Part shown: positions 1 to 49,734 of the stretch, piece by piece
Layout of the letters: every line of letters begins with the position of its first letter
How positions within the stretch are numbered: the first letter of the stretch is position 1
Position numbers and translations under genes: made by a program
Notes under the pieces: model-generated
Databases searched by the model: none
Seen by the model: the letters and a program-made list of their open reading frames with translations, nothing else
Told to the model about the DNA's origin: nothing
Virus record (IMG/VR): IMGVR_UViG_3300031825_000018
Location: 1-49,734 of that record
Length of the DNA stretch: 49,734 nt
Reading direction: 5' to 3' (one strand)
Source of the DNA: a virus

Positions 1-4
1 GTCT

Positions 5-10
5 TATAAT
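5..10 (+). promoter_or_regulatory. -10 box of the tRNA-Leu promoter
   Basis: A perfect TATAAT lies 29 bases before the tRNA. The -35 element would be outside the window. Confidence 0.6.
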
Positions 11-39
11 CTCGCGTGCGGGGCGCCCCAAGCCCCCAT

Positions 40-123
40 GCCGAAGTGGCGGAATAGGCAGACGCGTCGGTCTCAAAAACCGATTCTCGAAAGGGAGTGC
101 GGGTTCGACCCCCGCCTTCGGCA
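40..123 (+). tRNA. tRNA-Leu (anticodon CAA), phage integration site
   Basis: The acceptor strands GCCGAAG and CTTCGGC pair. The anticodon stem TCGGT/ACCGA holds the seven-base loop CTCAAAA, giving anticodon CAA. The T arm is GCGGG-TTCGACC-CCCGC. A long variable arm, as expected for class II tRNA-Leu, lies between them. The discriminator is A and CCA is not encoded. The 3' part (from 72) is repeated at the far end of the prophage, so the gene is kept whole after integration, with its 3' half supplied by the phage. Confidence 0.96.
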
Positions 124-127
124 ACTG
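72..127 (+). repeat. attL core (56-bp direct repeat with 49618-49673)
   Basis: It is identical base for base to 49618-49673 and covers the tRNA anticodon loop through 4 bases past its 3' end. Similarity continues with four mismatches to about 157, into the terminator. Phage integration into tRNA 3' ends by tyrosine recombinases is the standard explanation. Confidence 0.95.
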
Positions 128-144
128 CATAGCGTGGCTAAAAA

Positions 145-188
145 CAGCGGCCCCGGTCTCTCCCTTTCAGGATGGACCGGGGCCGCTG
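145..188 (-). terminator. Intrinsic terminator of the integrase gene
   Basis: Perfect 14-bp arms (145-158 and 175-188) enclose a 16-base loop. On the minus strand the stem is followed by five T residues. It lies just past the integrase stop and can also end tRNA transcription, replacing the host terminator now displaced to 49692-49733. Confidence 0.8.
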
Positions 189-234
189 CCCGCATTTTGC
201 CCGCATTCTCCAAAATGCCCGCTCAGGTGCCCGC
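187..234. promoter_or_regulatory. Left integrase arm-type sites (TGCCCGC x4)
   Basis: TGCCCGC occurs at 187-193, 198-204, 216-222 and 228-234. The first pair has an 11-bp period, about one helical turn. The same pair with the same spacing recurs at the other prophage end (49482-49499). Repeated short sites flanking the core on both sides are what arm-type integrase sites look like. The last copy runs into the integrase coding end. Confidence 0.65.
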
Positions 235-1392
235 TTCGGGCTCCTCATTTTTCTTCCGGAACGCATCCCCAATCTTGTCCGCCGCGTTCCTGCCCGCACC
301 CGGCAACTTGTGCCCGTAGCGGTCCAGGGTGAACGAGCTCGTCGAGTGCCCCGCCAGCGAACTGACGACCTTCACGTTCACGCCGGCCTCTAACAACTGG
401 CTGATGTAGCCGTGGCGCAGGTCGTTCGGCTTCACGTCGAGGCCCAGGCCCGCCGTCATCGCGCGCACGGCTCGGGTATAGCTGGTGGGCACGAACGGCT
501 GCCCGTCTTCCTGGCACGCCACCAGTCCGGACTCGTGGTAGCAGTTCCCCAGCAGCTCCCGGTATTCGCGTTGCTTCTCCCGGTGCGCCGTCAGGATCTC
601 CACGAGCTGCGGCGGTAGCTCGATCGGGCGGCGTCCGTTCTTCGTCTTGGGCTCTTTGAAGACCAGCCCGGCGCGGCCGCCGTCCGTCTCGATCAGGGCT
701 TGTCGCACGCGCAGGATCCCGGCGTCGAGGTCCACGTCTTCCCACCGCAGCCCCAGCACCTCGCTCCGCCGCATGCCCGTGTAGATGGAGATCGCCATCG
801 GCACGAAGAGCGCGTGTCCCGCGAAACCGCGTAGGAGCTCGACGCACACGTCCACGTCCGGAGCGTTGATCTCGGCCGGCAGGGGCTTGGGCGCGTCCAC
901 GGCATCCGCGGGGTTCCAGGCCAGGAGCCGCCACTTGACGCCCTGCTTTAAGGCGGAGTGGAGAATCCGGTGCAGGTGCAGCACCGTTTGCGCGGAGAGG
1001 CCGCCCTTCCCATGCTTCCGGCCGCTCACCGCCGCCTCGTTGTAGAAGCGCTGGATGTGCAGCGGTTGGAGCTGCGCGAGGAGCAGGTCGCCCAGGGCCG
1101 GGATGATGTAGGCTCGCGTCTTGTGGGTGTACTCGCGGAGCGTCTTGAGGCCGACCTTCGGCGCTGCGCCTTCCTTCAACCACTGCTCCATGAACGCTCG
1201 GACGGTGAGCTTCGACGGCTCCACGTAGGCGCCCGTCTGCAGCTCGTGGAGGAGCTGCGTCATCACCGCCCGCGCCGCCTTCTTCGTCTCGAAACCCGAG
1301 CGGTAGATCTCCTTCCGCCGGCCGTCCTCTCCCACGCCGAGGTCAATGATCACCTGATACCGGGTGCCCCGCTTCCGGACCCTTCCCGTCAT
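223..1392 (-). CDS. int: Phage integrase, tyrosine recombinase
   Basis: This 389-aa enzyme should catalyse recombination between attP and the tRNA-Leu attB. It has an N-terminal arm-binding region, an all-helical core-binding domain, and a catalytic domain. Numbered from an upstream in-frame start 12 residues earlier, visible residues are R220 (TGMRRSEVLGL), a lysine in EPKTKNGRR, R338 in NDLRHGY, H361 in LAGHSTS and Y371 in DRYGH. The usual first histidine of HxLRH is an asparagine here. I chose the ATG at 1392 because it overlaps the stop of the upstream gene (ATGA) and GGAGGGAG precedes it. It lies beside attL, as is usual, and is translationally coupled to the ImmA-like gene. Confidence 0.93.
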   Translation of the reverse strand: MTGRVRKRGTRYQVIIDLGVGEDGRRKEIYRSGFETKKAARAVMTQLLHELQTGAYVEPSKLTVRAFMEQWLKEGAAPKVGLKTLREYTHKTRAYIIPALGDLLLAQLQPLHIQRFYNEAAVSGRKHGKGGLSAQTVLHLHRILHSALKQGVKWRLLAWNPADAVDAPKPLPAEINAPDVDVCVELLRGFAGHALFVPMAISIYTGMRRSEVLGLRWEDVDLDAGILRVRQALIETDGGRAGLVFKEPKTKNGRRPIELPPQLVEILTAHREKQREYRELLGNCYHESGLVACQEDGQPFVPTSYTRAVRAMTAGLGLDVKPNDLRHGYISQLLEAGVNVKVVSSLAGHSTSSFTLDRYGHKLPGAGRNAADKIGDAFRKKNEEPEAGT

Positions 1393-2195
1393 CCCAGCGA
1401 CTCCCTCCGCCCCAGCCGGGCACCCCACGCCCGCAGCTCCGGCAGCGGAATCTTCCCATCCACCGCCGGCCCGCCTTGATAACGCCGGTACTTGGCGCGG
1501 AACTCATCCAGCGTAAAGCAGATCAGCTCCACGTTGATTCGCCATTGCAGATCCGCCAGGTCCTCCGCGTTGGTGGGGATCTCATAGTCTGTCCCATCAT
1601 CCTGATAGGGCCCCACACAGATCGACGGCCGGCCCCCGCGCTTCCAGATCGACACCCAGAAGTGCGGATAGGCGCTCCACGCGGGCGGTTGACGCAGTTC
1701 CACCACTTTGCCCCGCAGCCGCTGCCGGCGGCGCTGGACGAGGCTCACCGCGCACCCGGTAAGCTCCGCCAGGTCGTGGTCATCGCGGATCATATAGACC
1801 AGCCGCGCGGGGATGAGGAACGCCAGCAGGAACTCCTCCACCTCGCGCTCCTCGTGCTCCTCCCAGTAGTCCGCGAGGGCACGCTCCCGCGGATCGTCCA
1901 TGTCTCCGTAGCGGCGAAAGTACCAGCCGGCGCCGTGCCGCAGCAGGTAATGGGTCGCCTCGTGGAAGGCGCTTTCGTCGAGAGCCCGCTCGTTGATGCC
2001 ACGTGGCAACAGCACCAGGCCGCGGTGCCCCGGGATCTCCACGTAGCGCGCGCGGTCGATCCGGCACCCGTGCTCGATGATCAGCAGATCACCCAGGAGA
2101 TCGATCACCCGGCCCCGATCCTCCGGGGTGGGGCACTCCTCGATCCCCAGTGCCAGGTGGAACGCCGCAGCCCGCTCTTCCTCGAACCAGCCCAT
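1389..2195 (-). CDS. ImmA/IrrE-like zinc metallopeptidase
   Basis: The 268-aa protein contains HEATH at residues 78-82, a HExxH zinc motif. It is followed by an acidic helix and EVEEFLLAFLIPARLV, which resembles the third-ligand region of ImmA/IrrE peptidases. A segment like DLAELTGCAVSLVQRR comes next, as in that family. ImmA enzymes cleave phage or ICE repressors to trigger excision, so a role in induction is an inference. The gene is coupled to int by a 4-bp overlap, which fits control of excision. ATG at 2195 has GGAGTGAGG upstream. The N-terminal HTH found in some relatives is absent. Confidence 0.75.
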   Translation of the reverse strand: MGWFEEERAAAFHLALGIEECPTPEDRGRVIDLLGDLLIIEHGCRIDRARYVEIPGHRGLVLLPRGINERALDESAFHEATHYLLRHGAGWYFRRYGDMDDPRERALADYWEEHEEREVEEFLLAFLIPARLVYMIRDDHDLAELTGCAVSLVQRRRQRLRGKVVELRQPPAWSAYPHFWVSIWKRGGRPSICVGPYQDDGTDYEIPTNAEDLADLQWRINVELICFTLDEFRAKYRRYQGGPAVDGKIPLPELRAWGARLGRRESLG

Positions 2196-2303
2196 GCCTC
2201 ACTCCACGCCATATCAGCTAACGCCTGTTTGCGTATTATGGCGGAAAGCAGCGGAAGTTAGGGTGTCAAATGGGGTCTATATCCGGATCGACGGGCTTTT
2301 TCG

Positions 2304-2762
2304 TCAATCTGCGGCGGGGTTGTCTTGCGCAGATTTATGAGCCATTGAGACGGGATACTCGGCCGCCAATTCCCATTCTGTGGCCGGCTCCACGCCTCGT
2401 AGTTCCAGTTTGAGCCAGAACTCTCCAGCGGGGGAGGCGGGGAAGCCGTCGATTCGAGCGGTGTTACGTTGGGTGCGAAGCGTCATCGCGAATTCGACCT
2501 GTGCTTCGAGGGCCACTACACCATCCGGACGTACCACGGACACACGCTGTTCATAGCGGCGACCTTCATCCTCAGGTTGCTGGAGCCATACCGCACAACT
2601 GCCCCAAGCCATGGGTATGGTTACACCCTCGGCAAGCTGTTGCGCCGGCAGGTCCGCCAACGGGGCCTCAAAGCCCTCCAGTAGCTGGATAAACGAAATG
2701 GTGTTGTCATTCCGGTCCACGAGCACTCGCTGGAACGGAGCAAAAAGAAGTAACCGGGGCAT
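2304..2762 (-). CDS. Hypothetical protein, DUF6941-like, third gene of a toxin-antitoxin operon
   Basis: The 152-aa product is predicted mostly beta from its alternating hydrophobic pattern, with no signal peptide or membrane segment. The start MPRLLLFAPFQRVLVDRNDN and the following ISFIQLLEGF resemble DUF6941-type proteins as I remember them; this assignment is tentative. It begins 9 bases after the antitoxin stop with AAGGA upstream, so it is co-transcribed with the toxin-antitoxin pair. Its size and position match the SecB-like chaperone of tripartite TAC systems, but I see no clear SecB motif. The function is unknown. Confidence 0.6.
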   Translation of the reverse strand: MPRLLLFAPFQRVLVDRNDNTISFIQLLEGFEAPLADLPAQQLAEGVTIPMAWGSCAVWLQQPEDEGRRYEQRVSVVRPDGVVALEAQVEFAMTLRTQRNTARIDGFPASPAGEFWLKLELRGVEPATEWELAAEYPVSMAHKSAQDNPAAD

Positions 2763-2771
2763 GACGTATCC

Positions 2772-3299
2772 TTAGGCGGCAACGAGCACACGAGGCACAC
2801 TGAAACTCGCAGAGGTAGTGGCTTCACCGCCTCCGCGTGCTGCAACGCTCGTATGAGAGACATTCTGGACAGAACGTACATCCCGCACCGTCATTACTGC
2901 GTTACCGGCATCCTGGAAGGATCGGGCGGCCTCCTTCGGCTTAGCGACTTGCCAAGTTGGAACGCTAAGCCGGCGAACGGGCTCGGCGCTGCGTTCGCCG
3001 GTCGTCAGGAACCTTACGTCTAGGTCTTTCCCAAGTGCTGCGGCTACCCGCTTGAGCATAGTGAGGGAGTGCCCCTCATAGTCATCATCTTCCAGTTGAC
3101 AGATAACCGTGTGAGTGGTGTCCGCTCGTAAGGCTAGCTCTCTCTGGGTCAGGCCCGCCGCTTTGCGCAATCGACGGATCTCCCGTGCAATCCGCAGATT
3201 CAGCCGTGCCTCTTCCAGATCCGCGTGGTTAGCGTCTCCTCCGTAAAACTCGGCGTAGATAATGTCCAGCGCGTCGCCCGTAGCTTGCTTCTTGCGCAT
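2772..3299 (-). CDS. XRE-family antitoxin (HigA-like)
   Basis: The 175-aa protein has a central helix-turn-helix of the XRE type, with IRRLRKAAGLTQRELALRAD and then THTVICQLEDDDYEG. It carries about 75 residues beyond the HTH, rich in Ser, Thr, Val and Ala, which is longer than most HigA proteins. It starts 4 bases after the toxin stop at the ATG at 3299 with GGTGAGAG upstream. The order toxin then antitoxin is typical of HigBA modules. It probably neutralises the toxin and represses the operon through the palindrome at 3789-3806. An upstream in-frame start exists but lies within the toxin gene. Confidence 0.82.
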   Translation of the reverse strand: MRKKQATGDALDIIYAEFYGGDANHADLEEARLNLRIAREIRRLRKAAGLTQRELALRADTTHTVICQLEDDDYEGHSLTMLKRVAAALGKDLDVRFLTTGERSAEPVRRLSVPTWQVAKPKEAARSFQDAGNAVMTVRDVRSVQNVSHTSVAARGGGEATTSASFSVPRVLVAA

Positions 3300-3303
3300 A
3301 CTC

Positions 3304-3771
3304 TCACCCTTCGGGATGCACGTGTCGGGGTGGATTGGTCTCCACCTTCCGCTTTCGTTCTTTGGCAAGGCGGATAGCCTCGCGAATTTCTTCATCCAAA
3401 TCGTCTTGGGGCTCGTGCCCGTGTGGCGTCGGGTCCTTCAGGTAGACGGTTCTCCGCGCCACTGCCTGCTTGATCTCTCGCGGAGGGATCACATCCGTTT
3501 TGGTGATCCCATGTGAGATGACTGCTGCGGCTTGTCCATGGAAGAAGTAGAGCAGCCGGTAGTGTACGGACTGGAAGCGAGCACGGAGATCATAGATGTC
3601 GTCATCCAGGTAGGCCGCTTCCGGCCGCTCCATCTCCCACCCGAGTTCCCGCAAAAGTTCAATGCGCGCTATGCACTTAGCGCGTGCCTTCGGCGGAAGA
3701 GTCCGCAGCCAATCCAGCACCGGGATCCGGCCATCGTCTTCCCGGTAGAACAAGACTGGCGTCTCTGGCAT
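3304..3771 (-). CDS. RelE/HigB-family toxin (phage Gp49-like)
   Basis: The 155-aa protein has the pattern of Gp49-like HigB toxins: PVLDWLRTLPPKARAKCIARIELL, then DIYDLRARFQSVHYRLLYFF, then HGITKTDVIPPREIKQAVAR. Known members are ribosome-dependent mRNA endonucleases. The C-terminal tail (about 40 residues, charged) is long for the family. It is the first gene of a three-gene operon with its antitoxin and an extra gene. In a prophage it may act in addiction or against other phages; that is inference. The ATG at 3771 has only a weak purine-rich Shine-Dalgarno. Confidence 0.82.
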   Translation of the reverse strand: MPETPVLFYREDDGRIPVLDWLRTLPPKARAKCIARIELLRELGWEMERPEAAYLDDDIYDLRARFQSVHYRLLYFFHGQAAAVISHGITKTDVIPPREIKQAVARRTVYLKDPTPHGHEPQDDLDEEIREAIRLAKERKRKVETNPPRHVHPEG

Positions 3772-3788
3772 CTCTTCTCTACCCCGAT

Positions 3789-3806
3789 TTTCGTAATATT
3801 ACGAAA
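3789..3806. promoter_or_regulatory. 18-bp palindromic operator upstream of the toxin-antitoxin operon
   Basis: TTTCGTAATATTACGAAA is a perfect palindrome lying 17 bp upstream of the toxin start in an unusually AT-rich patch. Antitoxin autorepression at such sites is the norm for HigA-type proteins. Confidence 0.65.
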
Positions 3807-3889
3807 TTCCGTCAAGAAATTCCTTTCGGAAATTTCCCGACCTCGTTTCCAAGGCGCTCTACAGGCACAAAAGCAGGGGAACCCGCCTA

Positions 3890-3937
3890 CCCCTTCCCGG
3901 AGTGCTTCAGCACCACCCGCTCCAACTCGACGATGCG
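3890..3937 (-). pseudogene. Remnant of a duplicated repressor 3' end
   Basis: Minus-strand translation just past the stop of the 461-aa gene reads RIVELERVVLKHSGKG then stop. The repressor-like gene at 5351-5968 ends VAELERVLRKHFGKG. The nucleotide match extends on both sides. This looks like a leftover of a duplication in which the 461-aa gene was placed next to a second, now degenerate copy. Confidence 0.5.
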
Positions 3938-5323
3938 CTAAAGGTTGATCGCCCGCCAATTCCCGCTTGTATCCACGAAACGGTGTCCCCTGATGCACCG
4001 GGCCTCGTGGCCCCCACCGAGACCAGAAGCGTTCGTCACTTCGGCCAGTTCGTGCCCACAAGGAAGCTTCGTCACTACCTCGGTCGTGCCACCGAAGTTC
4101 ATCTTGGCACCCCTCGCGCCTCCCAGGCCACCGCCTCCCAACCCGCCTCCCATCACGTTCCCGGCACCGGTGCGAGCGCTTGGAGGCACTGGCCTCGGCG
4201 GTTGCACCGGAGCGGACACCACAATCGGCGCCACGACCCCCGGAGTCGCTGGCAGGATCGTGCTCGGCGGCACTTTACTCCCCGCGGCTCCGATCGGCGT
4301 CCACCGGCCGGCACGCATTCGGTATTGATGGCCCTGCGTGCAGATGCCCGTCTCGCCTCCGGCCTGCGTACTTATAAAACGCGCGAATGCATGACCGCAT
4401 GGCATCGCGTTCGGGTCCACGGCCTCTCGTTGCGGTGCGGTCACCCGTCGCAGGGAGGGTGCAGACGTCGGTGCCCTATAGGAGTTCGACCAGTCCGGTT
4501 GGCCAGGTCGCGGCGCGGAGGATGGCTGATAGACCGCCCCCCGGCGTGCTTCCCATTCCGCCTGACGTTCTCGGGAGAGTTGAACCTCTCTCTCCCGCTC
4601 GGCCGCGCGGCGTGCTTCCCATTCCGCCTGATGTTCTCGGGAGAGTTGAATCTCTCTCTCCCGCTCGGCCGTCTGCGCTTGCAGCCGAAGTTGTTCCGCT
4701 TGTGCTTCCGCTCGCTTCGTCTCGGCCAGTCTGGCCTCGGCTACGCGCTCATCCCAAACCCGCGCACCGGCCAGACCCACCCCGGTCACAACCAATGCGA
4801 AGAACACCGCCGTAGATATCGCGGCAAAGCGACGCCGGCGCTGCAAGATGTCGGCAGCGGGCGCCCCATCCGGTGCCGTGAGGTAAAGGCGGCGTAAGCG
4901 CATCTGTAAGAACGAAAGCAGCCACCCCCAGAAGACTAGATACAGCAGGCTGTACCCGAACTGCTCCGCGCCATCACGCTTTAGCAGGTACTCCACCAGG
5001 TAGCGAACGCTGCCGAGGAACACCAGCGCTGTCATCACCAGGCCCACCCCGGTCCACGTCATCGAGACGTTCCGCTCGGTATTGTCCAGCGGACCACCTA
5101 CCGCCGAGGTAGGCGTGTAGTTTGGCACCACCGGCGGTACATAAGCCGGCGGCGCGTATTGGGGTGCCGCCGGTGGGGGAGGGGCGCCGCTGGTGCCCAG
5201 CATCGTTTGATCGTTGGTCGCCGCGAAGTTGGTGCGATACTGACGGCCGCATCCCGCGCAGAACGCCGCATCTAGCAGCGCCGGTTGCTTACACCGGGGG
5301 CAGATCTTGTGCTGTGCCGACAT
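3938..5323 (-). CDS. Zinc-ribbon membrane protein with coiled coil and duplicated Cys-Gly-His modules
   Basis: The 461-aa protein starts with a zinc ribbon (C8, C11, C22, C25), then a Pro-rich linker, and three hydrophobic segments at about 90-110, 122-141 and 167-188. A charged coiled coil holds two 22-aa repeats (REREVQLSRERQAEWEARR type). Two C-terminal modules each contain CGH followed by a cysteine and GH, the second after a Gly-rich stretch. It resembles host zinc-ribbon membrane proteins more than a virion part. Its place in the lysogenic region suggests expression in the lysogen. I cannot assign a function. ATG at 5323 has GGAG upstream. Confidence 0.72.
   Translation of the reverse strand: MSAQHKICPRCKQPALLDAAFCAGCGRQYRTNFAATNDQTMLGTSGAPPPPAAPQYAPPAYVPPVVPNYTPTSAVGGPLDNTERNVSMTWTGVGLVMTALVFLGSVRYLVEYLLKRDGAEQFGYSLLYLVFWGWLLSFLQMRLRRLYLTAPDGAPAADILQRRRRFAAISTAVFFALVVTGVGLAGARVWDERVAEARLAETKRAEAQAEQLRLQAQTAEREREIQLSREHQAEWEARRAAEREREVQLSRERQAEWEARRGAVYQPSSAPRPGQPDWSNSYRAPTSAPSLRRVTAPQREAVDPNAMPCGHAFARFISTQAGGETGICTQGHQYRMRAGRWTPIGAAGSKVPPSTILPATPGVVAPIVVSAPVQPPRPVPPSARTGAGNVMGGGLGGGGLGGARGAKMNFGGTTEVVTKLPCGHELAEVTNASGLGGGHEARCIRGHRFVDTSGNWRAINL
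4542..4673. repeat. 66-bp tandem repeat, two copies
   Basis: Copies at 4542-4607 and 4608-4673 differ at only a few bases. They encode the two 22-aa coiled-coil repeats of the zinc-ribbon membrane protein, so the unit length keeps the frame. Confidence 0.85.
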
Positions 5324-5350
5324 CCTCGTTCTCCGTGCGCACCCGCGCGG

Positions 5351-5968
5351 CTAACCCTTCCCGAAATGCTTTCGGAGCACCCGCTCCAGTTCCGCCACCT
5401 CGGCCCGCGCGTCTTCTGCGGACAGGCCCTTCGAACCGCCCTCACCTGAACCGCGCTCGGGCACGAACTCCGCCAGGCCCTCCGCGGACAGGCGCTCCTT
5501 CATCGCGTCCAGTTCCTGCTTTATGACCTGGCCATACGTGAGTTCCCGAGCGGCGTGCTCTTCCACAGCCCGCACGGCAGCCTCTGCGGCCACCTGTCGC
5601 ACCATGTCCACGGTAAGGGGCGTCTCATCCGCCACGTCGGCACCACCGGGCTGGACGGTGGGGGAGGCATACCGGAGCCCGAACCCCGCCTTCTCTGCAA
5701 GCCAATCGGACGCCGTTTCCCGGGTGCACTCCCCAAAGCGCGCCGTGACCTCGGCGCCATAAAGCTCACAGATCCGCTGCCAGAAGCCTTCTGCGAACGT
5801 GCGAAGCGTGGCTTCCCAGCCGACCTTGCCCTTCTTGAGGTCCCCAAGCGGCGTGCGAGACAGCTTGTAGTCGACGTGGATGGCCGCTTGTTCTAGCGAC
5901 ATCTCGCCGAGCACGTCTGTCACGATCCGGCCGACTTCCCGGTTCAACCCGCCACTAGCCCTTGGCAT
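5351..5968 (-). CDS. Probable phage repressor with N-terminal helix-turn-helix
   Basis: The 205-aa protein has a helical N-terminus in which SLEQAAIHVDYKLSRTPLGDLKKG followed by GWEATLRTFAEGF looks like an XRE-type HTH. A C-terminal helix (ELERVLRKHFGKG) may serve oligomerisation. I chose the ATG at 5968 because GAGGAG lies 4-9 bases upstream and overlaps the next possible ATG. It diverges from the early operon across a 144-bp region with repeated operator-like sites, the classic place of a CI-type repressor. No peptidase S24 domain is visible, so induction may depend on the ImmA-like protein instead. The repressor assignment rests mainly on position. Confidence 0.62.
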   Translation of the reverse strand: MPRASGGLNREVGRIVTDVLGEMSLEQAAIHVDYKLSRTPLGDLKKGKVGWEATLRTFAEGFWQRICELYGAEVTARFGECTRETASDWLAEKAGFGLRYASPTVQPGGADVADETPLTVDMVRQVAAEAAVRAVEEHAARELTYGQVIKQELDAMKERLSAEGLAEFVPERGSGEGGSKGLSAEDARAEVAELERVLRKHFGKG

Positions 5969-5989
5969 CACGCTCCTCAAGCAGCATCA

Positions 5990-6095
5990 TTCGCGTCATC
6001 ACAAAAAACTGTAACGCGAACATTGACGACAAGATACGACCACGGTAGAATTCAGAAGAACTTGCATACGCGTATGATGCTAACGCTGACGCGAA
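5990..6095. promoter_or_regulatory. Switch-region operator sites (T[A/G]ACGCGAA x3)
   Basis: TGACGCGAA occurs inverted at 5990-5998 and forward at 6087-6095, and TAACGCGAA at 6012-6020. The first two face each other as an inverted repeat centred near 6005, just upstream of the rightward -35. A 12-bp palindrome CATACGCGTATG lies at 6065-6076. The whole set is in the intergenic region between the repressor and the first early gene. Confidence 0.65.
6023..6051 (+). promoter_or_regulatory. Early rightward promoter (pR-like)
   Basis: TTGACG (6023-6028), a 17-bp spacer, and TAGAAT (6046-6051) match the sigma-70 consensus at ten of twelve positions. The start point would fall near 6058, ahead of the HTH gene at 6113. 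Confidence 0.75.
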
Positions 6096-6112
6096 CGCGC
6101 GGAGTGCCTCTG

Positions 6113-6352
6113 ATGCGAATGACCCGAGAACGCGGACAAACGGGAGCCCGAAGGGATGTCGAGGCGGCCTACCAACGGGTGGCCGGCGAGTACAAGCCCT
6201 ACCACGAAATCGCGGCCGGCTTGTTCGACACCCACGGAACGGCTGCCCTGGTGCAAGCGGAGATCGAGAGTCGTTACGGCCGCAAGATCTCCGAGAAGAC
6301 GGCAAACGATTGGATCAACCGCGGCCTCGCCGCGCGGAGGGAGTTAGTCTGA
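6113..6352 (+). CDS. Small DNA-binding protein, Cro- or CII-like by position
   Basis: The 79-aa product has a helical segment (ALVQAEIESRYGRKISEKT, then ANDWINRGL) compatible with a helix-turn-helix. I placed the start at the ATG at 6113 because GGAG is 8 bases upstream and earlier in-frame starts overlap the operator sites and promoter. As the first gene behind the early promoter and divergent from the repressor, it is the natural Cro or activator candidate. The stop overlaps the next start (TGATG). Confidence 0.6.
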   Translation: MRMTRERGQTGARRDVEAAYQRVAGEYKPYHEIAAGLFDTHGTAALVQAEIESRYGRKISEKTANDWINRGLAARRELV

Positions 6353-6498
6353 TGTCCGAGACCCTCAACCTGGTCTCTTCCCTCGTCTCGTTCGCGGGTG
6401 CCGTGGTGACCCTCGTCACCCTCACCCGCACGCTGCCCACCACGCCGCCGCAGCCTGCCCCGCGCCGGCGCGCGCGTCGCCGAGAGGGGAGGGACTGA
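6352..6498 (+). CDS. Small single-pass membrane protein
   Basis: The 48-aa product has one hydrophobic segment (LVSSLVSFAGAVVTLVTL) followed by a Pro- and Arg-rich tail (RRRARRREGRD), predicting an inside-positive C-terminus. Its start shares one base with the preceding stop. Such short early membrane proteins are common in phages, but I recognise no family. Confidence 0.5.
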   Translation: MSETLNLVSSLVSFAGAVVTLVTLTRTLPTTPPQPAPRRRARRREGRD

Positions 6499-6500
6499 TC

Positions 6501-6701
6501 ATGGCAGCCCCCAAGGCCAACCTCGCGGACAAGCCGGACGCGATGACCACCCAGGATGCGGCCGACGTGCTCGGTATCTGCGAGAAGCAGGTCCGCACGC
6601 TGATACGGCGCAAGGAGCTGCCCTCCCTCAAGCTGGGCCGCCGCATCATCATCCCCAAGGCCAAGCTCGCCGCGCTGCTCGGCGTGGGCAAGGAGGCGTA
6701 A
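6501..6701 (+). CDS. Excisionase-family DNA-binding protein (HTH_17 type)
   Basis: The 66-aa protein contains MTTQDAADVLGICEKQVRTL then IRRKELPSLKLGRRIIIPKA, the typical layout of MerR-like excisionase-family winged HTH proteins: an HTH followed by a beta-wing with a conserved arginine. Such proteins act as Xis factors or transcription regulators. The arm-type sites at the prophage ends would allow an Xis role, which is inference. The ATG at 6501 has GGGAGGGA upstream. Confidence 0.78.
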   Translation: MAAPKANLADKPDAMTTQDAADVLGICEKQVRTLIRRKELPSLKLGRRIIIPKAKLAALLGVGKEA

Positions 6702-6704
6702 CCC

Positions 6705-6935
6705 ATGCGCCGTCATCCCCAGGCCCACTACGCGGACCTCCTCCGCGACTACTGCCGCCAGGCCGGCACCCTCTCCCTCATCCGCGCGTACTACCGCGAC
6801 CGCGCCGTCGAGAGCCAGCGGCACACGCTCACCGAGATCGAGCGCGACGCCTGCCGCAACCTGCGCTCCCTTTTCGAAGCCCTGGCCCCACCCGGTGCCA
6901 GAAACAGCGAAAGCCCCCACCTGCCCACCAGGTGA
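6705..6935 (+). CDS. Hypothetical early protein
   Basis: The 76-aa helical, Arg-rich protein has no motif I recognise. AGGAGG stands 9 bases before the ATG, and it begins 3 bases after the excisionase-like gene. Its stop codon lies inside the following terminator hairpin, so ribosomes finishing this gene would cover the 5' arm and part of the loop. Confidence 0.6.
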   Translation: MRRHPQAHYADLLRDYCRQAGTLSLIRAYYRDRAVESQRHTLTEIERDACRNLRSLFEALAPPGARNSESPHLPTR

Positions 6936-6945
6936 GGGCTTTCTA
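6910..6945 (+). terminator. Intrinsic terminator within the early operon
   Basis: The sequence folds as GAAAGCCC-CCACCTG / CAGGTG-GGGCTTTC with a five-base loop and ends in TTTCT. It lies inside a run of co-directional genes, so downstream expression needs read-through, antitermination or another promoter. Confidence 0.7.
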
Positions 6946-7034
6946 TGCTCTTCGGTCCAAGCGCGGCGCCAACCACGTTTTGGGCCAATTCCCGAGCCCC
7001 GCCAAGGGCTCAAGAAAGGATCGCTTCCACGCTT

Positions 7035-7511
7035 ATGTTAGCACGATTGGATTCGCCCCGTCACGGGGCCACCGAGGGGTTATGGTCCCGCATCGCGGCT
7101 CCGTTCATCCGGCAGCTCTACTCGCACGATCTGGCCTTCCGGATCGAGGCCGGCGGGCTGCCCGCGCTCATGGGAGAGGGGACCGCCGCGGCCGCCGCGG
7201 TGCGGGAGCGCTTCGTCACGGAGTGGAATGCCACGCTGTCCCAGCAGGCGCCCACGCTGCTCCACATCGGCGCCACCCGCGGGGACGCCGTCCTCCGCGG
7301 CCAGCGGATCTACCTCACCGAGATCCTCACCCACACGGACGCCGCCTGGTGGCTGGCGCGCCGGTACCTGGATGCCACGTGCGATCCCTGGCTCACGTGC
7401 CCCACGTGCACGGCCCGGCTGCTGGTGCGGGAATACCGCCTCACCGTGCGCACCGGCCACTGCCCGGAGTGCGGCCCCGGCCCCGAAACCCGCGAGGAGG
7501 TCCAGCCGTGA
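7035..7511 (+). CDS. Zinc-ribbon protein, hypothetical
   Basis: The 158-aa protein is helical, with a C-terminal zinc ribbon made of CPTC and CPEC about 23 residues apart. The start at 7035 is uncertain: AAAGGA lies some 14 bases upstream, and an earlier ATG at 6945 has no ribosome site and sits in the terminator. The next frame starts with GTGA overlap. The role is unknown; many short zinc-binding proteins cluster in this early operon. Confidence 0.6.
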   Translation: MLARLDSPRHGATEGLWSRIAAPFIRQLYSHDLAFRIEAGGLPALMGEGTAAAAAVRERFVTEWNATLSQQAPTLLHIGATRGDAVLRGQRIYLTEILTHTDAAWWLARRYLDATCDPWLTCPTCTARLLVREYRLTVRTGHCPECGPGPETREEVQP

Positions 7512-7600
7512 TCCGCCGTCTCCTCGCCCAACTCCGCCGGCGGCGCCGCCACCGGCCCTTTCGCATCCTGCTGCTTGCCCGGGAGGTGCACCGTGCCTGA
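7508..7600 (+). CDS. Very short arginine-rich peptide
   Basis: A 30-codon frame beginning GTG (overlapping the previous stop as GTGA) encodes a basic helix with RRRRRHR in the middle. A strong GAGGAGG site is placed 9 bases upstream, and its stop overlaps the next gene. These features support translation. It might only serve to couple translation of the next gene, or be an RNA-binding peptide like lambda N; the second idea is speculative. Confidence 0.45.
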   Translation: MIRRLLAQLRRRRRHRPFRILLLAREVHRA

Positions 7601-7928
7601 CTTGATCACCGTTACCGTAGACCGCCAATCCGCTCAACGCCTGGCGAAGATAGCCCGTCGCGAGGCGGTCCAGTCCAGCGCCCGCTGGGTCCAGGATCGC
7701 ATGAAAGCCTTCGCCGCCACGGTCGAAGCGCAGCTCGCCCAGAAGCCGCCCTGCGACCACTGCCACGGGATCCACCTGGTGCGCAACCCCGCCTGGGAGC
7801 GCTTCCAGCTCGATCCGGACGAAGAGCACGAGGAGGCCGCCCGCCACCTCTTCGCCCTGGCCCACGGCCCGGAGCTGCAGCCCTGCCCGTCCTGCCGGCC
7901 CGCACCCGCCGCGAAGGAGGCCGCGTGA
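7593..7928 (+). CDS. Zinc-ribbon protein, hypothetical
   Basis: The 111-aa product carries CDHC and CPSC pairs about 45 residues apart, the likely four ligands of a zinc site, with a helical N-terminal region. The GTG at 7593 was chosen because GGGAGG is 6 bases upstream; a TTG further up lacks a site. It overlaps the next gene by GTGA. Function unknown. Confidence 0.62.
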   Translation: MPDLITVTVDRQSAQRLAKIARREAVQSSARWVQDRMKAFAATVEAQLAQKPPCDHCHGIHLVRNPAWERFQLDPDEEHEEAARHLFALAHGPELQPCPSCRPAPAAKEAA

Positions 7929-8152
7929 GCCAACTCCTCTGGACCGGCGCGAAAAGGTCGCCGGAATCCCTGCCGCCCTCCATCCGCTGCCGGGCTTACG
8001 ACAGCCCGGAGCTGCGCGATCGCGCCGCCGACCGCGCCACCGAGGAGCGCCTGCGCACCTGGCAGCGACTCCTCTGGCTTTACACGGTGCTTCTGGCCCT
8101 CGGCTGGGCGCTCCTCGTCGTCACCGCCTGCACGCTCGGGAGGCACTTCTGA
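7925..8152 (+). CDS. Small membrane protein, hypothetical
   Basis: The 75-aa protein has a charged N-terminal half (about 45 residues) and a C-terminal hydrophobic segment LLWLYTVLLALGWALLVVTA, so it is tail-anchored in the inner membrane with the N-terminus probably cytoplasmic. AAGGAGG precedes the GTG start. Both ends overlap neighbours by 1-4 bases. No family recognised. Confidence 0.58.
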   Translation: MSQLLWTGAKRSPESLPPSIRCRAYDSPELRDRAADRATEERLRTWQRLLWLYTVLLALGWALLVVTACTLGRHF

Positions 8153-8673
8153 TGCCACGCGAAATCACTTCCGCCACCACAGCACCTGTCGAAGACCAGC
8201 ACACCCCTACTCCCTGGGAGCTGGAATACGACGAGGACCAGGGCCGGTTCACGCTCCGCATGGACGAAGCGATCACGAGTCGCGGGTTCTACAATTCGGC
8301 CCACCTGATCGAGCTGTATGACGGGGCCTGGGAAGAAGACAGCCCCGGGTTTTACGCCGAATCCAAAGCGAACTCGGAGCGGATCGTCGCCGCCGTCAAC
8401 GCGTGCGAAGGGATCTCCACCGCCGCGCTAGAGTCGGGCTATCTGGCGGAAATGGTGCGCTTTGTCCAGCACACCCGGCGCTACGTGGAGCAGGGGTACG
8501 CCGTGTGGCTACCCGGCGAGAACGGCGAGGACAGCTCGGACCTCACGCCCGAGTTCCACTGGATCATGGCGACCGCGATGGAGCTGCTCGAGTCGCTCCG
8601 AACTGGCGCTCCTCTCTCCGGCTCCGTGTCTCCGTGTCTCCGTGGTGATTCCGAAAGCGAGGCCCCCCGATGA
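8152..8673 (+). CDS. Hypothetical early protein with phage NAAFIV-like motif
   Basis: The 173-aa protein contains HTPTPWELEYDEDQGRF near the start and ANSERIVAAVNACEGI in the middle. The latter pattern (asparagine, hydrophobic run, VNA) is common in short phage proteins of unknown function. The last 18 residues are encoded partly by the tandem octamer at 8622-8645, which suggests that the C-terminus was altered by a repeat insertion. GGGAGG lies upstream of the ATG. Confidence 0.55.
   Translation: MPREITSATTAPVEDQHTPTPWELEYDEDQGRFTLRMDEAITSRGFYNSAHLIELYDGAWEEDSPGFYAESKANSERIVAAVNACEGISTAALESGYLAEMVRFVQHTRRYVEQGYAVWLPGENGEDSSDLTPEFHWIMATAMELLESLRTGAPLSGSVSPCLRGDSESEAPR
8622..8645 (+). repeat. 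Tandem octamer CTCCGTG[T/G] x3
   Basis: Three direct copies at 8622-8629, 8630-8637 and 8638-8645 fall in the 3' end of a coding region. Similar low-complexity strings are common between genes in some GC-rich bacteria, so this may be host-derived. Confidence 0.7.
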
Positions 8674-9233
8674 TCACGCTCCAGCTCAACTGCGGCCGCT
8701 TCACGGTCACCGTGGAGGGCGACACCGCCGCCGACGTCATCAAAGAGGCCGAGCTCTTCGCCGCGCTTCCGGACAAGTGCCCCCTCTGCGGCTCCGGCGT
8801 GCACCTCACGTTCCGCAGCCCCCAGGGCTTCGAGTTCTTCGGCCTCGCCTGCGATGGCCCCACGCCGCACGACACCACGTTCGGCGAGCAAAAGCAGGCG
8901 AAGGGCGGCGGCCTCTACTACAAGGGCGCCAACTCCTGGACCGTGGCCCCGCGCCGTGCTCGAGACGAAGAGCCCGCCCCCACGCCCGACCCTCAACCCC
9001 CAACGCCGCCGGTGGCACCCACGTGGCGGGAGGCGGCTCCACAAGCCGATAACCCGCCGGATTGCAGCGAATGCGGGGAGCCCCTCACGGCCAACCAGGC
9101 CCGGGTGTCCCTCCAGGCGTTCAAGGTCCTGCTCTGCCCGACGCATCAGCAGAAGCACGCGGCGCAGCTCCGCGCCAAGCAGTCCGGCGGGGTCCGCCCA
9201 GCGCGGTCCACCCCCGCCACCCGACCCAACTAA
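8670..9233 (+). CDS. Double zinc-ribbon protein, hypothetical
   Basis: The 187-aa product has an N-terminal module with CPLC, about 20 residues, then a lone C/H region, a Pro-rich linker, and a second module with CSECGEPL, a central serine-rich turn and LCPTHQQ. The second module looks like a treble-clef zinc finger found in phage proteins near replication genes. It immediately precedes the replication gene, so a nucleic-acid role is plausible, but it is not shown. Start overlaps the previous stop (ATGA). Confidence 0.58.
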   Translation: MITLQLNCGRFTVTVEGDTAADVIKEAELFAALPDKCPLCGSGVHLTFRSPQGFEFFGLACDGPTPHDTTFGEQKQAKGGGLYYKGANSWTVAPRRARDEEPAPTPDPQPPTPPVAPTWREAAPQADNPPDCSECGEPLTANQARVSLQAFKVLLCPTHQQKHAAQLRAKQSGGVRPARSTPATRPN

Positions 9234-9245
9234 CGAACCCACCAG

Positions 9246-9282
9246 AGGCGGGCGCTTCCCATTTGGGGGCGCCCGCCTTTTC
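9246..9282 (+). terminator. Intrinsic terminator before the replication gene
   Basis: Perfect 10-bp arms (9246-9255 and 9269-9278) are followed by TTTT. It separates the small early genes from the large replication gene. Confidence 0.78.
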
Positions 9283-9301
9283 GCCCATGGATTAGGTCAC
9301 T

Positions 9302-12300
9302 ATGCCGCTACTTCCTCACCACCTCGAAATGTTGAAGGCGTCCGGGCTTACGGACGCGGTGATCGAGGCCCGGGGTTACTGGTCGTGTTCCAGCAAAACG
9401 GAGCTGCGCGGCAAAGGCTTCGCGGGCTCCCAGGTCCACACCATCAACGCCGAAAAGCCCGCCCTTATGCTGCCGGTCTACCGCGCCGGTATCACGGAGC
9501 CCGTCTACCACCAGATGCGGCCGGACAGCCCCCGCACGCGAGACGGTAAGGCCCTCAAGTACGAAACGCCCAAGGGAGCCAAGCCGGTCGTCGATGTGCC
9601 CCCCGGCGCCCGCGACTGGATCGGCGACCCCCAGCGCACGCTCTACATTACCGAAGGCAGCAAAAAGGCGGATGCCGGCGTCAGTCATGGCCTCTGCTGT
9701 GTAGACATCCTCGGCGTCTACGGGTTCCGCGGCACCAACGAGTTCGGAGGCCGTACGGCCCTGGGTGACTGGGAGTCCTTCGCGTTCAACGCGCAGCGTG
9801 CCATCTACATCGTGTTCGACAGCGACGTGTCCCTCAAAAAGGACGTCCACCATGCAATGGTGCGGCTCAAGGGGCTCCTGCTCTCCCGCGGTGCGGAGGA
9901 TGTGCGTTTTGTCTACCTGGAGCCGAACGAGAAAGGGGAGAAGGTCGGTCTGGATGACTTCCTCCTGACCTGCAAGCGCGGCGAGGCACAATGGCAACTC
10001 CAGGTTCGGGCGCGGCCGGATGCGCTACCGTTCCCCAGTGACCAAGAGGACGAAGGCGCCGATCCGGACGCCCACGAGCGCCGCCAGTACCAGTACGGGA
10101 ACGGTGGCACCTGGTGGTTCAAAGACAGCCAGCGTATCCGTCTTGCTAACGGACACTGGCGCATCCTGGAAGACGTGGTGCAGGATGACGGCACCGAGGA
10201 GCGGGTCCGGGTCTACGCGCTGGAAGGCTACGTCGATCTCAACGGCAACAGCCGCCACCCCCGGCGCTTCACCGTTCGCGCCGAGAAGTTCGACGCCATG
10301 GACTGGGTCCGCGAGAACTTCGGCGCCGCCGCCATCCTCTCCCCCGGCGCCGGTACCAAAGAGCGCCTGCGCCACGCCATCCAGCTCCTCTCCGGCGAGG
10401 TGGAGGAGCGCACCGCCTACACGCACACCGGTTGGCGCAAGATCGAGGATGAGTGGGTCTACCTCCACGCAGACGGCGCCATCGGTCCCCAGGGCTCCGT
10501 GGAGGGCATCCGGGCGGAAGTCGCCACCATGTCCCGCTACGCGCTGCCGGAGCCGCCGGAGGGGGAGGAGCTGAAGGAGGCCGTCCGCCGCTCCCTCGCG
10601 TTCCTGGACCTTTCGGAGCGCGCCCAGACCTGGCCGCTGCTCGCCGCCATCTACGCGGCGCCCCTGGCCGGGTTCCTGCCGGCGGACTTCGTCCTCTGGA
10701 TCCAGGGCGAAACCGGCAGCCGCAAGAGCTCCGCCGCGAAGCTCGCCCTCAACCACTTCGGCACCTTCGAGCGCACGGCGCCGTTCCCCGCCAACTTCGA
10801 CAGCACGGCCAACGCGGTGGAGTACAGCCTCTTCCTCGCGAAGGACGCCCCCAACGTCATCGACGACTACAACCCCGCCAACAACGCCAAGGATCAGCAG
10901 AAGCAAGACGCCGTCGCCCACCGCATCCTCAGCGCGGTGGGCGATCTCCGTACCCGCGCCCGGATGAACTCGGACGCGGAGGTCAAGAGCAGCAAGATTC
11001 CGCGCTGCATGGCCATCGTCACGGCAGAACTGGATCCGCCCGGAGCGCAGAGCCGCATCGCCCGCGCCTTCGTCACGGACTGGACCCGCGCCGGCGTCCG
11101 CCTGGACCGCCTCACCCGGGCCCAGCAAGACGACGCTCCCCACTACGGCCTCGCCATGGCCGGCTATTTGCGGTTTCTGGCCCCGCAGATCGACAAGCTG
11201 AAGAAGAGCCTGCCCCAGAGCGTGCGGAAGGAAGCGGAGCGGATGCCGCCCTCCCACGGCCGCATCCAGGAAGCCGGCGCCAAGCTCTATATCGGCGCGG
11301 CCGGCTTCCTGCAGTTCGCGGTCAACGTGGGCGCCCTCACCGCCGTGGAGCAGCGCGCGCTGCTCACCGAGGCCTGGAAGGTCTTTGCCTACTACGCGGA
11401 GCGCACCGGCGCCGCCCAGGCAGAGCGCAAACCGGCCCTGCTCTTCATCGAATACCTCCGCGCGATGCTGGTGAAGGGGCAGGTCTACATCGCGGAGCGC
11501 AAGAGCGGTCTCTGTCCGGACGGCGAGCCCGGCCGCTGGGGTTACCAGCCCGCTCGCGGCCACGACAGCGAGCCCCAACCCCGCCCCGGCGCCGTCAAGA
11601 TCGGCTGGGTCGACCTGGACAAAGGCGAGCTGACGTTAGAGAGCACCGTCGCGCACGAGCAGATCACCAGCTACTCCCAGAAGGCCGGGATCCACCTGGT
11701 CAACAGCAAGCGGAACATGGGCGAGGCCCTGGATCGGGAAGGCCTCCTCGTGCGCAAGTACCCGGACCGGTGGGACGCCAACATCTGGGCCGAGGGCGGC
11801 AAGCATTGGTGCTGGGTGTTCAGCGTCAACATCCTGCCTGGCGGCGGCGCGGATGACGATTCTGGGCCGTTCTCTCCGCTTGACGCGGGCGCGTTCTCAC
11901 CTAATGAGGGACTCGGTTCCGAGAGCGCGTGCACGCACCCCGTTTTTTCAGGGGGGGATGTAGTTTCTGGAGGAACTGGAGGAACTGGAGGAGCGCTGCG
12001 TAATGGTGCGATTTCACACAGCGCTTCCAGGCACGAAAGTTCTCCTCCAGTTTCTCCTCCAGAAAGGATTGATTCTGGAGGAGAGTTGTTGAGCCTTTCG
12101 CAACAAACGGGTTTCTCCTCCAGAATGCCCTCCAGTTCCTCCGGCCAGTTGGAGGAAAGAACGGGAACGGAAACGGCGGCTTCCAGGCACGAGAACCCGC
12201 CGGCAAGTGCACAAAACGGGGCTTCTCCTCCACTCCTCCAGAATGGAACACATCCCCCCCTGCCAGGTGGGGAGCGCACGCGCGTTGTTTCCGCCTCTCA

Positions 12301-13972
12301 ACTGCCCGCGCTGATCGAGAAACTGGCCGCGGCGCCGGAGTTGGGGATCGATACGGAGACCACCGGCCTAAACCCTCGGCAGGATCGCGTGCGGCTGCTC
12401 ACGCTGTCCATCCCCGGGCAAACCTGGCTCGTGGACTGCTTCGAGGTCGATCCTCGCCCGCTCTTCCCCGTGCTCGCGGACCGCACCCTCACCGGCCATA
12501 ACCTCAGCTTCGACCTGGAGTTCCTCTGGTCGCTCGGCTTCCGCCCCGGTCGCTCGGAGTGCACCATGCTCCTCGCGCAGCTCCTCTCCGCCTCCGGCAG
12601 CGAGACGCGGAAGGGCTGGCATTCCCTCGCGCAGGTCACCCAGCGCACCCTGGGTATCGAGCTGCCGAAGACGGAGCAAAAGTCCAACTGGGCCGGCCCG
12701 CTCTCCAACGACCAGTGGGACTACGCCGCGCGAGACGGCGAGGTCCTGTTGCCGCTGCGCGCCGGGCTCCTGGCGGAGATCGCCGCCGCCGGCATGGGCA
12801 ACTCCGCGCAGATCGAGAGCCGCTGCCTGCCCGCGCTGGTCTGGATGTCCACCGCCGGCGTCCCGTTCCTGCCGGAGCCCTGGCAGGAGCTGGCCGCCGA
12901 GGCCGCGGCGGACGCCGAGCGCCTGCGCGCGGAGCTGGATCAGCTCGCACCCGAAGCGCCGGAGCTGCTCTCCCTCGGCACCGGTTGGAAGTGGGATTCC
13001 CCGGACATCGTGAAGCGCGTCTTCCAGCTCCTCGACATCGAGCTGAAGAGCACCGCCGACGACGTGCTCGCGCAGATCGATCACCCTGTCGCGGACCTGC
13101 TCCGGAAGTACCGGGACGCCACCGGCCGCGTCTCCCGCTTCGGCCTCAACTGGCTGGCCTGCCGCGAAGGCGACCGGCTCTTCACCGATTGGCGACAGCT
13201 CGGCAGCCGGGCCGGCCGGATGAGCTGCAGCGAGCCCCCGGTACAGCAGATGTCCCGGGATCTCCGGTACCGCGCCTGCATCGCCGCCCATCCGGGCCGC
13301 GTGCTGGTCAAGGCGGACTACTCGCAGATCGAGCTCCGGATCGCGGCCAAGATCGCGGCGGATAAGCGAATGCTGCAGGCGTACGCCGAGGGCACGGACC
13401 TCCACACCCTCACCGCCAGCACGCTCATGGGCCGCGACTTCCACGATGCGGCGGAGAAGAAGTCCGCCCGGCAGCTCGCGAAGGCCGTGAACTTCGGCCT
13501 GCTCTACGGCATGGGCGCCGCCACGCTCCGCGGCTACGCCCGCCACAGCTACGGCGTGGAGATGACGGAGATCCAGGCCGCGGACCACCGCCGCAAGTGG
13601 TTCCGCCTCTACAAAGGGATCTCCGCTTGGCACCGCTCCCAATCGGAAGGCGCCATCGAAACCCGCACCCTCGCCGGCCGCCGCCGCAAAGACGTGAGCT
13701 GGTTCACCCAGAAGCTCAACAGCCCCGTGCAGGGCACCGGCGCGGACGGCCTGAAGCGCGCGCTCGCCCTGCTCTGGGAGCGCCGCCACGAATGCCCCGG
13801 CGCCGTGCCGGTGATCGCCTGTCACGACGAGATCGTCGTCGAGTGCGACGCCGCCCAGGCGCCCGCGGCAGAGGCCTGGCTCCGACAGGCCATGCTCGAC
13901 GGGATGGCCCCCCTCATCCACCCCGTGCCCGTCGAGATCGAGACCCAGATCGGCCCCTCCTGGGCCGGCTAA
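9302..13972 (+). CDS. Fused replication protein: DUF3854/TOPRIM, ATPase and family A DNA polymerase
   Basis: The 1556-aa chain holds most of a replisome. Residues 1-230 match the DUF3854/TOPRIM type (TLYITEGSKK with E118, then YIVFDSD). A P-loop ATPase of the DUF927/D5 kind follows, with GETGSRKSS at 469-477 and NVIDDY near 518; the glycine before the P-loop lysine is arginine. A low-complexity linker (about 855-997) comes next. Then a DnaQ-like 3'-5' exonuclease (GIDTETTGL near 1015, NLSFDLEFL, YAARDGE) and a complete PolA domain: DYSQIELR near 1338, KAVNFGLLYG near 1396, CHDEIVVE near 1508. The frame is open throughout. Ribosome site before the ATG is weak. The linker DNA carries origin-like repeats. 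Confidence 0.9.
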   Translation: MPLLPHHLEMLKASGLTDAVIEARGYWSCSSKTELRGKGFAGSQVHTINAEKPALMLPVYRAGITEPVYHQMRPDSPRTRDGKALKYETPKGAKPVVDVPPGARDWIGDPQRTLYITEGSKKADAGVSHGLCCVDILGVYGFRGTNEFGGRTALGDWESFAFNAQRAIYIVFDSDVSLKKDVHHAMVRLKGLLLSRGAEDVRFVYLEPNEKGEKVGLDDFLLTCKRGEAQWQLQVRARPDALPFPSDQEDEGADPDAHERRQYQYGNGGTWWFKDSQRIRLANGHWRILEDVVQDDGTEERVRVYALEGYVDLNGNSRHPRRFTVRAEKFDAMDWVRENFGAAAILSPGAGTKERLRHAIQLLSGEVEERTAYTHTGWRKIEDEWVYLHADGAIGPQGSVEGIRAEVATMSRYALPEPPEGEELKEAVRRSLAFLDLSERAQTWPLLAAIYAAPLAGFLPADFVLWIQGETGSRKSSAAKLALNHFGTFERTAPFPANFDSTANAVEYSLFLAKDAPNVIDDYNPANNAKDQQKQDAVAHRILSAVGDLRTRARMNSDAEVKSSKIPRCMAIVTAELDPPGAQSRIARAFVTDWTRAGVRLDRLTRAQQDDAPHYGLAMAGYLRFLAPQIDKLKKSLPQSVRKEAERMPPSHGRIQEAGAKLYIGAAGFLQFAVNVGALTAVEQRALLTEAWKVFAYYAERTGAAQAERKPALLFIEYLRAMLVKGQVYIAERKSGLCPDGEPGRWGYQPARGHDSEPQPRPGAVKIGWVDLDKGELTLESTVAHEQITSYSQKAGIHLVNSKRNMGEALDREGLLVRKYPDRWDANIWAEGGKHWCWVFSVNILPGGGADDDSGPFSPLDAGAFSPNEGLGSESACTHPVFSGGDVVSGGTGGTGGALRNGAISHSASRHESSPPVSPPERIDSGGELLSLSQQTGFSSRMPSSSSGQLEERTGTETAASRHENPPASAQNGASPPLLQNGTHPPLPGGERTRVVSASQLPALIEKLAAAPELGIDTETTGLNPRQDRVRLLTLSIPGQTWLVDCFEVDPRPLFPVLADRTLTGHNLSFDLEFLWSLGFRPGRSECTMLLAQLLSASGSETRKGWHSLAQVTQRTLGIELPKTEQKSNWAGPLSNDQWDYAARDGEVLLPLRAGLLAEIAAAGMGNSAQIESRCLPALVWMSTAGVPFLPEPWQELAAEAAADAERLRAELDQLAPEAPELLSLGTGWKWDSPDIVKRVFQLLDIELKSTADDVLAQIDHPVADLLRKYRDATGRVSRFGLNWLACREGDRLFTDWRQLGSRAGRMSCSEPPVQQMSRDLRYRACIAAHPGRVLVKADYSQIELRIAAKIAADKRMLQAYAEGTDLHTLTASTLMGRDFHDAAEKKSARQLAKAVNFGLLYGMGAATLRGYARHSYGVEMTEIQAADHRRKWFRLYKGISAWHRSQSEGAIETRTLAGRRRKDVSWFTQKLNSPVQGTGADGLKRALALLWERRHECPGAVPVIACHDEIVVECDAAQAPAAEAWLRQAMLDGMAPLIHPVPVEIETQIGPSWAG
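11967..12241. other. Putative replication origin: CTGGAGGA iteron cluster
   Basis: Exact CTGGAGGA copies lie at 11967-11974, 11976-11983, 11985-11992 (9-bp period) and 12075-12082. Exact inverse copies lie at 12043-12050, 12055-12062, 12116-12123 and 12234-12241. One-mismatch copies are at 12128-12135, 12137-12144, 12149-12156 and 12226-12233. A 14-bp direct repeat starts at 12023 and 12179. The stretch is less GC-rich than its surroundings. Lambda places its origin iterons inside gene O in the same way. The origin role is inferred. Confidence 0.5.
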
Positions 13973-14004
13973 CGACCTACGGTCACTTACGAAAGGAGAA
14001 TCTG

Positions 14005-14574
14005 ATGGAATTCACCACCGCTACCGAACTCGGCCCCGGCCACTGGGAGCTGCTTCCGCTCAACCCGGAAGGTCAGCGCCTCTTCCTGGTGTTCGACCGG
14101 GACACCGCCGGAGAAGAGCAGGCCCGAAACCTGGCTCTCGCGCTGCTCTCGCAGGCCGCTCAGCCGCGACCGACCACGGATGCGGAAATGCGGCGGACGG
14201 CAGAGCACTTCGTCGCTTGCCTGCGGGCGATGTGGCACGCCGGGGAGATTTGTCTTCGGGATCGGCTTACCGGCGCGCCCTACTACGCCAACACGGAGCG
14301 GCCGGACGCCTTGGCCGTTGGTTGGCTGGATACAGTCCCGGATCGGGTCTACCTTAGCCCGGAAGTCACACACTGCACGTTGCAGACAGCACACTCGGAG
14401 CACCGGATGGATGTTGCGATTACCCTGAGAGCACTAGGCCGCTGCCTCGAACAGGCGGAGCTGCTCGTCGGGTGTACCCCAGGCTTCCAAACGCCTACCG
14501 TGCGCGTGGAAAACCTATGGCAGCGCGTCTGGGCCTTCGAAGCAACGACCCTCTTCCCCGACCTCACCGCCTGA
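14005..14574 (+). CDS. Hypothetical protein downstream of the polymerase
   Basis: The 189-aa acidic, soluble protein has no motif I recognise. ATG at 14005 follows AAGGAGA at ideal spacing, 32 bases after the replication gene stop, so it is co-transcribed with it. A perfect hairpin follows. It may be an accessory replication protein, by position only. Confidence 0.58.
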   Translation: MEFTTATELGPGHWELLPLNPEGQRLFLVFDRDTAGEEQARNLALALLSQAAQPRPTTDAEMRRTAEHFVACLRAMWHAGEICLRDRLTGAPYYANTERPDALAVGWLDTVPDRVYLSPEVTHCTLQTAHSEHRMDVAITLRALGRCLEQAELLVGCTPGFQTPTVRVENLWQRVWAFEATTLFPDLTA

Positions 14575-14582
14575 AATCTAAC

Positions 14583-14612
14583 CGGCGGCCGGTGCTGTAA
14601 CACCGGCCGCCG
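14583..14612 (+). terminator. Hairpin between the hypothetical gene and parB-like gene
   Basis: Perfect 12-bp arms (14583-14594, 14601-14612) enclose a six-base loop. There is no T run, so it may be an attenuator or RNA-processing hairpin rather than a full terminator. Confidence 0.5.
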
Positions 14613-14645
14613 CGAGCGACACCCGACCCCTTAGGAGAAGACGAG

Positions 14646-16814
14646 ATGACCACTCAACAAAAGCATACCTTGCCCGGGCTGGACTACGGAGTCCGCGTCG
14701 CCTGGACGGATAACGACGGCCAGGAGCAAGAGGACGAAGTCCGCTCCTGGAGTGACAAGAAGATCAGCACGATCCGGGGCAGCGTCCGCTGGGACGCGAA
14801 GAACCTGCGCGTCCTCCCGCCCACGGAGCTGCCCGCCGTTGATGCCGCGCGGCATACCCCCCGCGACGGCGAAACCCGCCCCCTGCCGCTGCGCAAGATC
14901 GCCCCGTCGTCACTCAACCCCCGCAAAACGTTCGTGCTCGAAACGCTGCAGGGCCTGGCGGACAGCATCCGGGAAACCGGCCTCATCCAGTCCCTCGTGG
15001 TTCGGCCCGCGAAAGGCTGGCACGTGGTGCCGTGCCGGAGTAACCAGATCGACGGTTGGATGGTGCAGAACATCGGCTTCAAAACCGGGCACTGGGACAT
15101 CCAGGCGTTCTACGTGCCCCATTTCTTCGCGAACCGCGAGGAGGCGGAAGCATACATCCCGGAGTGGGAGCTGATCGCCGGCGAGCGCCGCTTCCGCGCG
15201 TCCCACCTCGCCGAGCTCAAAGAGGTCGAGTGCAAGATCCGGCTCGGCCTCGACGATCCCGCCGCCTACCGGATGATGGTCGATGAGAACGAGGAACGGG
15301 AAGAGGTCAACCCCATCGATGCCGCCCTGTCCCTGCACCAGATGCTCGCGCAGGGGGTGAGCCAGCGGCGCCTGGCGGAAGCGCTGGGAACGAAGAGCCA
15401 ATCCAAGATCAGCCGCATGGCCTCGCTCGTCGAGTTGCCGGAGCCCGTCAAGGAGCTGGGCCGCGCTGGCAAACTCCAGGCCTCTCACCTGGAGCGCCTC
15501 GCGAAGTGGACCGCCCGGCCGGATCTGTGCGCTGCGATCGCGGAGATCGCCGCCGAGCGGGGCGCGTCGGTGCGGGACCTGGAGAAAGGTCTCCCGTTCT
15601 CGGATGAGCCGGCGGTGAAGAAGCTGGTCACGGCGCAGTTCTACCACACCTCCGTGGAATTCGACTTCGCCTCCGCCCAGAAGGCACACCCCGGAGCCTT
15701 TGTGCCCGCCCAGTATGACGGCTGGTTCTACTGCGTGGATAAGCGGCTCTTTAACCGGCTGCAGCAGGAAGGGCGGCAGGCGAAGGCCGCGGCGGATGCC
15801 GAGCGCCGAGCCGCGGCCCTGGATGGCGCCGGCCTGGAGCCGGGCGCGCATCTGCCCGAAGTGGGCTCCATGCGGAATATCGTGCAGTTGTCCCAGCACA
15901 GCCGGACGCCGAGCTGCGACTGTGAGACATGCCCCTGCCTGGTGAAGGCGTGGGATCACTGGGGGCAGAAGGTGGTGCTTGTCTGCTCCGATCCGAAGCG
16001 CTTCCAGGAACTGAAGGAGAAAGACGACCGGGCGTTAGCCGCCGCCCGAGCTGCGGCGGCGGAAGATGCTTACGAGCAGGTGCTCGCCCACGTGCGCGAA
16101 ACGACGGAGATCTCCGGCCGCGACCTGCTGTATCTCACCACTGTCGCCCATGATAGCCTGCCGGAAGCCGCCAAGCTGCTCGGCCTGGAAGTGCCCCCGT
16201 GCACGCACGAGACGAAGTACTTGCTGGCGTCCATCCCGCCCCTCGAACTCCGTAGGCTCCTCTTGCTCAGCCAGGCGCTCCACGAGCGGGAATCGCGGAT
16301 ACGTTGGAGCCGCTCGGTGGAGATGGAGCGCTATCTCGGCATCGGCCCGGAGCCTTCCGCCGCCGCGCCCACCGCGGCGGAGGCCGAACCCTGGCCCTGC
16401 CAGCGCTGCGGCGAGCTGGTCAACGCGGCGACCGTGGCGGCGCTCGACGAAGCCCGCGGCGACCGCACCTTCATCCAGGATGAGGCGGACGTGCTCCTCA
16501 CCGCGAATAGCGCCCTGTACTGCGCCGACTGCGCTCCGGACGTGGCCATCTGCCGGATCTGCGGCTGCACCGATGAGATCGGCTGCTCCGAAGGCTGCCA
16601 GTGGATCGGCGATGACCTCTGCACCGGTTGCGCCAAAAAGCTCGAGCAAGGCGACCGTAACCCCGTCACCGACGTGACCTGCTACGAATGCGGCGCCGGC
16701 CTCGATCCCCGGGAAGGACTCCTCTACACCCAGCGCGCGGGCCGCGGCGTCCACGTGTGCGAGGGCTGCAAAGCACAGGAACTGGCGGCGGTTGCGGTGG
16801 GAGGTGCTTCGTGA
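14646..16814 (+). CDS. ParB/Spo0J-like protein with zinc-ribbon C-terminus
   Basis: The 722-aa protein has a ParB N-terminal domain: LNPRKTF, LQGLADSIRETGLIQSLVVRP and later LIAGERRFRASHLAEL. About 55 residues are inserted between the last two, where most ParBs have only a few. The HTH follows (QRRLAEALGTKSQSKISRMA). The second half has Cys-rich regions: CDCETCPC, CQRCGE and CRICGCTDEIGCSEGCQW to CTGC, and a final C..C/C..C ribbon. No ParA gene is present, so partition is doubtful; such phage ParB-like proteins may act as nucleases, regulators or DNA-modification partners. TTAGGAGA precedes the ATG. Confidence 0.82.
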   Translation: MTTQQKHTLPGLDYGVRVAWTDNDGQEQEDEVRSWSDKKISTIRGSVRWDAKNLRVLPPTELPAVDAARHTPRDGETRPLPLRKIAPSSLNPRKTFVLETLQGLADSIRETGLIQSLVVRPAKGWHVVPCRSNQIDGWMVQNIGFKTGHWDIQAFYVPHFFANREEAEAYIPEWELIAGERRFRASHLAELKEVECKIRLGLDDPAAYRMMVDENEEREEVNPIDAALSLHQMLAQGVSQRRLAEALGTKSQSKISRMASLVELPEPVKELGRAGKLQASHLERLAKWTARPDLCAAIAEIAAERGASVRDLEKGLPFSDEPAVKKLVTAQFYHTSVEFDFASAQKAHPGAFVPAQYDGWFYCVDKRLFNRLQQEGRQAKAAADAERRAAALDGAGLEPGAHLPEVGSMRNIVQLSQHSRTPSCDCETCPCLVKAWDHWGQKVVLVCSDPKRFQELKEKDDRALAAARAAAAEDAYEQVLAHVRETTEISGRDLLYLTTVAHDSLPEAAKLLGLEVPPCTHETKYLLASIPPLELRRLLLLSQALHERESRIRWSRSVEMERYLGIGPEPSAAAPTAAEAEPWPCQRCGELVNAATVAALDEARGDRTFIQDEADVLLTANSALYCADCAPDVAICRICGCTDEIGCSEGCQWIGDDLCTGCAKKLEQGDRNPVTDVTCYECGAGLDPREGLLYTQRAGRGVHVCEGCKAQELAAVAVGGAS

Positions 16815-17335
16815 AAGCCCTTTCCCTCTTACAGCCGTGGGCCTCGCTCGTCGCGATCGGCGCCAAGCGGATCGAAACTCGCTCCTGGAGCACCCGCTAC
16901 CGCGGCCCGCTCGCCATTCACGCCAGCGCCGGTTTCCCGCCGACGTGCCGGAAGCTTTGCGCCGAGGAGCCCTTCCGGACGGTGCTGCTTGGCGCGGGAT
17001 TACCGATCTGGCGTCCACTGGGCGGCGCCATCGAGCTAGATCCGCCGCTGCCGGACTGGAACGCCCTGCCGCGCGGCCAGGTGCTCGCCGTCGTCACCGT
17101 GGCGGACTGCCTCCCCACGTCGCCCACCTTCGGCTCCTACCCGTTCCTGCCGGAGTGGCTGGATGAGTTGAGCGACCAGGAGCGCGCCTTCGGTAATTAC
17201 GAGGAGGGCCGCTGGGGCTGGCACCTGGAAGACGTGCACCGGTTGGAGCCTCCGGTACCGGCGAAGGGCGCGCGCGGCCTCTGGAACTGGGAGCCGTCCC
17301 CGGAAGCGATGCGGCTGATCGGAGGCATCCCGTGA
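16811..17335 (+). CDS. ASCH-domain protein
   Basis: The 174-aa product begins KALSLLQPWASLVAIGAKRI then ETRSWSTRYRGPLAIHAS, the hallmark of the ASCH/PUA-like fold that binds RNA or modified nucleotides. Some members are amidohydrolases or RNA nucleases. The central part and the WGWHLEDVHRLEPP near the end are typical of phage members. It starts at a GTG that overlaps the ParB-like stop (GTGA), so the pair is co-translated. The substrate is unknown. Confidence 0.82.
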   Translation: MKALSLLQPWASLVAIGAKRIETRSWSTRYRGPLAIHASAGFPPTCRKLCAEEPFRTVLLGAGLPIWRPLGGAIELDPPLPDWNALPRGQVLAVVTVADCLPTSPTFGSYPFLPEWLDELSDQERAFGNYEEGRWGWHLEDVHRLEPPVPAKGARGLWNWEPSPEAMRLIGGIP

Positions 17336-17583
17336 CCTTCATCATTCTCCCGGACGGCGCCGGCATCAAGTGCCTGATCTGCGAGCGCGTCTCCAACCAC
17401 CCCGCCGACGTGGAGGACCGCTTCTGCGTGAACTGCGCGATGTTTCACGACGACCTGGAGCGCGTCGACGCTGCGCTCCGCGACCCCCGCATCCCGCCGC
17501 GAGAGGCGGAGCTGCTGGCGCTGCTCTTCGGTCCGCACCCCACCGGTGCGGACCCCTTACCCCGGGAAGGAAGCGACGGATGA
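17332..17583 (+). CDS. Small zinc-ribbon protein
   Basis: The 83-aa product carries CLIC and CVNC separated by 16 residues and then MFHDDLE, a layout seen in many short phage proteins of unknown role. The GTG start overlaps the previous stop by four bases, and its own stop overlaps the next start, placing it in the same translational unit. Confidence 0.6.
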   Translation: MTFIILPDGAGIKCLICERVSNHPADVEDRFCVNCAMFHDDLERVDAALRDPRIPPREAELLALLFGPHPTGADPLPREGSDG

Positions 17584-17825
17584 TCCCCGCCCTCACCCGC
17601 GAACTGGCCGACGTGCTCCGCGCCGAGCAGCCCGACCTCTGCCGCACCCTGGAGCATGCGTACCGCCAGGGCGTGCCCACCGCGGACCTCCAGGAGTGCG
17701 TCAACCGCGCCGCCGCCGTGGTGGGCGGCGCACCCGTGGCGGAGAACCTGGTCAACGCCTTCCTGCGGGACCTCGACCCGGAGTTCGCCCGGGAGGAGTG
17801 CCGGCGGGAAGACGTGGCACTTTGA
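17580..17825 (+). CDS. Last early gene, hypothetical helical protein
   Basis: The 81-aa acidic helical protein has no recognised motif. GGAAGGAAG precedes the ATG, which overlaps the previous stop (ATGA). It is the last gene before the terminator that separates the early and late operons. Confidence 0.58.
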   Translation: MIPALTRELADVLRAEQPDLCRTLEHAYRQGVPTADLQECVNRAAAVVGGAPVAENLVNAFLRDLDPEFAREECRREDVAL

Positions 17826-17840
17826 AGCCAGAAACGCACG

Positions 17841-17889
17841 AAAAAGGCCCCTCATCACCAGCACTGATCTGGTGATGAGGGGCCTTTTT
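17841..17889. terminator. Bidirectional terminator between early and late operons
   Basis: Perfect 21-bp arms (17841-17861 and 17869-17889) around a seven-base loop start with AAAAA and end with TTTTT, so it works on both strands. It lies exactly where the rightward early and leftward late transcripts meet. Confidence 0.92.
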
Positions 17890-17912
17890 GTTTAACGAAA
17901 GGGGAGAATCGT

Positions 17913-18341
17913 TTAAGTGGTCGACCGCGTCACATCCGCCCGCACCGGAAAGATTCCCGTTGCTAGCGTGTGGATCTTCCCGTTCGCGTCCTTCCCCTGC
18001 ACGTCCACGTAGACGTCCTCTCCCGGCGGTAGGTCTCCCGTCTCGTCCGGCGTGAGCACCACCTTCGCCTCTCCCTGCGCTGCATCCGTGAGCACGATCC
18101 CGCCCCCGCCCAGGGTGACCTGGAAGAGCGCGGCCGTGTCACCGGCTGCGTCCTGCTCATACTGCAGCTTCCCCGTGCACCACAGCTCCGCCCAGCCGGA
18201 CAGGTCCGCTCGCGTGGTGTTGTCGTCGTCATACGGCGCCGTGGCCCCATCGTTCGGCAGCCGCACCGTGAACGGGAACTCATAGTCGTCGCCCCGGATG
18301 ATCGGCGCGGTGAAATCGTCATAGCTGCCGTCGTAAGCCAT
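17913..18341 (-). CDS. Late structural-region protein, hypothetical
   Basis: The 142-aa protein is predicted all-beta, with IIRGDDYEFPFTVRLPNDGA near the start and a Gly/Asp-rich C-terminal half. The opening pattern resembles N-terminal domains of baseplate upper or tail-fibre proteins (BppU-like), a weak match. I chose the ATG at 18341, 2 bases after the upstream stop, over longer frames that invade the neighbour. It is the last late gene. Confidence 0.55.
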   Translation of the reverse strand: MAYDGSYDDFTAPIIRGDDYEFPFTVRLPNDGATAPYDDDNTTRADLSGWAELWCTGKLQYEQDAAGDTAALFQVTLGGGGIVLTDAAQGEAKVVLTPDETGDLPPGEDVYVDVQGKDANGKIHTLATGIFPVRADVTRSTT

Positions 18342-18343
18342 CG

Positions 18344-19729
18344 TCAGTTCCCCCAGCCGGCCAGCGGCTTGATGTCGAGGCCCAGCTCCCCGGCCGGCTT
18401 CGCTGCCTGCGTCACGGCCCCCACGGGCTTCGTGGCGCGCCACACCTCCGCGGCCGGCTTCAGCGCTGCCGCCAGGTCCGCCAGCGGCTTCGGTAACTGC
18501 CCGAACGTGGCGATGTAGACCAGCAGCGCCCGAAGGATGAGCAGCTCGCCCGTCAGGGTGCCGGTGCCGAACACCGCGCCGGCCAGCAACCGCGAGACGA
18601 GCAGCTCCGCCGCGGCCGTGCCCACCCCGGCCACCGCTCCCACCAGGAGCCGCGCAATCTCCAACTCACCCGCCGCGCTGCCGGCGCCCGCGAGTAATCC
18701 GGTGAGCAGCCGCCGGATCTCCAGCGAGCCCGCCACGTCGCCCGCACCCGCCGCGCTGCCGGCGAGAAGCCGCTCGATCCGGAGCTCCGCCTCCGTCGCG
18801 CCGAGGCCGGAGACATTTCCCGCGAGGAGCCGCCGAATCTCGGCCGCGCCCGTGACGCTGCCCTGGCCCGCCGCAGCGCCCGCCAATAGCCGTGAGATCT
18901 GGAGCGCTCCGGACGCGCCGCCTACCCCGTTGATGGTCGCAGCGAGGAGGAGGGGCACCGCGGGACGGCGATAGACGGCGCCGCCTTGCAGTTGGAAAGC
19001 TTCCCACGGCCCGGTATTGGCGCTGAACCACCGGGCCGTACTGCGGCCCGACAATCCCCGATTCCAGAGCAAGCACGCCGCGATCTGGCCGTCCATCACC
19101 CGACTTGGAGAGCCGGTAGGCCCGCGAGCGCCGATGAAGAGGTTATTCCCGCTGATGTTACTGAGCGGCCCGGCATACGCGGTGCTCGCCTGCAACACGC
19201 CGTTGTAGTACATCCGGATGGTAGCGCCGTCCCAGGTAGCTACCACCCAGTACCAGGTGTCAAGGCTGATCGTCCCGCCGAACAGCTTCGTCGTCCCGGT
19301 CGCGCCTAATGCGACCTGAAACTTGTCCTGCGTCCCCCGGTCTCCCAGCCGCAGCACATAGGGTTCGTTTCCGGTGCCGGTGTGCCCCATGATCTCCCGG
19401 ATGTTGGGATCAACAGGCTGGAGAGACCGCACCTTGACCAGCGCAGCCAGCGTGATCCCGCCCCACGGCGACGGATCGAAAGCACGGCCGCCGGTGACGA
19501 CAACGTGATCATTGCTACCGTCGAAGTCGAGGGCCTGACCGTAGGGGCATCCCACCCAATCGGTAGGCGGGTCCATATTGGTGAGCGTGCCGGTGCCCCG
19601 CCGCCCGGACGCGTCCCGCGCCGTGGTCCCGCCGCGCTCGGTAAAAAGCCAAGCGCCCATCAGCCCCCGCGCGAGCGGGTGGCGCCGCTGCAGCACGGGC
19701 AGGCGGGGCTTGAGCTGCGAGCTTCCCAT
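18344..19729 (-). CDS. LamG-domain protein with 20-aa repeats, possible receptor-binding or fibre protein
   Basis: The 461-aa protein has an N-terminal concanavalin/LamG-like domain (about 40-240; ALDFDGSNDHVVV, WYWVVATWDGATIRMYYNG, NNLFIGARG). Residues 276-395 are six 20-aa repeats of the form LxIxRLLAGxxAGxGxxxGE, with a seventh partial copy. The C-terminal 60 residues contain repeated KP units. LamG domains commonly bind sugars, so a role in host recognition is plausible. The repeats suggest a fibrous stalk. The start overlaps the upstream stop by one base (TAATG). Confidence 0.72.
   Translation of the reverse strand: MGSSQLKPRLPVLQRRHPLARGLMGAWLFTERGGTTARDASGRRGTGTLTNMDPPTDWVGCPYGQALDFDGSNDHVVVTGGRAFDPSPWGGITLAALVKVRSLQPVDPNIREIMGHTGTGNEPYVLRLGDRGTQDKFQVALGATGTTKLFGGTISLDTWYWVVATWDGATIRMYYNGVLQASTAYAGPLSNISGNNLFIGARGPTGSPSRVMDGQIAACLLWNRGLSGRSTARWFSANTGPWEAFQLQGGAVYRRPAVPLLLAATINGVGGASGALQISRLLAGAAAGQGSVTGAAEIRRLLAGNVSGLGATEAELRIERLLAGSAAGAGDVAGSLEIRRLLTGLLAGAGSAAGELEIARLLVGAVAGVGTAAAELLVSRLLAGAVFGTGTLTGELLILRALLVYIATFGQLPKPLADLAAALKPAAEVWRATKPVGAVTQAAKPAGELGLDIKPLAGWGN
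18545..18904. repeat. 60-bp coding repeats, six copies plus a partial
   Basis: The repeats encode the 20-aa units described for the LamG gene. They are diverged in sequence but keep the period exactly. Confidence 0.75.
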
Positions 19730-20187
19730 TATTGGATCTCGTCGTAGTAGTACTCATATGCCACGCGGTGGTTACCGCCGGTGCTGTCCAGCGCCTGGTC
19801 AGCCGCATTCTTGATCGCGATGCCCCACTCCGAGCCCAGCGGCCCCAAAGCCCCCGTGTCGAACACGCCGTAGAACGCTTTCGAGGCGTTGTTCGTGACC
19901 ACGATCGTACCGAGAAGCGCGGCGTTCTCAATGGTGATGGCCGCATCGGATGCACCCGCCCCGTCGTCACGGACTGTGCCATCACCGCGGATCAGGTAGA
20001 CCTCGTACACCCGGCCAGCGGTGGGCGCAGAGCCGCTGGAGGTGAGCTTGACAAACACCAGCGCCCCCGGCCGGTTGTTGCTGTTGGTGAGCAGCGTAGA
20101 CTGTCGGGCCGCCGCCGCCGCGAGGGAGGCCAGCGTGATTGTGAACGCGGCGGTTGCGTCCACCTTACGTGCTACGGCATTAGCCAC
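19729..20187 (-). CDS. Tail-region structural protein, hypothetical
   Basis: The 152-aa product is beta-rich with GRVYEVYLIRGDGTVRDDGAG in the middle and ends AYEYYYDEIQ. It resembles other small phage virion proteins that start MANAVARK, but I cannot name a family. It overlaps both neighbours (8 bases upstream, one base downstream). Confidence 0.55.
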   Translation of the reverse strand: MANAVARKVDATAAFTITLASLAAAAARQSTLLTNSNNRPGALVFVKLTSSGSAPTAGRVYEVYLIRGDGTVRDDGAGASDAAITIENAALLGTIVVTNNASKAFYGVFDTGALGPLGSEWGIAIKNAADQALDSTGGNHRVAYEYYYDEIQ

Positions 20188-20683
20188 GGGCCACCTCCCA
20201 TGCTGCGTTGAAGTCTTCTGCCTCGATGGCGTTGGGCATCCCCACTACCCCCACGAACGCGGAGGCGATGCGGGCCGGCGTCCAGACGGTGATCTCCGGC
20301 GCCAGGGCGAGGAGTGTCGCGGATTGCTCGGTGCTGAAGACGGTCCCGGTGAGGGCCTGGATCATCGAGCGCGTGGCGGAGTCTCCCAGGTCTACGCCGC
20401 CCGTAGCCGGGTCATTGAGCCAGCCAATGGCCCGCGTCAGGATCGGCGCGAAGGGGCTATCGCTGCCGGCGATGGCGCTCATGGTGAGCATCATCGTTTC
20501 CCCGGCCTCTGGCCCGAATACGGAGTAGAGGCCCCGGGCGTCCAGGAAGTGCGCGGCGCGCCCCGCAGGCACGTCCTGCGGCTCGTGGAGGAGCGCGTAG
20601 CCCTGCTCGCGCGTGAGGCCGTCGTACGCGTCCTCCTGCAGCTCGGCCACCAGGGCGGCGGCTTGTTCGACGTTCAGGGACAT
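20180..20683 (-). CDS. Tail-region protein, hypothetical
   Basis: The 167-aa product is helical, in contrast to its beta-rich neighbours, and includes IGWLNDPATGGVDLGDSATR. It has no membrane segment or known motif. Three bases separate it from the upstream stop. Confidence 0.52.
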   Translation of the reverse strand: MSLNVEQAAALVAELQEDAYDGLTREQGYALLHEPQDVPAGRAAHFLDARGLYSVFGPEAGETMMLTMSAIAGSDSPFAPILTRAIGWLNDPATGGVDLGDSATRSMIQALTGTVFSTEQSATLLALAPEITVWTPARIASAFVGVVGMPNAIEAEDFNAAWEVARG

Positions 20684-20686
20684 GGC

Positions 20687-21091
20687 CTAGTCCTCCGTGA
20701 CGACGAGCGAGCCGGCCGGAAACTTCACCGGGTTGCCGTTCTGCACGATCTGCGGCGTCGCAAACGCCGCCCAGTAGAGCAGGTTGCCCAGGTGATCGTA
20801 GACCCCGAAGCCGGTGAGGGTGACGTCCGCCGTGGTGGTGGCCGTCCCGAAGTCGGTGTCGGCGCTGTTGCTCGCGGAGCTGGTGCCGGTAGACGTGGCC
20901 GCCGCCGCGAAGGTGGCCGCTACCCCCGCGTAGTTGGACCAGGTCCCGGTGCTGACTTCCGTGCCGCCGCCGGAGTCGGTAGGGTTGGCGGTGAAGAGCT
21001 TGACGGTGCGCGAGGTCGGCCGCGTGGGGGCGGCTCCGCCCAACGCCCAATCCAGGACGGCGCGCTCAAAGTAATCGGATTTGCCGGCCAT
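20687..21091 (-). CDS. Tail-fibre-like structural protein, hypothetical
   Basis: The 134-aa product matches a recurring pattern of small phage tail proteins: YFERAVLDWALGGA, then LFTANPTDSGGGTEVS, then TGFGVYDHLGNLLYWAAF. That pattern is known from putative tail-fibre proteins in many prophages. The function is probably structural. Confidence 0.62.
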   Translation of the reverse strand: MAGKSDYFERAVLDWALGGAAPTRPTSRTVKLFTANPTDSGGGTEVSTGTWSNYAGVAATFAAAATSTGTSSASNSADTDFGTATTTADVTLTGFGVYDHLGNLLYWAAFATPQIVQNGNPVKFPAGSLVVTED

Positions 21092-21117
21092 GGGTCGGGG
21101 TCTCCTGAAACGAAAGC

Positions 21118-21143
21118 GGCCCCCGCTCCGTGGAGCAGGGGCC
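21118..21143 (-). terminator. Hairpin between tail genes
   Basis: GGCCCC-GCTCC / GGAGC-GGGGCC forms a stable stem; on the minus strand it is followed by GCTTTCGTTT. It lies between two co-directional tail genes and may attenuate the late transcript. Confidence 0.55.
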
Positions 21144-21174
21144 TGTTATTCCGCGTGGCATCAACCGCCGGGCG

Positions 21175-21831
21175 TTACTCCCGGTCCAGCTCCAACTCAC
21201 TCCAGGAGAAGCTCATCCCGTACTTCGCCGTGGTGCCGGCGCCAGAGAGCACCGCCAGGGCCAGGCCGCAGCGCGGCGGCACGATCAGCCCGCCGTTAAG
21301 CTGCGCGGGGTTCCCGCTCGCCCCCGCCGTGGTCGCCACCGGCTGCGCGTTGCCTGCGAGGGCCATCCACACCGCGCCGGCCGGGATGGTCACCGCCGCG
21401 CCGATCTTCACCGGCGACGTCTTGGCGCTCCCGGAGAGGCTGCCCACCGCCCAGCCCGTGGTCATCGCGGCCGGCGCGTTCGTCTCCAGGATGCGGCCGG
21501 TGACCGCCGCCATCAGCAGCGCGCCGATGTCCGAGGTTCCGGAGGCCAGGAACATGGTCGCGTGGTCGATCACCAGGCTCTTCACGTCGTCGGCGTTGTA
21601 GATGAGGATCCCCGCCGTGGTGGTCGGGATCGCCTGCACCGGCGCCACGGCATTCGCAATAATCGAAAGCCCGCCCCCGAACCGCACGCCGGCGCGGGTC
21701 AGCTCCAGGAGCGAGGGTTCCACCTGCGCGACGGCCTGGCTGCCATACTGGGTCGCACGCGCCGGCTGCTGGCCGCCGTTCGCCGCCTTCTGGAAGCGGG
21801 AGACAATGAGGTCGATCAGGAAGTTAGACAC
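21175..21831 (-). CDS. Tail-region structural protein, hypothetical
   Basis: The 218-aa product is beta-rich with many small residues (GAAVTIPAGAVWMALAGNAQ), typical of virion proteins. The N-terminal 20 residues form an amphipathic helix. It follows the next upstream gene by 10 bases. Confidence 0.55.
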   Translation of the reverse strand: MSNFLIDLIVSRFQKAANGGQQPARATQYGSQAVAQVEPSLLELTRAGVRFGGGLSIIANAVAPVQAIPTTTAGILIYNADDVKSLVIDHATMFLASGTSDIGALLMAAVTGRILETNAPAAMTTGWAVGSLSGSAKTSPVKIGAAVTIPAGAVWMALAGNAQPVATTAGASGNPAQLNGGLIVPPRCGLALAVLSGAGTTAKYGMSFSWSELELDRE

Positions 21832-21841
21832 GGAAATCTCC

Positions 21842-22636
21842 TTAACACCGCTCGGCGGCGGCGCGGATCAGGTGAGGTCGGGTAACGGAGTCCAGGAAGC
21901 GCGGCCCGAACGTCTGGTTGAGCTGGAACAGCACGCGGCGCAGGAGCCGGCCCTGTTCGTCCAGCTCCGCCCGCAGCGCGGCCAGCTCATCGGAAAGGGC
22001 GGTCGTGGTGGCGTCCACCTGCGTGTAGCGGTCGCCCTCCCACAGGTAGAGGCCCCCGGCGGTGCGCGTCAGGTGGCGCTCGGAGCTGCTCGGCGTGTCG
22101 TCCGGCTCCGCCTCGTCCGCCGTGCGGCGGTAGAGGAGCCCGCCGCCCCGCGCGAAGGTCCACCGGCCGCTGTAGTCGATCGACCGCCACGAGCCGCCCG
22201 CCGTCAGCACGGAGCCCAGGAACGCCGCCAGCACGCCCGGCACGTCGTCCTTATCCGTGCCGAGATACAGGTCGCCGCTCTGCTGGATCCACACGAACGT
22301 CCGGACGTCGTTCGGGAACGCCTCTTCCAGCGTGGAGGCGAAGCAGAGCGACACGTCCAGGCTCACGTAGCCCGGGCTCATCCCGCCGGCCAGGCCGTCT
22401 GCGGTCGGGGCCAGGTCGCACCCGGAGGTCACCGCCGCGGCGCCGGTGGGGAAGCGGCCCGCGGCCTCCACCGCCACCATCGTGGCGTTGCTCTTGGTGA
22501 GGAGTGCCTCTTTGTCCCCGACTACGATCGGAGAGAGCACGTTCGGCGCCGGAGACGCGGCGGTGAGGTCCAGGTCCCCGGTCGCCGTCATCAAGGCCGG
22601 GCACTGGGAAGCGCGCAGCTCAAACACAGGGGTCAT
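21842..22636 (-). CDS. Tail-region protein, hypothetical
   Basis: The 264-aa product is mixed alpha/beta and ends in a coiled-coil-like helix (ALSDELAALRAELDEQGRLL). Its start overlaps the upstream stop by ATGA. It may be a tail-tip or fibre-linked protein; no domain is recognised. Confidence 0.55.
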   Translation of the reverse strand: MTPVFELRASQCPALMTATGDLDLTAASPAPNVLSPIVVGDKEALLTKSNATMVAVEAAGRFPTGAAAVTSGCDLAPTADGLAGGMSPGYVSLDVSLCFASTLEEAFPNDVRTFVWIQQSGDLYLGTDKDDVPGVLAAFLGSVLTAGGSWRSIDYSGRWTFARGGGLLYRRTADEAEPDDTPSSSERHLTRTAGGLYLWEGDRYTQVDATTTALSDELAALRAELDEQGRLLRRVLFQLNQTFGPRFLDSVTRPHLIRAAAERC

Positions 22637-23922
22637 GGGATCAGCGTCCAGGAGCGGCCGTCATCGGTCGAGTAGTAGCGGACGATCGCGCCGCCGTCCA
22701 GCGCCACCAGGGTCCACCGGAGGGCGCTCTCCGCGGCCGGCGCGAAGTGGAAGGTGTCATCGTCCACGGTGATCGCGCCGCCGCCCGTCTTCACGAGCTT
22801 GAACTCCGTCCCCGGGCTCGCATCCCCGGACTCCTGGATGGAGCCGTAGAGGTTGCCGCGCCCGGTCGTGGTTACCTTCAGCGCCCCGTGGAGCGTCCGC
22901 TGGCTTCGCGGGTGCACGTTCAGCGTGGGGTGCTTGCAGCCGGCGAACATCAGGGTCGGTGTGCTCCACGTGGCGCCGTCGTCATCCGAGGTAGACCGGT
23001 AGACCGCCGGCACGTCGCCGGTCGGCCGGGTGAACAGCAACACGAGCTGCTTCCCCAGCCGCAGCGCCATGCGCGGCTCGGCGTCGTTCGTGTTGGATGA
23101 GATCCGGCCGTTGACCGCAAAGGGCGGGGTCGGGAAATCGCTCCGCCGGTACCGGATGCCCGTCGAGACATACGCCTCGTGATACCAGCCCTCGCGCGTC
23201 TGGAGGCACCACGGGCCGTTAGCTAGCCCCAGGCTTACCGGCGGGAAGCCCGGACAGAACGCCGCGTTGAGCTTCCAGAACAGCGCCGAGATGACCCCAT
23301 ACTGCGCGGCAGGGCCGGAGCCGCTGACCCCGCCGGTCTCCCAATCAAACGACACATCCCGGCAGCTCGTCTGCAGCGTCTGGTTCCGGTAACGCAGCGT
23401 CGTCTGGGTGGCCGGAAAGATGGCGGGCGAAATAGCGAGCCCGGAGCCGGCCGCCAGCACCGGCAGGCCGTTGGCGGGCTGCGGATAGCCGTTGGTCGGG
23501 ACCGTGGCGTCCGTGCTGGGCCGCAACGCGGCGCCCGCGCCCACCAGGTAGACTTCCTGCGCCCCGGGGATCGCCGCCAGCGCCAGCAACTCATTGACGC
23601 TGGTGAAACTGCCGCTCCGCGTGGCCGAACCAATGTAGCCGCCGATGTCCGGCACCCACTGCACGTTCAGCGCGGCCCCGGAGAAGGTGAACACGGTCTC
23701 CCCGCTCACGATGGGAGACGTGAGCGGGGCGTAATAGAGCGCCACGCCCGTCGCCACGCCGGCCAGGGAGTAGGCGTTCCCCACCGAGTCGGACACGCCG
23801 TAGCTCCCGTCCGTGATGGTGACCATGGCCAGCAGGTACCGCCCCGCGGCCGGCGACACGCTTTGCTGCGCGTAGAACGGCTCGGCGAGCGGATTGCGCC
23901 CCCAGTTGCCCACCAGTGCCAT
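22633..23922 (-). CDS. Tail-tip protein with sialidase-like Asp-box motifs
   Basis: The 429-aa protein has two BNR/Asp-box-like motifs, STSDDDGATWSTP and STDDGRSWTL, in its C-terminal half, suggesting part of a beta-propeller. Asp-boxes are common in glycan-binding or glycan-cleaving proteins, so host-surface binding is plausible; catalytic residues cannot be judged. The start at 23922 (MALVGNWG) was preferred to a longer frame that overlaps the next gene. Confidence 0.65.
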   Translation of the reverse strand: MALVGNWGRNPLAEPFYAQQSVSPAAGRYLLAMVTITDGSYGVSDSVGNAYSLAGVATGVALYYAPLTSPIVSGETVFTFSGAALNVQWVPDIGGYIGSATRSGSFTSVNELLALAAIPGAQEVYLVGAGAALRPSTDATVPTNGYPQPANGLPVLAAGSGLAISPAIFPATQTTLRYRNQTLQTSCRDVSFDWETGGVSGSGPAAQYGVISALFWKLNAAFCPGFPPVSLGLANGPWCLQTREGWYHEAYVSTGIRYRRSDFPTPPFAVNGRISSNTNDAEPRMALRLGKQLVLLFTRPTGDVPAVYRSTSDDDGATWSTPTLMFAGCKHPTLNVHPRSQRTLHGALKVTTTGRGNLYGSIQESGDASPGTEFKLVKTGGGAITVDDDTFHFAPAAESALRWTLVALDGGAIVRYYSTDDGRSWTLIP

Positions 23923-23926
23923 GGGT

Positions 23927-24163
23927 TTACGCCGCCGGGTCCGGACCGCCCACCACGGAGACCCCCGCCACGAACACCGGCGCACCCGCCGCGTTCACCA
24001 TCGGCGTGAGGGTGTCGATCGAGGCCGGGAGCTGCAGCGCCGCCGCGGCATGCAGCATCCCCTGCGTCTGCCCCGCCCAGATGCGGTCCTCCACGGGCAC
24101 GCCCTGGCCCCGCAGCGCGAGCTTCTGATACCAGCGGCGCTTGTCGGTCTGCGCTTTGCTCAT
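23927..24163 (-). CDS. Short tail-region protein, hypothetical
   Basis: The 78-aa product has a basic N-terminus (KAQTDKRRWYQKLALRGQG) and a hydrophobic Ala/Val-rich C-terminal part. It overlaps the tail-tip gene upstream by four bases, so the two are translated together. Confidence 0.52.
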   Translation of the reverse strand: MSKAQTDKRRWYQKLALRGQGVPVEDRIWAGQTQGMLHAAAALQLPASIDTLTPMVNAAGAPVFVAGVSVVGGPDPAA

Positions 24164-26754
24164 CGGACCAACATCTCCCCTTCGGGCCAGTCCACCAGGA
24201 TCAGGAGCTCGTAGCGCGCCATCTGCAGTGTGTCGGACTCGGAGTAGTCCGGCTCACACGAGAACACCACGGCATCCGTGTAGACGCCCTGGTCGTAGAC
24301 GTACACCAGGTCGTTGATGCGCAGCGGCCGGCGGAGCACCTGGTGAGGGTCCGCCACGTTCTGGATGAGGAGCAGCGGCGCGCGGAAGGCGACCCACTTC
24401 TCGGCGTGTGCGCCGCGCTGATACACGCGCTTGATGTAGGCGTCTACCGCGGCCTGGGTCTGTAGGCCCGGGTCCGGTCCGTGCGCGAAGGGTTTCACCC
24501 GGCCCACGTAATCCGGATCGGTGCGGCTGCCCGAGATCGAGACCTCGTTCCGCATGTGCTGCCAGAACGACTCCTCTCCGTCTCCTCCCGCGCCCGGCTT
24601 CACCGTGCCGACGACGACCAGGTCATTCACTTCCGGCGGGAGCACCCACGAGTCCCAGGTGCCGTCCTGCACGTAGCCCCAATCGCTGCCATAGGCCGAC
24701 TCCGCGATCGGAAACACGTCGTCATCGAGCGGCGGCTCGCCCTTCGCGAAAATCGCCAGGTGGTTGCCGTAGGGCGGCACGGGGTTCGGCAGCATCCGCC
24801 ACATACCTCGCGGCCCGGCGCACGGGTCCCGGACGATCAGCCGGCCCAGGTAATCCCGAGAGAGCGTGACGATCAGTTTCGAGAAGTCGCACCCGTAGGC
24901 GACCAGATAGTCTTCCTGGGAGATGGAATCCGACTGGGTGAGCACGTACGGCAGGTCGGGAATGTCCAACTCGTCATCGGGCACCCCGGCGTTGTTGAAG
25001 AGCAGCCGGATCACGTCCGTGACCTTGCGGTCGAGGAGCGCGAGCATCCCCGTATACGGGTCCGTGGAGCCGTTCGAGACCTTGCCCAGGTCCCAGAGCC
25101 CCTGCGAGAACTGCTCGGCGAGCTGCGCCCACATCCCCACCAGGCGGAGCGCGGGATATTCCCGCCACTCCGGCGAGGGGAACTCGGTCCCGGGCTTCCC
25201 GCGCAGGTGCGCCGGACTGCGCACCGTGCGCCCTTCGAACAGGTGCGCGATGATGGCGCCCGTGTTCGTGTCCTGCACGGAGATCAGGCAGCGCAGGTCG
25301 CCTCGCACCCGCAGCACCGGCGCTTCATCCAGCGGATCGGTGATCGAGAGGGTGGCGTTCTCCGTCTCCGGCGTGGTACCGGCACCGGAGATCTGCACGC
25401 TCCGGATCGCGCCGTGGTCCGTGCTCGGAAAGATCTGCGGGACGCTTAGGTGGGTCTGGTATTCCTCCGCCACCCCGATGTTGCGGGCGAAGAGAATCGG
25501 CGTCTGGTACCGGTCCGTAGTCGAAAACGTGAACCGCGCGTAGTAAGCCCGTTGCCCCGCGTTCGAAAGGAATACCCCGGTGCTCGGCGAGGCGAGCGGC
25601 GCATGAGTGGTCGCGTCATACAGCACGCCCTCGATCGACGTGCCGGGCAGCGTATACGTCTCCGCCCGCAGCGTGATCGGCGTCCCTGCCGGCAGGTCCC
25701 GCGCGATCACCACCGGCGCATCGGTCAGATGGCCTTCAGCCGGGTACTTGTGCCGCTTCAAAACGATCCGCTCGCGGTAGTCGCGGCGGATGTCCAGGCG
25801 GATGATCCCGTTGCCGGTCAGGCTGCGGCGGTGCTGGTGGCCCGTGGTGCCGGGCAGATCCTGCCAGAACGAAGGGTGTTTCGGCCCCTCGGTGGCGGTG
25901 GCGCTCACCAGTGGCAGCCCGAGGAAGGGCGTGTTCACCGTGACGACATTGATCGCCGACCCCTGGGAGATGATGGCGAGCCGGTCCCGCCCGTAGGGTG
26001 TCACGCTGATCGCGTGGATGTTGTCGGACGCCCGGTGGGGTTCAGACCACTGCGTGCTATACCGCGCGTCCCAGCCGCCGGCCGCGTTGCGCTCCCAGAG
26101 CACCACCTTCCCGTTGCCCCGGACCGAGAGGCAGAACTGTCCGCCTTTCGCGGCCAGGGGTGTCACGGCCGCGGCGCCGCCGAAATAGAAGCGCAGGATG
26201 GCATCCGCGCCGACCGTGCCCTCCATCCCGCCGAACACCACTGTAAAGCCGGTGTTCTCCCCGTAAGACACCTTGCCGGCGAGCACGCGGTCGAGGGGAA
26301 TGCTCTGCGCGATCGGCTCCGTGGGACCGGGGAACGCCGCGGCATCCGCCGCCAGCACGCACGCATCGAACAGCTGCCCCTGCGCCACCCGCTTGATGAA
26401 CGCCGGCACGCCGCTCGTCACCACGTCCGCCGCGGTGCCCATGCCCGGCAGCACGTTCTTGGCGAACGTCTTGACCACCTCAATCCCCGGCGCCATGTCC
26501 ATCACGGCCCCGGTGGCGCCGTCGATGACGCTGTCGTGGTAGTCCTGCCGGATCGATTGGATCAGCTCGCCGCGGTCCGGCTGCAGCGCCCACGCGCCGC
26601 CCGGCAGCAGGGTGACGCCGTCCGAGGCCGGCGCGCCGCGCAGCACCTGCCCACCGAGCTTGTTCGCCGTCCGCTTGTGGTCCCAGAGGGGGCGCAGCAC
26701 GGACACTTCGCCGATGTCCATCTGGAAGATGGTCCGGCGGTTCGGCGTGATCAT
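24160..26754 (-). CDS. Large tail-tip / hub protein
   Basis: The 864-aa protein follows the tape-measure gene, where siphoviruses encode distal tail and tip proteins. It is beta-rich in residues 130-520. The C-terminal third (RAPLLLIQNVADPHQVLRRP, LRINDLVYVYDQGVYTDAVV, ARYELLIL) looks like a hub- or baseplate-type OB domain. I therefore call it a tip or hub protein by position and composition rather than by a firm domain match. A palindromic hairpin separates it from the tape-measure gene. Confidence 0.68.
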   Translation of the reverse strand: MITPNRRTIFQMDIGEVSVLRPLWDHKRTANKLGGQVLRGAPASDGVTLLPGGAWALQPDRGELIQSIRQDYHDSVIDGATGAVMDMAPGIEVVKTFAKNVLPGMGTAADVVTSGVPAFIKRVAQGQLFDACVLAADAAAFPGPTEPIAQSIPLDRVLAGKVSYGENTGFTVVFGGMEGTVGADAILRFYFGGAAAVTPLAAKGGQFCLSVRGNGKVVLWERNAAGGWDARYSTQWSEPHRASDNIHAISVTPYGRDRLAIISQGSAINVVTVNTPFLGLPLVSATATEGPKHPSFWQDLPGTTGHQHRRSLTGNGIIRLDIRRDYRERIVLKRHKYPAEGHLTDAPVVIARDLPAGTPITLRAETYTLPGTSIEGVLYDATTHAPLASPSTGVFLSNAGQRAYYARFTFSTTDRYQTPILFARNIGVAEEYQTHLSVPQIFPSTDHGAIRSVQISGAGTTPETENATLSITDPLDEAPVLRVRGDLRCLISVQDTNTGAIIAHLFEGRTVRSPAHLRGKPGTEFPSPEWREYPALRLVGMWAQLAEQFSQGLWDLGKVSNGSTDPYTGMLALLDRKVTDVIRLLFNNAGVPDDELDIPDLPYVLTQSDSISQEDYLVAYGCDFSKLIVTLSRDYLGRLIVRDPCAGPRGMWRMLPNPVPPYGNHLAIFAKGEPPLDDDVFPIAESAYGSDWGYVQDGTWDSWVLPPEVNDLVVVGTVKPGAGGDGEESFWQHMRNEVSISGSRTDPDYVGRVKPFAHGPDPGLQTQAAVDAYIKRVYQRGAHAEKWVAFRAPLLLIQNVADPHQVLRRPLRINDLVYVYDQGVYTDAVVFSCEPDYSESDTLQMARYELLILVDWPEGEMLVR

Positions 26755-26779
26755 GAGGGAAGGTTGGAGCGGAAGAAAG

Positions 26780-26803
26780 CCCCGATGCCGCGCGGCATCG
26801 GGG
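26780..26803 (-). terminator. 24-bp palindromic hairpin after the tape-measure gene
   Basis: A perfect palindrome of 12-bp arms is followed on the minus strand by TTTCTTCC. It lies 18 bases beyond the tape-measure stop and can lower expression of tail-tip genes. It contains the recurring ATGCCGCGCGGCAT element. Confidence 0.65.
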
Positions 26804-26821
26804 CGAGGCGCGGGTAGGGCG

Positions 26822-28792
26822 CTAGAAGCTGAACGCCCCCAGATCCCGCAGCATCTGGTTCTCGGTCGCCACCTGGAGCGCGGTCCCCTTCAGCGCGCTC
26901 GGTATCGCGCTGCGGGTCCGCTGCCCGCCCCCGTAAGTGCCCATCGCGTGCACGTGCGCCATCATTGCCTGGGTGTGCGCGCCCATCGCCTGGCTGTGCG
27001 CTTTCTGCGAGGCTTTTAGGTCCGCGGTCGGGTCCTGCATCAACTGGTCGGCCGCGAACTTCAGCCCCGCGCCCGCCAACGGGTCCACGATGGCAATCAC
27101 GCCGGCGATCCGCTTGATGAGCCCGCCCAGCGTCGGCCCCAGGTGGTTGAGGGCCTCGCCCAGCAGATCCACGCCCTGCGCGATAAAGGCGAACGGCGAG
27201 TGCCGCAAGTCGTCCACAAACCGGTCCCACTGGTCGCCGGCCCACTTGAACACCGCGCCGCCGATCTTGAAGAGGTCGCCGATCTGCTTGAGGGTGCCGA
27301 GGAACGGGTCCGCCGCCAGCACCACGGCGCTGATCACCGGCTGCCCCTTCTCCGCCCACTCAGCTAGGGTGCCCACTGCGTCCGCCAGCAGCCCCAGCCC
27401 GTCCGCCGCCAGCTTCAGGCCCGGTTTCCCCAGGGCCGTAAACAGCAGGTTGAAGTTCACACTCACCCGGCCTAGCTGCAGCGCCACGTCCTGCGCGCTC
27501 TGCGCCGCGCCGGTGTCGCCCATGATGGCGTCGGAGCGGCGCTGGTCGCGATCCAGGGCGCCCCGGTTCCGGTTGATGGCCTCCAGCTTCGGCAGGAACT
27601 GCTCCAGCACCGGGTTCTGCCGGGCAATGCTCTGCCGCTCTTCGGCCGGAAGCCGGGAGAGCCGGTCGAGGGCTTTGTTCAGCAGGCCCAGTTCGTTGAC
27701 GTTGCCGCCGTACTCCCGGGGGAGCTGCGGCGCGATCCCGAGCCGGCCCGCGCCGAGCAGGGAGAACAGGTTCCCGCTGCCCAGGGAGATGCTCTCCCGG
27801 AAGGCCTTCGCCAGCGCCGCGCCCTGCCCTGGAGCGATCCCGTAAGACTGCAGCCCCGCCACGTCCCGCGTAGAGCCGCCGCCGATGGCGATGTCCGTGG
27901 CAAATGAGTTGAGCCGCTCGCTGGCCCGCTTCACCACCGCGACGAACGCCACCACGGCCGCGGTCTCTGCCGCCACCACCAGGGCCAGCGGCCCCATTAC
28001 CGCGGTGAGGCCTTCCACGCCGGCCGCTGCGCCTTCCGTGGCGCCCGCCAGGCTCTCGGCTCCCTTGGCCGCGTCCGGCAGCGCGAAGTCCGAGAGCTTC
28101 GGCAGCGCGAACTCGCCCAGGTCCGGGGCTCCGGACGGCTTCCCGCCGATCGCCTTCCGGAGCCGCTCCTCATCAAACGGGTTCGGCGCGTTGAACGTCC
28201 GGGCGGTCCGCTGGATGACGTTGAGACCGCCGTCCTTCTCTTTGGGCACGAACATCCCGGCGAAATTGGTGGCGCTCCTGGCCGCGCCCACCACGTCCCC
28301 GGCCGCCAGCAGCCGCATGAGGTGGTTCAGCTTCTCGAACGATTCGAGGAGCCCGTCCGCGTTGAGCGCTTTCGCGCCCTGCGCCAGCCGCCGCTGGTTC
28401 AGCACGATGGACCGCCGCGCCCGGAACTCCGCCGTGTCCAGGTCCTTCAGCGTGGCGATCCGGAGCTTCGTATCCTCGATCAGCGCCGCCTGCGCCCGCT
28501 GCTCCGGGATCTTCAAGAGCCGCTGCTCCGCGCCGCCCGGTAGCTTCGGGGCCTTCGGAGCACTCGGAGTATCCACGGTTGCCGCCGTGTCCACCTTCTG
28601 CGCCGTCGTCTTCGGCGCCGAGGTGCCCGTCGCCCGGCTCCCCGCCGTCTTCGCCGCCCCGCCGATCTTCTCCGCGCCAGCCGCCACGCTCTCCAGTTTC
28701 GCTCCCAGCCGATCCAGCTTCTCGGCCAGGTCGTCGACGAGACGCATTCCGGCCTCAAACCCGGGGAGACGGAGCGCGAGATCAAGAGCCAT
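26822..28792 (-). CDS. Tail tape measure protein
   Basis: The 656-aa helical protein has an N-terminal coiled coil (GMRLVDDLAEKLDRLGAKLE), a central hydrophobic segment (ALVVAAETAAVVAFVAVV) and Ala/Gly-rich stretches, as in tape measure proteins. It comes directly after the frameshifted chaperone pair, the fixed place of this gene. It sets tail length. Using the known rough ratio of 1.5 angstrom per residue, a short tail (about 100 nm) is expected. The start is ATG at 28792. Confidence 0.85.
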   Translation of the reverse strand: MALDLALRLPGFEAGMRLVDDLAEKLDRLGAKLESVAAGAEKIGGAAKTAGSRATGTSAPKTTAQKVDTAATVDTPSAPKAPKLPGGAEQRLLKIPEQRAQAALIEDTKLRIATLKDLDTAEFRARRSIVLNQRRLAQGAKALNADGLLESFEKLNHLMRLLAAGDVVGAARSATNFAGMFVPKEKDGGLNVIQRTARTFNAPNPFDEERLRKAIGGKPSGAPDLGEFALPKLSDFALPDAAKGAESLAGATEGAAAGVEGLTAVMGPLALVVAAETAAVVAFVAVVKRASERLNSFATDIAIGGGSTRDVAGLQSYGIAPGQGAALAKAFRESISLGSGNLFSLLGAGRLGIAPQLPREYGGNVNELGLLNKALDRLSRLPAEERQSIARQNPVLEQFLPKLEAINRNRGALDRDQRRSDAIMGDTGAAQSAQDVALQLGRVSVNFNLLFTALGKPGLKLAADGLGLLADAVGTLAEWAEKGQPVISAVVLAADPFLGTLKQIGDLFKIGGAVFKWAGDQWDRFVDDLRHSPFAFIAQGVDLLGEALNHLGPTLGGLIKRIAGVIAIVDPLAGAGLKFAADQLMQDPTADLKASQKAHSQAMGAHTQAMMAHVHAMGTYGGGQRTRSAIPSALKGTALQVATENQMLRDLGAFSF

Positions 28793-28797
28793 GAGAG

Positions 28798-29103
28798 TTA
28801 AGCGCCAGCCAGGAGAGCCGCGGCCAGGGCCGCGGCGGGGTTGTCGTCCGTGGGGGCCTGCTGGAGTGCTAGGCCGATCAGCTCATCGCTCCACGCGAGG
28901 GTGGGCGGATCGAAGTCGGTACCGGGATCCTCTTCCGTGGGAAGTCCCTGCGCCTGCAGGAAGGCGTTGAGCGCCCGCCCGAGCCAGCCGGCCCGGGCGT
29001 TCAGGCTCCAACGGTGGCACGCCGCCTCGTGCGTTACGAAGGGGTGCTGTCTTCCGCCGCGGGTGAGGGCGCCGAGCCAGGCTCCTCGCTCGCCCCCGAC
29101 GAG
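28798..29103 (-). CDS. Tail assembly chaperone GT, frameshift extension
   Basis: This segment is the -1 frame reached from the G-like gene at the A AAA AAC site. It adds 101 residues, making a 249-aa fusion ending PAAALAAALLAGA. It lacks a suitable own start and ends just before the tape measure gene. In lambda the GT fusion binds the tape measure protein during tail assembly. Confidence 0.83.
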   Translation of the reverse strand, partial: LVGGERGAWLGALTRGGRQHPFVTHEAACHRWSLNARAGWLGRALNAFLQAQGLPTEEDPGTDFDPPTLAWSDELIGLALQQAPTDDNPAAALAAALLAGA

Positions 29104-29546
29104 TTTTTTGTTTCTTCTCCCACCAGGTTCACCAGCTCGCCGGCCGCGTTCCCCAGCTCGATGAAGGCGGGCTCGAGCTTCTGGGAGAACTCGATCCACT
29201 CCTTCTTGGAGTAGCGCTCCGCTTCCGGCAGCCGGCCCCCGTCCGGGCCGCACTGCAAGGCGAACAGGGCGTTCACCGTCTGCCAGAGGCCCTCCGACAT
29301 CGGCACCACTTTCCCGTGGAGCTGGAAGACGTTCGGCCGTTTGAAGCTACCGTCCGGCAGCGTCTTCACGGTGACCCACTCGTCGATGTCCGCGCGGGCC
29401 GCTTCCCGGATCGCCAGCAGCGCCGCGAAGTCCGGCTTCCGCACGCAGAGGGTCACCTCCGCGCTCGGGTCCAGCGGATGGGCGAAGGTCACCTTCCGGA
29501 CGACGGGCGCGCGCACCGGCAGCGCCCCGAGATCAAGCTTTGCCAT
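29034..29546 (-). CDS. Tail assembly chaperone G-like protein
   Basis: The 170-aa protein starts MAKLDLGALPVRAPVVRKVT and ends in a disordered Ser/Glu/Pro tail. It sits between the tail tube and tape measure genes, the position of lambda G. Codons 146-148 read ACA AAA AAC, containing the in-frame slippery heptamer; -1 slippage gives GT. The ATG at 29546 is the only sensible start. Confidence 0.85.
   Translation of the reverse strand: MAKLDLGALPVRAPVVRKVTFAHPLDPSAEVTLCVRKPDFAALLAIREAARADIDEWVTVKTLPDGSFKRPNVFQLHGKVVPMSEGLWQTVNALFALQCGPDGGRLPEAERYSKKEWIEFSQKLEPAFIELGNAAGELVNLVGEETKNSSGASEEPGSAPSPAAEDSTPS
29103..29109 (-). other. Programmed -1 frameshift site A AAA AAC (G/GT)
   Basis: On the minus strand the heptamer AAAAAAC is phased X XXY YYZ in the G frame. 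Shifting -1 continues as CTC GTC GGG GGC in the long downstream frame. It is the same site type used in many siphoviruses. Confidence 0.9.
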
Positions 29547-29561
29547 GGATTGAGGCGCTCC

Positions 29562-30011
29562 TTAAGCCGCTTCGATCAGCGGGTTCGGGTTCCCCGCGCC
29601 GCGGTTCACCGGTTTGAGGGTGAGCGTTTCCACGCTCTTGCCGCGCTCGGTGGGGTTGGTCCACTCCTCGATCGCGCCCCAGTAGGTGTGGATCGCCGTG
29701 GGACCGGTGAGGATCACCTTGGCGTGCCGGTAACCTTCAAAGGTGTTTTCGAGGGGGTTCGTGTCCGTGTAGCGGATCGTGTCGAGCTGGACATCCCACG
29801 ACTTTTTGTAAGGCGTGTAGTTCTCCAGGTCGTGCGACAGGCCGGACGTCTCATCCAGGAGATTGCGCCGGCGCTCCATCACCCGGTCCACGATGCCCGT
29901 GAGGGCGCGGGCCGTGTAATAGGTCGGCGAGCCGTCCGCGCCGATGTCGAACGGGATGATCTCCACGGACATGTCCGTGCCGATCTGCACCAACTGCATC
30001 GTTTCAGGCAT
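29562..30011 (-). CDS. Major tail tube protein
   Basis: The 149-aa protein is beta-rich and includes a central KKSWDVQLDTIRYTDTNPLE and GYRHAKVILTGPTAIHTYWG. It precedes the G-like gene, where phages encode the tail tube. Hexamers of this protein would form the non-contractile tube. The N-terminus MPETMQLVQIGTDMSVEIIP fits the start. A hairpin precedes it in the late transcript, consistent with a highly expressed separate unit. Confidence 0.68.
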   Translation of the reverse strand: MPETMQLVQIGTDMSVEIIPFDIGADGSPTYYTARALTGIVDRVMERRRNLLDETSGLSHDLENYTPYKKSWDVQLDTIRYTDTNPLENTFEGYRHAKVILTGPTAIHTYWGAIEEWTNPTERGKSVETLTLKPVNRGAGNPNPLIEAA

Positions 30012-30042
30012 AGAGCCAGCCTCCAGAAAGCAGCGACGGCCG

Positions 30043-30064
30043 GCCCCGAAGGACCGGCCGCGCG
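30043..30064 (-). terminator. Hairpin upstream of the tail tube gene
   Basis: CGGCCGG/CCGGCCG arms around a short loop form a stem between the 421-aa structural gene and the tube gene. No T run follows, so its role may be RNA processing or attenuation. Confidence 0.45.
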
Positions 30065-30094
30065 TGGATTAGCGATTTGTGAAAAGCGAAAGGC

Positions 30095-31360
30095 TTAAAG
30101 GGCGGGCGTCCGCAGCTCCGCGACCTCGACGACGAAGATCCCGCTGGTCGCCGTGGTGGTCGCCGCCCAGCCCGTCTCCCGCACCGTCTGGATCCCGGTG
30201 TCCCCGCCCGCGAGGGTCACATCCGACGTGGAGAGCGCCGCGGGCGTCGTCAGCGCGCTCTGCGCCTGCGTCGCGTTGTTGGCGTCCTGATCGGTGTAGG
30301 AGACCGTGGGCGTCACATCCACCCCGAACGGCGTGAGCGCGCGGAGCACGAGGCCCGGCGCCGCGAACCGGCCCAGGTCCGGGCTGCACAGCTGCTCCAC
30401 GGCCACCGTGTTCGCCGCCGTGATGCGTACGATCGCGAGGGGCGGCTGCGCAATGCCCAGGTGCGACGTGCCGCTGAGGTAGGCGAGGGCCGGGATGATC
30501 CGGATGCTGGTCGCCACCGGCGGGGTCACCACCGTAACGGCCGTCCGCTCGATCCGAAGGTAGTAGAGGGGTGTGAGGTCCGCCAGGTCATCCCCGCCGG
30601 CATCCTGGTTGGAGCGCACCCAGTCGGAAGGCTCCGTCCACTTGATGCGGTCATTACGGGTCAGGCCGGCGCTCGAGTCCGTGAGGCCGCTCACCGCCGA
30701 CCAGGCGTTCCCGTTCCAGTACTGCACGGACAACGTGCACGTGGCACTGGAGAGGGTAGAGAGCCCCGCCACCAGCTGCGAGAACTTCCGCGTGCTGCCC
30801 ACGTAGAGCACGTCGCCCTGTGCCGCAAACAGCGCCACGTCGGCGGTCCCTACGTCCGTCGCATCCACGGTGTCATCCGCGAGCGTGCCGTCCTGCCCCG
30901 TGTAGACCCGCGTGGGAGCCAGGGCCGCGTAGGAGGGACAGAACACACTCGCCGCCTGGATCCCCGTCGCCCCCAGCGGCACGCGCCCCAGCTCCGCAGC
31001 CAGAGGATGGAGCTTCGCGCCCGTGGCGGTCAGGTAGGCGTTGAGCGAGGCATACGCCCCGCCGGCCGCGCTCGTCACCAGGCTCTTGAGGGCCAGGAAC
31101 CAGGCCTTGAACCCCGGCCGGTTCGCCAGCAGATTGAGCGGCGTGGCGAGGTTCTCCGGGAGCGACTGGTCGTCGATCAGCTGCGAGCTGCTCACCAGCG
31201 CCGCCACCACTGCCGGGTCCGCGAGGGCGTCGAGCTGTCCCCACATGCTCGGCTGCGTGGCGGTCCCCAGCTCCCCGGCAAACCCGGCCAGGTCCGCCGC
31301 GGCCAGCGCCGCAATCCGGTCCGTTGCGGCCTCCACAAACGCTTTTGAGGGTGCTCCCAT
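30095..31360 (-). CDS. Structural protein upstream of the tail tube, hypothetical
   Basis: The 421-aa protein has a helical N-terminal 130 residues and a beta-rich remainder. The segment LYVGSTRKFSQLVAGLSTLS, then VQYWNGNAWSAVSGLTD and YYLRIERTAV matches a beta-sandwich seen in many phage surface proteins. It lies between tail completion and tube genes, so it could be a tail or neck protein. It does not show tail-sheath motifs, so I do not propose a contractile tail. Confidence 0.6.
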   Translation of the reverse strand: MGAPSKAFVEAATDRIAALAAADLAGFAGELGTATQPSMWGQLDALADPAVVAALVSSSQLIDDQSLPENLATPLNLLANRPGFKAWFLALKSLVTSAAGGAYASLNAYLTATGAKLHPLAAELGRVPLGATGIQAASVFCPSYAALAPTRVYTGQDGTLADDTVDATDVGTADVALFAAQGDVLYVGSTRKFSQLVAGLSTLSSATCTLSVQYWNGNAWSAVSGLTDSSAGLTRNDRIKWTEPSDWVRSNQDAGGDDLADLTPLYYLRIERTAVTVVTPPVATSIRIIPALAYLSGTSHLGIAQPPLAIVRITAANTVAVEQLCSPDLGRFAAPGLVLRALTPFGVDVTPTVSYTDQDANNATQAQSALTTPAALSTSDVTLAGGDTGIQTVRETGWAATTTATSGIFVVEVAELRTPAL

Positions 31361-31369
31361 CGATGTCTC

Positions 31370-31840
31370 CTAGCGCGGGAAGGCCGCGTCGAGTTCGTGC
31401 TGTAACCGGTCGATCCGGCCCGGCGTGATGTCCTCCGCCACGGCCTGCGGCACCGGCCGCCCAAAGGTAAACTTGGTCCCGCCGTCCGGCTGCTCGCTCT
31501 CGGGGTCGAACTGGTACCCGGCGTGCGGGGAAACGTTGGTGAGGGTGTAGACGAGGGCGCCATCCACGATCCGGCCGCCCGAAACCCGCCACCCGCCGAA
31601 GATGGAGCCGCCCCGGATGTTCAGCGGCAACACGTCGAGCTGCGGCGACCCGTGCCGGCGCGCGAGGGGGTTATCGTGCTGCGCGAAGTACTGGCGGGTC
31701 ACCATCCCGCTGCTGTAGCGCTTCGCCGCGGTGAGCGCGTCGCGCATCGTCGCGCCTTCCGCTCTCCGGATCCCGCGCCGCAATTGCTGCGCGCCCCGTC
31801 GCAGGTAGGCGGCGGCGTCGCGCGGGGAAAGCTCCGGCAT
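31370..31840 (-). CDS. Tail completion / neck protein
   Basis: The 156-aa basic protein (MPELSPRDAAAYLRRGAQQL) with a middle QLDVLPLNIRGGSIFGGW looks like phage virion-morphogenesis or tail-completion proteins. It starts at the ATG at 31840, which overlaps the stop of the upstream gene by one base. The position between connector genes and tube gene supports the call. Confidence 0.6.
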   Translation of the reverse strand: MPELSPRDAAAYLRRGAQQLRRGIRRAEGATMRDALTAAKRYSSGMVTRQYFAQHDNPLARRHGSPQLDVLPLNIRGGSIFGGWRVSGGRIVDGALVYTLTNVSPHAGYQFDPESEQPDGGTKFTFGRPVPQAVAEDITPGRIDRLQHELDAAFPR

Positions 31841-32283
31841 CAGGTCCTGCGCACGCCGAGAAGACACTCAATCCCGACGCACCCGGCGCGCTGGGCGCGG
31901 TTGGCGTCGGCGAAGAGCTGATTGGGCCGGAGCTCGTCGCCCCAGCTCAGGTCCCCGATCCCCAGCGGCCGCGCCGTGGTGAGCGGGTTCACGGGCCAGA
32001 AGGCGTTGGCGAGCCCGTTGAGCTTCCCGCGCAGGCTTACGCTCTTCCCGCGCGTGCCGGCCACGTAGTAGATATCTATCGTCGGCTGAAAGGCCAGCAC
32101 ATTGAGGCCCCAGTCGGCGGACGGCAGCCCCGGGATCAGGATCACGGCATACGGCAGCACCAGGTCCAGCCAATCGATCTGGTCTACGTGCTCCGCATCG
32201 TAAACGCCCGTGACCTCGCTCCACGTGGCGGCCACCACGCGCCGCAGGTCGCCGATGAACGGCTCGGTATCAAAGCCTGGCAT
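31840..32283 (-). CDS. Tail terminator or neck protein
   Basis: The 147-aa alpha/beta product has DLVLPYAVILIPGLPS and IDIYYVAGTRGKSVSL, a common layout of minor tail / tail-terminator proteins. It overlaps both neighbours by 1 base, as in the rest of the connector cluster. Confidence 0.58.
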   Translation of the reverse strand: MPGFDTEPFIGDLRRVVAATWSEVTGVYDAEHVDQIDWLDLVLPYAVILIPGLPSADWGLNVLAFQPTIDIYYVAGTRGKSVSLRGKLNGLANAFWPVNPLTTARPLGIGDLSWGDELRPNQLFADANRAQRAGCVGIECLLGVRRT

Positions 32284-32699
32284 CAGGGCACCACTTCCGC
32301 CGGCGGCTTCTCTTCCTGGAAGATCTGGAAGACGCGCTCGTTATTGAGTCGACCTCCGCGCGAGGGCCGCAGGCGCGGCTGCCCCATGATCCGGTGCACG
32401 GTCCCGTAGTTCGGATCGTCCAGGGTCACGTCGACCACCAGGTCACCGCTCCGGATCCCGACCGACACTTCGACCTTCAGCCCGTCCTCCGTCAGGGCGC
32501 TGCGCCGCTTCGTACGGCCCACGCCCGTCTTGTCGGAGTCGTTCTGGGTGTAGAAGTAGAGCGCCGGCACGGACGTGAGCCCCGGCACCACCGCGAAGGT
32601 GGAATCGGAGACTTCCTTGTCCGCGCCGGTAGATCGGCCCGCCCGGTAGACCTTCACGCGGGAGCGGTAGAACTGTCGTTGTCGCCAGGTGAGGGCCAT
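32283..32699 (-). CDS. Head-tail joining (stopper-like) protein
   Basis: The 138-aa beta-rich product begins MALTWRQRQFYRSRVKVYRA and contains VDVTLDDPNYGTVHRIMGQP, fitting head-closure proteins of siphoviruses. The assignment rests mainly on position after the adaptor candidate. Confidence 0.55.
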   Translation of the reverse strand: MALTWRQRQFYRSRVKVYRAGRSTGADKEVSDSTFAVVPGLTSVPALYFYTQNDSDKTGVGRTKRRSALTEDGLKVEVSVGIRSGDLVVDVTLDDPNYGTVHRIMGQPRLRPSRGGRLNNERVFQIFQEEKPPAEVVP

Positions 32700-32717
32700 C
32701 GGGTTATTCGTCGATCT

Positions 32718-32731
32718 ATGCCGCGCGGCAT
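32718..32731 (-). terminator. Palindromic hairpin ATGCCGCGCGGCAT after the adaptor gene
   Basis: The 14-bp perfect palindrome begins at the last base of the adaptor stop codon. It is one of several copies of this element in the prophage. Confidence 0.45.
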
Positions 32732-33171
32732 CAACGCAGGAAGCGACGGCCGCCTTTCAGCGGGTCGCCGCGGTAGTGCCGGGCGTTCGGGTCCGGCTGC
32801 CCGGTCCGGTTGGTGTAGACCGTGGTGGTGGTGAGCTGTCCGGACGCCGGGGGGCGACTGCCGGCGGTGCGGGTCTCCACGGTCTTGATCTCGCCGCTGA
32901 GTCGCTCCGCCTGGCCCTCGAGGTTCTGGATCTGCTGGCGGAACGACTCCTTAACCCCTTCGTCCGCCGCGTCGTGCAGCTCCCAGTTTTGGCTGATGAG
33001 CGCCTCGACCGCCGCCCGCTTCGTGTAGAGGTACTGCAGGCGAGGAGAGATCAGCGACCGGTCATCGTGCAGCTCCCAGAGCTGCTCCACCAAGCGCTGG
33101 AAGGGGAGGTCGGTCAACTTCCCCAGCTCGCGGGCGATCAGCGTCCGGGTATCGGCGGCGGAGAGGGGCAC
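32731..33171 (-). CDS. Head-tail adaptor-region protein, hypothetical
   Basis: The 146-aa helical protein (LTDLPFQRLVEQLWELHDD, then QIQNLEGQAERLSGEIKTVE) sits where head-tail adaptors are encoded. It lacks a firm family match. It starts 6 bases after the upstream stop. Confidence 0.52.
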   Translation of the reverse strand: MPLSAADTRTLIARELGKLTDLPFQRLVEQLWELHDDRSLISPRLQYLYTKRAAVEALISQNWELHDAADEGVKESFRQQIQNLEGQAERLSGEIKTVETRTAGSRPPASGQLTTTTVYTNRTGQPDPNARHYRGDPLKGGRRFLR

Positions 33172-33177
33172 GGCGGG

Positions 33178-33504
33178 TTACTCCAGGGGAGCCAGGTCAC
33201 CGGTATACAGGTGCGGATCCGGATCGTCAGCCAGGCCGTCGAAATCCGCATCCGTGGCGGGCTTCAGCGAGCCCAGCCGCAGAAGCCGGTCCAGCTGTGC
33301 CTGGTCGGCCAGCTCGATGTGCGGGTCCGGCTCGTCGGTGCGATCGTGTGCACCGTGGTGTAGTGTGAGGGCCTGCGAGCCTTCCTGGGCGCCCGGCACT
33401 AGCGCGACCAGGTCGCCCTTCCGGAAAGCCGGCTCGGCTCCGAGCATCGTGCAGGCAACGACAAAGAGGGTAGCCGCCGGAGCGGCAGGGTGCTTGCGGG
33501 GCAT
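33178..33504 (-). CDS. Hypothetical protein downstream of the capsid gene
   Basis: The 108-aa acidic protein has a short hydrophobic N-terminus (AAPAATLFVVACTMLG) and a C-terminal half rich in Asp and Leu (DADFDGLADDPDPHLYTGD). Lambda FI-type proteins occupy this place and are also acidic, but sequence likeness is not evident. Confidence 0.5.
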   Translation of the reverse strand: MPRKHPAAPAATLFVVACTMLGAEPAFRKGDLVALVPGAQEGSQALTLHHGAHDRTDEPDPHIELADQAQLDRLLRLGSLKPATDADFDGLADDPDPHLYTGDLAPLE

Positions 33505-33532
33505 CGGGGACAGTTCTCCGGAGAGAGGAGCG

Positions 33533-33569
33533 AGCCCGGGACGGGAGGACGGGCCTCGGGTCCCGGGCT
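33533..33569 (-). terminator. Hairpin after the major capsid gene
   Basis: AGCCCGGGAC and GTCCCGGGCT arms (33533-33542, 33560-33569) are perfect. It lies about 30 bases beyond the capsid stop and could stabilise the capsid mRNA or reduce read-through. Confidence 0.55.
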
Positions 33570-33598
33570 GGCCTGAGAGCAGCTTGCGGAGCGCCGGC

Positions 33599-34612
33599 CT
33601 AGACCGACATCTCCACCACGCCGGAGCCGAAGAAGATCACCGGCCCGCCGTTGTGGCCGTCGTGCACTTCCACGCGGCGCGGGACCTCGCGGTCCATGGT
33701 GTCGATCACCTTCGTGTAGGCGCCGGGGCCCATGTTCGGGTTGTTGGCGTTCCGGGTCATCCGGTACTCGCCGAGCGGCTGGCCACCCGGGCGCGCGCCG
33801 AACACCACCACCTTGCTGTTCGGGATGTACAGCTGCGGCGTGCCGGCGTCGTCCAGGTAGGTGTCATCGTAGATCTCGATCTGCGGGAGATCGTTGTCGA
33901 AGAGCACCTTGTTGATCTGATCCAGCTCCAGGATGTTGACCGAGGGCGCCACCCGCTTGCCGCCGATGTCGTTGGCGTTGGTGTTGTTCATGGCGTAGTT
34001 GAACGTGGTCTGGTTCATGTACGCCGTGGCCTGCCGGCCGAAGGAAACGCTGTGCCCGCGAGCCAGCAGCTTCACCGCGCGGAAGTCCTTGATCGGCGCC
34101 GCGGTCGCCACCGTCGCCCACGCCACGCCCGCCGAGTAGGTCTGGATGGTGTAGCTGTCCGTGTGCACGATGCCGTTCGGTCCGGAGACCGAGAACGTGC
34201 CGCGCGCACAGTTCCAGGCGATCAGCTCGATCCGGTCCACGCGGCGGCCGAGGAGCATGTCCTGCTGCTCGGTCACCAGGTCGGTGAGGTCCACCGGCTG
34301 GCCCCAGGTGCCCAGCTCGCGCCGGCGGGTGAGTTCCAGCTCATCCAGGGGCACGAACTCCCCGTAGACGCCCGGCTCCGCCATGTAGCGCTTCGCGCCC
34401 ACGCGGTTCACGCGCTGCGGCGCGCCCCCAAGCCCGCGGAGCTGCTGCAGACCGGTGTAGTTGTCCTTCTGCTCCCACTGGAGGAGGTGGTTGTTGACCG
34501 GGACGATGGGGAAGTGCTTGAAGATGGGCCGGTCCTGCGTGAGGCGCGGCAGTTTGTCCTGCTCGATCCGCCGCAGTTCCGACGCGGTGGGATAAATGAA
34601 ATCCTGGCTCAT
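33599..34612 (-). CDS. Major capsid protein, lambda gpE family
   Basis: The 337-aa protein has the gpE-type layout: an N-terminal arm (FPIVPVNNHLLQWEQKDNYT), a central EFVPLDELELTRRRELGTWG, and a C-terminal VFGARPGGQPLGEYR and PRRVEVHDGHNGGPVIF. The length (lambda 341 aa) agrees. It follows the decoration gene exactly as E follows D in lambda. This is the most abundant virion protein. Confidence 0.9.
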   Translation of the reverse strand: MSQDFIYPTASELRRIEQDKLPRLTQDRPIFKHFPIVPVNNHLLQWEQKDNYTGLQQLRGLGGAPQRVNRVGAKRYMAEPGVYGEFVPLDELELTRRRELGTWGQPVDLTDLVTEQQDMLLGRRVDRIELIAWNCARGTFSVSGPNGIVHTDSYTIQTYSAGVAWATVATAAPIKDFRAVKLLARGHSVSFGRQATAYMNQTTFNYAMNNTNANDIGGKRVAPSVNILELDQINKVLFDNDLPQIEIYDDTYLDDAGTPQLYIPNSKVVVFGARPGGQPLGEYRMTRNANNPNMGPGAYTKVIDTMDREVPRRVEVHDGHNGGPVIFFGSGVVEMSV

Positions 34613-34644
34613 ACGCGAGGTCTCCCTCAGAAGGCGAGGCCCGA

Positions 34645-34682
34645 GAGCGTACCCCGCTCGTGCGAGAAGTCGGGGTACGCTC
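34645..34682 (-). terminator. Hairpin between decoration and capsid genes
   Basis: Perfect 11-bp arms (34645-34655, 34672-34682). No T run follows, so attenuation or RNA processing is more likely than full termination. Confidence 0.5.
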
Positions 34683-34714
34683 CCAGTGGCTCGGAAAGAG
34701 TTGCGGGGGTGGCG

Positions 34715-35464
34715 TTAGGCCACGTGCAGGACGCCGTCCGCGACGGTGCCGGAAGTCAGGCGGCCCAGGGCGGCCACGGCTTCGGTGTCCAGGCCGGTGA
34801 GGTCGGCGCAGCTGAAGTAGCCGCTGATGTACATCGGGGTATCAGTCACCTCTTCGCCGTGCTCCCCGCCGTCCTGCGACGCGGTGCCGGAGTAGGTGAT
34901 GTTGCCGGAAGCGTCCGTCTGCACGTCGTAGACGAGGATGCCCACCGGCACCTGGAGACCGCCCGTGGCGTCCGGATCGTAGGCCGCGTACGTGCCGGCG
35001 GTACCGGCCGCGCCGGCGCGGACCGTGGAAACCGCCGTCGCGGGGGTCGAGCCGCCCGTGAGGGAGTCCGTGGTGGTCACCTGCGCCTGGTTCGCGCCAC
35101 CCAGTTCGCCGGTGAACTCGATGTAGATGATCCCCGCCGGCAGTTGGCCGCCGGAGCACTTCACGTTGCCGTCGCCGACCGTGGAGAGCTCCTCGAGCGC
35201 CGCTTCCACGTCCTGCGCGGGCGCGTTGTAGGCGATGGCGGCGGTGGTCTGCCCGCCGAACGTAATGGTGAACGAGCCGCCGGTGGGACCGCCAGTGATG
35301 ACGATCTTCTGCAGTTCGTTGGTCCCGATCTTCTCCGCCAGCAGGGTGCCGGCGACGAGGCTCAAGGACGCGGCGAGTTTGACCGGCACGGTGCGCGCCT
35401 GGTCGGGGTACATCAGCGGAGCGAGCTTGTCGCAGCTCCACGTGCGGAAGGCACTGGTGGGCAT
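34715..35464 (-). CDS. Head decoration protein (gpD-like) with inserted beta domain
   Basis: The 249-aa protein is about twice the size of lambda gpD (110 aa). The ends fit gpD: LVAGTLLAEKIGTNE at the start of the fold and VPVGILVYDVQTDASGNITY after it. Between them lies a domain of about 85 residues, GGSFTITFGGQTTAAIAYNA, VEAALEELSTVGDGNVKCSG, IIYIEFTGELGG, which matches a small beta domain often repeated in phage surface proteins. Insertion into a loop of the capsid decoration protein would display this domain on the capsid. Function of the insert is unknown. Confidence 0.75.
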   Translation of the reverse strand: MPTSAFRTWSCDKLAPLMYPDQARTVPVKLAASLSLVAGTLLAEKIGTNELQKIVITGGPTGGSFTITFGGQTTAAIAYNAPAQDVEAALEELSTVGDGNVKCSGGQLPAGIIYIEFTGELGGANQAQVTTTDSLTGGSTPATAVSTVRAGAAGTAGTYAAYDPDATGGLQVPVGILVYDVQTDASGNITYSGTASQDGGEHGEEVTDTPMYISGYFSCADLTGLDTEAVAALGRLTSGTVADGVLHVA

Positions 35465-35493
35465 TGGGGTGGGGTTCCCTTCCCGGAATCAAG

Positions 35494-35525
35494 CGGACCG
35501 GGGAGCGCGAGGCTCACCCGGTCCG
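35494..35525 (-). terminator. Hairpin between protease-scaffold and decoration genes
   Basis: CGGACCGG/CCGGTCCG arms (35494-35501, 35518-35525) form a stem 38 bases beyond the scaffold stop. Confidence 0.45.
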
Positions 35526-35562
35526 GAAGAGGGTCGAACGAATGGGTGCGGCGGGGCCGCGG

Positions 35563-36096
35563 CTACTTCTTGTCGGCGAGGCAGGTGCGGCCGAGGGTCG
35601 AGGCCCCCATCAGCTCCGCGTAGCGCGCGTCCGTCATCGGCTTCTCCGCGCCCGGCTTGTCGGTCTGCTCCTTCGTCGGCAGCACGACGGCGCCGTCCGG
35701 ATTACCCGCCGCGAGCAGCTCCGCGGTGAGCTGGTGCGCGGGTCGCTTGGCGTAGACCGCCTTGAGCTGTCCCACGCGCGAGGTCTGCCCGGAAGCCACG
35801 GGGTGCTCCGCGTCATCCTGCGCCGCCTGCAGGTAGGCGGTCACCAGCTCCGCCCGCTCGGCGGGGTAGGCGCGCTGCGCGGCCACCTCGGCGGTCGCGA
35901 ACGCTTCCGCTTCCACCTTCAGCCGGCCTTCCCGCTCCTCGCGGAGGTTGGCGCGCAGCCGGGCGTTTTCCGCCGCGGCAGCCGTCGCGTCCGTGCTGGC
36001 GTCCGGCTTCGTGCTGGCGTCCGGCTTCGCTTCGCCGTCTTCACCAATGATGCCGGCCTGAACGAGCGCGGCTCTGATCTTATCCCAAGCCCCCAT
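35563..36096 (-). CDS. Nested scaffold protein (Nu3-like), internal in-frame start
   Basis: Codon 299 of the S49 gene is an ATG (36096) with AAGGAG ending 9 bases upstream. Translation from it gives a 177-aa charged helical protein (ENARLRANLREEREGRLKVE) without the protease. Lambda makes its scaffold Nu3 from the 3' part of C in the same way. Two KPDAST units precede the coiled coil. Confidence 0.7.
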   Translation of the reverse strand: MGAWDKIRAALVQAGIIGEDGEAKPDASTKPDASTDATAAAAENARLRANLREEREGRLKVEAEAFATAEVAAQRAYPAERAELVTAYLQAAQDDAEHPVASGQTSRVGQLKAVYAKRPAHQLTAELLAAGNPDGAVVLPTKEQTDKPGAEKPMTDARYAELMGASTLGRTCLADKK

Positions 36097-36990
36097 AGGT
36101 GCTTTCTCCTTGCCCGTCAGGGCGTAGGTGTGACCGCCGACGCTGTAACGCCGCTCGGTGCGTGCTTGCTGTCCGCGCTCGCAGAGCTCCGCGAGCACCT
36201 CTTCAAAACTGCCGACCCGATCCGCGAGCCCGGCCTCTACCGCGCCCTGGCCCACGAAGAGCCCGCCCTGCCCGAACTCGGCGGCGACGACATCCTCGGA
36301 CACGCCCCGACACCGGGCCACGTCGGCGATGAACACCGCCGCCACGTCATCCAGCGTCTTCTGGATCTGCGCCCGGCCGGCTTCCGTCTCCAGGTTCGGC
36401 CGCTTGTTGGGGCTCTGGCTCGAGACAAACTCGATGATCCGGTCGTCGCCGCTCTTCCGGCGGGCCATCACCACGCCAATCGAGCCAAGCAGCGCCGTGG
36501 ATGCGCACACCACTTCCTCGGCGGCCGCCGCGAGCCAGTAGGCCGCGGAAGCGCCCAGAGCGGTCACGTAGGCAGTGCAGGGCTTCTGGCCCCGGGCCGC
36601 GTAGATCATGGCCGCCATCTCGGCGGTACCGGCGATCTCCCCGCCCGGGCTGTCGATCTCCAGCAGGATCGCGGTGACCTGCGGGTCGTCGAGCGCCTGG
36701 CGGAAATCCGTGGCGAGCACTTCGAGCGACGTGGCGCCGCAGTACTCCGTCATCACGTTGGCGTAGCGGAAGATGCTCCCGCACACCGGGATGATCGCGA
36801 CGCCGTCCCGCACCGTCACCGCCCGCGCGTTGTCCAGCGGTCGGCCGAGTCGGGCCGCGAGGGCCTGGAGGCGTTCCTCCCGGGTGGCCTGCCGCTCCTC
36901 GCGGGGCTGGCTGGCGAGTTGGAGCAGCGCCTCGAGAGCGGGCTCCTGGATGGCCCACGGCACCGCGATGGCTGCTTCGTATGCTCTCAT
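35563..36990 (-). CDS. Head maturation protease, S49/ClpP-like, with scaffold C-terminus
   Basis: The 475-aa protein matches S49 peptidases of the lambda gpC type. ILLEIDSPGGEIAGTAEMA and YVTALGASAAYWLAAAAEEV contain the oxyanion region and nucleophilic serine; STALLGSIGVVMARRKSGDD follows. After residue 299 it becomes the scaffold domain. It would cleave scaffold and capsid components in the prohead. It lies between portal and decoration genes, the lambda B-C-Nu3-D order. Confidence 0.88.
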   Translation of the reverse strand: MRAYEAAIAVPWAIQEPALEALLQLASQPREERQATREERLQALAARLGRPLDNARAVTVRDGVAIIPVCGSIFRYANVMTEYCGATSLEVLATDFRQALDDPQVTAILLEIDSPGGEIAGTAEMAAMIYAARGQKPCTAYVTALGASAAYWLAAAAEEVVCASTALLGSIGVVMARRKSGDDRIIEFVSSQSPNKRPNLETEAGRAQIQKTLDDVAAVFIADVARCRGVSEDVVAAEFGQGGLFVGQGAVEAGLADRVGSFEEVLAELCERGQQARTERRYSVGGHTYALTGKEKAPMGAWDKIRAALVQAGIIGEDGEAKPDASTKPDASTDATAAAAENARLRANLREEREGRLKVEAEAFATAEVAAQRAYPAERAELVTAYLQAAQDDAEHPVASGQTSRVGQLKAVYAKRPAHQLTAELLAAGNPDGAVVLPTKEQTDKPGAEKPMTDARYAELMGASTLGRTCLADKK

Positions 36991-36991
36991 C

Positions 36992-37078
36992 CTACGCTCC
37001 GATCGACGCGGCGCCGCGGGGCGCGGGGGCGGAAAACAGGCCGGCCAGGAACCGGCGCAGGCGCTGCAGCTTTCGCAT
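36992..37078 (-). CDS. Very short ORF between portal and protease, hypothetical
   Basis: A 28-codon frame (MRKLQRLRRFLAGLFSAPAP...) ends 1 base before the protease ATG. It is basic and amphipathic. No strong ribosome site is seen, so it may be only a coupling leader. Listed with low confidence. Confidence 0.28.
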   Translation of the reverse strand: MRKLQRLRRFLAGLFSAPAPRGAASIGA

Positions 37079-37143
37079 GGGACTGTTCTTTCAGCGAAGG
37101 GGAGCGGGCCGAGGGACCGGCTCGCGGGGTGGGGGAAGGGGCC

Positions 37144-38670
37144 TTACGGCTTGCCCTTCCCCGGCGGCGGTGACGGAGGCTTTGGGTCCTCTTCGTCGTC
37201 GCCTGGAATCGGGTTTTGAGGCAGGGGCGGCGCCGCGGCCGCGCGCTTGCGGGCCTCCAGCGCTTCCTCAATCGCCTCGTCGGAGCGTGCCGGCAGTCCG
37301 AGCTTCGCGTCCAGCTCGCGGTACTGGCTCGGGTGCAGGTAGCCGGACTTCTCCAGGCCGGCTACCGCCGTCGCGTTCGGCGCGAAGTCCTGCGGCTCGG
37401 TCTTCTCCAGCATCACCTTCGGCACCAGCTCCAGGGCGTCCGGGCCGAAGTTGTATTCCACCAGGTGCAGGAGCACGTCCGCGCGGATCACGGTGGCCGT
37501 GGCGCCCTTCACGTGCCCAACCATCATGTCGAGCACGTCCTGATGCGTCTCGGAACTGGCCCGCGCCTGGTGTTGCGCCTCCTCGGTGGCCAGTGTCTGG
37601 TTCAGCACCCCGGTGGAGATCTCGCGGTTATAGAGCGCAAACGCGTTGAGAAACGCCTCCCCGTTGCCCTGCGCCTCCACCACGTGGATGGTCGAACCGT
37701 GGCGCACCGCCATCGCGCTCCCGTTGCGGAAGCCGATCAGGCCGGCGAGCATCGCCTCTTCGGGGCGCACATACCGGGGGTTACCCAGCTCGTCATACAG
37801 GACCTCGCCGGTCTCCGCGTCGGTGGCCACCGATTCCTGCGCGTCCGGCGCCGTCTCGCCCCATACCGAGGGCGTGCCAAACGTCGCCAGGTACTTCAGG
37901 AACTCCGGATAGGTCTGCTGCTTGAGCCACCACGGGTTATAAGCAGGCCGGAGTAGGCTGGTGCCGCGCGGATCGCCATCCTTTGGGCGGAAGCTGAAGA
38001 CCGCGAACTTGCTTCGCGGCAGGAGGTTGGGCACGTAATCCGGTTCGCCGAGCACGGTCATCGTGAGCGCCGTGGCGCCCTGGCCGGGGATGAGCCCGAG
38101 CACGCCGATCACGTTGAGGAACGCGTCGACCACCAGCGCCACCGCCCGGCGCGGCTTCACCTTTAGCGCTTTGAGGCACAACTTGCCAGCGTCCGGTCCG
38201 CGTTGCGGCGTGTAGTACACCTGCTCCGCGATTTTGTTGCCCAGCGCGATCGCGTCGAGCAGATCCCAGAGCTGCCAGTAAAGCGGGACGGCAGTCCTGG
38301 CCGGATCGAAGGCAATCTCCAGCCCGGCCAGGTTCCGCCGGCAGAAGCCGGTGATCTCCGCCGCCAGCTCATACCGCGGATCTTCCTCATCGACGGCCGG
38401 CGCCAGGTGGATCCCCTGCGCGAGTGCCGCGAGCTTCAGGTGATTGATGCACTTCGCGACCTGCGGGTCCAGGAGCATCCGCTCATACAGGTCATCCCCG
38501 AAATCAGCGGTGAGGTCGTCGATGTAGAACGGCAGCGACCGGTAAACATCCTGCGTCCAGTACAGCGACCCGCCGGCGACATACTCCCGCCGCGGGTCCC
38601 GCTGGCCCGGACCGGACATGTTCCGGACGGGAGCCGCATCGGGCGGGACGCTACGGGTAGGCGTGGGCAT
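37144..38670 (-). CDS. Portal protein, DUF935 / Mu gp29-like
   Basis: The 508-aa protein fits the DUF935 portal family: DPQVAKCINHLKLAALAQGI, then a central KFAVFSFRPKDGDPRGTSLL, WWLKQQTYPEFLKYLATFG and later EISTGVLNQTLATEEAQHQA. It ends in a Pro-rich tail. It would form the dodecameric ring through which DNA enters. This portal family usually accompanies Mu-like heads, here combined with lambda-like capsid genes. The gene follows the terminase in order but is separated from it by a plus-strand gene. Confidence 0.88.
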   Translation of the reverse strand: MPTPTRSVPPDAAPVRNMSGPGQRDPRREYVAGGSLYWTQDVYRSLPFYIDDLTADFGDDLYERMLLDPQVAKCINHLKLAALAQGIHLAPAVDEEDPRYELAAEITGFCRRNLAGLEIAFDPARTAVPLYWQLWDLLDAIALGNKIAEQVYYTPQRGPDAGKLCLKALKVKPRRAVALVVDAFLNVIGVLGLIPGQGATALTMTVLGEPDYVPNLLPRSKFAVFSFRPKDGDPRGTSLLRPAYNPWWLKQQTYPEFLKYLATFGTPSVWGETAPDAQESVATDAETGEVLYDELGNPRYVRPEEAMLAGLIGFRNGSAMAVRHGSTIHVVEAQGNGEAFLNAFALYNREISTGVLNQTLATEEAQHQARASSETHQDVLDMMVGHVKGATATVIRADVLLHLVEYNFGPDALELVPKVMLEKTEPQDFAPNATAVAGLEKSGYLHPSQYRELDAKLGLPARSDEAIEEALEARKRAAAAPPLPQNPIPGDDEEDPKPPSPPPGKGKP

Positions 38671-38760
38671 GGGGCTTCAGTGAGGCAGGATGCAGAGAGA
38701 TGGGCGCAGAACAGGCGGCAGTGTATCCGCCTGTGAGCCTAGCTAGCGCGGGAGAGTGTG

Positions 38761-39690
38761 ATGGCGCCGGACCCCACTGTTCAGAAGACTTGCTTCGTGA
38801 TCTCGCCCATCGGGCCGGACGACTCGGAAATTCGCAGGCGTGCGGACCGCGTGTTCAAGCACATCATCACTCCGCCCTGTGAGGCGCACGGCTATGCACC
38901 AGTCCGAGCGGACCACATCACCCGGGCCGGTATGATTACAACCCAGGTAGTAGAGCAGATTCTGCAAAGCGACTTAGTGATCGCCGACCTCACGGGTCAG
39001 AACGCCAACGTCTTCTACGAACTGGCCATCCGGCACGCAATCCACAAACCCTACATTCAGCTCATTGAAGCTGGCGACACACTACCTTTTGACATTGCCG
39101 GGTTACGCACGATCCACGTAAATAGCACTGATCTGGACAGTGTTGCTGAGGCGCGTAGCGCTATTGCCAAGCAGATGGAAGACTTCGCTCAGAATGAAGC
39201 GCCCGTAGAGAGCCCCATATCGACGGCGTTGAACCTGCTCCGGCTCCAGCGAAGTGAAGACCCTGAACAAAGATCACTCGCGACTGTGATTGAAACTCTT
39301 GGTGAGATGCGTGCCGAATTTGGAGAGATCGCTGGTAGTGTTAGACACGTCCGAGAACTGACAAGGATTGTTCAGGAAGTCGTGGCAACTACGGATGATC
39401 TCAAACAACGATTGGATCCACGCCAGTCCGAACAAGAGATCAAGAGTCTCCGTCGTATTCGCCAGGATCAGATTTTACTCTCCATAAGCAATGCAGAGCG
39501 TGAGTTAAATGCACTGGAGCTTGAAGATGGAAGGGACGAGCTGGAAGTCGAGGAGCTTAAGAGTGCGCTGCAAGCGAGAATTGAAAACCTAGGTTGGCAG
39601 CTGACGTTTTTGGCTGCGAGCGATACGGTGAAACCAAAATGGAAAAAGAAACCAATCGACACTGACGGACCAAAGCCGCCATCAACGTAG
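38761..39690 (+). CDS. Moron: nucleoside deoxyribosyltransferase / TIR-like domain protein with coiled coil
   Basis: The 309-aa protein has an N-terminal Rossmann-like domain: CFVISPIGPDDSEIRRRADR, ILQSDLVIADLTGQNANVFY, ELAIRHAIHKPYIQLIE, LPFDIAGLRTIHVN. E87 in NVFYELA is at the position of the catalytic glutamate of nucleoside 2-deoxyribosyltransferases and related TIR-like NADases. Residues 160-290 form a charged coiled coil. The gene lies on the opposite strand to the late operon and is less GC-rich than its neighbours, so it is probably expressed in the lysogen. A defence role (nucleotide or NAD cleavage) is inference. The ATG at 38761 follows GGGAG. Confidence 0.75.
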   Translation: MAPDPTVQKTCFVISPIGPDDSEIRRRADRVFKHIITPPCEAHGYAPVRADHITRAGMITTQVVEQILQSDLVIADLTGQNANVFYELAIRHAIHKPYIQLIEAGDTLPFDIAGLRTIHVNSTDLDSVAEARSAIAKQMEDFAQNEAPVESPISTALNLLRLQRSEDPEQRSLATVIETLGEMRAEFGEIAGSVRHVRELTRIVQEVVATTDDLKQRLDPRQSEQEIKSLRRIRQDQILLSISNAERELNALELEDGRDELEVEELKSALQARIENLGWQLTFLAASDTVKPKWKKKPIDTDGPKPPST

Positions 39691-41352
39691 ATGATGGCGA
39701 GCGAGTGCCGGCCGCTGACCTCCCACCGCCGGCGCGCCGGCGGTAGCGCGCGGAACGTGCTTGATCATCTGCACCGCGATCGCGCGGGACATGACCCGGT
39801 CATCCCACTTCCCGGAAGGGGCGCCGGTGCTGCCGTCCTTGAGAACCTGGTAGAACGTGAGCTCCTGGTGGGCCAGCTCGTCACGCAACTCAATGCTGTG
39901 CGTTCGGAGCGCCATCTCCAGTTCGTCGATCGAGAGCGGCTTGGTGACGTTGGTGGTCAACCAGCCCAGCTTGCCCGGCACCACCTCTTGCCCCAGCTTG
40001 TTTAGGACAGGGCGCTCCCGGTAGAGACCCGGGGTGTTGAGCTGCTTGAGCACCAGGAGCACGGTATGCCCGTGGTTGTTCCGCTCGATGCCGTACACGC
40101 CGCGGTAGAGGCGCGCCACGGTGTCGATCAGCCGGCCGAACTGGTCTGGCTCCCAGTGCCCGTGCAGTGAGAGCACCTCGGTCGGCTTCCCGCCCGGAGC
40201 GTCCAGGTCCAGGACGCACAGGTCGCTGTAGTCGCCGTGCTCCAACCCCTCCGCCACGTCGGCCCCGGCCGCGTAGCGGTGCCCCGGCTTCGGCAGCTCC
40301 CAGATCCGGAGCTCCTGTTCCAACCAGCCGCGGAACGGGGCCGGCCACACCAGGCGGGACTGCGGGGGCAGGCAAAGCTTCTTGTGTTCGGCGAGGCACT
40401 CCTTATCGAAGCGGGGCCGGCCGGTCTGGACGAACGCCTCCTCCGGATCCCGTGGATACTCCTGGTGGATCATCCACTTTCGGGGATAGCTCGCCTCTTT
40501 CCGCTCCCACCACGCCTCATCCCGGCCCGGCCGGGCACTGTACGGGATGAAGAGCGGGAGCCACCCGTCCACCTGGAGGGCGCGGAGCCCGTCCCGCACG
40601 CGGTTGCCAAACTCGAAATGCCCGTCCGGACGCAGCACCGGCAGCACCCAGGGCATCGCCTGGCTGGCCTGGCCGCAGAGGTCCGCGTAAAGGTTCCCGA
40701 CACCGTTGGCGGTCGAGAGCGAGATGAACTGCCCACCGGCGTCGATGGTCGGTGAGACCGCCGCAAAGTTGTCGACCGCGTGCGTGTGCGTCGCGTGCTC
40801 ATCCGCGACGACCAGGCGGGCCGTGCGGCCGCGGCCGGCGCGCTTCGTGGAGGGCAACGCCTGAACCGCCGAACTCATCCCCGGCAGCTTGATGTGCTGC
40901 GTGCGGATTTTGGCGTCTGCGTGCTGCAGCCAGGTGGGCAGCTCCTGGTAAATGAAAACTACCTTGGCGAGGAGCTCAACGGCGTCATCCTTCGTCTGGC
41001 TGAGCAGGAGTACGAGTGCCCCGCGCTGGGTGAGCGCAATCCACAGGGAGTAAGCCGCGGCGATCCAGCTCATGCCGAGCTGCCGGCCCTTCAGCACCAC
41101 CAGGCGGCGGATCGTCGGCAGCCGCTTCGCGAGGTCGCGCTGCCAGGGCCAGGGCTCCAGCTTCGCACCGCCGCCGTCCGCCACGTGGACGTAGTGGTCC
41201 AGGAAGTAGCGGAAGCTCCTCCGAATCCGCCGCAGCTCGCGATCCGCTACGGTGTCAGGCTGGGCCTCCGCCGCGGCCGGCAGGAAGGGCTGCAGTGCCG
41301 CTGAAAGCAGGAGCGAGGCTGAGGCGACGCTGAACGTTTTCGGCAACCTCAC
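39682..41352 (-). CDS. Terminase large subunit
   Basis: The 556-aa packaging motor has an ATPase domain with a variant Walker A (VLKGRQLGMSW), a Walker B-like LVVADEHATH, and a nuclease domain with GADVAEGLEHGDYSD, YGIERNNHGHT and DDRVMSRAIA. It cuts concatemers and drives DNA into the prohead. The GTG at 41352 follows GGAGAAAG and makes the gene overlap the small subunit by 98 bases. A later start would remove the Ala-rich N-terminus, but no good one is seen. The 3' end overlaps the convergent moron by 9 bases. Confidence 0.92.
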   Translation of the reverse strand: MRLPKTFSVASASLLLSAALQPFLPAAAEAQPDTVADRELRRIRRSFRYFLDHYVHVADGGGAKLEPWPWQRDLAKRLPTIRRLVVLKGRQLGMSWIAAAYSLWIALTQRGALVLLLSQTKDDAVELLAKVVFIYQELPTWLQHADAKIRTQHIKLPGMSSAVQALPSTKRAGRGRTARLVVADEHATHTHAVDNFAAVSPTIDAGGQFISLSTANGVGNLYADLCGQASQAMPWVLPVLRPDGHFEFGNRVRDGLRALQVDGWLPLFIPYSARPGRDEAWWERKEASYPRKWMIHQEYPRDPEEAFVQTGRPRFDKECLAEHKKLCLPPQSRLVWPAPFRGWLEQELRIWELPKPGHRYAAGADVAEGLEHGDYSDLCVLDLDAPGGKPTEVLSLHGHWEPDQFGRLIDTVARLYRGVYGIERNNHGHTVLLVLKQLNTPGLYRERPVLNKLGQEVVPGKLGWLTTNVTKPLSIDELEMALRTHSIELRDELAHQELTFYQVLKDGSTGAPSGKWDDRVMSRAIAVQMIKHVPRATAGAPAVGGQRPALARHHLR

Positions 41353-41983
41353 GCGCTTTCTCCGGGCTCATCTCGGCCAGGGCCGCGCGCAGCTCCTCGA
41401 TCCAGGCCTCCACCATGCGAGCGTTGAGGAGCTTTTCCTTGAGGTCCTGAATGGTCGTGAGGGTGGCCCGGCACTCCTGCATCGTGCTCAACACCAGAGT
41501 GCGGGGGTCGGCGTACTTGCTCTCCGCCCCGAGTACTCGGTGCTCCCCGAAGTCTTCGATTTCGTCCAGGAGCGCGCCCAGAGACTTGCGTTGCGGCTTG
41601 CGGGTGGTGGGCTCGCCGTCTCCGTTGAGCGGGAGGTAGATCACCTGGATCTCGTTGGCCCGGGGGCCGACATCATACCGCTTCGGGTTCGTGGGGTCCT
41701 GTAGCCACCGGTGGCAGGCGTCCATGAGCAGCCGCACCCGCTGGAGGCATTCGTCGAGAATCTCCAGCTCCGTGTTCGTGCTGTGCACAAACCGGCGGCT
41801 CTCCTCCGGAGCAGCCACCGCGGCCACGGTGCTTTTCTCGAGCGCCGCGATCCGAGAGTAGACGCCCTGCTTGGCGCAGCTGTACTTCTCCGCGATCTCC
41901 GCACCGTTCAATCCGTCCGCCAGGTCCTGGCGGAGTTGGGCGTCGGTGTATTTGCGGTGCCGGCCGCGGGGTTCCTTTGCCAT
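41255..41983 (-). CDS. Terminase small subunit
   Basis: The 242-aa protein has an N-terminal HTH (YTDAQLRQDLADGLNGAEIA, then CAKQGVYSRIAAL), a long helical middle and a C-terminal helix ending in AREVAENVQRRLSLAP. It should bind the packaging site and recruit the large subunit. It lies directly upstream of the large subunit gene. No cos site could be recognised by eye in the region. Confidence 0.8.
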   Translation of the reverse strand: MAKEPRGRHRKYTDAQLRQDLADGLNGAEIAEKYSCAKQGVYSRIAALEKSTVAAVAAPEESRRFVHSTNTELEILDECLQRVRLLMDACHRWLQDPTNPKRYDVGPRANEIQVIYLPLNGDGEPTTRKPQRKSLGALLDEIEDFGEHRVLGAESKYADPRTLVLSTMQECRATLTTIQDLKEKLLNARMVEAWIEELRAALAEMSPEKAREVAENVQRRLSLAPAFSGTAALPAGRGGGPA

Positions 41984-42010
41984 CGGTAAAGGCCAGTAAA
42001 GCGAGTCAAG

Positions 42011-42041
42011 TTGATTGGTGGACTCGGCCGCAACCTAAATT
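42011..42041 (+). promoter_or_regulatory. Possible promoter of the second moron
   Basis: TTGATT (42011-42016) and TAAATT (42036-42041) are separated by 19 bases (18 if CTAAAT is used). This is weak but lies in the small gap between convergently arranged units, just upstream of the moron start. Confidence 0.35.
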
Positions 42042-42063
42042 AGCGTGCAACCGTTCACCGTTG

Positions 42064-42591
42064 ATGGAGGCGACGAACTTGGACCCAATCTTAATACTGA
42101 ACCTGATCCTGGCCACTGGACTTGTGGGAAGCTGGGTGTCCCACTGGTTAGCGCAGCGGCAAAAGCAGCTCGATCACCTGGCCAAACGGAAGCTCCTCTT
42201 CTACCAGTTACGGATCGAAGTTGTAGATTGGCTCGCGCGACACGAAAGGGGGGTGACCGCCCTTATCGATACAATCCCTTCGCTTCAGAGAGTGCTCGAT
42301 AGCGAGGTCCTGAATTACGAAAGGGAACGCGAACTCACCATCTGCCTGATTAGGCTGCAAAACCAACTTCTTCGGCACGAAAAGTTGATTCGCGTGTTGC
42401 CGCTGAAGACTAGCGAATCATCCATTTCGGAAGACGAAAGCCGTGTTGCGGGTAAGATGCTCGACAACTGCGCCGGCGTAATTGCGGAGTGTTGCGCCCT
42501 TGCGTCACGTCTCTTACCAACCGACTTGGCCGGCTGGGAGCACGAGGATTCGCAAGGTATTATTCCGCCATTACCACGTCAACCCGGCTGA
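42064..42591 (+). CDS. Moron: membrane-anchored helical protein, hypothetical
   Basis: The 175-aa product has one membrane segment near its start (LILNLILATGLVGSWVSHWL) and then about 140 residues of charged helix. It is orientated against the late operon and has a more AT-rich composition. The ATG at 42064 lacks a clear ribosome site. The coding end overlaps the convergent late gene by 32 bases. Single-pass proteins of this kind can be superinfection-exclusion proteins, but nothing here proves that. Confidence 0.6.
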   Translation: MEATNLDPILILNLILATGLVGSWVSHWLAQRQKQLDHLAKRKLLFYQLRIEVVDWLARHERGVTALIDTIPSLQRVLDSEVLNYERERELTICLIRLQNQLLRHEKLIRVLPLKTSESSISEDESRVAGKMLDNCAGVIAECCALASRLLPTDLAGWEHEDSQGIIPPLPRQPG

Positions 42592-43078
42592 TCCGCTCCG
42601 TCACGAACGGCGCGCTGGGATCCTTCGCGTGGGCCTGCTTCAACACGGCGGCCGCCGCGGTGGCCAGGAGCGCCTTCGCGACTACCGGCACTTCGCGCAG
42701 TCGGGTGAGCACGCCTTCCCAGGAAACCGCCGGTGTCGCGGTGACGACCAGGCGCAGCGGGCCGGGCTCCACGGCCTTATCCTCGCGGTAGCGCTTCTTC
42801 AGCCCCTCCAGCAAGTCTCTCGCTTCCTTCTCCGCAGCTTCCGCCGCCAGCACTGGGGCCGGCTTGGGCAGCTCATCCAGCCGCACCTGAAGCGCGATCA
42901 GGCCGGCGGTGTACGCGAGATAGGCCGCGCTCTGCCGATAGGCGGCATCGTAAGCGTCCTTCTCCCGAAGGAGACGACCCCGCTCCTCGATGTACGTCCG
43001 GGCATCCGCTTTGCGGAGCTGCTTGGCGGCGCGATCGCGCGCGGACACCACGGCAGCGAGGTCAGATTGGAGGATCAT
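42560..43078 (-). CDS. Late protein upstream of terminase, hypothetical
   Basis: The 172-aa product is Ala-rich and helical, with a long coiled coil in its first half (KQLRKADARTYIEERGRLLR) and no membrane segment. It lies between lysis and packaging genes. Function unknown. Confidence 0.55.
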   Translation of the reverse strand: MILQSDLAAVVSARDRAAKQLRKADARTYIEERGRLLREKDAYDAAYRQSAAYLAYTAGLIALQVRLDELPKPAPVLAAEAAEKEARDLLEGLKKRYREDKAVEPGPLRLVVTATPAVSWEGVLTRLREVPVVAKALLATAAAAVLKQAHAKDPSAPFVTERISRVDVVMAE

Positions 43079-43132
43079 CGTGGGCGGTACCGGCGCTCGC
43101 GGTTGCGGGCGCGCATGGAGTCAAGATAGGTA

Positions 43133-43146
43133 ATGCCGCGTGGCAT
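43133..43146 (-). repeat. ATGCCGCGTGGCAT hairpin after a small late gene
   Basis: The near-perfect palindrome directly follows the stop of the 70-aa gene, as at 32718. It may act as a weak terminator or belong to the repeated palindrome family. Confidence 0.45.
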
Positions 43147-43358
43147 CAGCGGCGGCTGCGCCGACCACCACCGCGGCTCTTGTAGAGGTTCACGCGTTGA
43201 CGCTCACCCAGATGGCCCATACCACGGCCACTCTTCCGGTACTCCATGGCTGCGGTGGCATTCGCCACGCTCACGGATGCGGAGATGACGGCCGCCGCGC
43301 TGCGGAAGCTGTGCCACGGCTGGATGATGGCGGGTGCCGGTGGGACGTAGTAATTCAT
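43146..43358 (-). CDS. Small basic late protein, hypothetical
   Basis: The 70-aa product starts MNYYVPPAPAIIQPWHSF, has an Ala/Ser-rich middle and ends in a basic tail (YKSRGGGRRSRR). It overlaps the lysozyme gene by 4 bases, so it is part of the lysis cluster. Confidence 0.5.
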   Translation of the reverse strand: MNYYVPPAPAIIQPWHSFRSAAAVISASVSVANATAAMEYRKSGRGMGHLGERQRVNLYKSRGGGRRSRR

Positions 43359-43846
43359 CCGAGTAGATCCTCAAACACGAGTGCACGCAGGAGAACGTCG
43401 CGGCCGTAGTCCCGGCCGGTGGTGTAGCGGTCACTGTCGCCGGTGGAAACGCCCTGGGCGGCGTTGGTCATCCCGGCGTTGTAGGCGGAGGCGGCGACCT
43501 TCCGAACCTGGCGGTCGTCGAACGCAGGCCAGCGCTTCCGAACGGCCGCGCAGTTGTAGGCGAGCAGCTCGGCCGCGTGCTCGATCAGTGGCGCGGGATT
43601 GGTGCGCCAATCGGGATGCTCGGCGAGGAACTCCCGGTGCGACCGGTCGTCGATCTGCATCACTCCATGACCGTGGCCACCGTCGCCCAGGATGTTCTGG
43701 ATCCGGGTCTCGCGGGAGGCTACCGCCACCACGTAGGCAGGCGGTAACCCGGCCTGCTTCGCCGCGGCCACCAGGAGCGGGATCAGGCCCGTCCGCTGGC
43801 CGGCGCGGAACTGCGAGGCGAGCTGCTTGGGGGTCCAGTCATTCAT
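43355..43846 (-). CDS. Endolysin, lysozyme / lytic transglycosylase type
   Basis: The 163-aa protein resembles goose-type lysozymes and SLT transglycosylases: LPPAYVVAVASRETRIQNIL with a likely catalytic glutamate, then GDGGHGHGVMQIDDRSH, and a later SAYNAGMTNAAQG. It degrades peptidoglycan at lysis. No signal peptide or SAR domain is seen, so export should need a holin, which the neighbouring membrane proteins could supply. Confidence 0.83.
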   Translation of the reverse strand: MNDWTPKQLASQFRAGQRTGLIPLLVAAAKQAGLPPAYVVAVASRETRIQNILGDGGHGHGVMQIDDRSHREFLAEHPDWRTNPAPLIEHAAELLAYNCAAVRKRWPAFDDRQVRKVAASAYNAGMTNAAQGVSTGDSDRYTTGRDYGRDVLLRALVFEDLLG

Positions 43847-44124
43847 AGCGAGAGTTGAAATCCCTGTGGGTCGGCGAGGTCGGGGCTGAGTTCCACGCCA
43901 AAGTGCCGCTCAATGGTCCGGAACGGCTGCGAGTCCTCGACCAGTCGGAGCTGCACGGCGCCGCGTTGCGCGAGGCGCACCAGGCCCGGGAGGGCGTCCG
44001 CGTAGAGCACGCGGACGCCGGTCAGGTCCAGCACGTCACCGCGCTCCGCGTCGAAGAAGGCGGGGCTATCCACCGCGTCCGGGAAGCGGATCAGGGCCGG
44101 CTGCTGGGTGCGGAGGGGAGGCAT
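43843..44124 (-). CDS. Small protein of the lysis cluster, hypothetical
   Basis: The 93-aa product (MPPLRTQQPALIRFPDAVDS) is beta-rich with VLDLTGVRVLYADALPGLVR. I chose the ATG at 44124, which overlaps the stop of the frameshift extension upstream as TAATG. It ends with ATGA coupling to the endolysin gene. No family recognised. Confidence 0.58.
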   Translation of the reverse strand: MPPLRTQQPALIRFPDAVDSPAFFDAERGDVLDLTGVRVLYADALPGLVRLAQRGAVQLRLVEDSQPFRTIERHFGVELSPDLADPQGFQLSL

Positions 44125-44285
44125 TAGAAGGTCCGGTGCCACCAACCCATCACGGTGCCGTCCGGTTGGGTGGTGATGGAGAGGCCGTCCCGCGTGGGCC
44201 GGCCGAGGAGCCCGCCGGCTTTGCGCAGGAGCCAGTCGGAGAGAGCTTGGGCCGCGAGCTGTTCTAGCTGGCGGCGAACTGCGCG
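44124..44285 (-). CDS. Putative -1 frameshift extension of the holin-like gene
   Basis: A 53-codon stretch in the -1 frame reads AVRRQLEQLAAQALSDWLLR and ends GTVMGWWHRTF. The frame opens only just upstream of the slip site and has no ATG, GTG or TTG start there. Its stop shares one base with the next start codon. Reached by slippage at T TTT TTC it would make a 155-aa fusion with the holin-like protein. Confidence 0.55.
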   Translation of the reverse strand, partial: RAVRRQLEQLAAQALSDWLLRKAGGLLGRPTRDGLSITTQPDGTVMGWWHRTF

Positions 44286-44590
44286 AAAAAACCCGTGCGG
44301 TTCGCGAACAGGACGAGCGCGTCAATCAGCATGCCGGCGCCGTTGTAGACCACCGGGTTGAGCCAGTCCGGCAACAGCGGATCGAGCGCGTCCTTTAGCC
44401 GGGCCTGCGCGGCCGTCTTCTTCTCGCCGCCCTTACCGGGGCCTTCGGTTTCGAGCTCGACGGCGATCACCACCAGCAACACGGCGGCGACAGCTTGCTT
44501 CAAGGCTTTGAGCATGGTTCGCACCTTTCGGTAGGAGACCCAGAGCGCGCCGAGAGTACCCAGCCACGCCACGGGGTCAGGGAGTTTCAC
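44264..44590 (-). CDS. Holin-like membrane protein
   Basis: The 108-aa product has a hydrophobic N-terminal stretch, a clear membrane segment (AVAAVLLVVIAVEL) and a second hydrophobic C-terminal part (NGAGMLIDALVLFANRTGFF). It is in the lysis cluster beside the endolysin, so a holin role is likely. Codons 100-102 read GGT TTT TTC and contain an in-frame slippery heptamer close to the stop. Confidence 0.62.
   Translation of the reverse strand: MKLPDPVAWLGTLGALWVSYRKVRTMLKALKQAVAAVLLVVIAVELETEGPGKGGEKKTAAQARLKDALDPLLPDWLNPVVYNGAGMLIDALVLFANRTGFFAQFAAS
44285..44291 (-). other. Candidate -1 frameshift site T TTT TTC
   Basis: On the minus strand TTTTTTC is phased X XXY YYZ in the holin-like frame, 18 bases before its stop. 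Slippage joins the 53-codon downstream frame. Confidence 0.55.
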
Positions 44591-44781
44591 CGGCGCACGC
44601 CCTGGGCTTCCAGTACGCGGAGCCGCTCATCGTACCGCTCCAGGTGCACTTCGTGCCGCTGCACCGTCTCCCCCACGAACTCCAACCGGGTCTCCAGGCG
44701 CGTGAAACCGCGCACCACGGCCACCAGGATCGAGAGCAGAGTGAGGAGTATCCCCAGGCTGAGGGTCAGGTCGAGTTTCAC
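44587..44781 (-). CDS. Small membrane protein with coiled-coil tail (lysis cluster)
   Basis: Starting at the GTG at 44781 gives a 64-aa protein with one N-terminal membrane segment (LTLSLGILLTLLSILVAVV) and a charged helix (RLETRLEFVGETVQRHEVHL). Longer frames run through a terminator hairpin, so I prefer the later start, although the ribosome site is weak. It overlaps the holin-like gene by ATGA and could be a holin partner, antiholin or spanin. Confidence 0.55.
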   Translation of the reverse strand: MKLDLTLSLGILLTLLSILVAVVRGFTRLETRLEFVGETVQRHEVHLERYDERLRVLEAQGVRR

Positions 44782-44803
44782 AAGAGCACCCAGAAACGCA
44801 AAG

Positions 44804-44833
44804 AACCCGCTCGGCACAGTGCCGGCGGGCTCA
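44804..44833 (-). terminator. Intrinsic terminator within the late operon
   Basis: GAGCCCGC-CGGCA / TGCCG-A-GCGGGTTC with a three-base loop is followed by TTTGCGTTT on the minus strand. It separates the first late genes from the lysis cluster. Confidence 0.65.
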
Positions 44834-44902
44834 TACATTTCCATCCTACCACGGGGGTTCTGCTCAATGTCCGCTTTCGCAGTCCGGAGCGACCCCAAAC
44901 GG

Positions 44903-44938
44903 CTCAACGTCCGCTAATCGCAATTAGCGGACATTGAG
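44903..44938. promoter_or_regulatory. 16-bp inverted repeat, CTCAAYGTCCGCT element
   Basis: Arms 44903-44918 and 44923-44938 match with one mismatch. A third direct half copy lies at 44863-44875. All are in the 200-bp gap upstream of the lysis cluster, so an operator role is likely. Confidence 0.55.
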
Positions 44939-44981
44939 AAAGGCCGGGATATGCCGATGAAACAACCCTTTGATCCGCACA

Positions 44982-45176
44982 TCAGCGGCATCTGCGGACA
45001 CCATCGGCACGTTCTTCGGGCGACGGGTTGGCGTCCAGAATCTTCTGCCGCAGCCTCCGCGTGATGAGGGTGGTTCTCCTGCAGCCCCGGCACTCGAACG
45101 CCCAGTCCCAAGAGAGGAGCGCGATGGGCCTCTCGCAGTAGGGGCATTCCGTGGTGAGAACGCGGATGGTGGTCAC
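44982..45176 (-). CDS. Small zinc-ribbon protein
   Basis: The 64-aa product has CPYC and CRGC separated by 15 residues, a single zinc ribbon. The GTG at 45176 overlaps the upstream stop by four bases. It lies among membrane and lysis-linked proteins; its role is unknown. Confidence 0.58.
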   Translation of the reverse strand: MTTIRVLTTECPYCERPIALLSWDWAFECRGCRRTTLITRRLRQKILDANPSPEERADGVRRCR

Positions 45177-45361
45177 CAGTCTTGCAGGCGCCGAGCCCCG
45201 CCGTGGATCTTCTCCTCGACGCGGCGCTTCTGGATCTCGAACTCTAGCCTCATCCGGTCCGACTCCGCTTTGCGGTGGCCTGCTATCTGGCCGGCGCGGT
45301 AACAAGCCAATCCTTCCACCAGGGCCAAAAGCCCCACTAGTACCACCACTCCCAAGTTCAT
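45173..45361 (-). CDS. Small membrane protein, spanin-like candidate
   Basis: The 62-aa product has an N-terminal membrane segment (GVVVLVGLLALVEGLACY) and a charged helical remainder (ESDRMRLEFEIQKRRVEEKI). That is the plan of a small i-spanin, but typical spanins are longer and no overlapping lipoprotein is seen, so the call is tentative. Confidence 0.45.
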   Translation of the reverse strand: MNLGVVVLVGLLALVEGLACYRAGQIAGHRKAESDRMRLEFEIQKRRVEEKIHGGARRLQDW

Positions 45362-45378
45362 AGGACCTCCTGAACGAC

Positions 45379-45582
45379 CTACTGCCCCCGCTCACGCCGG
45401 TTCCAAAGCGCCAAGTGAAGCAACGGGGTGACGAGTAGCGCCACCAGGGCCGCGTGCTTCCACTGCACCGGAGCCACCTCATAAAGCCGTACGGTCTCAT
45501 GGTTCCAGCGAACGCAAAACAGCCACGCCCCCGCCTGCGCCCACGTGGTCGAGACCAGCAGCCGCAGCGCCCGCCTGATCAT
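45379..45582 (-). CDS. Small membrane protein, hypothetical
   Basis: The 67-aa product has a central hydrophobic segment (HAALVALLVTPLLHLALW) and basic ends. It starts with overlap to the upstream stop and lies 17 bases before the spanin-like gene. It may belong to the lysis functions. Confidence 0.5.
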   Translation of the reverse strand: MIRRALRLLVSTTWAQAGAWLFCVRWNHETVRLYEVAPVQWKHAALVALLVTPLLHLALWNRRERGQ

Positions 45583-45944
45583 CGAATTGGCGCCGGAGCG
45601 CGGGCCTCCAGCACATCGCCCTGATCACAAAACGCAACCAATGCTTCCGGGCTGAAGTGGGGCGCGTAGATGGTGCGGCCACGGTACATGAACCGCTCGC
45701 GGCGCTCGTGCTCTTCGAACTTCTCCACCGCGAGGAACGCCGTGTTCACCACTTCGTTCGCGCACATATGGGGCGAGAGGTCCCACTTCCGGCCCGACTG
45801 CAGTTCCGCTTTCCCGGTGACACTATCCGGGAGCAGCGCGCGCACCTGGAGATAGTCCCGTCCTTCCGGATGGGTGCCGAGGTGCAGCTCCACGCCGGGG
45901 TAGGCGCACCGCTCGATGATCTCCACCAGCTCGTTCCGGTCCAT
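45579..45944 (-). CDS. Conserved phage-type hypothetical protein
   Basis: The 121-aa product includes SGRKWDLSPHMCANEVVNTA, VEKFEEHERRERFMYRGRTI and YAPHFSPEALVAFC, a pattern I have seen in many phage proteins without known role. GGGAGG precedes the ATG at 45944. It follows the second recombinase gene by 10 bases. Confidence 0.6.
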   Translation of the reverse strand: MDRNELVEIIERCAYPGVELHLGTHPEGRDYLQVRALLPDSVTGKAELQSGRKWDLSPHMCANEVVNTAFLAVEKFEEHERRERFMYRGRTIYAPHFSPEALVAFCDQGDVLEARAPAPIR

Positions 45945-45954
45945 ACGCCCTCCC

Positions 45955-46599
45955 TCAGATGTCGTCGACCAGCTTCTTGCGCTCATCCGCCACCGCGGCG
46001 TAGTAGATCCGCGTGGTGTTGAGGTCTTCGTGGCCGGCTTGCGTGGCCACCTCGAAGATATTCTTGCCGTTCCGCGTGGCGCTGCGCACCAACTCCGTGA
46101 TGTGCGAGTGCCGGAACGCGTGCGGGTGGATGCCCTTCGCGCCAAGCAGCTCCTCGATCCGGCCCACCAGGTGGCGCACGGCCCGGGTGCACATCCGCCC
46201 GCCTTTGCGCGACACAAAGAGCGGCTGCACCCGCACGCCGTTTTCCTCGAGCTCGCATTCCGGCCGGATGTCGAGCCAGATCTCCACCAGCTCCACGCCG
46301 GCGCCCGCGAGGGCCGGCTTCCGCTCCTTGTCGCCCTTCCCGTGAAGCACGTCGATCGTACCGCTGTCGAGGTCCACGTCCGGCACGTTCAGCGCCACCA
46401 CTTCGAACGAGCGCAGGCCCGCGAACAGGCACACGCCGATGATGGCCTGATCCCGCTCCGCCTGGCCCTCGTAACGCCGATCGCGCGCCGCGGCCGCGAG
46501 GATCTCATTCCAGAGAGCGCGCGGAATGGCACGCGGCAGGCGCCGTCGCAGGGCGCCGCGGCGCTTACCGCCCTGCGACGCGCCCGGCCTAGCTCCCAT
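45955..46599 (-). CDS. Second tyrosine recombinase (XerD-like catalytic domain)
   Basis: The 214-aa protein is nearly all catalytic domain. Numbered from an upstream GTG four residues earlier, R67 (FAGLRSFEVVAL), a lysine in GKGDKERK, H164-R167-H168 (HAFRHS), H194 (GHEDLNTT) and Y204 (IYYA) form a complete active site. The N-terminal core-binding domain is short or missing. It lies in the late operon away from the att site, so it is probably not the integrase; concatemer resolution or inversion of a DNA segment is possible. GTGAGG precedes the ATG at 46599. Confidence 0.82.
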   Translation of the reverse strand: MGARPGASQGGKRRGALRRRLPRAIPRALWNEILAAAARDRRYEGQAERDQAIIGVCLFAGLRSFEVVALNVPDVDLDSGTIDVLHGKGDKERKPALAGAGVELVEIWLDIRPECELEENGVRVQPLFVSRKGGRMCTRAVRHLVGRIEELLGAKGIHPHAFRHSHITELVRSATRNGKNIFEVATQAGHEDLNTTRIYYAAVADERKKLVDDI

Positions 46600-47092
46600 C
46601 CGTGGCCTCACCAGGAGAGCACAGGCGGTTTCGGCGCTGCAGCTCGCGCCACCGTCGCACCAGCGAGCCGACCCAGCCCCAATGCTCGCGGCCGGACTCG
46701 AGGTAAAGCTCCAGCGGCGGTACCGGGACGCCGCGCCGCATCAGGTCGTTCCAGCAGTCCAGGTCCCACAGGAAGAGGGCGAACTCGTCGGCCGAGAGAT
46801 CTCCAAGGGCGCGGAAGTGGTTCGTGTCGCCGCGGCGGGCTTCGAAGTTGTGCAGGAGCCACAGCCGCACATGCTGCGACGTGAGCTCCCATTGACCGCC
46901 GGCGGGAAACCCGGCGCCGCGATAGCCGCAATTGGCCGCGAGCGCTTCGGCCTGGTCATCCTCGGTGGGGAGGCGCTGGCCCGGCTTGAGCGGTCGCCCG
47001 TCCGGCGTGCGCGGGATGCGCCGCTGCCGGCGCTGCTCCGCGTGGGTAAGGGGCGCGTCAGGCCGCGAGAGGCCCGGAGCTGCGGTCGCCAT
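46589..47092 (-). CDS. Late protein, hypothetical
   Basis: The 167-aa product has a basic N-terminus, a middle NHFRALGDLSADEFALFLWD and a Trp-rich C-terminus. It overlaps the upstream gene by 35 bases and the recombinase by 11. No family recognised. Confidence 0.55.
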   Translation of the reverse strand: MATAAPGLSRPDAPLTHAEQRRQRRIPRTPDGRPLKPGQRLPTEDDQAEALAANCGYRGAGFPAGGQWELTSQHVRLWLLHNFEARRGDTNHFRALGDLSADEFALFLWDLDCWNDLMRRGVPVPPLELYLESGREHWGWVGSLVRRWRELQRRNRLCSPGEATDGS

Positions 47093-47423
47093 CAGCGGCG
47101 TTCTCCGTCAGGTCCGGGCATGCAAAGCCACTGAGAGAGTTGGTGCGCAGGAAGTCGGGCAGCACGCGATTGACGTACGCGGCCATCTCGTCAAACGAGC
47201 GGCCCGAAGCCTCCGCCGCGGCGCGGATTACCTCGCGAGTGTCCCAGAGGGCGGCGCCGACAATCTCCCGCTTGTCCACGGGGAACAGCCCGCCGCCGTC
47301 CGAGTGGACGTAGATCAGCACGGTGGGACTATCGTCCCGCGTTTCACCTACAAAGCGGCGACCGCGCTCCCGCTGGACGAACAGCTTCCGGGGGGCCGCG
47401 CAGTGCTGGCTGGTCTCGGGCAT
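47058..47423 (-). CDS. First gene of the late operon, hypothetical
   Basis: The 121-aa product has VLIYVHSDGGGLFPVDKREI and a helical C-terminal half (VIRAAAEASGRSFDEMAAYV). GGGAGACG precedes the ATG at 47423. It is the first gene behind the late promoter and leader terminator. It could be a regulator by position only. Confidence 0.58.
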   Translation of the reverse strand: MPETSQHCAAPRKLFVQRERGRRFVGETRDDSPTVLIYVHSDGGGLFPVDKREIVGAALWDTREVIRAAAEASGRSFDEMAAYVNRVLPDFLRTNSLSGFACPDLTENAADGDRSSGPLAA

Positions 47424-47452
47424 ACACGTCTCCCTTCCCAGAAACGACGAAA

Positions 47453-47482
47453 CCCCGCTCCCGGCGGTGCCGGTGAACGGGG
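47453..47482 (-). terminator. Leader terminator of the late operon (tR'-like)
   Basis: CCCCG/CGGGG outer and CCGGC/GCCGG inner stems are followed on the minus strand by GGTTTCGTCGTTTC. It lies 35-65 bases past the expected late start point and before the first late gene. Confidence 0.6.
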
Positions 47483-47514
47483 CCTACAGGAGCCACAGCA
47501 TACAAAACGGTTGT

Positions 47515-47552
47515 TCTGTCAGATTATAGGCGACAGACCGGTATACCTGCAA
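47515..47552 (-). promoter_or_regulatory. Late leftward promoter with overlapping inverted repeat
   Basis: On the minus strand TTGCAG (47552-47547), an 18-bp spacer and a perfect TATAAT (47528-47523) precede the late operon. TCTGTC/GACAGA (47515-47520, 47532-47537) flanks the -10 box symmetrically and could bind a repressor. A second inverted repeat, GAATTAC/GTAATTC, lies at 47566-47586. Confidence 0.65.
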
Positions 47553-47624
47553 CCGGAGAATGAACGAATTACGCTCAATGTAATTCTCGCCAACTGCACG
47601 CCCACCGAGCAACGCGCGGCCCCG

Positions 47625-47825
47625 TCATTCCTCGCCCACCGTCGCCACCGTCAGGCGATAGGCCGTCACGACGTTGTTGGGGTTGTAGACGCCGAGGAGG
47701 CCGCGGATCTCGCGGAGCGTCTGGCGGTGGCGCAGCACTTCCGCCGCCAGGTTACTCAACTCCGGGTAATTGGAGCGGGACAGAAGGATGAGCTCTTCAT
47801 CGGAGTAGGCAGATAGTGTAGGCAT
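47625..47825 (-). CDS. Small protein of the right-end cluster, hypothetical
   Basis: The 66-aa helical product (MPTLSAYSDEELILLSRSNY) has a leucine-rich middle and no known motif. The ATG at 47825 was chosen because longer frames run through a hairpin. Confidence 0.5.
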   Translation of the reverse strand: MPTLSAYSDEELILLSRSNYPELSNLAAEVLRHRQTLREIRGLLGVYNPNNVVTAYRLTVATVGEE

Positions 47826-47843
47826 AAGCTCATTATGGACGGA

Positions 47844-47873
47844 GCAACCGCCGACCGAAAGGCCGGCGGTTGC
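47844..47873 (-). terminator. Hairpin between right-end genes
   Basis: Perfect 10-bp arms (47844-47853, 47864-47873). No T run follows on the minus strand, so termination strength is uncertain. Confidence 0.5.
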
Positions 47874-47877
47874 GGGA

Positions 47878-48195
47878 TTACAGGGCGCCGGCGGCGGTCG
47901 CGGCGGCGCGGGCGGAGGAGAGCGCCTGGTGATCGGTCCAGGCGCTGCCGGTGAACTCGCGGCCGTCCGCGGTGCGCAAGACGGCGTTCCACAGACCATA
48001 GCCGGTACCGGACACCTCGGCGGCGCAGCCGGCCGGCACCTGGTGGACGGTGGCCCGGCGTGTCCGCAACCGGCAATGCCAGCACAGCACGCGGCCGAGA
48101 GCGCGGCGGGAGAGAACCGCTTCCGACTCCAGGAGCCGGTTCGGGCAGCAGTCGCACGGGACGACGGCGGCGGGGACGTTGCGGGAACGGCGCAT
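47878..48195 (-). CDS. Zinc-binding protein, hypothetical
   Basis: The 105-aa product has CDCC and later CWHC, probable zinc ligands, and a C-terminal half WNAVLRTADGREFTGSAWTD. GGAGG precedes the ATG. It belongs to the minus-strand right-end cluster. Confidence 0.58.
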   Translation of the reverse strand: MRRSRNVPAAVVPCDCCPNRLLESEAVLSRRALGRVLCWHCRLRTRRATVHQVPAGCAAEVSGTGYGLWNAVLRTADGREFTGSAWTDHQALSSARAAATAAGAL

Positions 48196-48213
48196 GGATC
48201 GAGCCTCCAGGGT

Positions 48214-48237
48214 GGGCGGGAGAGCGCTCTCCCGCCC
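48214..48237 (-). terminator. 24-bp perfect palindrome after the SWIM gene
   Basis: GGGCGGGAGAGC and its exact complement abut without a loop, 12 bases past the stop of the SWIM-type gene. Confidence 0.55.
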
Positions 48238-48248
48238 GGGTCGCGGGG

Positions 48249-48659
48249 TTAGCCCCAGAGGAGGTCTCGCTCGCGGCGGATGCGGTCCAACTCCACATCC
48301 GTCTCGCGCTGCAGTTCGGCGGTGAGTTGCGCTGCGTATTCCGGGTCCAGCTCGTGAGCGTCCGCGAAGGGGTCTTCAGCGTGCGGCACCACGGTTTCGC
48401 TGTATGCCAGAGCCGGCGCGTCGGCGGCTACGTGGAGCTTCACCAGCTCGATGTGCTTGCAGGCCCGCTCCTGGCCGCGATGCTGAAAGTCCGGACACGT
48501 GCACGTCGCAGCGCCCAGGTCTACCGTGTAGTAGCCGCCGTCGCGCTTGATGACGTCCCAGTCCTGGCCCTCGCAGCTCGCGGGACTGACGATGTAGTTG
48601 CCGGCCTCAATATAGGCACGGATCGCGGGGGAGAGGGGGCGGGCGGTCTGTGTTACCAT
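48249..48659 (-). CDS. SWIM zinc-finger protein
   Basis: The 136-aa product contains CTCPDFQHRGQERACKHIEL, the CxCxnCxH pattern of SWIM fingers, after a beta segment (YYTVDLGAATCTCP). SWIM domains bind DNA or proteins and occur with recombination and replication factors. GAGGAG lies before the ATG, with a hairpin (48685-48723) in the leader. It has its own promoter and is divergent from the RHH gene. Confidence 0.8.
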   Translation of the reverse strand: MVTQTARPLSPAIRAYIEAGNYIVSPASCEGQDWDVIKRDGGYYTVDLGAATCTCPDFQHRGQERACKHIELVKLHVAADAPALAYSETVVPHAEDPFADAHELDPEYAAQLTAELQRETDVELDRIRRERDLLWG

Positions 48660-48684
48660 TGAAGTGATCTCCTCGGAGGTCGAA

Positions 48685-48723
48685 GAAGGGCGCTCTCGTC
48701 TTGGCAGGTGGGAAGCGCCCTTC
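48685..48723. other. Leader hairpin of the SWIM gene
   Basis: Arms GAAGGGCGCT (48685-48694) and AGCGCCCTTC (48714-48723) are perfect. It lies in the 5' leader of the SWIM mRNA between promoter and ribosome site and may tune expression. Confidence 0.5.
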
Positions 48724-48738
48724 GGCTTGTTCTAGGTA

Positions 48739-48767
48739 ATTATGCGCTATACAATAACCCTTGTCAG
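48739..48767 (-). promoter_or_regulatory. Promoter of the SWIM gene
   Basis: CTGACA (48767-48762), a 17-bp spacer and CATAAT (48744-48739) on the minus strand each match the consensus at five of six positions. Confidence 0.65.
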
Positions 48768-48780
48768 GTGATTATCCGCT
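48739..48780. promoter_or_regulatory. Direct repeat ATTAT[G/C]CGCT, likely operator pair
   Basis: The 10-mer occurs at 48739-48748 and 48771-48780, 32 bp apart (three helical turns). One copy covers the leftward -10 and the other touches the rightward -35, as expected for an autoregulating RHH protein. Confidence 0.5.
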
Positions 48781-48809
48781 TGACGAAAATTATTTATCCC
48801 GCGTATAAC
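48780..48809 (+). promoter_or_regulatory. Promoter of the RHH gene
   Basis: TTGACG (48780-48785), 18-bp spacer, TATAAC (48804-48809). The expected start point, about 7 bases past the -10 box, is the ATG itself. Confidence 0.7.
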
Positions 48810-48815
48810 CAGAGC

Positions 48816-49016
48816 ATGAAAGAACAGAAGAAGTCGCCGGGTAGGCCCGTGGGAAAGCCCTACCCGGTCATTAAGCAGGTGCGGCTCGGAACGCGGGATG
48901 CGAAGGCGTTAGGCGGCTTGGCCGCGCACTGGGCCGTATCCGAGTCCGAGGTCGTGCGCCGCCTCGTCACCGGGGAGGCAGCGGAACTGGGGCTACCGCT
49001 CGACGACGACGAATAG
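48816..49016 (+). CDS. Ribbon-helix-helix-type regulator, probably leaderless
   Basis: The 66-aa product begins MKEQKKSPGRPVGKPYPVIK, a basic arm, then QVRLGTRDAKALGGLAAHWA and VSESEVVRRLVTGEAAEL, fitting the beta-strand and two helices of RHH proteins. Its start lies 6 bases past the -10 box and no ribosome site is present. It probably represses its own and the divergent SWIM promoter. Confidence 0.68.
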   Translation: MKEQKKSPGRPVGKPYPVIKQVRLGTRDAKALGGLAAHWAVSESEVVRRLVTGEAAELGLPLDDDE

Positions 49017-49076
49017 CCCAGAAACGACAACTGGGGCGGTCCACGTGGACCGCCCCAGTTGTCGTTTCTGGGCTAT
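49013..49076. repeat. 64-bp perfect palindrome
   Basis: Arms 49013-49044 and 49045-49076 are exact complements without a loop. It begins within the last codons of the RHH gene, including its stop. The centre GGGGCGGTCCAC/GTGGACCGCCCC recurs at 49444-49467. As RNA it would form a very strong hairpin. Confidence 0.9.
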
Positions 49077-49182
49077 GTTGCGGCCCGGCCGGGCAACATA
49101 CCCTGACCGACACCATTCAAATGGCTAAGATGGCCATTGCGACGGGCCACGATCTAGTGGAGCGGTCGCAACAGGAGGTCTA

Positions 49183-49434
49183 ATGGCAAACCCGGACGCT
49201 AATGAAGCACAAACAACTCCATATGAGCTCAAGACCAATGAAGAGTTGGAAGCAATCTTTGATCTGGCGATCACGCTTCCGCCAGGTATCAATCCCGCCG
49301 CGATCCGCCCCTCGAACGGCGATCCGCCCTCGGTTTACTTTCGCGGCCCTCGCGAACTCCTAGAAGCCGCGAATAGAAACGGTGAACTACTGGCGCTGAT
49401 TGCGCGAGGTCAGGCCGAGGCCGGCACCGTCTGA
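49183..49434 (+). CDS. Small acidic protein between two palindromes, hypothetical
   Basis: The 83-aa product (MANPDANEAQTTPYELKTNE) is acidic, helical at both ends, with a central PPGINPAAIRPSNGDPPSVY. AGGAGG precedes the ATG. Palindromes with a common core lie on both sides, so the gene looks like a self-contained cassette near the right att site. No family recognised. Confidence 0.58.
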   Translation: MANPDANEAQTTPYELKTNEELEAIFDLAITLPPGINPAAIRPSNGDPPSVYFRGPRELLEAANRNGELLALIARGQAEAGTV

Positions 49435-49441
49435 GACAGAG

Positions 49442-49469
49442 CAGGGGCGGTCCACGTGGACCGCCCCTG
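49442..49469. repeat. 28-bp perfect palindrome
   Basis: CAGGGGCGGTCCAC and its complement abut at 49455/49456. The 24-bp core is identical to the centre of the palindrome at 49013-49076. Confidence 0.88.
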
Positions 49470-49481
49470 ATGTTCGAGCAC

Positions 49482-49499
49482 TGCCCGCATTTTGCCCGC
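49482..49499. promoter_or_regulatory. Right integrase arm-type sites (TGCCCGC x2)
   Basis: TGCCCGC at 49482-49488 and 49493-49499 repeats the spacing and intervening bases found at 187-204, beside the integrase. After circularisation these sites would flank attP. Confidence 0.65.
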
Positions 49500-49617
49500 G
49501 TTCTCCCTTTCCGCAGACGACGTGACCTTCCGCTGATTTCCGAATGGCCCCGCCGTTTATGCCTGGAATTCCGGTCGCCGAAGTCCCGGTCTGGGGTGTT
49601 CCGGGGCTGACTTAAAA
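49500..49617. other. Non-coding stretch before attR
   Basis: No gene, hairpin or clear repeat is visible between the right arm-type sites and the att core. It may hold additional Int, Xis or IHF sites that are too degenerate to call. Confidence 0.5.
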
Positions 49618-49673
49618 CTCAAAAACCGATTCTCGAAAGGGAGTGCGGGTTCGACCCCCGCCTTCGGCAACTG
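49618..49673 (+). repeat. attR core, 3' fragment of the tRNA-Leu gene
   Basis: Identical to 72-127. It is the original 3' end of the host tRNA gene, displaced by 49.5 kb of prophage, and is not a functional tRNA. Confidence 0.95.
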
Positions 49674-49691
49674 AATAGCGTGGCCAAAATC

Positions 49692-49733
49692 AAAGGCCCC
49701 GGTGGATCTCGCAAGAGAACTGCCGGGGTCTTT
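49692..49733 (+). terminator. Displaced host terminator of the tRNA-Leu gene
   Basis: AAAGGCCCCGG (49692-49702) pairs with CCGGGGTCTTT (49723-49733) with one G-T pair, and TTT follows. It is on the host side of attR. Confidence 0.65.
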
Positions 49734-49734
49734 G

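Follow-up and report, generated by a model that had tools for sequence, protein, structure and literature searches.

A putative replication origin within the reading frame of a helicase–polymerase fusion gene in a likely prophage

Introduction

Why would a replication gene carry, in the DNA that joins two of its domains, a dense cluster of one octamer in both orientations? The question is raised by IMG/VR virus record IMGVR_UViG_3300031825_000018, of which the whole analysed stretch of 49,734 nucleotides is called the window here. The window is likely an integrated phage because it carries a tRNA-Leu at 39–125 with an adjoining integrase frame. One of its genes stays open from a helicase through a linker to a polymerase, so that helicase and exonuclease/polymerase are encoded in one frame. 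A first-pass annotation, made from the letters alone, read the octamers in the linker as an origin of the kind that lambda and its relatives embed in a replication gene.

Several precedents bear on this reading. SaPI Rep uses its C-terminal domain to recognise iterons that directly follow its gene (PMC7581432), and in Gram-positive PICIs the DNA immediately 3′ of the gene for the initiator serves as the origin (PMC6092414). Pattern 2 SCC elements combine an A-family polymerase with an initiator helicase whose binding sites, direct repeats, lie downstream of the gene that encodes it (PMC7581432), and A-family polymerase primases paired with such helicases have been described (PMC10061031). Pyrovirus encodes a DUF927 helicase–PolA fusion of 1,606 aa in OS3173 and separate proteins in other members (PMC7689252), and in lambda the protein that reads the origin iterons is encoded by the very gene that contains them (PMC3985674). 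Both the DUF927 helicase–PolA fusion and origins inside initiator genes are thus already known. A survey that covered the open literature and few subscription papers returned no description of an origin in a helicase–polymerase fusion linker, or of a family-wide placement of the kind reported below.

Materials and Methods

Single-protein searches of viral contigs with the fused protein found no relatives, and alignment searches found some. Those with the helicase part brought in 11 viral loci, 10 genome loci and then 70 viral loci. In three phyla, at least 19 of 377, 13 of 294 and 10 of 291 genomes had helicase matches, counts that are lower bounds since up to 4–5 candidates were scored per genome. 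The 163 loci with a helicase match were reduced to 102 non-redundant loci (85% identity), and 84 entered the zone test, for which the match had to score at least 200, the model had to reach to 440 and 1,250 bases of downstream DNA had to be present. Locus L004 has no helicase match, and L086 and L146 show clusters with too little downstream DNA for the test.

The test zone was the 1 kb starting 250 bases after the helicase model, and a cluster was an octamer found at least five times within 300 bp; control zones came from the same loci. The placement rule was first noticed in examples and tested afterwards, and the statistic was chosen after seeing those examples. The distance between domains in fused genes was measured from the end of the helicase model to the exonuclease match, less the unmatched start of the exonuclease.

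Results

The fused gene encodes a predicted initiator helicase

The domains detected in the 1556-aa protein are DUF3854, a DUF927-like domain, an exonuclease and a polymerase (Table 1). A model of residues 277–848 (pLDDT 87.9) has its strongest relationships in the PDB with SCCmec Cch (5dgk, Foldseek E 8 × 10−15) and SaPIbov1 Rep (8tch, E 8 × 10−11). VIA-align gives Z 22.6 over 419 residues for 8tch (rmsd 5.8) and Z 21.9 over 463 for 5dgk (rmsd 6.3), and the next entries are MCM proteins at Z 14.2. The sequence profile of the helicase agrees (E 3.4 × 10−6 for 8tch, and 8.6 × 10−5). Pfam DUF927 scores 19.8 bits on the window protein against a gathering score of 22.6, and it matches 16 of 25 alignment members at E up to 0.01 (best 3 × 10−8).

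The winged helix taken alone aligns with residues 453–558 of 8tch (Z 9.4, 101 residues, rmsd 3.2) and less closely with 439–550 of 5dgk (Z 6.2), and its Foldseek E is only 2.6 × 10−3. Helicase and winged helix, as modelled, together match the SaPIbov1 Rep/Cch (DUF927-type) initiator fold. The first iteron begins 121 bp past the end of the modelled winged-helix segment.

Immediately after the fusion comes a gene whose product is a distant copy of the winged-helix region and may regulate the sites that the helicase's own winged helix is presumed to read. Among the loci only one other frame of this kind was found, in L016, and a stand-alone copy was rejected as a general part of the system. A ParB-like protein is encoded at 14646–16811, 2.4 kb downstream of the cluster.

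Table 1. Features of the fused replication gene and of the candidate origin (positions in the window).
Feature	Position	Strand	Remarks
Fused replication gene, 1556 aa	9302–13972	+	DUF3854, MCM-like helicase, winged helix, linker, 3′-5′ exonuclease and family-A DNA polymerase
DUF3854 domain (primase-like)	9626–9967	+	Residues 109–222, Pfam E 1.7 × 10−14
MCM-like AAA+ helicase core, SaPIbov1 Rep/Cch type	10130–11548	+	Model; PDB 5dgk, 8tch; profile
C-terminal winged helix, presumed iteron reader	11429–11845	+	Model pLDDT 93.8; SaPIbov1 Rep C-terminal domain, Z 9.4
Proposed replication origin, entirely within the coding linker	11925–12283	+	Repeats, inverted arms, fold; same place in relatives
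Outer inverted arm	11925–11939	+	Partner 12269–12283, 80% complementary
13-bp arm with G7 tract (11951–11957)	11949–11961	+	Perfect inverted repeat with 12250–12262 (13/13)
Iteron 1, CTGGAGGA exact	11967–11974	+	
Iteron 2, CTGGAGGA exact	11976–11983	+	
Iteron 3, CTGGAGGA exact	11985–11992	+	
Second repeat GCTTCCAGGCACGA, copy 1	12023–12036	+	
Iteron 4, CTGGAGGA exact	12043–12050	-	
Iteron 5, CTGGAGGA exact	12055–12062	-	
Most AT-rich 50 bp of the gene, possible melting site	12058–12107	.	56% AT vs window mean 33%
Iteron 6, CTGGAGGA exact	12075–12082	+	Also Shine-Dalgarno-like GGAGGAG before in-frame TTG 12086/12089
Iteron 7, CTGGAGGA exact	12116–12123	-	
One-mismatch iteron	12128–12135	-	
One-mismatch iteron	12137–12144	-	
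One-mismatch iteron	12149–12156	+	
Second repeat GCTTCCAGGCACGA, copy 2	12179–12192	+	
One-mismatch iteron	12226–12233	-	
Iteron 8, CTGGAGGA exact	12234–12241	-	
13-bp arm with C7 tract (12254–12260)	12250–12262	-	Partner 11949–11961
Outer inverted arm	12269–12283	-	Partner 11925–11939
3′-5′ exonuclease domain	12293–12778	+	Residues 998–1159, Pfam E 9.8 × 10−24; DTETTG motif
Family-A DNA polymerase domain	13046–13966	+	Residues 1249–1555, Pfam E 8.7 × 10−54
Separate gene, distant copy of the winged-helix region	13975–14574	+	22% over 131 aa, E 2 × 10−8

The linker holds iterons that the protein sequence does not explain

Exact CTGGAGGA occurs nine times on the two strands of the window, where shuffles give a mean of 2.05 and a maximum of 7; eight copies lie at 11967–12241 and one at 34478. 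No other octamer in the window reaches eight copies within 275 bp. The first-pass annotation had counted eight exact copies in both orientations in 275 bp, of which we find four on each strand, along with a 9-bp tandem triplet (11967/11976/11985), four one-mismatch copies (12128, 12137, 12149 and 12226) and a less GC-rich composition (56.7% vs a window mean of about 67%). All of these are present, and with a single exact copy outside the cluster there is a strong local excess, which it had named as a supporting sign. The four one-mismatch copies weigh little, because such copies are frequent across the window (120 observed vs 49 expected). An expected peak of cumulative GC skew failed to appear: no extreme lies at the cluster, and the minimum is at 32526.

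In 1,000 trials each, the linker kept no more than four CTGGAGGA copies when its synonymous codons were permuted and no more than three when they were drawn by the codon use of the gene; none of 1,000 synonymous recodings reached eight. The plus-strand copies all fall in one reading frame and the minus-strand copies in all three, where they are read as SPPV/SPPE, SSRM and LLQN; therefore the peptide is not what repeats. The local excess is explained by neither protein sequence nor codon choice.

The cluster lies where it was first described, within an element that extends further than the 11967–12241 of that description. Nested inverted repeats span about 11925–12283 and enclose all of the iterons, two copies of a second repeat, GCTTCCAGGCACGA, and the most AT-rich stretch of the gene. 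As a single strand, the element folds much better than shuffled versions of it (z -6.7 for DNA, -6.6 for RNA). By eye, the surroundings of the C7-bearing arm look like the DNA that follows the clusters of L036 and L054 on their 3′ side. Iteron 6 forms a GGAGGAG a few bases before in-frame TTG codons at 12086/12089, from which a separate polymerase could start inside the proposed origin.

Relatives carry unrelated repeats at the same place

Helicase genes that end alone often have a cluster of short repeats in both orientations directly after the stop codon, each with its own core: TTGACC in L007, AGTTAG in L015, CTACCAA in L017, GGAAAC in L038 and L039, GTAACA in L054 and TGTAGA in L086. In other loci (L033, L157, L160, L161 and L162), the cluster lies within an extended coding tail. 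Other helicase–polymerase fusions carry one inside the linker (L153, L149 and L151, and more weakly L150 and L152); these fused genes come from the phylum of L018, a record titled Myxococcales. Two fused relatives, L018 and L154, lack a cluster in the linker. The exonucleases of L149, L150 and L152 read, by eye, VHSTGPD or VHSTGSD vs IDTETTG in the window, and their fused polymerases may have lost proofreading.

In the zone test, clusters of at least five octamers occurred in 15 of 84 non-redundant loci, window included, vs 18 of 815 other 1-kb zones (Fisher 2.8 × 10−8). Among the later-fetched loci, which leave out the window and those noticed first, the counts are 13/66 vs 14/563 (p 3.7 × 10−7). 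All 19 loci with at least four octamer copies fall in one half of the helicase tree, the half of 46 rows that holds the window, where 27 rows stay below four; no cluster of at least four occurs in the 38 rows of the other half. Both orientations are present in 18 of the 19 clusters, and a G or C run of at least 6 lies within 120 bp of 12 of them, vs 68 of 556 control segments (p 5 × 10−7). Seven further loci (L024, L027, L081, L151, L152, L159 and L167) show visible repeats with fewer than four octamer copies and stand outside the 19. Gain and loss of clusters on the tree need 15 changes, and 48 of 500 shuffles are as low; at that threshold, the cluster label is barely clustered on the tree beyond its absence from one half. 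A 7-mer test that requires both orientations (p 0.01) is passed by 20/46 rows in the window's half vs 2/38 in the other. It is failed by L150 (p 0.15), L152 (p 0.78) and L036, whose repeat copies all point one way.

Some loci have strong clusters elsewhere. Ten-copy octamer clusters lie upstream of the helicase gene in L029 (12–300, TGCCGACA) and L078 (4721–5020, CCCGACAA), possibly a moved origin or an operator, so not every member of the family need use this site. In L005, a Cellulosimicrobium plasmid, GCCGTGCC occurs 19 times in less than 200 bp (1196–1383) upstream of the helicase gene and near a ParA gene, and is perhaps a centromere. In L163, the nearest helicase relative of the window, a 30-bp CRISPR-like repeat occurs three times with two spacers (6565–6739 in gene orientation), starting about 90 bp past the iteron cluster.

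Linker length follows the clusters, and cores go with the winged helix in the pairs compared

Unfused genes with the cluster in frame have 167–230 aa after the helicase model (n=10), and those with the cluster downstream have 82–151 (n=11). The difference (p 6 × 10−5, counting clusters with a 7-mer p up to 0.05) is partly built in, because a longer tail is likelier to contain a cluster at a fixed distance. Among the eight fused genes, the distance from helicase to exonuclease is 234–273 aa in the window, L149, L150, L151, L152 and L153, and 140–151 aa in the two that are cluster-free, L154 and L018. The earlier proposal that the linker may exist to hold an origin gains comparative support from these longer tails and shorter cluster-free fusions, and the best reading of the sequences is that the linker exists to hold DNA sites.

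Two fusions from one genome, L149 and L150, have polymerases that are 94% identical, helicases at 51% and winged helices at 41%, and their cores differ (CTGGTCA five and zero times, CGGGGC three and 15 times, respectively). Winged helices that are 94% identical and a common core (five and three copies) occur in L149 and L152, which belong to different genomes. In this one contrast of pairs, which is not a survey, the cores therefore go with the winged helix and not with the polymerase. In the helicase tree, the window is sister to the unfused L163 (SH-aLRT 96), apart from the other fusions, but its polymerase groups with those of L149–L154 (support 93, below the 95 mark), with the L018 polymerase elsewhere.

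Discussion

A proposed captured origin and its rivals

The linker DNA at about 11925–12283 is very probably the replication origin of the prophage, captured in the reading frame. Comparison supports the placement of origin iterons inside the replication gene, as the first-pass annotation had it, since relatives of the helicase have clusters of unrelated sequence at the same place. We infer the following mechanism. The winged helix would bind the CTGGAGGA iterons in their two orientations and load the MCM-like helicase, which might form two rings; melting would take place in the AT-rich middle stretch; and the DUF3854 domain, the fused family-A polymerase or both would make and extend primers there. 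In the ancestor, as in SaPIs, the origin would have closely followed the 3′ end of the helicase gene, until a reading frame through the origin joined the helicase to the polymerase gene, so that the length and letters of the linker would be set by DNA sites.

Other roles for the sites deserve weighing. Iteron-like arrays can also act as centromeres, and with a ParB-like gene so close downstream the cluster might be a parS-like centromere, or an operator bound by that protein, and not an origin. Yet when the ParB of the window was compared by BLASTP with the locus DNA examined, the window alone among the 19 loci with clusters showed a ParB-like frame, which disfavours ParB as the reader of the iterons; the cluster lies at the same place in all 19, and its cores go with the winged helix of the helicase. 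We consider this explanation improbable. Hardly more plausible, and if anything slightly less so, is that the sites are autoregulatory, with the helicase C-terminal domain or its copy at 13975–14574 controlling transcription or translation of the polymerase part and replication starting elsewhere. The copy encoded next door and the double role of iteron 6 as a Shine-Dalgarno sequence speak for such control, but no polymerase frame follows the cluster in unfused relatives within the locus DNA examined, the other cores are unlike Shine-Dalgarno sequences and stand-alone domain copies are rare.

The perfect 13-bp inverted ends and the strong fold would also suit the in-frame arrival in the linker of a MITE-like, palindromic mobile element or of a structured RNA. 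No other copy exists in the window, however, and the phage records hold none alike: pieces matching the linker DNA cover only about 7% of its length, as by chance. An Rfam search of the element gave no match near the gathering score of any family, and relatives that keep layout and place with unrelated sequences are not expected from an insert family, all of which makes this origin of the element very unlikely. Slippage, finally, could have grown a low-complexity protein linker with repeats as its by-product; in favour of this are the 9-bp tandem spacing of the triplet and the abundance of S, G and P in the linker. But the copies run both ways and fall in more than one reading frame, synonymous recoding destroys their excess and relatives have non-coding clusters, which leaves that account barely credible. 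A replication origin captured in frame is the reading we carry forward.

Relation to known systems

The closest systems are SaPIbov1 Rep and the PICIs, which share with the window an MCM-like, DUF927-like initiator helicase, a C-terminal winged helix and short iterons that follow the helicase part at once on its 3′ side. The SaPI origin is intergenic, after the rep stop codon, whereas the proposed origin of the window lies inside a continuous frame that goes on into exonuclease and polymerase, and hence would be a variant of the SaPI/PICI origin type and not a member of it; the window protein also has DUF3854 fused N-terminally and shares 14% identity with SaPIbov1 Rep over the aligned part. 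In SaPI/PICI-type origins, two iteron sets flank an AT-rich stretch. The window has copies on both sides of its AT-rich 12058–12107, but their orientations (+++--+--) do not form two clean sets.

SCCmec type IV Cch and SaPIbov1 Rep are the two entries whose structures match the window helicase best. In the SCCmec CCPol-MP-Cch2 operon, an A-family polymerase likewise works with a repeat-binding initiator helicase; there, however, the polymerase is a separate protein, Cch2 belongs to another helicase family and the origin is intergenic. The Pyrovirus DUF927–PolA polyprotein (TOSV, TGBSV) also fuses helicase and family-A polymerase in one protein, and the text of PMC7689252 contains neither 'origin of replication' nor 'iteron'.

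The lambda origin in gene O, which the earlier annotation had invoked, likewise places iterons within the gene of the protein that reads them. That comparison holds as an analogy only, the closest systems being SaPIbov1 Rep and SCCmec Cch: lambda O is an unrelated protein and not a helicase, has four 19-bp iterons and is not fused to a polymerase, and an O-family initiator domain is not among the domains found in the window protein. The genes N15 repA and P4 alpha offer further analogies.

Implications for the helicase family

A bolder reading, which we put forward as possible though somewhat short of an even chance, is that one gene makes up a whole replicon, with initiator, helicase, primase-like domain, polymerase and origin in one frame; that its linker is a swap point where lineages exchange a winged helix together with the matching iterons and keep the polymerase; and that a recognition code can be read across the family.

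The origins of uncultured viruses are rarely located. The placement described here offers a simple rule, by which a candidate origin is sought immediately 3′ of the MCM-like helicase domain, whether in frame or not. The rule marks one in about two fifths of one large branch (19 or 20 of the 46 rows), and the elements concerned belong to several phyla. Because relatives keep layout and place with completely different iterons, the family offers natural material for studying the recognition code between winged helix and site. The window also illustrates clearly how a protein linker that looks disordered appears to follow from a function at the level of DNA.

Follow-up and report, generated by a model that had tools for sequence, protein, structure and literature searches.

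A lysis-cassette gene with a probable coding continuation in the -1 frame behind a slippery heptamer in a temperate tailed phage

In the lysis cassette of a temperate tailed phage, the open reading frame of one small gene stops early, and translation of the gene very probably continues in the -1 frame behind it, judging by the codon usage and position of that frame. The chances that this continuation is read by programmed -1 frameshifting are put at about even, for a gene seen in this arrangement in a single genome. A base missing from the record at the same place is a serious possibility, though one that we would sooner doubt than accept. Both gradings are judgements and not computed posteriors.

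The window, meaning the whole stretch of 49,734 nucleotides that was analysed, is a phage contig from an IMG/VR virus record, with an integrase at 45955-46611. As seen in Table 1, four small genes of the lysis cassette, coding for a transmembrane protein, the product of the studied gene, a 93-aa protein and an endolysin, stand head to tail on the minus strand. Overlapping by 1-4 nt, they are probably translationally coupled. The junctions in order are GTGA (the stop of the membrane-protein gene 44844-44587 with the GTG start of the studied gene), TAATG, and ATGA (the 93-aa gene with the endolysin gene 43846-43355). The TAATG link is made by the -1 frame of the studied gene; its 0-frame falls 140 nt short of the next start and would leave the sole gap in the cassette.

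Table 1. Position of the features of the lysis cassette and of the tail-chaperone-like pair in the window
Feature	Position	Strand	Remarks
Upstream small membrane protein	44587..44844	-	Charged tail, probably coiled-coil, behind a single strong TM segment
0-frame ORF, GTG start, 108 aa	44264..44590	-	Weakly Holin_LLH-like
Slippery sequence GGGTTTTTTC	44285..44294	-	Overlapping in-phase G_GGT_TTT and T_TTT_TTC
-1 frame, FF + 53 codons	44124..44291	-	Coding-like; without own start; TAA overlaps next ATG (TAATG)
Possible stimulatory hairpin (GCCGC C AGCT / AGCT C GCGGC)	44251..44275	-	About 9 nt after the heptamer
93-aa gene, function not assigned	43843..44124	-	93-aa counterpart at the same position in L005
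Endolysin-like SLT transglycosylase	43355..43846	-	52% identical to the L005 enzyme
Presumed tail-chaperone pair	28798-29546	-	170-aa ORF, in-phase A_AAA_AAC at 29109, -1 extension 28798-29109 without start

The 108-codon frame runs from GTG at 44590 to TAG at 44266-44264. Its codons GGT TTT TTC (44293-44285) hold T_TTT_TTC at 44291-44285, six sense codons (GCG CAG TTC GCC GCC AGC) before the TAG, as a preliminary description of this DNA had stated, and besides it an overlapping second heptamer, G_GGT_TTT at 44294-44288, both in the phase of the 0-frame. Such in-phase X_XXY_YYZ heptamers are rare in the window: 7 occur in the 10,660 codons of its larger ORFs, two of them at the studied site, and at that rate the roughly 19-codon overlap of the 0-frame and the -1 frame, inside which the heptamer lies, should contain about 0.01. 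GGT (6%) and TTT (18%) are minor codons in this phage, and given Gly-Phe-Phe the choice of GGT TTT TTC has a chance of 0.9% by phage codon usage. Among bacterial slippery motifs the site is a strong one. U_UUU_UUC falls in the shift-prone class H_HH.U_UU.Y measured in Escherichia coli, and is listed as under-represented and shift-prone (PMC4066793); SPP1 carries the identical heptamer, UUUUUUC, at the putative -1 site of its tail chaperone 17.5/17.5* (PMC6316719).

The -1 frame is bounded by TGA 44324-44322, which lies 33 nt ahead of the heptamer, and by TAA 44126-44124, which overlaps ATG 44124-44122 of the 93-aa gene. No ATG or GTG occurs in it until 44153, nine codons short of its end. The 53 codons, the upstream opening, the missing start and the TAATG overlap were all given correctly in the preliminary description. 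At the G+C of the window an open -1 frame of this length is unremarkable; the remaining frame is likewise open over this stretch. The G+C of the stretch by codon position is 0.70/0.54/0.79, and its mean log-odds in the codon model is 0.21, higher than that of any of the 399 open wrong-frame windows drawn from known genes, in agreement with the plausible protein composition claimed for it earlier. The same score stands at only the 1.2 percentile of true-frame windows. When the contig was scanned in an unsupervised manner, only two start-less coding segments were found in the late operon, each lying in the -1 frame and preceded by an in-phase heptamer: the studied stretch, and the extension of the tail-chaperone-like pair behind A_AAA_AAC at 29109.

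The phage appears to use another -1 shift, in that tail-chaperone-like pair. No family matches were found for either part of the pair. It adjoins a 656-aa ORF, which may be the tape measure.

Searches with the terminase, portal, endolysin and small terminase led to only one syntenic lysis cassette, on contig IMGVR_UViG_3300036786_000120 (hereafter L005). This sole relative with the same cassette has the gene order of the window (TM protein, homologue, 93-aa gene, endolysin), and its small terminase is 45% identical. Between the tail, head and polymerase genes of the window and L005 no tblastn match was seen, and the lysis cassette and small terminase common to both phages look like a mosaic module. 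Two opposite-strand ORFs were also observed in the window. One of 204 aa at 41977-42591 (+) is inserted in the late operon, and is absent at that place in L005. The other, of 310 aa at 38758-39690 (+), lies between portal and terminase, has a lower coding fit to the phage, and resembles by eye nucleotide-hydrolysing or TIR-like proteins (ISPIG...LVIADLTG..NVFYELA); it is possibly a cargo gene.

The L005 homologue of the studied protein has 95 aa and is about 30% identical over 74 residues. A single reading frame lacking any slippery site codes for it, and the stop of this frame shares TGATG with the start of the following gene, an arrangement whose window counterpart exists only in the -1 frame. 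The C-terminal 15 residues of the homologue (KNAEAALEKLVVSAA) align with the beginning of the -1 product (RAVRRQLEQLAAQAL) and not with the 0-frame end (AQFAAS). The alignment extends gap-free through the -1 residues, raising the local score from 80 to 95 and the phmmer score from 24 to 29 bits. Shuffling gives the tail match a p of about 0.016, and a score as high is reached by 0.3% of other 15-mers; for so short a helical stretch this is modest evidence. Residues 16-53 of the extension had no homologue in IMG/VR and the phage collection. Relatives were not found for the short protein in IMG/VR, the phage collection and plasmids, nor for the extension in IMG/VR and the phage collection, and no useful relative came from 396 genomes of the phylum of the Acidobacteria MAG or from 149 of another phylum. 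Weak matches of the extension to gp51 of an Arthrobacter phage, to a Stenotrophomonas phage and to G004 were discarded as chance, falling in unrelated or arginine-rich frames.

The comparison of homologues suggested at the outset speaks both ways, from a single relative: the -1 residues have their likeness in the L005 tail, and the heptamer is absent there. Site and frame arrangement are not conserved in this one distant homologue, which lowers the frameshift claim without excluding it. Given the likeness of the L005 tail to the first 15 residues of the -1 product, together with the coupling geometry, the extended protein looks like the normal form of the family and the 108-residue form like a truncated one. 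The likeness also disfavours an added antiholin-like tail, and it raises the standing of a missing base. A holin with an antiholin or regulatory tail, thought possible in the preliminary description, is not supported.

Programmed frameshifting is favoured by several observations together. The -1 stretch bears the codon signature of the phage's own genes, the start-less coding segments of the late operon both follow an in-phase heptamer in the -1 frame, such heptamers are scarce and GGT TTT runs counter to the codon preference of the phage, the motif is of a shift-prone class and recurs in SPP1, and the stop-start overlap of L005 is matched only by the -1 frame, through which the alignment to its protein also runs. 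Moreover, none of the twelve further runs of 6-7 identical bases in the window interrupts a scanned gene, and several of these lie in the polymerase ORF of 1556 aa, which is intact. It is weakened by the sole homologue, which is in one frame without the site, and by the T6 run being the likeliest place for an indel. The downstream RNA is ordinary, no Shine-Dalgarno-like stimulator is seen, residues 16-53 of the extension lack a homologue, and its codon score is low for a true gene, all of which count against it as well. Downstream stability is no better than in shuffles (z = -0.07), short windows reaching only the lowest 6-13%. The possible hairpin places the 0-frame TAG at the top of its stem and loop, and its stability is unexceptional. 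The search for a Shine-Dalgarno-like signal upstream of the heptamer was made by eye; no Rfam element was found.

The layout of the sequence, the coding character of the -1 stretch, the coupling geometry and the likeness of the -1 start to the L005 C-terminus are observed. That slippage takes place, how efficient it would be and whether it bears on the timing of lysis are inferred, along the following course. The region 44590-44124 would encode one protein of about 155 residues, its last third in the -1 frame, with translation beginning at the GTG. On GGG TTT TTT C, the tRNA-Phe in the P-site and that in the A-site would slip back one base and re-pair on TTT TTT. A fraction of the ribosomes would then yield the extended product, and the remainder would stop at TAG and yield the 108-residue form. 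Shifted ribosomes would terminate at TAATG and could pass directly to the next gene, so that the stop-start coupling of the cassette would be kept.

The main rival to frameshifting is a one-base indel, in which a single ORF of about 155 codons has lost one T through assembly or sequencing error or through true mutation. The L005 homologue, in one frame and with a tail like the -1 residues, fits such a loss, as does the position of the break at one of only 14 homopolymers of at least 6 bases in 49.7 kb. The sequence is a single one from an IMG/VR virus record, and the stimulatory structure is not convincing. However, the restored T7 run would need GGT TTT TTT, which is rarer still by codon usage (0.2%), and the position of the break agrees exactly with the slippery phase, its direction being -1. 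Nor is any other late gene broken except the tail-chaperone-like pair, long genes with runs of 6-7 bases being intact. Of the idea of a short and an extended form of one lysis protein, put forward in the preliminary description, the coding continuation is supported as very probable, and the ribosomal shift is the somewhat likelier of two readings.

It is very improbable that the 108-aa ORF is complete and the next 140 nt untranslated or decayed, with the open -1 frame an accident. The codon score near the bottom of the range of true genes and the want of homologues past the first 15 residues agree with this explanation, whereas the superiority to every open wrong-frame window, the coupling of the -1 stop to the next start, a gap that would be unique in an overlapping cassette and the similarity to the L005 tail all oppose it. 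Still less credible is a separate small gene, entered by re-initiation or from a non-standard start codon after the 108-aa ORF, which the probable coupling of the overlapping cassette genes would allow, but ahead of 44153 the -1 frame holds no ATG, GTG or TTG, with none near the TAG either, its one CTG has no ribosome-binding site before it, and the similarity to the L005 tail begins at the junction itself. Readthrough of the TAG was rejected, since the 0-frame after it scores as non-coding.

The gene was first described as holin-like, which did not hold up well. The match of the 108-aa protein to Holin_LLH (PF09682) covers residues 10-70 and is sub-threshold, at 16 bits against a cut-off of 24.9 bits, and that to PHROG 608 has E = 0.065. 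Profile searches found no holin match in the L005 homologue. The KD19 hydropathy peak is 2.12 at residues 26-44 of the window protein, compared to 1.52 in the L005 homologue, which has no clear transmembrane segment by this measure. A structure model is all-helical and of low confidence (pLDDT 65), too weak for fold comparison. An SLT endolysin lies two genes downstream, in the same order in L005. The protein resembles Holin_LLH in being small, encoded upstream of the endolysin and weakly similar in profile. These features suggest a holin only weakly, and a lysis-cassette protein of unassigned role is the safe description. The membrane segment of the 44844-44587 gene product is stronger than that of the studied protein, and this upstream protein is a candidate for an alternative holin or a spanin.

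Among tailed phages, it is chiefly in tail chaperones that programmed -1 shifts are known. Lambda G/GT and SPP1 17.5/17.5* share with the studied gene an in-phase X_XXY_YYZ near the end of a short ORF and a -1 ORF without its own start, and short and extended products are proposed here too. Unlike them, the studied gene lies in a lysis cassette beside the endolysin and not before the tape measure, and the shift is not conserved in the one homologue found here. Two forms of one lysis protein would also have a functional analogue in dual-start holins, of which lambda S is one. SPP1 24.1/24.1* and 26/26* are of the same dual-start type (PMC6316719). Their forms differ N-terminally by start, whereas those of the studied gene would differ C-terminally by frame. 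In cluster BI Streptomyces phages, frameshifts have been predicted in small genes near holins and endolysins, with no experimental test; these predictions come from the coding potential of gene finders, and the genes are near holin or endolysin genes and not stated to be such (PMC9671017). For lysis-cassette genes of tailed phages, holins included, the open-licence literature yielded no demonstrated frameshift, the nearest cases being these predictions; this is not proof that none exists.

Only shifted ribosomes would reach TAATG; that a frameshift for this reason sets the translation of the next gene as well as the ratio of short to extended protein, and thereby helps to tune the dosage and timing of lysis proteins, is conceivable but unlikely. 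Should the break prove to be an indel, it would be a caution that missing bases at slippery runs mimic recoding. If recoding is true, the gene would be a new place for a -1 shift of the tail-chaperone kind, and would set a C-terminal, ratio-setting control of lysis proteins beside the dual-start holins.
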